A DNA stretch of 36,265 bases from Bacteroidales bacterium. GTDB taxonomy: Bacteria > Bacteroidota > Bacteroidia > Bacteroidales > PUMT01. The position numbers and the translations under genes were made by a program. Positions 1-36,265 of this stretch are shown here, piece after piece. Location of the stretch: NCBI GenBank assembly GCA_007132715.1, contig SLOE01000132.1, positions 1-36,265 of the forward strand. The letters are read 5' to 3'. Below the pieces are notes generated by a model that was not told the DNA's origin, did not search any database, and was given only the letters and a program-made list of their open reading frames with translations. Position 1 is the first letter of the stretch. Each line of letters begins with the position of its first letter.

Positions 1-2
1 AA

Positions 3-1073
3 AAGAACCAGGTGATACCCGGAACGGACAAGATAATTGTTGACGGCGGGGTGGATATTACCAGGAACCCCATCTGGATCGAGATGCCCCATATCTACAA
101 GCGTTACGGGCGCTATTACCTGATGTGTGCTGAAGGAGGCACCGGTGGCTGGCACAGCGAGGTGATCTTTGTGAGTGATCACCCAAGGGGGCCGTATGTT
201 CCGGCGCCAAACAACCCGATCATGACGCAGCGGTACCTCAACCCGAACAGGGCAAACAGAGTCGAATGGGCCGGCCATGCCGACCTGACCAAGGGTCCCG
301 ACGACCACCTGTATGGCGTATTCCTGGGGGTGCGCCCCAACGAGGAGAACAGGGTTAATACCGGACGTGAAACATTCATTCTGCCGGTAGAGTGGACAGG
401 TGAATGGCCGGTTTTCATTAACGGGCTAATACCGCTTGAGCCGAAGCTGAAAATGCCTGCCGGAGTGGTTAACAGGACCGGGACAGACGGGTTTTTTCCA
501 AACGGGAACTTCACGTTTGTTGAGAAGTTTGAGTCAGAAGATCTGGACTACAGGTGGATTGGTGTCAGAACCTGGCGTGAGAATTTCCTGACCATTACCG
601 GCGAAGGAATGCATATCAGTCCCTTTGAAACAAACATCAAGGCCGTGGCACCCATATCGAGCCTTTTCAAAAGGCAGATGCACAAAACATTTACGGCAAC
701 GGCAACAATAGATTACAAGCCGGGGTCGGAGAATGACCTGGCCGGACTGGTATGCTACCAGAGTGAGAGGTTTAACTATGTTTTCGGCATCACAAGAAAG
801 GGTGACGACGACTACCTGTTACTTCAGAGAACCGAAAGAGGCCGTTCTGAAATTATTGCCAGCACAAGAATAGATGTCAGCAACCCTGTTCATCTTCAGG
901 TCAGGGCGGATAACGATAAATACTGGTTTAACTATTCATTGAACGGACAGGACTTTGAAAATCTGGGAGGTGAGGTTTCGGGAGATATCCTTTCAACCAA
1001 TGTGGCAGGTGGATTTACCGGTAACCTGATAGGGCTGTATGCCACTTCAGGGAACGATGCCCGTCCGGAATAA
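3..1073 (+). CDS. Glycoside hydrolase family 43-like protein (beta-xylosidase/arabinosidase type) with C-terminal concanavalin-like domain; 5' truncated by window
   Basis: Frame is open from base 3 and continues upstream of the listed GTG start. Motifs WIEMPHIYKRYGRYYLMCAEGGTGGWHSEVIFVSDHPRGPY and GHADLTKGPDDHLYGVFLG are GH43-like; the C-terminal part resembles the beta-xylosidase C2 sandwich. Confidence 0.85.
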   Translation, partial: KNQVIPGTDKIIVDGGVDITRNPIWIEMPHIYKRYGRYYLMCAEGGTGGWHSEVIFVSDHPRGPYVPAPNNPIMTQRYLNPNRANRVEWAGHADLTKGPDDHLYGVFLGVRPNEENRVNTGRETFILPVEWTGEWPVFINGLIPLEPKLKMPAGVVNRTGTDGFFPNGNFTFVEKFESEDLDYRWIGVRTWRENFLTITGEGMHISPFETNIKAVAPISSLFKRQMHKTFTATATIDYKPGSENDLAGLVCYQSERFNYVFGITRKGDDDYLLLQRTERGRSEIIASTRIDVSNPVHLQVRADNDKYWFNYSLNGQDFENLGGEVSGDILSTNVAGGFTGNLIGLYATSGNDARPE

Positions 1074-1140
1074 GATTTTTCTGCTTCAGGGTCCCGGATA
1101 TAAAACATACGGCTATCCCAGATGTTAAACCACGGGCTTT

Positions 1141-1186
1141 ATATAACACCACCTGCTTTGCCTTTGTGCACGCAGGTGGTGTATAT
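1141..1186. terminator. Bidirectional hairpin between convergent genes
   Basis: Perfect 10-bp stem CACCACCTGC (1147-1156) / GCAGGTGGTG (1172-1181), extended by ATATA/TATAT across a 1-nt bulge. It lies between the converging ends at 1073 and 1235. Confidence 0.55.
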
Positions 1187-1234
1187 ATCCCGTTTAATGT
1201 TCCCGTTACAAAGTGATTACCGCCCTGCCGGTTT

Positions 1235-1618
1235 TCACTGTCTCTGATAATAGACCATGGCATTGTCACCCTGCATAACCAGGCTTTCACCGTCCCAGGC
1301 AAGGGGTCTCAGTATCTCCTGGCCGTTATACGTTACAAGAATTCTGTCATTCTCAATGGAATAGGGGTAGGTCTGTCCCATGTAAACAACGTCGCTCTCT
1401 GTAAAAACCAGGTCACCCTGCATTCTGGCCATCATTTCGTTTTCCATGCCAATATCCAATACAAATCTGGTGCAGGTCCATGTACCCGGCAACATTTCTG
1501 CCTGTATCGGCAAATACTGATCACTGTCACTGTCCGCACGTTCTCCGGAAGCACCTCCGCAACCATACATGCTGAACATTAAAAATCCGATAAACAATAA
1601 ACTTGTTAAACGCTTCAT
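1235..1618 (-). CDS. Small lipoprotein of unknown function (lipocalin-like size)
   Basis: Start reassigned to the ATG at 1618 (MKRLTSLLFIGFLMFSMYGCGGASG), which gives an SPII-like signal. The listed upstream extension would cover the divergent promoter and neighbouring gene. Confidence 0.75.
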   Translation of the reverse strand: MKRLTSLLFIGFLMFSMYGCGGASGERADSDSDQYLPIQAEMLPGTWTCTRFVLDIGMENEMMARMQGDLVFTESDVVYMGQTYPYSIENDRILVTYNGQEILRPLAWDGESLVMQGDNAMVYYQRQ

Positions 1619-1657
1619 AGAAAAATAATTTTTGGAGAAACATTGATTTAATGCAAA

Positions 1658-1688
1658 CAAATGTATAAAATCTAAACTTGTCTGCAAA
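1658..1688 (-). promoter_or_regulatory. Bacteroidota-type promoter for the small lipoprotein
   Basis: On the minus strand TTTG-N19-TACATTTG matches the TTTG/TAnnTTTG consensus exactly, with the -7 box about 40 nt upstream of the ATG. Confidence 0.7.
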
Positions 1689-1735
1689 AAGCTTGGTGTT
1701 CTGACACACCCGGTTGGTTTTTGTATATTTACTGT

Positions 1736-2059
1736 ATGGAAAAAGAGGAAATTAAGCAGAAAGTATTGGACGAGATCTCGAAAACAGAGAGATTGATAGT
1801 AGAGTATAAGGAACTTACCAGGCCGGTGGCTCCTGATGTTGCAATAGGCCGCATTTCCCGTATGGATGCCATTAACAACAAAAGCGTGAATGAGGCCTCG
1901 TTGAGACAGGCTGAGCAGAAACTGCAAAACCTGAACAGGGTTTTATCAATGTATGGTACGCCTGATTTTGGGCGCTGTATAAAATGCAAGGTTAAAATAC
2001 CGGTTGGCAGGATCCTCTTCAGGCCGGAAAGTCTTTATTGTGTAAATTGTGCACAATAA
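1736..2059 (+). CDS. DksA/TraR-type C4 zinc-finger protein
   Basis: Charged helical N-terminus and C-terminal CIKCKVKIPVGRILFRPESLYCVNC (CxxC...CxxC). Confidence 0.8.
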   Translation: MEKEEIKQKVLDEISKTERLIVEYKELTRPVAPDVAIGRISRMDAINNKSVNEASLRQAEQKLQNLNRVLSMYGTPDFGRCIKCKVKIPVGRILFRPESLYCVNCAQ

Positions 2060-2114
2060 GGTGGTTTAAGCTCAATTCCAGTTCAGGGATAAGCATAAAA
2101 CCGCAGGCTCTGAA

Positions 2115-3557
2115 TTACCTCTTCCTCAATATATCGAGAGCTGTCATATACCCGCTGTAGATGGACCCGGAAAACCCGCCGCCGAACTTTCCCCATGCCG
2201 AGGCAATGTGGATATTGCCGGGCAGGACTGACAGGTAACCGGATGGTTTACCGGGATTCTGTGCAAAACCGTAGACGGCGCCGGCCGGGTTCATGGTGTA
2301 GCGTCTTACCGTTAACGGTGTAGCCACTTCCACAAACTCAACGGCATCTTTGAATCCCGGTATGAACTCTTCGCATCTTGCAATGAATGTTTCTGCCACA
2401 TCGGATTTTTTATTCAGATAAGTCTTTCGCTCCATTCCTTCCCATTCTGATGCATAGTCAATGCAGCATACCGCACCCACTCCTTTGTCCGGCGGGGCAA
2501 GGGCGGAGTCGACCTGGCTGTAGTCCACGAACGTAAAACTGCGTTCATCAAAGCCTGCATGGTTGTTACGCACTATATCTTTCTGGCTTTCTACAGAAGG
2601 GTCAAACACAAACATTGAATAGTAACTGTTGCCAATCTCTTTCAAAGATTTCCTGAACCCGAAATAGACCGTAAGAAGGGAGGCACCGGTCTTCATCTCT
2701 TCTATCTTTTCAGAAAGTATCCTGCCCTGGCCTTCCGGAAGCAGATTCCCGGCCAGGTTGGGCACAGCGGCGTTTACGACAATCTCCCGGGCATTATCTG
2801 TGCCCGCAACTTTTTCTGCTCCGGCAGTGCTTTCCCAGCTTACGCCGGCAGGCCTGCCCCCTTCAAAACTGATGCCGGTAGCCAGGCTGTTCAGCATGAC
2901 CGTGCCGCCGTTTTCTTCGATTACCGACATAAGTGCATCTGAAAGCTTTTGCGACCCGCCCTTTACGAAACTGGCATTACCACCATAATAGCTCCCCTGG
3001 GCAACAAGGTAATAATTGAGTGAGAGTGTGTATGGATCATCATGGAAATACCCCAGGTTACCCAGAAGGATGAGCTTGAGATCTTCATTACCAATGTGCT
3101 CATCGAGGAAGTGGCCGATACTCCTTTCGGGACTGCCGGCTGTATCGGCAAGAATTTTCCGGGAATTTACAAGGTAATGAAAATAGGTCTTCAAGCCCTC
3201 CTTTTCACCGGGAAACAGTTCAGCCAACCGGCGTTCGGCCTCTTCAGGATCATGTGGAATAACCACATCCTGACGGCCGTTCACAAAACGGTAAAATTCA
3301 GGCAGATCAAGGAGCGTTACACGGTCGCTTATACCCAGATCCCTGAATATCCTGACCTTTAGATCTTTGGCGTGGGGGCCGTCCATTTCGTGCAGACCTA
3401 CTTCCAGGGTGAAATCCTTGCGGGTAAAAGTCGTGGCGCAACCTCCGGGCCGGTCATGCTGCTCCAGTAACAGTACTTTTTTTCCCTCTTTTGCCAGTTT
3501 GGCACCGGCGGTAAGTCCACCCAGTCCGCCGCCTATTATTATGATTTCGTAATGCAT
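2115..3557 (-). CDS. FAD-dependent phytoene desaturase/CrtI-like NAD(P)-binding oxidoreductase
   Basis: N-terminal dinucleotide-binding motif IIIIGGGLGGLTAGAKLAKEGKKVLLLEQHDRPGGCATTF; C-terminal GGGFSGSIYSGYMTALDIL. Confidence 0.85.
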   Translation of the reverse strand: MHYEIIIIGGGLGGLTAGAKLAKEGKKVLLLEQHDRPGGCATTFTRKDFTLEVGLHEMDGPHAKDLKVRIFRDLGISDRVTLLDLPEFYRFVNGRQDVVIPHDPEEAERRLAELFPGEKEGLKTYFHYLVNSRKILADTAGSPERSIGHFLDEHIGNEDLKLILLGNLGYFHDDPYTLSLNYYLVAQGSYYGGNASFVKGGSQKLSDALMSVIEENGGTVMLNSLATGISFEGGRPAGVSWESTAGAEKVAGTDNAREIVVNAAVPNLAGNLLPEGQGRILSEKIEEMKTGASLLTVYFGFRKSLKEIGNSYYSMFVFDPSVESQKDIVRNNHAGFDERSFTFVDYSQVDSALAPPDKGVGAVCCIDYASEWEGMERKTYLNKKSDVAETFIARCEEFIPGFKDAVEFVEVATPLTVRRYTMNPAGAVYGFAQNPGKPSGYLSVLPGNIHIASAWGKFGGGFSGSIYSGYMTALDILRKR

Positions 3558-3600
3558 ATTAGATTTTTTTCAGTCTGATGCCGGTTTGATTGTTATCAGA

Positions 3601-4803
3601 TTAATTATCAGGACTGTTTTCCGCCCCGGCTATCTTATCTTCCTCCGGAATGGGATATCTTTTAAAGGGTTTGTTCCGGTCGAACAGGTAGCGGTAAGTG
3701 ATGTAGTTTTTTGCCGGTACAGCTCCGATGGCAAACCATATCTTCCTCATCTTCGGATTGAAGTCCGCTACCCAGGAGAATTCAACCTCTCTGTAATGGG
3801 ACTTCCTTTTCATGGCATTGTACACGTTGAGCGCCATTGCCGACTCAATACCCATGCCCTGGAAGGGTGGTATTACACCCATAAGCACTCCCCTGGCACG
3901 GGTCATGGTCTTCTTGTTTTTCAGGTAGAGAAATTTGAGCAGCGCCGGCAGAGTAAGCTTTCCGTTAAGTTTCTTCAGGATCTGGTTCACATCGGGGTAC
4001 ATCAGGTAGATGGCGATGGGTCTGTCGTCGTGGTATGCGATCCATATGAACTCTTCATCGATGATGGCCCTGGCTTTCTGAATTGTCTTTTTAATGTATG
4101 ACTCTTTCAGAGGTTCAAAATTTTCCTTGAAGGATGCCCATGCAGTATTGAACACCTCGGCAAAATCTTTTACGAACTTATCGGTATTTTTCCACTCGAA
4201 ATGCCTGAAGCTGTAACCGGGTTTCTTTGCAACCCATTCGGCGATTTTCAGAAATCTGGGAGGGAGTTCCTTTGTAAGGTCAAGGTGAAAGCCCTCCTGT
4301 TTATAGTATGTTTTAAATCCGTATGATTCGAAAAGTTCCTGGTAGTATTTGTGGTTATAGGCGATCTCATAAGAGGGATGCGTGAACCCATCTACCAGCA
4401 ATCCCCAGTACTTATCGGTCTCACCGAAATTTACCGGACCGTCCATGGCTTCCATGCCTCTCTCCTTCAGCCAGTCACGGGCAGTATCGAACAAAAGGAA
4501 AGCAGCTTCTTTGTTGTCAATACACTCGAAAAAACCCATTCCCCCGGTTGGCTGATCCTGCCTGAAGGCCGTATTCCGGTCAATAAAAGCCGCCACCCTG
4601 CCTATAAGGCTGTTACCCCCGTCATAAAGAAGCCACCTGGTGGCTTCACCGTGATTAAAATATACGTTTTTGTCCGGGTCGAAGATGGACTCGATCTCGC
4701 TGTCAAGCGGGCAGACCCAGGTCGGATCGTTTTTGTAAATGATCCGGGCAACGTTGTGAAAGGCTTTTTTTGTCCGGCTGCTGTTGACTTCCTTTATCTG
4801 CAT
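3601..4803 (-). CDS. GNAT-superfamily-like acyltransferase (~400 aa, uncharacterised)
   Basis: Sequence MQIKEVNSSRTKKAFHNVARIIYKNDPTWVCPL... with GVIPPFQGMGIESAMALNVYNAM resembling an acetyl-CoA binding region. Gene spacing suggests an operon. Confidence 0.7.
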   Translation of the reverse strand: MQIKEVNSSRTKKAFHNVARIIYKNDPTWVCPLDSEIESIFDPDKNVYFNHGEATRWLLYDGGNSLIGRVAAFIDRNTAFRQDQPTGGMGFFECIDNKEAAFLLFDTARDWLKERGMEAMDGPVNFGETDKYWGLLVDGFTHPSYEIAYNHKYYQELFESYGFKTYYKQEGFHLDLTKELPPRFLKIAEWVAKKPGYSFRHFEWKNTDKFVKDFAEVFNTAWASFKENFEPLKESYIKKTIQKARAIIDEEFIWIAYHDDRPIAIYLMYPDVNQILKKLNGKLTLPALLKFLYLKNKKTMTRARGVLMGVIPPFQGMGIESAMALNVYNAMKRKSHYREVEFSWVADFNPKMRKIWFAIGAVPAKNYITYRYLFDRNKPFKRYPIPEEDKIAGAENSPDN

Positions 4804-4864
4804 CTGAATGTTTCTTGTGATTATGCTGTTTTAGTTATACTGTTCTGTATTATCCTGCTCAGGA

Positions 4865-6646
4865 TCATTCATTTCTTCCGTAGATCCCGTCAAGGGTCTT
4901 GCTGTATTTTGACTCGATGACGTTCCTTTTCAGTTTAAGGCTGGCCGACAATTCGCCTGTAGCCGGCGACCATTCGTCGGTCACAATGCGAAAACGCAAG
5001 ATCCTCTCGGGTTCGGAAAGTGATTTGTTGAGAGTTGCAATATCTTCGCTAATGGCATCTTTCACCTCCCGCAAAGCGGCAAGCTCTTCATTGACCTGTC
5101 CGGAGTAAAGGTCATTCGATTCACACCACTCCTTCAAGTATTTAAAATCGGGCAGTAACAGTGCGCTGGCAAATTTCTGGTGTTCGCCCACCACCATGGC
5201 CTGATCTATGAAAGAAGACTCCTTCAGCTTGTTTTCAATGGGCTGAGGAGCAACAAATTTACCGTTGGAGAGCTTGAATATCTCCTTCTTCCTGTCAGTA
5301 ATATTGAGGAACTTTTCATCTGACCAGTTTCCAACGTCGCCGGTATGGAACCATCCCTCCTTATCAATGACCGAACGGGTAAGCTCTTCATCCTTATAGT
5401 ATCCGATCATCAGGTTGTCGCCCCGTGTCAGTATCTCGCCATCGTCATTGATCTTTACCTCCACACCGTCAATTAGGGCGCCCACTGTGCCCAATCTGCA
5501 CAGGGGTTTTTCCTGCCGGTTGATAGTTATGATGGGCGAGGTTTCTGTCAGCCCGTACATGTTCAGTATCTTAATTCCCGCTGCCCAGAATACCCTCTCC
5601 AGCCTTGGCTGCAGACTGGCTCCCCCGCATCCCACCAGGCGTGCGCAGCCGCCCAGGGCTTCTCTCCATTTACTGAAGATCAGTTTGTCGGCTATCTTGA
5701 GTTTACGTTCATAAAGCCAGCCGTTTTCTCCGAACGGCTCGTACCGGAGCCCGAGTCTGACTGCCCAGAAAAACAGGGCTTTCTTAATTCCTGTAAGGCT
5801 CCTTCCCTTCGCCATAACATTGTCGAACACCTTTTCAAGGATGCGTGGCACGGCGTCAAACCCGGTCGCTTTTATCTCCTTCAGGTTCGCCGCAATGGTA
5901 GCCATGCTCTCGGCATAATAGATGCAGGCCCCGGAGTACTGGGTCTGGTAATTACCAAGTCTGCCGCCCACATGACAGAGAGGAAGGATGTTCAGGTAGC
6001 GGTCGTCAGGGCCCAGTTTGAATACCCGGGCTGCAGCAATGAAGTTGCTTACGAGGTTCTGGTGTGAAAGCAATACCCCCTTCGAGGCACCTGTTGTTCC
6101 TGAAGTGTATATCAGGGCTGCAGGGTCGGCAGGTGTAATCTCTTTTCTTGTCTTTTCGAGCTTTTCCTCAGTACCCGGACTGCAATTCTTTCCTTTCTCA
6201 ACAATTTCCATCCAGTGCCGGGAGTGGTCGGTCTTATTGAAGGTGAAAACAGCTTCCACCTTTTCCACCAGGTCGCATACCGGTTTGATGCAGTCATAAA
6301 GTTTTGTGTCGGATACGAATACCATCCTTGAATCTGAATGATCTATAATGTATTTGTATTCGTCAGGGTTCATCGAAGTATAGACCGGGACGTGAATTAC
6401 TCCGGTCATCGCCATACCCATGTCAGCAAAGTTCCATTCGGGACGGTTGTTCGTGATGGTGGCTATCTTGTCTCCTTTTTTGAACCCAAGCTCAATGAGG
6501 CCAAGGGCAAACCACCGGGATAAGTCGTTGTATTCGCGGGCACTGTACCTGATCCACTTTCCTTCCGATTTTGCGGCAAGGGCATCTGCCCCGGGAAAGA
6601 GACTGAGGTATCGGTCAAGAAGGTCAAAAGTGCGTGTGGGTTCCAT
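4865..6646 (-). CDS. Long-chain fatty acid--CoA ligase / AMP-dependent synthetase
   Basis: AMP-binding motif IYTSGTTGASKGVLLSHQN, plus NMYGLTETSP, GWFHTGDVG and DRKKEIFKLSNGKFVAPQPIE. Confidence 0.93.
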   Translation of the reverse strand: MEPTRTFDLLDRYLSLFPGADALAAKSEGKWIRYSAREYNDLSRWFALGLIELGFKKGDKIATITNNRPEWNFADMGMAMTGVIHVPVYTSMNPDEYKYIIDHSDSRMVFVSDTKLYDCIKPVCDLVEKVEAVFTFNKTDHSRHWMEIVEKGKNCSPGTEEKLEKTRKEITPADPAALIYTSGTTGASKGVLLSHQNLVSNFIAAARVFKLGPDDRYLNILPLCHVGGRLGNYQTQYSGACIYYAESMATIAANLKEIKATGFDAVPRILEKVFDNVMAKGRSLTGIKKALFFWAVRLGLRYEPFGENGWLYERKLKIADKLIFSKWREALGGCARLVGCGGASLQPRLERVFWAAGIKILNMYGLTETSPIITINRQEKPLCRLGTVGALIDGVEVKINDDGEILTRGDNLMIGYYKDEELTRSVIDKEGWFHTGDVGNWSDEKFLNITDRKKEIFKLSNGKFVAPQPIENKLKESSFIDQAMVVGEHQKFASALLLPDFKYLKEWCESNDLYSGQVNEELAALREVKDAISEDIATLNKSLSEPERILRFRIVTDEWSPATGELSASLKLKRNVIESKYSKTLDGIYGRNE

Positions 6647-6806
6647 AGCTCAATTTTTTATGCGTGCGGATATCAAACCAAATATAAAAGATTATTTTCA
6701 TCTGAAGCACATTCAGCAAGAAATATATTTAAGATTAACAATGACTGAGCACCGTGATAAATCATCAGACATGCTGAAAGGAATTTCACCACTTATAAGT
6801 CCCCAA

Positions 6807-7934
6807 TTACCCTTCGTTGCGCGCCATCCAGGTGATCTTGTAATTCGGGGGGTCCGGCCTGAAATAGGTGTCTCCCAGGTCTTCCATAGCTTTTCTTGTA
6901 AGCTGTTCGGTGTCTATACTGGTTGAGCCGGCAGAGCCCAGATCTGCGGAAAATGGAACACGGTGAATGAATTTTGACGGACGGTCTGCAAGCCTCATCC
7001 CCTGGATTATCGTTTCATTCATCCAGTCCTGGCGCTGTTGCGGCGTCATTCCTCCCATTCCTTCTCCATGTGAGATGCCAAATCCATTCAGATCAGGGTA
7101 CTCTTTGAGGACCTGGGTGATACTCTCACGGATATAACGTTTTACAATCTCAGAGGTGTCGCCCTCTGAAAAATAATGAGGATAGAAGTTTTCAGCCGCC
7201 ACATTGTGTGCCTCTGCAAATTCGCGGCTGACAAAGATATTCCAGTTTACAAGATAGGTGTCAATGCCACGTTCGCTTGCCATGCGGAAGATCTGCCGGT
7301 AGAGGTTTTGCCATTCTGCCAGCTCATCCTCACTGAAAGGGCTGGCCTCCGGGAAATTCTCAGGCATGATCATGTAGGTGAATGGATGAAGGTTCCAGAG
7401 AGTAAGGGCGTTGAAGCGGTTCCGGGCCATCATGTCCAGGAACGATTCCCAGTAATCAATTTCCCATAAAGTCTCGTAATGCTGGTCCAGTGCGGAACTG
7501 GGACGGTAACTGTCCCATGCCAGGTTATGTTTTATGCCGCGGAAAGGCAGCCTGGCACTTTCACTTCTAGCTTCGATATCATCCAGTTCTGTTCCGTTAC
7601 TCAGTTCATCGGCAAGTGCCAGTGCGCCATAGATCATCCCCCTTTCGTCACCCCCGTAAACCTTGATGATCTTTCCTTCAGGGATTATCAGGTATGCCTC
7701 CTCGTCCAGGAGAAGCTTCTGCATATCAATATTTATAAGATAATCATAGTCCTCCCGGTCTTCTCTGACATGGTAACCCTTTTCGGTAAGTACTGAGTTT
7801 AGCATGTGAGCCGCGTAAGATGCCTGGGGAACAGATCTGTCATACAACAAGTAAACCCCGTTGGAAAAACCTGGATTGATGAGAGTTGCCAGGCAGATAA
7901 CAGGAATTAAAGCAAATCGGTAGTATGGTCTCAT
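6807..7934 (-). CDS. GH67-like (alpha-glucuronidase-like) N-terminal and partial catalytic domain protein; probably truncated
   Basis: Signal peptide, then GGDERGMIYGALALADEL (GH67/GH20 N-domain-like) and catalytic-barrel-like sequence. Ends abruptly at ...NYKITWMARNEG after 375 aa. Confidence 0.65.
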   Translation of the reverse strand: MRPYYRFALIPVICLATLINPGFSNGVYLLYDRSVPQASYAAHMLNSVLTEKGYHVREDREDYDYLINIDMQKLLLDEEAYLIIPEGKIIKVYGGDERGMIYGALALADELSNGTELDDIEARSESARLPFRGIKHNLAWDSYRPSSALDQHYETLWEIDYWESFLDMMARNRFNALTLWNLHPFTYMIMPENFPEASPFSEDELAEWQNLYRQIFRMASERGIDTYLVNWNIFVSREFAEAHNVAAENFYPHYFSEGDTSEIVKRYIRESITQVLKEYPDLNGFGISHGEGMGGMTPQQRQDWMNETIIQGMRLADRPSKFIHRVPFSADLGSAGSTSIDTEQLTRKAMEDLGDTYFRPDPPNYKITWMARNEG

Positions 7935-8189
7935 ATCATTTGGGCTTGAATTAAAGTCAGTGAGAATGGATATTTTGTCCGACCATAAATTTATGAATTA
8001 TTTTCATCTTGACAGTGTGTATTTTAAGCTGAAAAAAATTGACTCCGTCGATTACATCTGCAGTGCTCAGTGCAAAAAAATATTTAGTCAGATATGTAAT
8101 TCATGTGTATTTGATACAAGGGGAAACTTTAAAACTGATTTGTGTTGCCATTTTAACTGCACCGGCGGCAAAGTCAATAGCAAACTGAC

Positions 8190-8219
8190 TTTGATTCCTG
8201 TTTCTATTTTCTTACTTTG
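8190..8219 (+). promoter_or_regulatory. Candidate Bacteroidota-type promoter for the GH29 gene
   Basis: TTTG-N18-TTACTTTG, one mismatch to TAnnTTTG, immediately upstream of the ATG at 8238. Confidence 0.45.
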
Positions 8220-8237
8220 CTCTCAAAAACCGAAATC

Positions 8238-9797
8238 ATGCTGTCACGAACATTAGTGATCATCTTTGTTGCTTCAATTACGTTTTATTCCTGCAGGGAA
8301 GAGCCGGTGAGGTATGAAGCAAGCTGGCAATCGCTTGAGCAGGTCGATCCTGTGCCTGAATGGTTCAAGGATGCCAAGTTCGGCATCTATTTCCACTGGG
8401 GCGTCTATTCGGTGCCTGCCTTTGCCAACGAGTGGTATCCGCGGCATATGCATGCCGAAGGCTCGAGGGAGTTCCTGCACCATACAGAAAATTACGGTCA
8501 TCCTGATGAGTGGCCGTATCACTATTTCATTACCGGGGCGGAGGACAGGCATGGGAATTTTGTGCAGTTTGCGCCCAGGCTCAGGTCGGAGGGAGGTAAT
8601 TTTGACCCGGAGGAGTGGGCCGACCTGTTTGCCCGGTCGGGTGCCAGGTTTGCCGGGCCGGTTGCCGAGCACCACGACGGCTTCTCCATGTGGGCAAGTG
8701 ATGTCAATCCATGGAATGCCAAAGACCACGGGCCCGGGATGGACCTGGTGGGTGTGCTGGTCGATGCCTTCCGCGAAAGTGGTATGAAGATCATCCTATC
8801 GATGCACCATGCCTTCCATTGCTGCCCCGGCGAGCGGTCAGACGGCGCCACGTGGAGTTTTTTTGAACATGTGCCTCCGAAGGATGACCCGGACCTGCAG
8901 ATGCTCTATGCGCAGCTTCCGGCACAGGAGAATGAGGCGGTCTGGCTGGAGAAGCATAAGGAGATCATTGACAGGTACCAGCCCGACATTATCTGGCAGG
9001 ATTTCAACCTCACAGCGGTCGGCGAACCGGTACTGCTGGAGTTCCTTGCCTATTACTATAACAGCGCTGCGGAATGGGGCCGGGAGGTGGTGAACACCTA
9101 CAAGGATGCCCTGAACCATAAGGTGGGCGTGCTCGATTATGAACGTGGCGGGCCTGTCGACCTGACAGATTACTACTGGCTTACCGACGATGCGATAAGC
9201 CGCACGAGCTGGTGCTACACCGAAGGTATCAGTTATTATACGCCAAAACAGGTGCTTCACGGATTCTTTGACCGCATCAGCAAGAACGGCAACCTGCTGC
9301 TCAATATCTCGCCCATGGCCGACGGCACTATTCCCCCGGAACAGAGGGAGATCTTACTGACTATGGGTGAGTGGCTCGGCAGGTACGGCGAAGCAGTTTA
9401 CGATACCAGGGCATGGTCCAGGTACGGTGAGGGGCCGACCAAAATGGGAGCCGGCCACCTGCACACCGGCGGCGGAAGCTTTGAGGCACCCAGTGAAGGT
9501 ACCGCCTCTGACATCAGGTTCACCAGGAGCAAGGACAACCGTATTCTGTATGCTATTGTTCTGGGGTGGCCTGATGACGGAATTGTTTCGGTAAGTTCCC
9601 TTTCGGGGAAGGGTACGTCGCTCGATAGCCTTGAGGAGGTGTCACTGCTGGGACCAGAGAAGGGCGCTTATATTCCGGTAGACCATTACCAGTATGATGA
9701 CGCACTGCACCTGAGACTGCCGGAGAAACCTGCTGAAGAGCCTGCCTATGCTTTGAGGCTGCGTTTTTCGGGGAGTATTCCTGAGCCGGCTCCCTGA
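8238..9797 (+). CDS. Alpha-L-fucosidase (GH29), probable lipoprotein
   Basis: MLSRTLVIIFVASITFYSCREE signal; WFKDAKFGIYFHWGVYSVPAFANEWYPRHM; YQPDIIWQDFN nucleophile region; SKNGNLLLNISPMADGTIP. Confidence 0.93.
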   Translation: MLSRTLVIIFVASITFYSCREEPVRYEASWQSLEQVDPVPEWFKDAKFGIYFHWGVYSVPAFANEWYPRHMHAEGSREFLHHTENYGHPDEWPYHYFITGAEDRHGNFVQFAPRLRSEGGNFDPEEWADLFARSGARFAGPVAEHHDGFSMWASDVNPWNAKDHGPGMDLVGVLVDAFRESGMKIILSMHHAFHCCPGERSDGATWSFFEHVPPKDDPDLQMLYAQLPAQENEAVWLEKHKEIIDRYQPDIIWQDFNLTAVGEPVLLEFLAYYYNSAAEWGREVVNTYKDALNHKVGVLDYERGGPVDLTDYYWLTDDAISRTSWCYTEGISYYTPKQVLHGFFDRISKNGNLLLNISPMADGTIPPEQREILLTMGEWLGRYGEAVYDTRAWSRYGEGPTKMGAGHLHTGGGSFEAPSEGTASDIRFTRSKDNRILYAIVLGWPDDGIVSVSSLSGKGTSLDSLEEVSLLGPEKGAYIPVDHYQYDDALHLRLPEKPAEEPAYALRLRFSGSIPEPAP

Positions 9798-9879
9798 TGC
9801 GGGCTCATTTCCCTGATGTGCATTGCATTCGCTGATGAGGGTTATTTTCGCTTATGCGGATATGCTCCCTGATGCGGGT
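9791..9879. repeat. Degenerate tandem repeat, 19-bp period, five units
   Basis: CTGATG/CTTATG cores begin at 9794, 9813, 9832, 9851 and 9869 (spacing 19, 19, 19, 18). First and last units share TCCCTGATGCGGG. Overlaps the GH29 stop codon. Confidence 0.7.
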
Positions 9880-9979
9880 CGTTCTGACTTGTTTGGGTCC
9901 CGGTTACTCATCCCTGGCTGTAAACCCGGCCGGGCAATAAGGGACCAGTTATTAAACTTTATGGTTTCACAGACTTTAT

Positions 9980-10011
9980 TTTGGCCTTTTGTCGTTTATT
10001 TTTTAGTTTAG
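9980..10011 (+). promoter_or_regulatory. Candidate promoter for the MG2/plug protein gene
   Basis: TTTG-N20-TAGTTTAG, one mismatch to TAnnTTTG. Confidence 0.35.
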
Positions 10012-10075
10012 GAACTTCATGGGATACAACAGCCAGGTAAAACCTGATTGTTGTTTATTGATAAACCGGACCTGT

Positions 10076-12472
10076 ATGAGAGCAGTTGTGACGATCATTT
10101 TAATCCTTGTTTTACGTTTGTTTTTCCCTTCACTTTCATTTGCAGAAGACCCCCTTTCGGAAAAGCCGGTTGTTGACAGTCTGGAATCCTATTCTGCATT
10201 TGTGAGTCCCCAGAAGGTATATCTTCATACCGACCGTTCCTCTTACAGGGCCGGACAAACAATATGGTTCAGGGCATACCTTCTTGACGGGATAACCAAT
10301 GTCCCGGTAAAAGAGATGAATAACCTGTTTGTTGACCTGATTGATTCGCGGGGGGAATCTGTGGCGGTCAGAATGCTGCTTTCCTCTGAGGGCGGAGCTC
10401 ATGGCGATATTGTGCTTAGTTCAAATCTGCCTGACGGCAACTACATTCTCAGGGCATATACAACGTGGATGAGGAATTTTGGAGAGGAGTACTATTTCAC
10501 AAGGCATCTTTACATAAGGAATACCGCTTACGAGAATAGGATCGGGCGGGTTGACGTTTTAAGGAACAGGCTTTTTAACAGGAAGATTGACAGGATGAGC
10601 GGTAATTATGAGATTGCATTCTTCCCTGAAGGCGGCAATCTTGTGGCCGGTGCTGTCAACCGTGTTGCCTTTAAAGTAGCAGATAAGCTGGGCAGGGGGC
10701 AGGATGCGGAAGGGGAGGTAATTGACCGCAACGGAAATGTGGTTGCCAGGCTTAAAACAGACATTGCAGGAATTGGGATCTTTGACATTGAACCCGATGC
10801 CGGTAATCAATACAGGGCGCTCATTTCAGTGAACGGAGGCAGGCAGGAACGGTTCAACCTGCCGCAGGCGAGGGAGCAGGGATATGCTTTACGGATCGAC
10901 CAGGATGAGGAAAATATTAAGGTAAGGCTTACAGCAGCAGCTGGTGCAGGGGTAAACCCTGATGACCGGCAGGAGGTGGTCATTGTCGGACATACAAGAG
11001 GCAAAGTCCATTTTGCCGGTGCGTACAGGGCCGGTGATGGTATCCTTGAGGTTGATATTGACAGGGAGCTCTTCCCGTCGGGAATTGCTCACTTCACGGT
11101 CTTTACCGGCGATTATATTCCTGTTGCCGAAAGGCTTGTATTTATAGACAGAAAAGATATTCTCAGGTTCTCTGCAACGATCGACACCGTAGACCTGTTT
11201 GAAAGGGATTACATAACCTTCAGTCTTGATGTGACAGACAGCCATGGAAATCCTGTAAGCGGGACCTTTTCCCTGGCAGCTGTTACCGGCAAGCCAGACC
11301 GGGAAAGCCATTCACCGGGTATCCTGTCATACGTGCTCTTCAGCTCCGATCTGGGTGGGATGGTAGAACATCCTGATCTTTACATCGAGAAAGGAGAGGA
11401 AGGTATGCTTACAGCCGATCATTTGCTTCTTACCTATGGGTGGAGGAGGTTCAGATGGGAGGACGTTCTGGCAGGAAATATGCCCCGGATAAATTATTCC
11501 GGTCAACCCGGACTGAGTATTGCGGGACGGGTAAAAGATCCGGCAACTGATAATCCAATTCAGGACCATCCGCTTCAGTTGACAGTCAAAAGCGGTTATG
11601 ATGATGAATATATAATCACAACAAATGACCGCGGATATTTTGCCTTCCCGAATATGTATTATGAGGGTGAGGTAAGGATGGAATTGAAGGGCAGGAGAAT
11701 TGCGAGCAACTATCCTCCTGAAATTGAGCTGAGTATAAGTGAGCCCTGGGGTTATGACACAGATCCCGGTATCCATACCAGGAAACGCGCGGTAACAAGC
11801 CGTGGGGAGGATTGGCGGAGGGACCGGAGCAGGTCTGGACCAACATATGCGACTGCACCCGGACGCATTGCAGTGGCACATGAATACGGAAGGCCTGACC
11901 AGACAATCTTTATTGACCATGATGACATGATCGAGCACAACCTGCTTGAGGTTCTGAAAAACAGGGCTGTAGGTCTGATTGTTGAGGGGGATTATGTGAG
12001 GCTGCATGGTCTGACAAGTGTCTACGGGAGGACCGAGGTAGAGTATATGATCAACGGCCGGTTTGTTGACCGGAGCTGGTTTGTCAGCACCCCGATAAGG
12101 GATGTTGAAAGGATCGAGATATTCAGACATTCCAGCACCGTGGCATTCGGATCGCGGGGCGGTTCGGGGGTTGTTATCGCTTATATAAAGGAACCCGGGT
12201 ATACCGGACTTGTTGATGTGATGCATCTGATGGTCCAGGGGTACCATGAGGTTCGTGATTTTTATACTGATATGGTTTCCTATGAGGGAATTCCCGGCGA
12301 TCCCGACCAGGAGAGGATCATTTACTGGGAGCCCAATCTGTTGACCGGCCAAGATGGTACGGTCAATTTCTTTATGCCGGTTGACAAGGAATCCGGGCGG
12401 CTGGATGTGACGATACAGGGAGCAGGGTTTAACGGTTCGCTCGGATACACCAGGATGGTTATTGAGAAGTAA
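10076..12472 (+). CDS. MG2-domain protein with C-terminal TonB-receptor plug-like domain
   Basis: Start at the ATG at 10076 (MRAVVTIILILVLRLFFPSLSFAED signal). VYLHTDRSSYRAGQTIWFRAYLLDG is MG2-like; VEYMINGRFVDRSWFVSTPIRDVERIEIFRHSSTVAFGSRGGSGVVIAYIK is plug-like. Confidence 0.85.
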   Translation: MRAVVTIILILVLRLFFPSLSFAEDPLSEKPVVDSLESYSAFVSPQKVYLHTDRSSYRAGQTIWFRAYLLDGITNVPVKEMNNLFVDLIDSRGESVAVRMLLSSEGGAHGDIVLSSNLPDGNYILRAYTTWMRNFGEEYYFTRHLYIRNTAYENRIGRVDVLRNRLFNRKIDRMSGNYEIAFFPEGGNLVAGAVNRVAFKVADKLGRGQDAEGEVIDRNGNVVARLKTDIAGIGIFDIEPDAGNQYRALISVNGGRQERFNLPQAREQGYALRIDQDEENIKVRLTAAAGAGVNPDDRQEVVIVGHTRGKVHFAGAYRAGDGILEVDIDRELFPSGIAHFTVFTGDYIPVAERLVFIDRKDILRFSATIDTVDLFERDYITFSLDVTDSHGNPVSGTFSLAAVTGKPDRESHSPGILSYVLFSSDLGGMVEHPDLYIEKGEEGMLTADHLLLTYGWRRFRWEDVLAGNMPRINYSGQPGLSIAGRVKDPATDNPIQDHPLQLTVKSGYDDEYIITTNDRGYFAFPNMYYEGEVRMELKGRRIASNYPPEIELSISEPWGYDTDPGIHTRKRAVTSRGEDWRRDRSRSGPTYATAPGRIAVAHEYGRPDQTIFIDHDDMIEHNLLEVLKNRAVGLIVEGDYVRLHGLTSVYGRTEVEYMINGRFVDRSWFVSTPIRDVERIEIFRHSSTVAFGSRGGSGVVIAYIKEPGYTGLVDVMHLMVQGYHEVRDFYTDMVSYEGIPGDPDQERIIYWEPNLLTGQDGTVNFFMPVDKESGRLDVTIQGAGFNGSLGYTRMVIEK

Positions 12473-12482
12473 TACATTCCAC

Positions 12483-12494
12483 AACAAATTTGTT
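12483..12494. promoter_or_regulatory. 12-bp perfect palindrome directly abutting a start codon
   Basis: AACAAATTTGTT at 12483-12494, followed directly by ATG at 12495. Confidence 0.4.
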
Positions 12495-12620
12495 ATGAAA
12501 AAGCTGGCTATCTTTTATTTTTCTCTGCCGGCAGTGACTGCCTTAGTCCTCGCTGCCTGCAATGCCGGTAATGATGTTCAGGGTGATAAATCTTGGAAAC
12601 CTCTAAAAAACCAATTATGA
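12495..12620 (+). CDS. 41-aa micro-lipoprotein ORF overlapping the GH10 start
   Basis: Own translation: MKKLAIFYFSLPAVTALVLAACNAGNDVQGDKSWKPLKNQL*. Has an SPII signal with LAAC lipobox. Its stop overlaps the GH10 internal ATG at 12617 (ATGA). Confidence 0.5.
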   Translation: MKKLAIFYFSLPAVTALVLAACNAGNDVQGDKSWKPLKNQL

Positions 12621-13846
12621 ATTTGATTTCTTTGGCTATGCTGGCGCTATGTTCAACAGTGGCTTCAACTAATGATCCGGAGCTCGACAAGGCTGTCGAA
12701 ATGCACCGTAAGGGTGTCATAACCATTTTTGCCGAGCCTGAGGCAGATGTAAGTGTTGAACAGATCAGACACGAGTTCTGGTTCGGTGCTGCAATTGCCA
12801 ACTCTCCATTTAACGGTTCACTTTCCGAATATGATCTGAACCAATACAAAGAGAAGTTCCTGGAGAATTTCAACTCGGCGGTAACTGAGAATGCGGTTAA
12901 GTGGCATGATATGGAGAGACGCAGAGGGCAGGTAAACTATTCTGTTGTCGATGCAATGCTTGAATGGACCGAGGAGAATGACCTTCCGCTCAGGGCACAT
13001 AACCTTTTCTGGGGTATCCCCAGGTTTGTGCAGCAGTGGTTAAAAGATCTTCCTGATGATGAACTGGAAGAGGAAATCAAAAACCGTGCTTTTACAATTG
13101 CTTCACGTTACAAGGGGCGATTCGCAGAATATGATCTGAACAACGAGATGATACACGGAAACTATTACGAAGACAGGCTGGGGCCCGATATTACCAGAAA
13201 GATGGCAGAATGGGCAAGGTTGGGTGATCCTGACATCAGGCTTTACCTGAATGATTATGATATTCTGACAGGGTTTAAGCTGAATGAATATCTGGCCCAT
13301 ATACGCCTGTTGCTTGACCAGGGTGTGCCGATTGACGGGATCGGGGTACAGGGACATCTTCACGCCGCATCTTTTGATCGGAATGAACTAAGCAGGGCGC
13401 TTGACTCACTGGCACAATTCGGACTGCCCGTTGTAGTTACCGAGTTCAATATGCCTGGACAGAGATCGAAGTTTCACTATGACCGGACTTTGCAAATGAC
13501 TGAAGAAGAAGAGGAAATTAAGGCAAAAGACCTGGTTGACTATTTCAGGATATGTTTTGCCCACCCCTCTGTCAAGGGCATCCTCTTATGGGGATTCTGG
13601 GAAGGGGCAAACTGGATTCCTGCTTCATCCCTCTATAAAAGGGACTGGACACCGACCCCTGCCTTACAGGCATACCGGGAACTGGTTTATCATGAATGGT
13701 GGACCAGGGAAGAGAGCAAAACATGCGGTAACGGAGAGTATTCAGTGCCAGCTTTTTTCGGCCGGTACAAGATTACGGCTAACGGAGTTACCCGGGAAGT
13801 GGACCTGACCAGTGAAACGGGTAAGGTAGTTATAGATTTGCGGTAA
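12593..13846 (+). CDS. Endo-1,4-beta-xylanase (GH10)
   Basis: Secretory signal METSKKPIMNLISLAMLALCSTVAS; FNSAVTENAVKWHDMERRRGQVNY; YDLNNEM acid/base region; VVVTEFNM nucleophile region; LLWGFWEGANWIP. Start could be 12593 or 12617. Confidence 0.9.
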   Translation: METSKKPIMNLISLAMLALCSTVASTNDPELDKAVEMHRKGVITIFAEPEADVSVEQIRHEFWFGAAIANSPFNGSLSEYDLNQYKEKFLENFNSAVTENAVKWHDMERRRGQVNYSVVDAMLEWTEENDLPLRAHNLFWGIPRFVQQWLKDLPDDELEEEIKNRAFTIASRYKGRFAEYDLNNEMIHGNYYEDRLGPDITRKMAEWARLGDPDIRLYLNDYDILTGFKLNEYLAHIRLLLDQGVPIDGIGVQGHLHAASFDRNELSRALDSLAQFGLPVVVTEFNMPGQRSKFHYDRTLQMTEEEEEIKAKDLVDYFRICFAHPSVKGILLWGFWEGANWIPASSLYKRDWTPTPALQAYRELVYHEWWTREESKTCGNGEYSVPAFFGRYKITANGVTREVDLTSETGKVVIDLR

Positions 13847-13915
13847 GATCGAAAGGGCAGTTTTCCTCATCTGCTAAAGTTTCTGTTCCGGACAGTTCTC
13901 CGCAACAGGTCTTTG

Positions 13916-16216
13916 TCAATTCTTAACGAAAACAGATGATCCTGTTGTCATGTTTTTACCGGACCATGTAATGATGTATGCTCCTCTGGAAAGGTTACTG
14001 ATATCTATTGCCAGTATGCCATATGCATCTTTTATCGTACTTATTTTAGTTCCTGTAACTGAATAAATGGCGATGTCTACTCCTGTCAGTTCTGTCAGAT
14101 CAATAGACAACGTTTCCGATGCAGGGTTTGGATATATCTTAATCTGGTTGATCGGGATCTCTGATATATTCAGTCCTGTGGCAACATCTACCGTGAAAAT
14201 CAATGTGTCTGTTGCCAGGTATTCTCCCGGGCCGGAGGTATCAGTCGATAAATAATAGCAAAGAATGTAATCACCTGCGTCGAGTGTTCCCAGCTCCAGT
14301 GTGTCGGCAGAGCTGAATAATTCATTCCTGTTCCCGGTGGTGTAGATGGTGTGGACATGTATAGTGTCTTCACTGATATGTACGTTGTAGTCCGTTAGCC
14401 TGCTATCAACGGCATTAAACGATACATGTGTTAACAGCATAACCGTATCACCCGCTACCGGTGCTGCAGGAATTATCTCCATACTGTCTGTTTCGGCTGA
14501 CCTTGTGAAACCTTCGCCGGCATAAACCTCAAAGGCTCTTACGCGGGTGGCTCCTGCTATTGTGTCGCCGGTAACCTCAAGTCGCAGGTACCTTGCAGAA
14601 TCATCAAGACGGGTCTCGATCCACTGGCTTGAATAGCAGTCTTCCTTATCAATCAGGGTTTTCCATTCTTCCGAGGTCTCTTTCCGTGTTTTGACTGTAT
14701 AGTGATTGCTGATCCATTCACCTTCTTCTTCACCAAAGATCCTGATCAGTGAGACCCGGAACAGTTTACCCAGATCCCATTCCGCCCAGAATGAACCTAT
14801 GTCACCGGCTCCGGGCGAATTGGAAGGATCGCCTGATACATCTCCGTCCCACAGGCCCTGAGGCGGACTGCCCGGATCGAAATTCCCGCTGTGGTCTGAT
14901 ATTGTGTGTCCGTTGGCCAGGTTTACGTTCTCACCTGACAGGATAGTGACAGAGGTCTGCAGGGATCTTATTTCGCCGGACTGATCTTTGGCTTCTATGG
15001 TCAGTTCATGGATCCCTTCCTCTTCAGGAAAGCCGGTCAGTTTACCTTCACGCGAAAGGTCCATGCCTGAAGGAAGAGAATTGTCTGCCGCATACCACCG
15101 GTAAGGGGGTAACCCACCTGATGCTGCATTGATAGCGGCATTGTAACGAAGTCCCCTGTACCCGTCAGGCAGGGAGATTGAATCAAATATAAACTCAGGC
15201 TTTTCCCTTCTGACCTCGCCTATTCTTTCATGTGCCATGACAAAACCGTCAAACTGGGCATATGAATCTGTCCTTGGTGCCCAATCGGAGGTACTGCCAC
15301 CATGAAATGTCGAGAAATAAACTCCGCCAATTCGCCCGTAATTATTTTCAACATCCCAGAAGCGCATATCGTCTATATCAAGCCTTTTTTCTCCGTCTAT
15401 CCATACTGTCAGTTTACCGTCATCATGTCCAGGGGTGCCCACATTGACATACTGTTCAATGCAGTGCCACTTGCCCGGTTCTGCGGCAAAATCACAGTCA
15501 ATGTTCTGACCCCACTGAACTCCGCCCCATTTCCCATTCTCGCTTGGGGGAACATATGCATAGACCATTAAAGTACCTTGACTGCGCCACATAAACCTCA
15601 GGGTCCAGCCATTTGTGCCATCCGGCTGATCACCTCCTGAACGGGACCATGAGTTGCCGCCACCCATTAATCCGGGTAGTTTGCCTCCCCGCCTGAAATC
15701 AAAACCTTCTTCAAATTTTACGTAATAACGCAGGTAAAGCTCCTGGTAATAACCCTCTGTGAGCCCTTCCATATTTGTAAGAACCATTGGAAATTGTCCC
15801 CCCGTCTCACCCGGACCCACGCCTCCTTCCGGGTAGCTTACCCGCAAGGATTTTTCACCAATAAAATGATTGTCTGTCACATGGTTGGCAGGACCCCTGT
15901 TGACCCATGGAATCCCCCACCTGTTTCTCCACTGCGTATTGTTGTAACCTTCTTCAAACCCTCCGTAGAAGATGACATCCTGCCTGTGGAGCAGGCTGTC
16001 TTCTATGGTGGCAATATCACCAGCACGCTCAAAAACAGAAAGGTAGAAAGTTCCCTCAAGAGTGTCGGAACCATCGGTTAAGAGTTCCTGCAGCTTTGTT
16101 TTGGTCTTGCCTTCAGGAAAAATGGCGGCATCTGTTTTTACCATGCTGATGCAAAGCATGCACAAAGCTAAAGCGGCAGTTTCAAAACGTGCACGGGACA
16201 AGGCAGAGTGTGTCAT
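13916..16216 (-). CDS. Modular secreted protein: PL14-like domain, putative Ig (He_PIG-like), F5/8-type-C-like domain, T9SS type-A C-terminal sorting domain
   Basis: Start reassigned to 16216 (MTHSALSRARFETAALALCMLCISMVKTDA signal). KLPGLMGGGNSWSRSGGDQPDGTNGWTLRFMWRSQGTLMVYAY is PL14-like. Ends IKIYPNPASETLSIDLTELTGVDIAIYSVTGTKIS...GAYIITWSG (T9SS). Confidence 0.8.
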   Translation of the reverse strand: MTHSALSRARFETAALALCMLCISMVKTDAAIFPEGKTKTKLQELLTDGSDTLEGTFYLSVFERAGDIATIEDSLLHRQDVIFYGGFEEGYNNTQWRNRWGIPWVNRGPANHVTDNHFIGEKSLRVSYPEGGVGPGETGGQFPMVLTNMEGLTEGYYQELYLRYYVKFEEGFDFRRGGKLPGLMGGGNSWSRSGGDQPDGTNGWTLRFMWRSQGTLMVYAYVPPSENGKWGGVQWGQNIDCDFAAEPGKWHCIEQYVNVGTPGHDDGKLTVWIDGEKRLDIDDMRFWDVENNYGRIGGVYFSTFHGGSTSDWAPRTDSYAQFDGFVMAHERIGEVRREKPEFIFDSISLPDGYRGLRYNAAINAASGGLPPYRWYAADNSLPSGMDLSREGKLTGFPEEEGIHELTIEAKDQSGEIRSLQTSVTILSGENVNLANGHTISDHSGNFDPGSPPQGLWDGDVSGDPSNSPGAGDIGSFWAEWDLGKLFRVSLIRIFGEEEGEWISNHYTVKTRKETSEEWKTLIDKEDCYSSQWIETRLDDSARYLRLEVTGDTIAGATRVRAFEVYAGEGFTRSAETDSMEIIPAAPVAGDTVMLLTHVSFNAVDSRLTDYNVHISEDTIHVHTIYTTGNRNELFSSADTLELGTLDAGDYILCYYLSTDTSGPGEYLATDTLIFTVDVATGLNISEIPINQIKIYPNPASETLSIDLTELTGVDIAIYSVTGTKISTIKDAYGILAIDISNLSRGAYIITWSGKNMTTGSSVFVKN

Positions 16217-16290
16217 CTTTTGAATATATTTCTGGCGGTAATGCGGGTAGCCTTTTTGCGAAATGTCAGGAAGTCTGATATGGTCAGGTG

Positions 16291-16321
16291 CAAAATTATG
16301 ATTATGGAGCTTAAATCCAAA
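16291..16321 (-). promoter_or_regulatory. Bacteroidota-type promoter for the PL14-like gene
   Basis: On the minus strand TTTG-N19-TAATTTTG matches the consensus exactly, about 75 nt upstream of the ATG at 16216. Confidence 0.7.
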
Positions 16322-16484
16322 TTCCCCGGTTTGAATTATTTTGTTAACTTGGGGCAGGATAAGAACAGGGAAGGTTACCGGCTCTTTTACCTGGAATGCT
16401 GCAAGGTAATTAATTTGAAATTCAGCGATTGTCATAAGCCGGTTTGTTGGTTTGCAAATTTTTCTCATACTTAAAACTACTGTT

Positions 16485-17285
16485 ATGCAAAAGATTAATT
16501 GTTTTATAGTACTAACTCTTTTTTTGTTGCTTTCCGGCAGGGGTGTTGCCCAGCCTGACAACAGATTTCGCCAGCCTCACAGCGTGAACCAGTTTGAAGT
16601 TCTTGTTTACACTAGTCCGGATCGCTGGCACAACCTCTCCGAACCGGTTGCACTGCTTGAATTCCAGGAGATGGCACAGAGGCATGCTTTCGGACTGACA
16701 TGGACCACGGTGAACGGCATGTTCAATGACAGGGCGCTTGAACAGTTTGATGTAATAGTTTTTCTCCATTCCACCACCAGGGATTTTAACGATGAGCAAC
16801 TTGAAAGTTTCAGGAAGTTTATCCGCAATGGCGGCGGGTTTGTCGGCATCCACGGGGCTTCTGCAATGACCACCGAGTGTGACTGGTACCGGCAACTTGT
16901 TGGACGCGTTTTTACCTATCATCCAGAGGAACAGACTGCTGTGATGCATGTCGCGGACAAAAACCATCCGTCCACCATGCATCTGCCTGACAGGTGGCTG
17001 TGGACTGACGAATGGTATGCATTTGGCCCGGAGCTGACTCCCGGTCTTAATTACCTTCTTACAGTAGATGAATCGACATATGATCCCCGCAGGACCTGGG
17101 GTGATGATACAAGAACAGCTTACATGGGTGATTTCCATCCAATAGCCTGGTACCATGAATTTGATGGGGGTAGGTCTTTTCAGACCTCTTTGGGGCATAT
17201 GCCTTCGCTCTACAGGGACAGCAGGTTCCTTGACCATATATACGGTGGTATTTTCTGGGCAGCAACCGGTTTGGGTGTATATTAA
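16485..17285 (+). CDS. ThuA-like (class I glutamine amidotransferase-like) domain protein, secreted
   Basis: Signal MQKINCFIVLTLFLLLSGRGVAQ; FDVIVFLHSTTRDFNDEQLESFRKFIRNGGGFVGIHGAS and AWYHEFDGGRSFQTSLGH are ThuA-like. Confidence 0.9.
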   Translation: MQKINCFIVLTLFLLLSGRGVAQPDNRFRQPHSVNQFEVLVYTSPDRWHNLSEPVALLEFQEMAQRHAFGLTWTTVNGMFNDRALEQFDVIVFLHSTTRDFNDEQLESFRKFIRNGGGFVGIHGASAMTTECDWYRQLVGRVFTYHPEEQTAVMHVADKNHPSTMHLPDRWLWTDEWYAFGPELTPGLNYLLTVDESTYDPRRTWGDDTRTAYMGDFHPIAWYHEFDGGRSFQTSLGHMPSLYRDSRFLDHIYGGIFWAATGLGVY

Positions 17286-17319
17286 CATAATGATATTGAT
17301 ATTGAAAAAATTAAAATTT

Positions 17320-18651
17320 ATGAAAAACAGCAGCAGAAGATCATTCCTTAAGAAATCGGCAATAGCAATGGCGGGAGCCGGATTATACTCGTCAATGCCT
17401 CATGATCTCTATGGATCATCCACACCGGCTGGCCGCATCAACGTGGGTGTAATAGGTGTTAACTGGTTTGGTACCGTTAATATGCAGTACCTGCTCAGGG
17501 CCGATCCAGGGGTGCATTGTACCGCCATGTGTGATGTTGACCAGGTCAGGCTGAGGGAACAGACCGCCGTCCTTGAAAAAGAGTTTCCGTCACGGGCCGG
17601 CAATATTAAGCTATACCATGATTTTCGCCGGTTTCTTGATGATAAAGATATAGACGCTGTTATTATTGCCACTCCCGACCACTGGCATGCAATAATGTTT
17701 GCGGAGGCATGCCTTGCAGGCAAAGCAATCTATATCGAGAAGCCTACCGGGTACAGCGTTGCAGAATGCCGGAAAATGGTGGAACTGCAGCGGAAATACC
17801 AGACTGTTGTTACCACAGGGCTTTGGCATATCAGCCTTGATTACTTTCTCGAAGCATTCGATATTTTACGTACCGGCATATTGGGAGATGTATTCAAGGT
17901 GCATTGCTGGATATCGGGGACCACAGACCCGGTCATTTATGATCCTGCATCACAGCCTGTTCCTGAGACCCTTGATTACAAAATGTGGTTGGGGCCTGCA
18001 CCCTACCGGCCCTATAACAGTAACAGGCTGCACCGTCAATGGAGGAATTACTGGGATTATGGAGGAGGGCAGCAGACAGACTGGGTGCATTACCTCGATT
18101 CGGGGTTTGACGGATTGCTTGCACTGGGGCATAAAAGGGCCTACCCCAAATCGGTTTACTCTACAGGATACAGGCATCCGGAAACAATGACCGAAACCCC
18201 GCGTGTGCAGACCTCAGTGTTCCAGTTTGATGATTACCATGTGGTATGGGAACAGCAGGTTGCCGGCCTGTATAACAGGGGAGACGGGGTTGCCTGGATC
18301 GGAAGTAACGGAACCCTGATTTGTAACCGTACAGGCTGGGAGATCATTCCGCAGAATGACAGGGGAGGTAAGCCCCTGATTGAGGCACGGAGAAGATCCG
18401 GCCCGTATGGTGACCAGCATAAACATATGATCAACTGGATGGATTGTATAAGAAATAACAACCCGAATACCAACGGTACGATCGAAAAGGGTTGCTATGC
18501 CACCGAACTGGCCTGTATTGCAAATATTTCCCACAGGACAGGAGGGAAAAGCCTCGAGTATATGCCGGATGAGATGAAGTTCAAAAATAACCGTGAGGCT
18601 GACTCCTATATTATGCCTGAATATCATCATAACTGGGAATTGAAAACCTGA
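17320..18651 (+). CDS. Gfo/Idh/MocA family oxidoreductase with twin-arginine signal
   Basis: Start at 17320: MKNSSRRSFLKKSAIAMAGAG. Rossmann INVGVIGVNWFGTVNMQYL; ATPDHWHAIMFAEACLAGKAIYIEKPTGYSVAEC. Confidence 0.92.
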   Translation: MKNSSRRSFLKKSAIAMAGAGLYSSMPHDLYGSSTPAGRINVGVIGVNWFGTVNMQYLLRADPGVHCTAMCDVDQVRLREQTAVLEKEFPSRAGNIKLYHDFRRFLDDKDIDAVIIATPDHWHAIMFAEACLAGKAIYIEKPTGYSVAECRKMVELQRKYQTVVTTGLWHISLDYFLEAFDILRTGILGDVFKVHCWISGTTDPVIYDPASQPVPETLDYKMWLGPAPYRPYNSNRLHRQWRNYWDYGGGQQTDWVHYLDSGFDGLLALGHKRAYPKSVYSTGYRHPETMTETPRVQTSVFQFDDYHVVWEQQVAGLYNRGDGVAWIGSNGTLICNRTGWEIIPQNDRGGKPLIEARRRSGPYGDQHKHMINWMDCIRNNNPNTNGTIEKGCYATELACIANISHRTGGKSLEYMPDEMKFKNNREADSYIMPEYHHNWELKT

Positions 18652-18803
18652 TTGCCGGATCAAATTTTTACCCGGTTCCGGAAAACATTGCCGGATACCT
18701 GTTTTGCGACGGATCTTTTGAATTTTGGTTTCTGCTTTGAAATAAAATTGGTAACTTGGTGCGGAATAATAGTACAATTCTGTAATAAACATATTGCTTA
18801 ATA

Positions 18804-19463
18804 ATGGAACAAACAGAAATGGAGTTCACGCACCAGGGCGAAAAACTGGCAGCAAGGCATCCATTTTTCGGACCGGCGAACTCAAAAACATTACTTGAAA
18901 GCATTAAGCATGATAAATACTCCGAACCTGCCTTCCCCGAGCTGGCCTCATTTATCCACCGGTACTATGGCGAGGAAGGCCACAGGGCCAGGGAAATCAG
19001 GGAGATAATGACCGCAAAGTATTTTGTCGGGTTTACAGCGGTACTTTACATGCCGGGGAAAAAGGAGGTGTACTTTATTGACAGACCCGTCTTTCACTGG
19101 GATGCCGTTGTTGATACCGACAACCTGCTGTTGAGGCTTAAACTTGGAAAGGCAAGGGCCAGCGTCCCTTTTGACAAGGTTGAGACAGGGTCGGTACCCT
19201 TTGATAAGATTCCGAAAAATCCTTTCTTCAGGGCTGTAAGCGGAGGTGAGGAGGGTGCTGAGAAACTTGCCGAGATTGCTTCGATGCACACTGATAAGAA
19301 GGGCCACATATTTGTCCCCGACATCTCATACTTTACAAGCCCCCAGGCAAGAATTGCCCTGCTCTATTCATACGATAAGGGCAGGAGCCTTACTGTAAGC
19401 CTGAACGGTTCGGGATACAGTATCAACAGTTACACTTTTGGTTTGATCAGCGGAAGGGATTGA
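18804..19463 (+). CDS. Hypothetical protein (219 aa), no family recognised
   Basis: Standalone ORF with own start; not convincingly overlapped by a better ORF. Confidence 0.7.
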   Translation: MEQTEMEFTHQGEKLAARHPFFGPANSKTLLESIKHDKYSEPAFPELASFIHRYYGEEGHRAREIREIMTAKYFVGFTAVLYMPGKKEVYFIDRPVFHWDAVVDTDNLLLRLKLGKARASVPFDKVETGSVPFDKIPKNPFFRAVSGGEEGAEKLAEIASMHTDKKGHIFVPDISYFTSPQARIALLYSYDKGRSLTVSLNGSGYSINSYTFGLISGRD

Positions 19464-19495
19464 GCAGACAGGAAACCCTGCCATAATTTACATCA

Positions 19496-21066
19496 TCATT
19501 GATCCTCTGCCTTTCTTCCTGATACTCTCCGGTCCAGCTCCTCACGAGTTATAACCGGCCAGTAGATCATATACCGTGCTTCATGTATTTCGTAAAAGGG
19601 AACCAGTGTTAATTCGTTACCTTCAGGGTAATGTATAAGGTCCGGAATTCTGAAGGTCATTGGCTTTTCTCCCGTGGGTACGATCAGGTTGCTGAAATCC
19701 CTGTCAGTGCTTACTATCAGGGGAGCGCTGTCAACAGGATAGTGAGGGCCGCCTGCAACATGTGCCCACCGGCCGTCATCGGCAAAGATTCCGTCAAGAT
19801 CGTCATCACCTGTTACTGCAGCCAGGACAACGGGGCCATGTAAGATCGAGGCCCAGTCAGAACCGTCGGGCAAATACTCAATCCTTGTTTTCATCGGTAG
19901 TGAAACAGTAATCACATCACCGTTCTTCCATCTGCGGGTCACAGGAACATAGATGCCGTTGTTATCATGCAGATATATCATTTCAGTGTATTTCCCGTGA
20001 TTTTCCAGACCCGATCCGACACAGCACCAGAAACAGTCATGTGGCTGTGAATATACCCTGTAATGCCTGGGACGCATGGGGGTGAAATAGACATAGCCGC
20101 CCTCCGGGTGCTTGGAGGAAAGGATATGATTGTAAAGTGCCCTTTCATAGTAATCCATGTATTTGTTCCCGGGATCTGCCAGGTACAATAATTTGGACAG
20201 CCGCAACATGTTATAGGTATTGCAGGTTTCAGGGCCCTGATTGGATGATACCATCGATGAAAAATCATCAGGCGGATGTAAATGCTCATATACACTGTTT
20301 CCCCCGATCGAAACGGTCCAGTTATCAACAATGGCATCCCAGAAAAATTCCGATGCCTTGTTCCATTTATCATTATTAGTCGCTTCTGCATATCTCTGAA
20401 AACCTATGACTTTTGGGATCTGGGTGTTGGCGTGCATACCCGTCAGCCGATTCTCTTTACTGATGAGAGGATCAAGGATCAGCCTGTGAGAAAACCTTTC
20501 GGCCAGTTCCAGGTATTTGTCGTTGCCGGCAATAAGGTATGCATCGCGTAATCCGGCATAAAGCTTGTGTATATTGTACCACGGGACCCATTTATCGTTA
20601 AGTGAGAAGTTTGCGGCATTTATCTCTCCCCGGGCAATATCTGCCCACATCTCCCTGCCCCCGGGTATTCCCCCACATAGCCGTTACCGTTGGCCTCCTG
20701 GCACCTGGCAAGCCAGTCGGTCATGTAGTCCAGGCGCCTGAGAAGTTCAGCGTTGCCGGTAGCAGCATACATTAATGAGAGCGCTGAGAGATAATGCCCT
20801 CCTATGTGGCCGTCAAGCCCTGTATTCTCCCAGTTACCATAGCTTTCAGCCAGCGGTGTTAACCCTGCCTCCCTGATGAAGGGAGCCAGTAACCGGTCCA
20901 CATCCATTTCAAGCATATACCGTAAGCTGGCCTCCTGTGCCACGAGAAAAGGGCTTTCCAGCAATTCTACATCATCCGGCCTGAAGGTATTCAGATCACC
21001 CTGACCACTATGCTTACAGGCAACCACAAGCATGCAAATGAAAATATAAACGATGAATTTTTGCAT
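19496..21066 (-). pseudogene. GH127 (DUF1680, beta-L-arabinofuranosidase-like) lipoprotein gene, frameshifted near 20670 and apparently internally deleted
   Basis: N-part MQKFIVYIFICMLVVACKHS...YLSALSLMYAATGNAELLRRLDYMTDWLARCQEANGNGYVG and C-part MWADIARGEINAANFSLNDKWVPWYNIHKLYAGLRDAYLIAG join if one G is added to the G5 tract (C5 on + at 20670-20674). Confidence 0.8.
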
Positions 21067-21121
21067 AAAAAACCTTATTTGTTCAATCCGTAAATATAGC
21101 AAGCCGGCGATAATATCCAAA

Positions 21122-21904
21122 CTAGAAGAACAGCCTCACCGAGGCCAGGGTTGTCATAATGATGATCAGCCACCTGAACGGTTTTTCGGGAATGATGCGT
21201 ACAAGCCTGATGCCCAGAAAGCCTCCTGTGATAATTACCGGAAGCATCACCAGATTTATGGAAAAGGAACGGAGTGTGATGGTTTCCCAGACAAGTATGT
21301 GGAAGGGGATCTTGAAAAGATTGACAACCAGGAAGAACCATGCGCCTGTTCCAATGAGTACATTCTTGGGCATTTGCATGGCAAGCAGGTACAGGCTCAT
21401 GATGGGGCCGGCGGTGTTTCCTATCATGGTACTGAAGCCGCCGGTAACACCGAAGAAACTGCCTGTCCACCAGTTGGCCGGCAGCGCCCTGGTGTTTCGC
21501 ATCCGCTCCCTCCATATCATAACGGGTATACCTCCGAGTATGAAAATTCCCATCAGTATCTTGAATGTACTGTCGTTAATGACGGCGCCCACCCAGATGG
21601 CCGCGATTATGCCGAGTGCCGCAAAGGGAAACAGTCTCCTGAGATGGCTCCAGCTTGCATGCCTGTTATAGTATATTACAGCAATGATATCTGCCATCGA
21701 AAGCATGGGAAGGAGCAGGCCGGCAGAGATTTTCCCGCCAAATATGCCTGCCAGCAGCGGGGCGGCCAGCATACCAAGTCCGTATATTCCCGTCTTGGAC
21801 ATCCCGACAAACAGGGCAACCATTACAAGGATTGCCCAGTGCATACCAGTAAGTGATCCGGATAGTTCGGCTGGCATATCTGGCTGATTTAACAACGGGG
21901 ACAA
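21122..21904 (-). CDS. TauE/SafE-family (sulfite exporter-like) membrane permease
   Basis: Multiple hydrophobic segments; FVGMSKTGIYGLGMLAAPLLAGIFGGKISAGLLLPMLSMADIIAVIYY and GGFSTMIGNTAGPIMSLYLL. Start may be further in (MPAELSG). Confidence 0.85.
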   Translation of the reverse strand: MSPLLNQPDMPAELSGSLTGMHWAILVMVALFVGMSKTGIYGLGMLAAPLLAGIFGGKISAGLLLPMLSMADIIAVIYYNRHASWSHLRRLFPFAALGIIAAIWVGAVINDSTFKILMGIFILGGIPVMIWRERMRNTRALPANWWTGSFFGVTGGFSTMIGNTAGPIMSLYLLAMQMPKNVLIGTGAWFFLVVNLFKIPFHILVWETITLRSFSINLVMLPVIITGGFLGIRLVRIIPEKPFRWLIIIMTTLASVRLFF

Positions 21905-21969
21905 AACTACATAAGTTTTTATAAATGTTGATACACCGGCTTCTTGTTTAAAAAAATCCTGTTAAATAG

Positions 21970-21999
21970 TTGCAGGATATTACAGAAAGTCTATTTTTG
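21970..21999 (+). promoter_or_regulatory. Bacteroidota-type promoter for the second Gfo/Idh/MocA gene, overlapped by an inverted repeat
   Basis: (G)TTG-N19-TATTTTTG. CAGAAAGTC (21983-21991) and GACTTTTCTG (21999-22008) flank the -7 box as an inverted repeat with one bulge. Confidence 0.6.
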
Positions 22000-22086
22000 A
22001 CTTTTCTGATCAGAAGATTATCACCAGCCAAAATTCGAAATTTCCGAAATAGCGTATAAATTTTATAAATCTAATCGATAACAGTC

Positions 22087-23424
22087 ATGAATAAAAAATC
22101 CAAAGATCTTAGCCGTCGCAGATTCATTGGCGATGCTGCCGCCATAGGTGCCCTGGGTGCACTTGGTGTTGGTGCACTCGTAACTTCCTGCCATAGTAAA
22201 CCTAAATACACAGCTCCTGTTTTTCCTGATCAGGCTCCGGACGGGCCCCGGCTGAAGGCCGGACTTGTAGGATGCGGGGACAGGGGTACTGGTGCAGCTT
22301 TTGACTTCCTGAGTGCAGGACCAAATCTCGAGATCGTGGCAATGGGTGATGTTTTGCAGGACCGGCTGGACCGGTGCAGAAATGCACTCAGGGAACACAG
22401 GGGTGTTGAGATACCGGACGACAGGTGTTTCCTTGGCTTTGATTCTTACAGGAAAGTGATCGATTCGGATATCGATGTTGTACTGCTGTGCCAGCCGACA
22501 CATTTCAGACCGGAGAGTCTGCTATATGCGGTGCAGGCCCGAAAGCACGTCTTTGCCGAAAAGTGTGTAGGTGTTGATCCGGTTGGCGTCCGCTCTGTCA
22601 TGGCATCGGGCAGGATGGCTGAGGCGGCGGGCCTTAATGTTGTTGTAGGCACACAGAGGCGCCACCAGAAGGATTATGTGAAAACTTTCGAGATGGTTAA
22701 GAACGGTGCCATCGGCGATCTTATATCAGCTAACTGTTACTGGAACCAGGGCTCCTTCCGCCATGTCTATCCCAGGGAAGGATGGTCGGATATGGAGGCC
22801 ATGATACGCGACTTTTTCAACTGGTGCTGGTTGTCGGGAGACCATATCCTCGACCAGAATATACATAACATAGATATTATCGTGTGGTTTTTCGAAAAGT
22901 ACCCGGTAAGTGCGGTAGGTTTCGGCGGAAGGCACAGGAGACCGCTGGGTGACCAGTATGATTTCTTCAGCGTCGATTTCGCTTTTGATGACGGAAGGCA
23001 CTTTCATGCCATGAGCAGGCAGATTGACGGTTGTGCAAACAATGTATCGGAAATGATATACGGGACTAAAGGCTACACCAACTGCCGCAACATGATATGG
23101 GACTATGACGATAACCTGATCTGGGAATATGAGTACCCGATGGGCGATGACGGCACTCGCCGGACAAGTGTGGTAATAAGCCCCTATGTGCAGGAGCATA
23201 TCAACCTGGTCACTGCCATCCGCACCGGTAATTATATCAACGAGGTGCAGAATGTTTGTGAATCCAACATGGCCGCCATAATGGGACGTGAATCAGCCTA
23301 TACGGGCAGGCAGATGACCTGGGATGACATGATGAACTCCAACCTCAGGCTCGGACCAACGGAATACAGCATGGGGCCGGTAGATATACCGCCTGTGCCT
23401 CCCGTTCCCGGAACCAGTTCCTGA
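22087..23424 (+). CDS. Gfo/Idh/MocA family oxidoreductase with twin-arginine signal
   Basis: MNKKSKDLSRRRFIGDAAAIGALGALGVGALVTSC (SRRRF motif); LKAGLVGCGDRGTGAAFDFL; QARKHVFAEKCVGVDPVGVRSVM. Confidence 0.92.
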   Translation: MNKKSKDLSRRRFIGDAAAIGALGALGVGALVTSCHSKPKYTAPVFPDQAPDGPRLKAGLVGCGDRGTGAAFDFLSAGPNLEIVAMGDVLQDRLDRCRNALREHRGVEIPDDRCFLGFDSYRKVIDSDIDVVLLCQPTHFRPESLLYAVQARKHVFAEKCVGVDPVGVRSVMASGRMAEAAGLNVVVGTQRRHQKDYVKTFEMVKNGAIGDLISANCYWNQGSFRHVYPREGWSDMEAMIRDFFNWCWLSGDHILDQNIHNIDIIVWFFEKYPVSAVGFGGRHRRPLGDQYDFFSVDFAFDDGRHFHAMSRQIDGCANNVSEMIYGTKGYTNCRNMIWDYDDNLIWEYEYPMGDDGTRRTSVVISPYVQEHINLVTAIRTGNYINEVQNVCESNMAAIMGRESAYTGRQMTWDDMMNSNLRLGPTEYSMGPVDIPPVPPVPGTSS

Positions 23425-23444
23425 TGACCGGAATATATTAAGCT

Positions 23445-24794
23445 ATGAGCAAAAACAAGCTTGTCGTAATAGGAGGCGATGCCGCCGGTATGAGTGCGGC
23501 ATCAAAAGTAAGGCGCGAGGAGCCGGACAGGGAGATAGTTGTTTTTGAGCGGGGCAGACATACCTCTTATGCTGCCTGTGGCATACCCTACCTGGTGAGT
23601 GGACTGGTAGGGTCGCCCGATATGCTTATTGCCAGGACACCTGAAGTCTTCAGGGAGAAACAGAATATCGATGTACGGATTTTTCATGAGGTTACCCGGA
23701 TTGACCCTGAAAAGAGACGTGTATTGGTTACCGACCTGAGAAAGGGCGGGGACTTCTGGGAATCATGGGATCAGTTACTGATTGCAACCGGCGCTTCACC
23801 CTTTGTTCCTGATATTGAAGGTATTGACACAGAAGGAGTGTTCTGCCTCTCAACACTACAGAGCGGGATAGATGTTTTCCGGTACATTGAAGAACAACGG
23901 CCTGCCAGGGCTGTGGTCGTGGGTGGCGGCTATATAGGCATCGAGATGGCGGAAGCGTTCAGGGACAGGGGTATGGAGGTGGCACTTGTTGACATGGCTG
24001 AGCAAATTATGGTCACCATGGATACCGGTATGGCAGATCTTATATCTGAATATATGGCTGAACAGGGTGTGAAAGTATTTACACGGGAAAAGCTTGAAGG
24101 ATTTGAAAAAGGACCGGATGGCAGGATAGGTGCAGTTGTGACCGGCAGTCAGGAGCTTGAAGCAGACCTGGTCATAGTGGGTGCCGGTGTCAGGCCAAAT
24201 TCAGCTATTGCCGCTGAGGCGGGGATAGCCACAGGTGCGGGAGGTGCCATTGCTGTCAGTAAAAAGATGGAAGCCAGCATTCCTGGCATTTGGGCTGCAG
24301 GTGATTGCGCTGAATCATACCACCTCATCAGGAAAAGTCAGGTATACATACCTCTCGGCACGGTTGCCAACAAACAGGGACTGGTGGCGGGTATTAACAT
24401 AAGCGGTGGTGATGATGAGTTTCCAGGCGTTATCGGTACAGCCATTACCAAATTCAGGGAAATGGAAATTTCACGGACAGGCCTGTCGGAGAAGGAGGCG
24501 GGTGAGCTGGGAACAGACTTGCGGACAACCACAATTGAAAGTCCGGTCCGTTCGGGGTATTTTCCCGGCACAGGCATGATGACCGTGAAGCTGCTGGCCG
24601 AAAAAAAGACCGGCAGGTTACTGGGGGGACAAATTGTTGGTACGGCCGGATCGGCCAAGAGGATTGATACAATAGCTACGGCAATAACCGCCGGGATGAC
24701 GGCACAACAGGTTGTGGACCTTGACCTGTCCTATGCACCGCCCTTCTCCCCGGTATGGGATCCGGTGCAGACCGCTGCACGAACTTTACTGTAG
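23445..24794 (+). CDS. CoA-disulfide reductase / NADH oxidase-like FAD-dependent oxidoreductase
   Basis: VVIGGDAAGMSAASKVRRE, single-cysteine motif SYAACGIPYLVSG, ARAVVVGGGYIGIEMAEAF, PGIWAAGDCAESYH. Starts 20 bp after the preceding gene. Confidence 0.9.
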   Translation: MSKNKLVVIGGDAAGMSAASKVRREEPDREIVVFERGRHTSYAACGIPYLVSGLVGSPDMLIARTPEVFREKQNIDVRIFHEVTRIDPEKRRVLVTDLRKGGDFWESWDQLLIATGASPFVPDIEGIDTEGVFCLSTLQSGIDVFRYIEEQRPARAVVVGGGYIGIEMAEAFRDRGMEVALVDMAEQIMVTMDTGMADLISEYMAEQGVKVFTREKLEGFEKGPDGRIGAVVTGSQELEADLVIVGAGVRPNSAIAAEAGIATGAGGAIAVSKKMEASIPGIWAAGDCAESYHLIRKSQVYIPLGTVANKQGLVAGINISGGDDEFPGVIGTAITKFREMEISRTGLSEKEAGELGTDLRTTTIESPVRSGYFPGTGMMTVKLLAEKKTGRLLGGQIVGTAGSAKRIDTIATAITAGMTAQQVVDLDLSYAPPFSPVWDPVQTAARTLL

Positions 24795-24882
24795 AAGTGG
24801 GATGCCGCCTGTCGCTGCTTCTGCCGGTGCTATCCTGCAGCTAAGCGTAATATAGAGTAAGAGTGAGATTTGTGATCAGGGC

Positions 24883-26328
24883 CTATTCAACAGGCACCAG
24901 CCTGTAGATGACCCCCGGATTTTCGACTGCAACGTAAACCATACCGTCCGGGCCCATATCAACATTGCGCACACGCCCGATCTCCCGCAGCAGTATCTCC
25001 TCGTGAACCACCTCTTCGCCCTCAATCTCGTTGCGTACAAGGTAGCGGAAGCTGAGCGATCCTGAGAGAATACTGTTTTCCCACGCCATGAAGGGCTCAC
25101 CCGTAACGAAGGTCATCCCGCAGGGGGCGATCGAGGGTGTCCATTCGATCACCGGCTGTTCCATCCCCTCTTTTTCGGTAAGCTCGGTAATGATGGTTCC
25201 GTTGTAGTTTATGCCGTAGGAGATCACCGGCCAGCCATAGTTGAGCCCCTTACTTATAATGTTCAGCTCATCACCGCCGCGCGGACCATGCTCGGTGGAC
25301 CATATCACACCGGTTTCAGGGTGCTTTACAAGTCCCTGCGGGTTCCTGTGCCCGTACGACCAGATGGAAGGCATGGCGCCGGGATGGTCAACAAAGGGAT
25401 TGTCGGCAGGAATGGTTCCGTCATCATTTATGCGGTGTATCTTGCCTGCGTGGTTGGTGAGGTCCTGTGAATTGTCCCAGTTCCCCCTGTCGCCTATCGA
25501 AAAATAAAGGTAGCCGTCATCGCAGAAAACCATACGGCATCCGAAATGAACCCCATTGCGGGTGTCCGGAAGCCCTTTGAAAATTTCCTCTTTGTCGACC
25601 AGCCGGTTACCATCAAGTCTGGCCCTCATTATGGCAGTGTTGCCTCCTTCAGCAGGTCCACCCGGCCCGTAGGTGGAATATGAAAGGTATAACCAGCCGT
25701 TATTCTCATAACCGGGATGGAGGCGCAGGTCCAGCAGTCCCCCCTGCCCATGTGCAAAAATGGGGGGCAGACCCTCGATAACACTGACAAATATACCGTC
25801 ATTGAACCTGAAAAGCTGACCGCTCCTTTCGCCGACCAGCATGTCGCCGTCCGGCAGCCAGACCATGCCCCACGGCACCTCAAGTCCGGTGATTAGCGTG
25901 TCAAGCCGGAAGGTCAGTCTTTCTGTTCTCTGGACCGGGTCCATCGCAGGACGGTAATCAAAGGTTCTGCTGGCCTCCTTCATGTCGGTAAGGATATAGG
26001 TTGCAATGTCGCTGATCTCATCAGCAGACAGCGCATCGCCAAAAGCCGGCATACCGGTATTGAGGTCACCGTCCCTGATGATAGCAACCATCTGGTCAAC
26101 CGGCATGTTGAACATTGCCTCACGGTCTTCTCCAACAAACCGTTCCATATGCATTCCGTGGCAGGATGCACAGTAGCGTTCATAGTTGGAAACTGCCTGG
26201 GACTTGTCCGATATCGCGCTGGTAATTAACTCTCCTTCAATATATTCAGTTTCTGATGGCTTGATGAACCAGATAAGGGCCATCACCGGGATAAGAAGGA
26301 GGAAACTGTAAAGATACCTTGAGTTCAT
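24883..26328 (-). CDS. PQQ-dependent sugar dehydrogenase-like protein with N-terminal cytochrome c domain
   Basis: YCASCHGMHMERFVG heme motif; GLEVPWGMVWLPDGDMLVGERSGQL; WSTEHGPRGGDELNII; GKIHRINDDGTIPADNPF. Confidence 0.92.
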   Translation of the reverse strand: MNSRYLYSFLLLIPVMALIWFIKPSETEYIEGELITSAISDKSQAVSNYERYCASCHGMHMERFVGEDREAMFNMPVDQMVAIIRDGDLNTGMPAFGDALSADEISDIATYILTDMKEASRTFDYRPAMDPVQRTERLTFRLDTLITGLEVPWGMVWLPDGDMLVGERSGQLFRFNDGIFVSVIEGLPPIFAHGQGGLLDLRLHPGYENNGWLYLSYSTYGPGGPAEGGNTAIMRARLDGNRLVDKEEIFKGLPDTRNGVHFGCRMVFCDDGYLYFSIGDRGNWDNSQDLTNHAGKIHRINDDGTIPADNPFVDHPGAMPSIWSYGHRNPQGLVKHPETGVIWSTEHGPRGGDELNIISKGLNYGWPVISYGINYNGTIITELTEKEGMEQPVIEWTPSIAPCGMTFVTGEPFMAWENSILSGSLSFRYLVRNEIEGEEVVHEEILLREIGRVRNVDMGPDGMVYVAVENPGVIYRLVPVE

Positions 26329-26442
26329 ATGCCTGGAATTTAATGTGATACAATATTGCTGATAAGTTAAGGCATTTTGGATGAATTCCAGCGGTTTTTG
26401 CCGGATAATTGCAGCTTTTTTTCTGATTTTTTCCGTTGATGG

Positions 26443-28761
26443 TTAACCGGAAAGCAAATACCTGAGCTGGTCGAGCATGATAGGTATGTCGTCACTGTCA
26501 ACTCCCTGGTTCACCAGGTGTGGAATATCTTCCTCGAACACCGCCAGGAATTCGGCTTCTGAAAAGGTTGCCGCCGATCCTTTCGCCTTTTCTGCCGCCT
26601 TTCCTGCTGCCTGCTCCTCTGCAGTTCCCGCAGCCGATCCTTTCGCCTTTTCTGCCGCCTGTTCCGGCTTTGCAATGGCCCTCCGGTAATATTCCAGGGC
26701 CTCACGGCGCCGTCCCAGGCTCCACTGCACATGCCCCATATTAACAAGGTCATGTGCTGTTGGCTGCTCCTCCATCAGCTTGAGGAAGTATTTCTCAGCC
26801 TGTTCTTTTTTGCCCGTGAGAAAGGAGCACCATGCTATCGGTCTCCACACCTTACTGTTGCCGGGCGTAAGGTACTCAACCCTGAAATAGGATTGCAGCG
26901 CTTCATCATACCTGTCAAGCTCCAGCAGGCAGTGCCCTATGCTGAGATGGACAGACAGGTTTTCGGGGTCAAGCTTTTCTGCCTCCCGGTAATACTCCAG
27001 GGCTTTGTCCGGCTTCTTCAGGTGCCGGTAGCAAAATGCTATCTTTCTGGTGTTCCAGATTCTGTTTACCTCGTAGAGCTCCGCTTTCAGGTAGTTGTCA
27101 AGCGCAAACCTGAACTTGCCCCTCTTCTGGTAACACCAGGCGACCTTCTGGTACAACTCGCCGCTCTTATCCTGTTCGAGCAGGCTGGTGAATATCTCTG
27201 CCGCCTCCCTGTAATGATCTTTGGCAAAATAGTATTCGCCTATGTTTCTCAGCACTTTGTCATCTTCCCTGAGAATGTCGCCCAGCACCATCTTGTTGTG
27301 AAAATCAAGGCGCCAGCCGAAAATATCTTCGAAACCGGCCTTTCCGGGAAAAAGCTTGTAAAACCTGTAAAGGTCCTGTATGTACTGGTTGGATACAAAC
27401 TCCTCCCGCCTGCCCGGGTCAAGGAGCTCCTCATCCTCCTTAAGCTCTTCAACCTGTTCCATCTCTGCCTTCATCGCCTGTGTCATGAATTCGATGTTTT
27501 CTCTGGGTATCCTGCTGATGCTGAGGCAAAAGGAGTATTTGTCGGAGTTGCACAGGATGGGAGCCTTCCCGATAGACTCCACCATCTGCCGTATTACAGG
27601 GTCAACGGAGTCAACATTACCGGCGAGATCGGTGTTGCCGGGGAAGAATGGTATAAACCAGTTGGACATCTCATTAAAGAAAGGGAATGATTTGAGCATA
27701 GAAAATGATCCCATAAACACATCAGAGCCCTTCATCTGCATCTCCGAAAACTCCTCCATCTTGTTAAGCAGTCCGGGCGAATCCTTTAATATGTCCTCCC
27801 ACTCGGGGTTCTTGCCTTCCGACAGACCCTCTTCCATCAGGCTGTCAAGGTTGATCTTGTTCCTTAGGTTGGGGCTTATCTTTATCATTTCAGGGAGTAT
27901 CTCGTCGCGTATACGCTTTTGCAGCTTCTCGGTCTCCTTGCTCCTGACAAGCTGGATGATAATCCGTTCAAGATTCCTCTTGAAAGCCGGGTTTTCGTTA
28001 AGTATTTTGAACCTGCCCGTTATCTGCGGGTAAAAGGGCATCCTTTCATCGTACCGGTAAAGACATATAAGCAGTCCGACCAGTGCCCTCTGGCTTATCC
28101 CGGCATCGCCCGAATCATAACTTTGAAAAAGCAACGTGAACTTTTCAGGATCAAAAAATCTCTGAAGGCTGAGCATTATCGCCGTAACCATAAAGGACCT
28201 GTATTCGGATGGCAGCATCGGGTTTTGCAGAAATTTCCCGTACCTGTCCGTCTCTTCGGGTGACAGGTTGTCACTGAACCAGATGTTATAGAAAAGCCCC
28301 TGCATTTTTTTATGGTGCTCTGACGCTTTCGCGGAAGAATTTGCGCCCTGCTCTTTCCCTTCCCGGGATGACGGGGCATCCTCAATATAATAGTTCTCCA
28401 GCTCTGAAATATATTGGCCGGTATCAGTGATTGCCTTTTGTCTCAAAGCCCGCTTCCTGTAGTATTCGGCCGACGTTGAAAACTTCATGCGAAGCTCTTC
28501 ATTGACCAGGTCTGCCAGTTCAAATGCCGACACTATCAGCTTATGGTAAACCTTTTGTCTTTCGGGATCGGTAACACCTTCGACCGTGTACTTCAGCATG
28601 TACTGGTAGGTCTCTTCCAGGTTCCTGTGCCGGTCGTGCAAAACCCCAAGACCGTTTTCCGATATGAGTGTCCCGAGCCGGTCGAAAGCAGGCTTTAGGC
28701 GGCGGCCGGCAATACTGCCGCATACCTCGGGGTATATTTTTTTCAGTTCGTTGTCAGTCAT
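26443..28761 (-). CDS. Tetratricopeptide-repeat protein
   Basis: Start reassigned to MTDNELKKIYPEVCGS at 28761. Serial TPRs (YFAKDHYREAAEIFTSLLEQDKSGELYQKVAWCYQKRGKF..., LEYYREAEKLDPENLSVHLSIGHCLLELDRYDEALQSYFRVE). Confidence 0.85.
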   Translation of the reverse strand: MTDNELKKIYPEVCGSIAGRRLKPAFDRLGTLISENGLGVLHDRHRNLEETYQYMLKYTVEGVTDPERQKVYHKLIVSAFELADLVNEELRMKFSTSAEYYRKRALRQKAITDTGQYISELENYYIEDAPSSREGKEQGANSSAKASEHHKKMQGLFYNIWFSDNLSPEETDRYGKFLQNPMLPSEYRSFMVTAIMLSLQRFFDPEKFTLLFQSYDSGDAGISQRALVGLLICLYRYDERMPFYPQITGRFKILNENPAFKRNLERIIIQLVRSKETEKLQKRIRDEILPEMIKISPNLRNKINLDSLMEEGLSEGKNPEWEDILKDSPGLLNKMEEFSEMQMKGSDVFMGSFSMLKSFPFFNEMSNWFIPFFPGNTDLAGNVDSVDPVIRQMVESIGKAPILCNSDKYSFCLSISRIPRENIEFMTQAMKAEMEQVEELKEDEELLDPGRREEFVSNQYIQDLYRFYKLFPGKAGFEDIFGWRLDFHNKMVLGDILREDDKVLRNIGEYYFAKDHYREAAEIFTSLLEQDKSGELYQKVAWCYQKRGKFRFALDNYLKAELYEVNRIWNTRKIAFCYRHLKKPDKALEYYREAEKLDPENLSVHLSIGHCLLELDRYDEALQSYFRVEYLTPGNSKVWRPIAWCSFLTGKKEQAEKYFLKLMEEQPTAHDLVNMGHVQWSLGRRREALEYYRRAIAKPEQAAEKAKGSAAGTAEEQAAGKAAEKAKGSAATFSEAEFLAVFEEDIPHLVNQGVDSDDIPIMLDQLRYLLSG
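26573..26660. repeat. 28-bp direct repeat, two copies 60 bp apart, inside the TPR gene
   Basis: GCCGATCCTTTCGCCTTTTCTGCCGCCT at 26573-26600 and 26633-26660, encoding two AAEKAKGSAA blocks. Confidence 0.85.
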
Positions 28762-28853
28762 TTTCCAAAGATAAGTCAAACAGATCATTCCCCGTAAACA
28801 GATAAGCAAAAACCAATCCAATTTTTTGGATATCTGAAAACCCAGTCCGCCTT

Positions 28854-28880
28854 GCCCCAATAATATTTTATTTACTTTTA
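28854..28880 (+). promoter_or_regulatory. Candidate promoter for the symporter gene
   Basis: TTG (28852-28854), N18, TACTTTTA (28873-28880); one mismatch to TAnnTTTG. Confidence 0.35.
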
Positions 28881-28914
28881 AGGGTCCGTGAACATTAAAA
28901 TCTGACAGTTCCTT

Positions 28915-30150
28915 ATGGTACAAAAGAAAAAGTTCACCCTCACAATCTGGATATTTGCCGGGTTTTTCCTTGGGATCCTGACCGGCGCCCTGGCCGGCGA
29001 ACCGGTCCTTCCGTACACTGATGTGCTTGCCGACATCTTCCTCAGGCTCCTGCGGATGGCCATACTGCCCCTGGTAATCACTTCCGTTATAAGTTCAATA
29101 ATACAGGTGGGTTCGGCAGGGGGACTGGGAAGGATGGGCTTGCGCACCATGGTGTATTACCTGTCTACCAGCCTGCTGGCTATATTTACCGGGCAGATAC
29201 TGGTAAATATATTCAAGCCCGGTGAAGGTGCCGGTATAGTCCTCGAAGAAAATCCCGATACCATTGCTGCTGCAGAGCGGGGACTTGGACGGCTGTTCCT
29301 CGATATCATTCCCGAAAACCCTTTTGCCGCTGCGGCTTCGGGCGACGTGTTGCCGGTAATTTTCTTTTCCATACTGTTCGGTCTTTTTGTCACACAGCTT
29401 AAAGCCGATCAGAGAAGCCTGCTGGGGGGATTTTTCGAGGCCGCGTTCGAGGCCATGATGAAGATGACCTCCTTTATAATCTGGTCGGCGCCATTCGGCG
29501 TGTTTGGCATTATCACGGGAATTGTCGCCACCTCCGGTTTCTCTGCGTTCAGGTCGCTGGGGTTCTACTTTTTGATAGTGCTCGGGGGACTGGCAATACA
29601 TATGTTTTTTACACTGCCGTTGCTGCTGTGGGTGCTGGGCAGGGTGAGCCCGGTCAAGCATTACAAGGGGATGATCCCGGCGCTGCTTACAGCTTTCTCA
29701 ACATGCTCGACCATTGTGACACTTCCGTTAACCCTTAAAGCTGTTACTGAAAATTCAGGGGCTTCGCGGAGGGCCGCAGGCTTTGTGCTCCCGATAGGCG
29801 CAACGGTAAATATGGACGGGACCGCATTGTATGAATGTGTGGCAGTGATCTTTATTGCGCAGGTTTACGGGTTTGACCTATCACTGGGAGGACAGGTGAC
29901 AGTGGCGGTGACAGCAGTGCTTGCCTCGATCGGTGCGGCGAGCATACCGATGAGCGGGATGGTGATGATGTCGATCATCCTCGGTGCGGTGGGACTGCCG
30001 CTTGAGGGTGTTGCCATCATACTTGCGGTGGACAGGATACTGGATATGTTCCGCACCACGGCCAATGTCTTCAGCGACAGTTGCGGCGCGGTCATCATCT
30101 CCAGGTTTGATGAACGGGATAAAAGCACCCCTCCGGTTAAGACCGGCTGA
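28915..30150 (+). CDS. Dicarboxylate/amino acid:cation symporter (DAACS/SDF family)
   Basis: MAILPLVITSVISSI, AFSTCSTIVTLPLTLKAV, GATVNMDGTALYECVAVIFIAQ, DRILDMFRTTANVFSDSCGAVII. Confidence 0.95.
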   Translation: MVQKKKFTLTIWIFAGFFLGILTGALAGEPVLPYTDVLADIFLRLLRMAILPLVITSVISSIIQVGSAGGLGRMGLRTMVYYLSTSLLAIFTGQILVNIFKPGEGAGIVLEENPDTIAAAERGLGRLFLDIIPENPFAAAASGDVLPVIFFSILFGLFVTQLKADQRSLLGGFFEAAFEAMMKMTSFIIWSAPFGVFGIITGIVATSGFSAFRSLGFYFLIVLGGLAIHMFFTLPLLLWVLGRVSPVKHYKGMIPALLTAFSTCSTIVTLPLTLKAVTENSGASRRAAGFVLPIGATVNMDGTALYECVAVIFIAQVYGFDLSLGGQVTVAVTAVLASIGAASIPMSGMVMMSIILGAVGLPLEGVAIILAVDRILDMFRTTANVFSDSCGAVIISRFDERDKSTPPVKTG

Positions 30151-30305
30151 CGGTCCTTCATATTGTGTTGCGGCGCCATAAGAATCACTGATTTTAATGA
30201 ACGGCAAATTAGCCCAGCGCAAATAACTCAGGCAGGATCAAACTGTCTTATCTGTTGAAGGCATGGTGATGTATTATTTCTTATATTCGTATAAAATTTT
30301 CTGAT

Positions 30306-31331
30306 ATGAAGGTTAAAATTATACTGTTATTTACTGCCTCTGTTATTTTCATGAATGCTGCGGGCAGCGGGATACAGGCACAGGATGAACCGCTTGCCGA
30401 ACAGATCAGGGGCCTGGTACAGCATGAGGCGTTCATGCTGAACCTTCTCGTTCAGTCCGGCTTCAGGTACTCACTGTCTGATGATGATTTCCAGGGCGGC
30501 AGGACCTTCGAGGTAGCAAATGCAAGGGTAAGCCTGAGGGGCGAGATCGACAACAGGTTCTATTACCGTATACTTGTCAATATGGCCAGTGAGCCCAACC
30601 TGCTTGATGCCTATGCAGGCTACAGGCACAGTGATGCCCTGAGGATAACAGCCGGTGCGATGAAGCCCAGCCAGACGGCTGACTATATTGTTTCTCCGCA
30701 GGAAACTGACTTCGTTGACAGGGCGAGGATCACGGGGCATCTGGTGCAGTCGCGAGAGATCGGACTGGCCGCCGAGGGTGATATCAATGGTTTTTATTAC
30801 TATTCAGGAATATTCAACGGCAGCAGGCTGACCGACAACAATAACAATAAATTCTACGGTATCGGGAGGCTGCAGTATACCTTTGATGATGCTGTTCCCG
30901 GTACGCTGCAGGTTGCAGTGTCAGGTTCCCATGGTGATTCGCGCGGAATCAGGAGCGGCAGTGTGGGTCCGGTACTGAGGGGCGAACGATCTATTTATGG
31001 CGCTGATCTGAGGATGGAGACAGCCACAGTCCTGCTTGCTGCAGAATACCTTGCAGGGAACGTCGAGATAGCTGAGCTTCCCGGCAGCAAGGAACTTATA
31101 AGCGGGTATTACCTCACAGGCGGTTACCGCTTTGCTGAAAGCACCATGGCCCTTGTGCGCTGGCAATCCTGGGGATACAGGGAGAGGGATTTTCGCGACA
31201 ACCAGCTTACTTTTGGCATTAACCATGATTTTACCGGGATAACCAGCTTCCAGGCAAATTTTGATGCCTATTTTCCGGAAGAGGGTGACAACCGTTTCGG
31301 TCTGTCACTGATTCTGCAGGTCTACTTCTGA
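30306..31331 (+). CDS. Outer-membrane porin (O/P-like beta-barrel)
   Basis: Signal peptide MKVKIILLFTASVIFMNAAGSGIQAQ; alternating amphipathic strands; GRTFEVANARVSLRGEIDNRFYYRILVN; aromatic C-terminus LILQVYF. Confidence 0.8.
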   Translation: MKVKIILLFTASVIFMNAAGSGIQAQDEPLAEQIRGLVQHEAFMLNLLVQSGFRYSLSDDDFQGGRTFEVANARVSLRGEIDNRFYYRILVNMASEPNLLDAYAGYRHSDALRITAGAMKPSQTADYIVSPQETDFVDRARITGHLVQSREIGLAAEGDINGFYYYSGIFNGSRLTDNNNNKFYGIGRLQYTFDDAVPGTLQVAVSGSHGDSRGIRSGSVGPVLRGERSIYGADLRMETATVLLAAEYLAGNVEIAELPGSKELISGYYLTGGYRFAESTMALVRWQSWGYRERDFRDNQLTFGINHDFTGITSFQANFDAYFPEEGDNRFGLSLILQVYF

Positions 31332-31340
31332 CATCTTACA

Positions 31341-31360
31341 CCAAACCGGCTGTTTGGCCG
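31341..31360 (+). terminator. Weak hairpin after the porin gene
   Basis: CCAAAC-CGGCT-GTTTGG (31341-31357), with an overlapping alternative stem CGGC-TGTTTG-GCCG. No strong T tract. Confidence 0.3.
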
Positions 31361-31416
31361 TTGTAAAAGAGTGAACCGATTATTATCTTGCAGATGGTAA
31401 TCGTTGAAATTCAATT

Positions 31417-32595
31417 ATGAACTGTCAGCGCCGGCGTAGTTTTGTCAAAAAAGCTTTTATCGGGTGTGCAGGTTTTATTTCCCTGGGGTGCCTGCCGTTT
31501 GTCCGGGATCCTTTAGCTGCAACCGGCAATCCGGGGATGAGCAGGGGGGGCGGTGGTGTGCAACCGGCACAGGGCACCGATGGCTCCGAGGCGATGTTCT
31601 ACAGCAAGCTTGACAATAATGTGGTGCAATGTCAGCTTTGTCCGCATCGTTGCAAAATTGAGCCAGGCAACAGCGGATTTTGCAGGGTGCGGCGAAACAG
31701 GCGCGGCACTCTCTACAGTATGGTTTACGGCAGGCCCTGCACGGTCGATGTCGGTCCCATAGAGAAGGCCCCCCTCTACCATTTTGTGCCTGGCCACCGG
31801 CGATTGTGCCTTGCAACGGTCGGATGCAACCTCAGGTGCAGGTACTGCCATAACTGGCACATATCACAGCGTGGACCCGGCGAGGTGCGGGAGCTGCGGA
31901 TGAGTGCCTCACAGATTGTTGATGAGGCAGCAAGGCAGGGAGTGCGTTCCATCTCGTTCACCTATTCCGAACCAACAATATTTTATGAATATGTTTATGA
32001 TATAAGCAGGCTTGCGAAGGATCGGGGACTGAAAACGAGCATCGTGTCGAACGGTTATATTAACCCGGAACCGATGCGCCGGCTGCTGCCGCATCTGGAT
32101 GCGGTTAAAATCGACCTTAAGGCATTCAGTGATTCCTTTTACAGGGATATTTCCTCTGCAAGCCTTGACCCTGTACTCCGGACCCTGCAGTTGCTCAGGG
32201 AAGAGGGCGCCTTTTTTGAAATTGTATGCCTGGTGGTGCCAACGCTCAACGATGACCCGGTTGATATCAAAATGATGTGTGAATGGATAGCTGGCAACCT
32301 GGGGAGGGATGTTCCGTTACACTTTACCAGGTTTGCCCCTTCATACCGGCTCACAAACCTGCCGTCAACCCCGGTGAGGACCCTGGAGGCTGCAATCGGG
32401 ATCGCCCTTGGCAGTGGCCTCAGGTACGTCTATATTGGTAATGTTCCGGGACACATGAATAACTCAACCTATTGTCCCCGTTGCGACGAAAGGCTTATTC
32501 ACCGCACCCATTTCACGGTGCTGGAGAACAATATTGAAAATGGTAAATGCAGGTACTGCGGTTATGCGATACGCGGTATCTGGGAAGCAGTTTGA
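31417..32595 (+). CDS. amrS: AmmeMemoRadiSam-type radical SAM enzyme with twin-arginine-like signal
   Basis: MNCQRRRSFVKKAFIGCAGFISLGC signal-like; CQLCPHRCKIEPGNSGFC; radical SAM CNLRCRYCHNWHISQ; C-terminal CPRC...CRYCG. Confidence 0.88.
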   Translation: MNCQRRRSFVKKAFIGCAGFISLGCLPFVRDPLAATGNPGMSRGGGGVQPAQGTDGSEAMFYSKLDNNVVQCQLCPHRCKIEPGNSGFCRVRRNRRGTLYSMVYGRPCTVDVGPIEKAPLYHFVPGHRRLCLATVGCNLRCRYCHNWHISQRGPGEVRELRMSASQIVDEAARQGVRSISFTYSEPTIFYEYVYDISRLAKDRGLKTSIVSNGYINPEPMRRLLPHLDAVKIDLKAFSDSFYRDISSASLDPVLRTLQLLREEGAFFEIVCLVVPTLNDDPVDIKMMCEWIAGNLGRDVPLHFTRFAPSYRLTNLPSTPVRTLEAAIGIALGSGLRYVYIGNVPGHMNNSTYCPRCDERLIHRTHFTVLENNIENGKCRYCGYAIRGIWEAV

Positions 32596-32637
32596 GGTGT
32601 GACCGGACTGGCAATTTGAAAACTAAACTGATTTGTT

Positions 32638-33843
32638 ATGACTACCAGCAGGCGTGAATTTATTGTAAAGGCAGTGCTTGGCGGAGCTGCCGCCCTGTCG
32701 GCGGGATGCATGCTGCTGAGCGGTGCAAGGGGCAGGCTGCGTGGTGGCCCTGCCCTGGCTGCATCAGCCCTGCTGCCGTCTGACCGGGGAGGCGTGGACT
32801 TCCGCGAAAGCGAAATTATTAATGAGAACCCGGGGGGAATTGAGGCGATGTACTATTCGGCGGACGACAGGAACAGGGTGAGTTGTGAGCTGTGCTACCG
32901 CAACTGTGTTATTGCCCCGGGCAGAAGGGGGTTCTGCCGTAACAGGGAAAACAGCCGGGGAAGCCTGTATAACGTAGTTTACGGCAGGCCGTCGGCGGTT
33001 CATGTCGATCCGGTGGAGAAGGAGCCCCAGCACCACCTGCTGCCGGGAGCCGAGATGCTGAGTATCGGCACGGCGGGGTGCAATTTCAGGTGCCTGCATT
33101 GCCATAACTGGCACCTGTCGCAGCGGTCGATCGAAGAGATAGGACGCTACCATGACCTGCCTCCGCGCGATGTTGTAAGTACTGCCCGGGAACTTGGTGT
33201 GAGCATTATCTCATCCACCTATAACGAGCCGACTGTCTTTTATGAGTATGTTCTGGATACGGCCAGGATAGCAAGGCCGGAGGGGTTTAAGATATTGTGG
33301 CACTCAAACGGATACATGAAGCCTGAGCCGCTGGTTGAACTGCTGGGCCATACCGATGCGGTGACGGTTGACCTGAAAGGGTTCTCGAAAAGGGCCTATG
33401 ACAACTCCTCGGCCGAGCTTGAGCCGGTGCTGGAAACTCTGAAGATCATCAGGCATGAGGGTGTCTGGCTCGAGATAGTCAACCTGGTGATACCGGGAGT
33501 GAACGATTCGATGGCCGAGATAGGGGAGATGTGCTCCTGGATAAGGGATAACCTTTCGCCTGAGGTGCCCCTCCACCTCTCAAGGTTCTTCCCAAATTAC
33601 AAGCTTACCAACCTGTCGCCCACTCCTGTTGCAACTCTTGAAAGGGCTTTTGACACTGCAAGAAAGGCCGGCCTTGATTATGTTACGCTGGGTAACGTTC
33701 CCGGGCATGAATACAACTCCACTTTTTGCCCGCGCTGCGGTGAGATCCTTATCAGGCGCGTCCATTTCAAGGTGACGGAGAACAATATTACGGACGGCAG
33801 GTGTGCTTCCTGCAGACATAACATTCCCGGTATATGGAGCTGA
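32638..33843 (+). CDS. amrS: AmmeMemoRadiSam-type radical SAM enzyme, tandem paralog, with twin-arginine/lipobox signal
   Basis: MTTSRREFIVKAVLGGAAALSAGC; CELCYRNCVIAPGRRGFC; CNFRCLHCHNWHLSQ; C-terminal CPRC...CASC. Closely similar throughout to the preceding protein. Confidence 0.88.
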   Translation: MTTSRREFIVKAVLGGAAALSAGCMLLSGARGRLRGGPALAASALLPSDRGGVDFRESEIINENPGGIEAMYYSADDRNRVSCELCYRNCVIAPGRRGFCRNRENSRGSLYNVVYGRPSAVHVDPVEKEPQHHLLPGAEMLSIGTAGCNFRCLHCHNWHLSQRSIEEIGRYHDLPPRDVVSTARELGVSIISSTYNEPTVFYEYVLDTARIARPEGFKILWHSNGYMKPEPLVELLGHTDAVTVDLKGFSKRAYDNSSAELEPVLETLKIIRHEGVWLEIVNLVIPGVNDSMAEIGEMCSWIRDNLSPEVPLHLSRFFPNYKLTNLSPTPVATLERAFDTARKAGLDYVTLGNVPGHEYNSTFCPRCGEILIRRVHFKVTENNITDGRCASCRHNIPGIWS

Positions 33844-33874
33844 GGTGGAAGGTGCGGCGGCAAAATCACCAGCA

Positions 33875-36265
33875 ATGATGAGGCGAAAAATAGTTTCTGC
33901 GGTCATCCTGATGGGGTTCAGCGGTCTAGTCGCGCAGATAGTGCTGTTGCGTGAACTGATGGTGGCTTTTCACGGCAATGAGCTTTCCATTGGCGTGGTG
34001 CTGGCCAACTGGATGCTGCTGGAAGCAGCCGGTGCATTTTTCCTTGGCAGGAGGATTGCCGGTTCGCCTCGGCGGAGGCTGCTGTTTATTGGCGTGACCG
34101 TGATGTTTTCGTTGTTTTTCCCTGCTGCCGTTTACTTTGCAAGGGTGTTCAAGGATATGATGAGCCTTGTGCCGGGAGAGGGCATTGGCATCATGCCCAT
34201 GTTCTACGTGTCGTTTCTTATACTCCTTCCTGTCAGCGTCTTTCACGGGGCGCTCTTTACCGCCGGCTGCAAGCTGTACTCCCAGTTGTCGTTGCCCGGC
34301 AAAGAGGGGGGGACAGAAGAGGCAGGCGGGCACGGGGCCGGGCAGGGTGCAGTCAAAAACACCGGGCACGATGCCGGCCGTTTTGTCGGACAGGGTGATG
34401 ACAGCTGCGGCGATAATGATGCCGGGCAGGGGGCCGGCAGTATCGCGCGGGTTTATATCTACGAGACGGTAGGGACGCTGGTTGGGGGACTGGTACTGAC
34501 TTACCTGCTGATTCCTCATCTTCACTCGGTGAAAATAGCTGTCCTGACCGCCCTTTTTAACTTCGCTGTTTGTGCCTGGCTGCTGAAGCCGTTCAGGAGC
34601 CAGGCAGCATCGTTTGCAGACCGGGCAGGATGGGTGTTGCTCACTGCCCTGATCCTGTTTTCAGGTAACCTGGTGTTCAGGGGAGGATCTGACCGCCTGC
34701 ATGAACATTCGGTTAACAGGCAATGGAGAGGCCAGGAGGTGGTGCATTACCAGAATTCGCATTACGGCAATATCGTGGTTGTGGAGAACATGCAGGAGTA
34801 TACCTTTTTTTCGGACGGACTGCCGGTTATAACTGCTCCCAATCCGGATATTGTCTTTATTGAGGAGTTCGTACACTTCCCGATGCTGTCGCATCCTGAT
34901 CCGCTGGACATACTGGTGCTGAGCGGCGGAGCCGGCGGTGTTATAAGCGAGATACTGAAGCACGGTGTACAGAGGGTTGATTATGCTGAGGTTGACCCGC
35001 TTATACCCGAGGTTATAGGCAGGTTTTCCACTTCGCTCACCGACCGGGAACTTGGTGATGAGCGTGTTAAAGTGAGGTATGCCGACGGAAGGTTCTTCCT
35101 GAAACGCACTGAACAGACCTATGACCTGATATTCAGCGGATTTACCGATCCCTCGTCACTGCAGTCGAACAGGTTTTTTACCCGTGAGTTTTTCTCTATT
35201 GTAGAAAGCAAGCTTTCGCGGAAGGGGATCTTTGTACTTGCCCTGCCTGGGTCGCTCACCTATATGAGTCCCGAACTGGCTATGCTTAACGGACTGGTGC
35301 TGGCCACGCTGGAGGATGTATTCAACGTGGTTCGGGTTATACCCGGCGACGGAACAAACCTCTACCTTGCTTCCGGATCGTACTCTTCTGCTTTTCCTGA
35401 TGCGGGAGAGATGATGGCCAGGGCCGGTTCACGTGATATCAGTTTCAGCCTTATAACACCGGGGTACCTGGAATACCGCCTTCATGAGAGATGGCAGGAG
35501 TGGTTCCATGATAACCTTGGGGATACCGGCGGGAGAATTAACGAGGATTTCAGGCCGCTGGGGGTCTTTTACAGCCTTGTGTGGTGGAATGAGAAGTTCT
35601 CACCTTCGTTCAACAGGATTTTCAGGCAAAGTGAAGGGATAAGCATTTCGATGATGTCAATTGTTTTCCTGTTGCTGACCGGTTTGGCACTGGTTTACTC
35701 TGCACGACTGAAGCAGCCGGTCAGGCCCGCACTGTCGTTCTGCATTGTTTCAACAGGTTTTGCCGGCATGCTCTTCGACCTCATCCTGATATTTGCTTTT
35801 CAGGTGCTGTTTGGCTATATTTTTTACTGGCTCGGACTGCTTGTTACGGCGTTCATGGCTGGTGTGGCTGCCGGGGGACTGTGGATGACCCGGCGCATAA
35901 AAAGGATGGACAGTGTGCTGCCCGGTATCATCAGGCTGGAGATGCTAATTTTGCTTTTCGCTTTGGTGCTGCCCTGGATATTCACATTTTCGGCACCACT
36001 GCTGGTTCATCCCTGGTTCGATCTCCTGCTGAGGATCATGTTCCTGTTGCTCTCTTTCCTGTCGGGCCTGCTCGTGGGGGCTGAGTTTCCACTTGCCAAC
36101 AGGGAATACCTGAAGATGTCGGGCGATATCGGTGGTACAGCCGGGTTGCTGTACAGTGCCGACCTGTGGGGAGGATGGATAGGCGGTATCCTGGGCGGGG
36201 TGGTGTTGCTGCCGGTACTCGGACTGGTACAGAGTTCGCTGGTGATTGTGATGTTCAAGGCAAGC
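33875..36265 (+). CDS. Polytopic membrane protein with spermidine synthase-like domain; 3' end outside window
   Basis: Own translation, frame open to the last base: MMRRKIVSAVILMGFSGLVAQIVLLRELMVAFHGNELSIGVVLANWMLLEAAGAFFLGRRI...DILVLSGGAGGVISEILKHGVQRVDYAEVDPLIPEVIGRF...YDLIFSGFTDPSSLQSNRFFTREFFSIV...GAEFPLANREY. Missing from the ORF track. Confidence 0.88.
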   Translation, partial: MMRRKIVSAVILMGFSGLVAQIVLLRELMVAFHGNELSIGVVLANWMLLEAAGAFFLGRRIAGSPRRRLLFIGVTVMFSLFFPAAVYFARVFKDMMSLVPGEGIGIMPMFYVSFLILLPVSVFHGALFTAGCKLYSQLSLPGKEGGTEEAGGHGAGQGAVKNTGHDAGRFVGQGDDSCGDNDAGQGAGSIARVYIYETVGTLVGGLVLTYLLIPHLHSVKIAVLTALFNFAVCAWLLKPFRSQAASFADRAGWVLLTALILFSGNLVFRGGSDRLHEHSVNRQWRGQEVVHYQNSHYGNIVVVENMQEYTFFSDGLPVITAPNPDIVFIEEFVHFPMLSHPDPLDILVLSGGAGGVISEILKHGVQRVDYAEVDPLIPEVIGRFSTSLTDRELGDERVKVRYADGRFFLKRTEQTYDLIFSGFTDPSSLQSNRFFTREFFSIVESKLSRKGIFVLALPGSLTYMSPELAMLNGLVLATLEDVFNVVRVIPGDGTNLYLASGSYSSAFPDAGEMMARAGSRDISFSLITPGYLEYRLHERWQEWFHDNLGDTGGRINEDFRPLGVFYSLVWWNEKFSPSFNRIFRQSEGISISMMSIVFLLLTGLALVYSARLKQPVRPALSFCIVSTGFAGMLFDLILIFAFQVLFGYIFYWLGLLVTAFMAGVAAGGLWMTRRIKRMDSVLPGIIRLEMLILLFALVLPWIFTFSAPLLVHPWFDLLLRIMFLLLSFLSGLLVGAEFPLANREYLKMSGDIGGTAGLLYSADLWGGWIGGILGGVVLLPVLGLVQSSLVIVMFKAS

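Follow-up and report, generated by a model that had tools for sequence, protein, structure and literature searches.

Three adjacent genes at the right end of a Bacteroidales contig encode two radical SAM enzymes of the AmmeMemoRadiSam type (AmrS), each with a predicted export signal, and a polytopic membrane protein that resembles spermidine synthase (SpeE). We favour, with some reservation, the reading that they represent a derived version of a cassette conserved in Bacteroidota, the "exported AmmeMemoRadiSam" cassette, which serves as a periplasmic SAM-dependent modification module. The exported cassette is a category defined in this analysis. Since the AmrS proteins carry export signals, the unit probably works in the periplasm. 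The sequences thus suggest a normally cytoplasmic enzyme system that has been moved outside the inner membrane.

Three genes at the end of the contig

The window, meaning the whole stretch of DNA analysed (36,265 nucleotides), coincides with one contig (C38) of a draft assembly that totals 2.46 Mb over 171 contigs and is 85% complete. Three open reading frames on the + strand occupy 31417-32595, 32638-33843 and 33875-36265, with intergenic gaps of 42 and 31 bp. Their features are as follows.

31417..32595, + strand: AmrS-alpha, 392-aa AmmeMemoRadiSam radical SAM enzyme, Tat-type signal at the N-terminus (TIGR04337, Pfam Radical_SAM, tree)
31417..31500, + strand: predicted Tat-type export signal of AmrS-alpha, MNCQRRRSFVKKAFIGCAGFISLGCLPF, with a Cys fitting a relaxed lipobox (sequence, N-terminal survey)
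31825..31848, + strand: CX3CX2C [4Fe-4S] motif of AmrS-alpha, CNLRCRYC (sequence)
32638..33843, + strand: AmrS-gamma, 401-aa AmmeMemoRadiSam radical SAM enzyme, the second of the pair, also with a Tat-type signal (TIGR04337, tree)
32638..32721, + strand: Tat-type signal of AmrS-gamma, MTTSRREFIVKAVLGGAAALSAGCMLLS, with a Cys fitting a relaxed lipobox (sequence, N-terminal survey)
33079..33102, + strand: CX3CX2C motif of AmrS-gamma, CNFRCLHC (sequence)
33875..36265, + strand, open at the contig end: polytopic SpeE-like protein, 797 aa present, 7 TM helices, Rossmann domain, 6-7 TM helices (NF037959, PF01564, alignment, topology)
34922..34939, + strand: SAM-loop motif SGGAGG, with Ala for the Asp/Glu of GxG(D/E)G (alignment with spermidine synthases)
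35135..35152, + strand: SGFTDP where spermidine synthases have the catalytic motif DSxDP, with Gly for its first Asp (alignment with spermidine synthases)

Coordinates and family scores agree with the first-pass annotation, which had described two AmrS genes and a SpeE-like membrane gene closely spaced on one strand. That annotation also had the run continue past the right edge of the window, with AMMECR1- or Memo-like genes to be looked for there. The SpeE-like frame is indeed open at position 36265; this is a limit of the draft assembly, whose contig ends there. Judged by alignment to an 817-aa orthologue, the protein lacks only about 20 residues at its C-terminus. In relatives, however, the SpeE-like gene is the last of the run, and the next gene is convergent (loci L032, L033 and L034). 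A position of AMMECR1 or Memo just past the edge was therefore rejected, also because AMMECR1 is absent from all 16 genomes examined in the window's family, namely the one that contains the window and 15 relatives, one of which is 98% complete. Comparison with relatives gives dN/dS values of 0.09-0.15 for AmrS-alpha, AmrS-gamma and the SpeE-like gene, so all three are under purifying selection.

The radical SAM enzymes

Both AmrS proteins exceed the curated cut-off of TIGR04337 (220 bits) by a wide margin, with scores of 356.5 bits for AmrS-alpha and 336.3 bits for AmrS-gamma. They are 50% identical to each other, and the N-terminal Cys motif and C-terminal zinc-ribbon Cys of the family are kept in both. 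The earlier description of the pair as signal-bearing can be refined: both N-termini are Tat-like (RRRSFVKK and SRREFIVK), which predicts export of the enzymes to the periplasm.

Sixty genomes were surveyed for AmrS, AMMECR1, Memo, TatC and the SpeE-like protein; neighbourhoods were fetched and N-termini were read. Two kinds of AmrS can be found in these genomes. One has a Tat signal, and in the other, which is signal-less, the domain begins within a few residues of the start. In a tree of AmrS proteins, all Tat copies fall in one supported clade of 38 rows, and 21 signal-less copies form a separate supported clade. The CX3CX2C motif is kept by every one of the 59 AmrS in the tree; 33 of the 59 bear a Tat signal. 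The copies are thus not decaying.

All 17 Tat-signal AmrS of the window's family belong to one clade (support 99), and all 17 have the motif RR-x-F/Y. This clade has three branches (alpha, beta and gamma), each of which covers two genera, so the ancestor of the family probably had three exported AmrS genes before the SpeE-like gene. The tree shows duplication of the exported AmrS in the window's family, giving an alpha-beta-gamma array; alpha and gamma are the copies that the window retains. The likely explanation for the array is that its copies divide the labour.

Outside the window's family, most AmrS signals have KR rather than RR. The KR variant is tolerated by Tat, although it is not favoured. 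TatC is present in 12/12 congeners and was not found in the window's own genome, which is 85% complete. A viral origin was also considered and rejected, as no relative of AmrS-gamma was found among viral contigs.

The SpeE-like membrane protein

The third protein matches Pfam Spermine_synth (PF01564) at 81.5 bits against a cut-off of 22.9, and NF037959, "fused MFS/spermidine synthase", at 61 bits against a cut-off of 40. On the curated speE model it reaches 97 bits, far under the cut-off of 250. Pfam recognises the Rossmann domain alone. The nearest solved structures by sequence are spermidine synthases, and the domain aligns well with those of B. subtilis and T. maritima. In this alignment the protein of the window has Ala for the Asp of GGGDGG and Gly for the first Asp of DSxDP. 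No inspected member of the SpeE-like family has Asp or Glu in GxG(D/E)G, and the first catalytic Asp of DSxDP is replaced in nearly all members. Spermidine synthesis is unlikely because the acidic residue of GxG(D/E)G is missing in every member inspected. The first-pass annotation was thus right about a spermidine-synthase-like Rossmann domain, but this likeness should not be taken to mean spermidine synthase activity.

The Rossmann domain lies between seven N-terminal TM helices and a further six or seven. In 24/24 SpeE-like proteins, Lys and Arg are enriched in the loops whose location in the cytoplasm would give an inner N-terminus and an outward-facing Rossmann domain (density 0.07-0.31 inside versus 0.02-0.08 outside). 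By this charge bias, the Rossmann domain probably faces the periplasm. AlphaFold2 models made from two or three sequences had pLDDT values of 35 and 55 and were unusable or weak.

Six SpeE-like members have an additional N-terminal extension of three helices with three invariant histidines. Its similarity to DUF4405, cytochrome b561 and ferric reductase is weak and falls below threshold. The extension may be a haem-b entry point for electrons in some lineages, which we offer as a lead only.

Linkage across genomes

A Tat-signal AmrS and the SpeE-like protein occur together. Among the 60 genomes, both are present in 18, the Tat-signal AmrS alone in 2, the SpeE-like protein alone in none and neither in 40 (Fisher 2e-13). 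In both of the genomes with the AmrS only, the contig breaks off just after AmrS. The corresponding counts outside the window's family are 10, 0, 0 and 34 (Fisher 4e-10). A second sample of 398 genomes of the phylum yielded eight further genomes with the SpeE-like protein. Tat-signal AmrS is near the SpeE-like gene in seven of these; in the eighth, the end of a contig truncates the locus. The tree offers few independent changes, so that a phylogenetically corrected association test has only 2-5 independent pairs and cannot reach significance.

The genes are found in different arrangements: Memo-AMMECR1/SpeE/AmrS; AmrS/Memo-AMMECR1/SpeE; Memo divergent from SpeE/AmrS; and an array of AmrS followed by SpeE. 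Because gene order varies, block inheritance is less likely as the whole cause of the linkage. One cassette (in genome G028) contains a signal-less AmrS.

The first-pass annotation had joined the radical SAM pair and the SpeE-like gene in one membrane-associated, SAM-using unit, and had named a lack of conserved linkage as evidence against it. The neighbourhood search found the reverse, a linkage conserved over many families in differing gene orders, and on this basis such a unit is the natural reading.

A scan aimed beyond Bacteroidota returned only one locus. Spread of the cassette by plasmids was considered and rejected: no plasmid carries a full-length SpeE-like protein, and two carry Memo-AMMECR1 with a signal-less AmrS and have no SpeE-like protein annotated.

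Memo and AMMECR1 partners

In the window's own genome, Memo is located on another contig (C171), adjoining a separate signal-less AmrS; none lies beside the tandem AmrS pair. Outside the window's family, a secreted Memo-AMMECR1 fusion is found beside or near the SpeE-like gene in 14 of the 18 SpeE-bearing genomes of both samples. In the phylum sample, a fusion with a Sec-type signal is nearby in 6/7 genomes that have both the SpeE-like gene and a Tat-signal AmrS. Pfam confirms the fusion architecture. Wherever the start can be read in SpeE-bearing genomes, Memo-AMMECR1 has a Sec-type or lipoprotein-type N-terminus. The iron ligands of MEMO1 are H49, H81 and C244 (PMC11081632), and counterparts of these H/H/C ligands are present in most of the fusions.

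The signals do not co-vary perfectly, since a secreted Memo-AMMECR1 also pairs with a signal-less AmrS where there is no SpeE-like gene. Examples are genomes G018 and G041 and a plasmid of Segatella hominis; in each of them Memo-AMMECR1 bears a signal, AmrS is short and signal-less, and a SpeE-like gene was not detected. By comparison with these partners elsewhere in the phylum, the window's family is a derived form, in which the Memo-AMMECR1 partner is lost and AmrS is duplicated.

Proposed working and alternatives

The family identities, the signals, the linkage, the absence of AMMECR1, the duplications of AmrS, the lost acidic residue and the charge bias are read from sequence; export itself, use of SAM in the periplasm, the electron source, the reaction and the substrate are inferred, and on this footing a working scheme may be proposed. 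AmrS, folded and loaded with its Fe-S cluster, would pass to the periplasmic side via Tat, and some copies may be lipid-anchored. In the full cassette, the Memo-AMMECR1 fusion, with its predicted metal ligands intact, would reach the same side via Sec. The SpeE-like protein would span the inner membrane, and its periplasmic Rossmann domain would bind SAM or a SAM product. It could supply or hand on that compound, or methylate a periplasmic target in the way that the fungal enzyme NHMT (see below) acts on secreted LPMOs, or both. The radical enzymes would modify a target in the envelope. In the window's family, Memo-AMMECR1 was lost and AmrS expanded to the alpha/beta/gamma array, with alpha and gamma left here. 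That a whole SAM-dependent pathway (radical SAM enzymes, Memo-AMMECR1 and a membrane SAM-binding protein) operates outside the inner membrane is a tentative proposal, to which we give slightly less than even credence. Such a pathway would need SAM and low-potential electrons to be supplied in the periplasm, and we know of no periplasmic SAM pool or electron donor.

Tethering of AmrS to the inner face of the membrane is the main rival to export. The N-terminal segments would then be anchors only, holding AmrS beside the SpeE-like protein, where it would use cytoplasmic SAM and reductant. Radical SAM chemistry requires SAM and a low-potential donor, both of which are cytoplasmic, and this is a point in favour of tethering, as are the KR signals of many AmrS outside the window's family and the signal-less AmrS in the G028 cassette. 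Tethering agrees less well with the RR-x-F/Y motifs of every window-family AmrS, with the Sec signals on the Memo-AMMECR1 partner and with the Rossmann domain predicted outside in all 24 SpeE-like proteins, and we think it rather unlikely. In a different division of roles, the SpeE-like protein would chiefly transport or carry SAM or a radical-SAM by-product, its Rossmann domain would serve for capture, and the AmrS proteins would be the sole catalysts. An exported radical SAM enzyme would need delivered SAM, and the 13-14 TM helices around the Rossmann domain, like the "fused MFS" of the family name, are compatible with transport. This role nevertheless seems unlikely, because no known SAM transporter was found to resemble the protein and the helices go unrecognised by Pfam.

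Two further readings have less in their favour. If the SpeE-like protein were a membrane-bound spermidine synthase, the cassette would be about polyamines, as the nearest solved structures and the NCBIfam name might suggest. The missing acidic residue, which binds decarboxylated SAM, the replaced catalytic Asp and the low score on the speE model make this very improbable; the same residue loss is used in PMC10349129 to exclude spermidine synthase activity for NHMT. Spermidine synthase identity was therefore rejected on the GxG(D/E)G and DSxDP motifs. Finally, the genes could be ordinary neighbours with no functional linkage, the tandem AmrS genes being relics. Few independent evolutionary changes can be counted, which leaves some room for this; but the linkage is kept over many families in differing orders, the genes are under purifying selection and all catalytic Cys are intact, so that we consider it extremely improbable. 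The exported, periplasmic module is the reading that we retain.

Significance

MEMO1 and AMMECR1 are disease-linked human proteins whose primary function is unknown, and their bacterial relatives accompany a radical SAM enzyme. The exported version brings a third constant partner, the SpeE-like protein, that is open to deletion and assay. A periplasmic version would also narrow the range of possible substrates, with cytoplasmic tRNA, DNA and most cofactors then being unlikely candidates. If AmrS is active outside the membrane, this would challenge the view of radical SAM chemistry as confined to the cytoplasm, and would indicate an unknown means of delivering SAM and electrons. A literature search for a periplasmic radical SAM enzyme found no paper.

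Comparison with known systems

The association of AMMECR1, Memo and a radical SAM enzyme is already on record in NCBIfam and in a passage of PMC7159879 that cites Burroughs et al. 2019. AMMECR1 was among the uncharacterised proteins in 2019 (PMC6393860). No description of an exported AmmeMemoRadiSam system with a SpeE-like partner was found in the literature covered, which was partial and did not extend to Burroughs et al. 2019 itself.

The window can be compared with the AmmeMemoRadiSam system (amrA/amrB/amrS) directly: its AmrS proteins pass the TIGR04337 cut-off, and the AmrS of relatives sit with Memo and AMMECR1 domains. Unlike that system, the exported cassette has signals on AmrS and Memo-AMMECR1 and a constant polytopic SpeE-like partner. 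The three-part system has AMMECR1 in the genome or the cluster, whereas the window's family lacks AMMECR1 and has two or three AmrS copies. It has the Tat-signal AmrS adjoining a polytopic SpeE-like gene that characterises the exported cassette, but not the Memo-AMMECR1 fusion with a Sec signal. The signal-less type is represented by the AmrS-Memo pair on C171 and is also seen on an Ideonella plasmid.

Pyruvate formate-lyase activating enzyme is the nearest solved structure to AmrS by sequence (8fo0, 3c8f). AmrS differs from it in the additional N-terminal Cys and C-terminal zinc-ribbon motifs, and no gene for a glycyl-radical enzyme was seen beside AmrS. The SpeE-like protein exceeds the curated cut-off of the fused MFS/spermidine synthase family, yet that name implies an activity for which the protein here lacks key residues. 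We know of no link between this family and AmrS, and a literature search on "fused MFS" spermidine synthase found no paper.

An example of a related design can be found in the fungal protein NHMT (AN4663), which consists of a 7-TM segment and a SpeE-like methyltransferase domain (PMC10349129). Located in the ER, it methylates protein histidine and targets secreted enzymes (LPMOs); the missing acidic residue of GxG(D/E)G was taken as grounds to exclude spermidine synthase activity for it (PMC10349129). Seven N-terminal TM helices (predicted in the SpeE-like protein), the SpeE-like Rossmann domain and this loss are common to both proteins. NHMT has neither the C-terminal TM bundle of the SpeE-like protein nor its radical SAM partners. 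We take the likeness as an analogy of design, with no claim of homology for the TM parts, that shows what a protein of this kind may be able to do.

Other genes of the window

Four features of the window lie to the left of the cassette:

1-24000, polysaccharide-degradation genes
10019-12472, MG2-domain protein of 817 aa
24883-26328, glucose/sorbosone dehydrogenase and c-type cytochrome domains fused in one protein
28915-31331, dicarboxylate/glutamate symporter and phosphate-selective-porin-like gene, upstream of the cassette

The symporter and porin-like gene are probably not cassette members, because their order is kept in the locus of a close relative (L033) and differs in L035. The polysaccharide-degradation region encodes GH43, alpha-L-fucosidase, GH10, GH127, several GFO/IDH/MocA oxidoreductases, and a polysaccharide lyase 14 that bears a secretion tail. 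The MG2 protein also has a weak match to a TonB-dependent receptor plug, an unusual combination in one protein.

Variants at other loci

The SpeE-like genes of six loci (L039, L040, L041, L043, L045, L125) encode an N-terminal extension of three helices, in which the histidines of HRKxWN, WHV and FH are invariant. The extension weakly resembles DUF4405, cytochrome b561 and ferric reductase, and may be a haem-b domain fused to the SpeE-like protein. The cassette at L039 (G028:C110) contains an adjoining AmrS pair at 318-2489, one with a Tat signal and the other signal-less.

On a Segatella hominis plasmid (L164) and in two surveyed genomes, G018 (L122/L129) and G041 (L123/L131), Memo-AMMECR1 has a secretion-type N-terminus, while AmrS is signal-less and short at its C-terminus. 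Judged by these termini, the two proteins would occupy separate compartments. No SpeE-like gene was found with Memo-AMMECR1 in any of the three.

A second AmrS locus

AMMECR1 was found in none of the 16 genomes of the window's family. Separate from the window pair, the window's own draft genome encodes a signal-less AmrS followed immediately by Memo (L051, C171:36728-38744). This pair is a two-part version of the canonical AmmeMemoRadiSam system.
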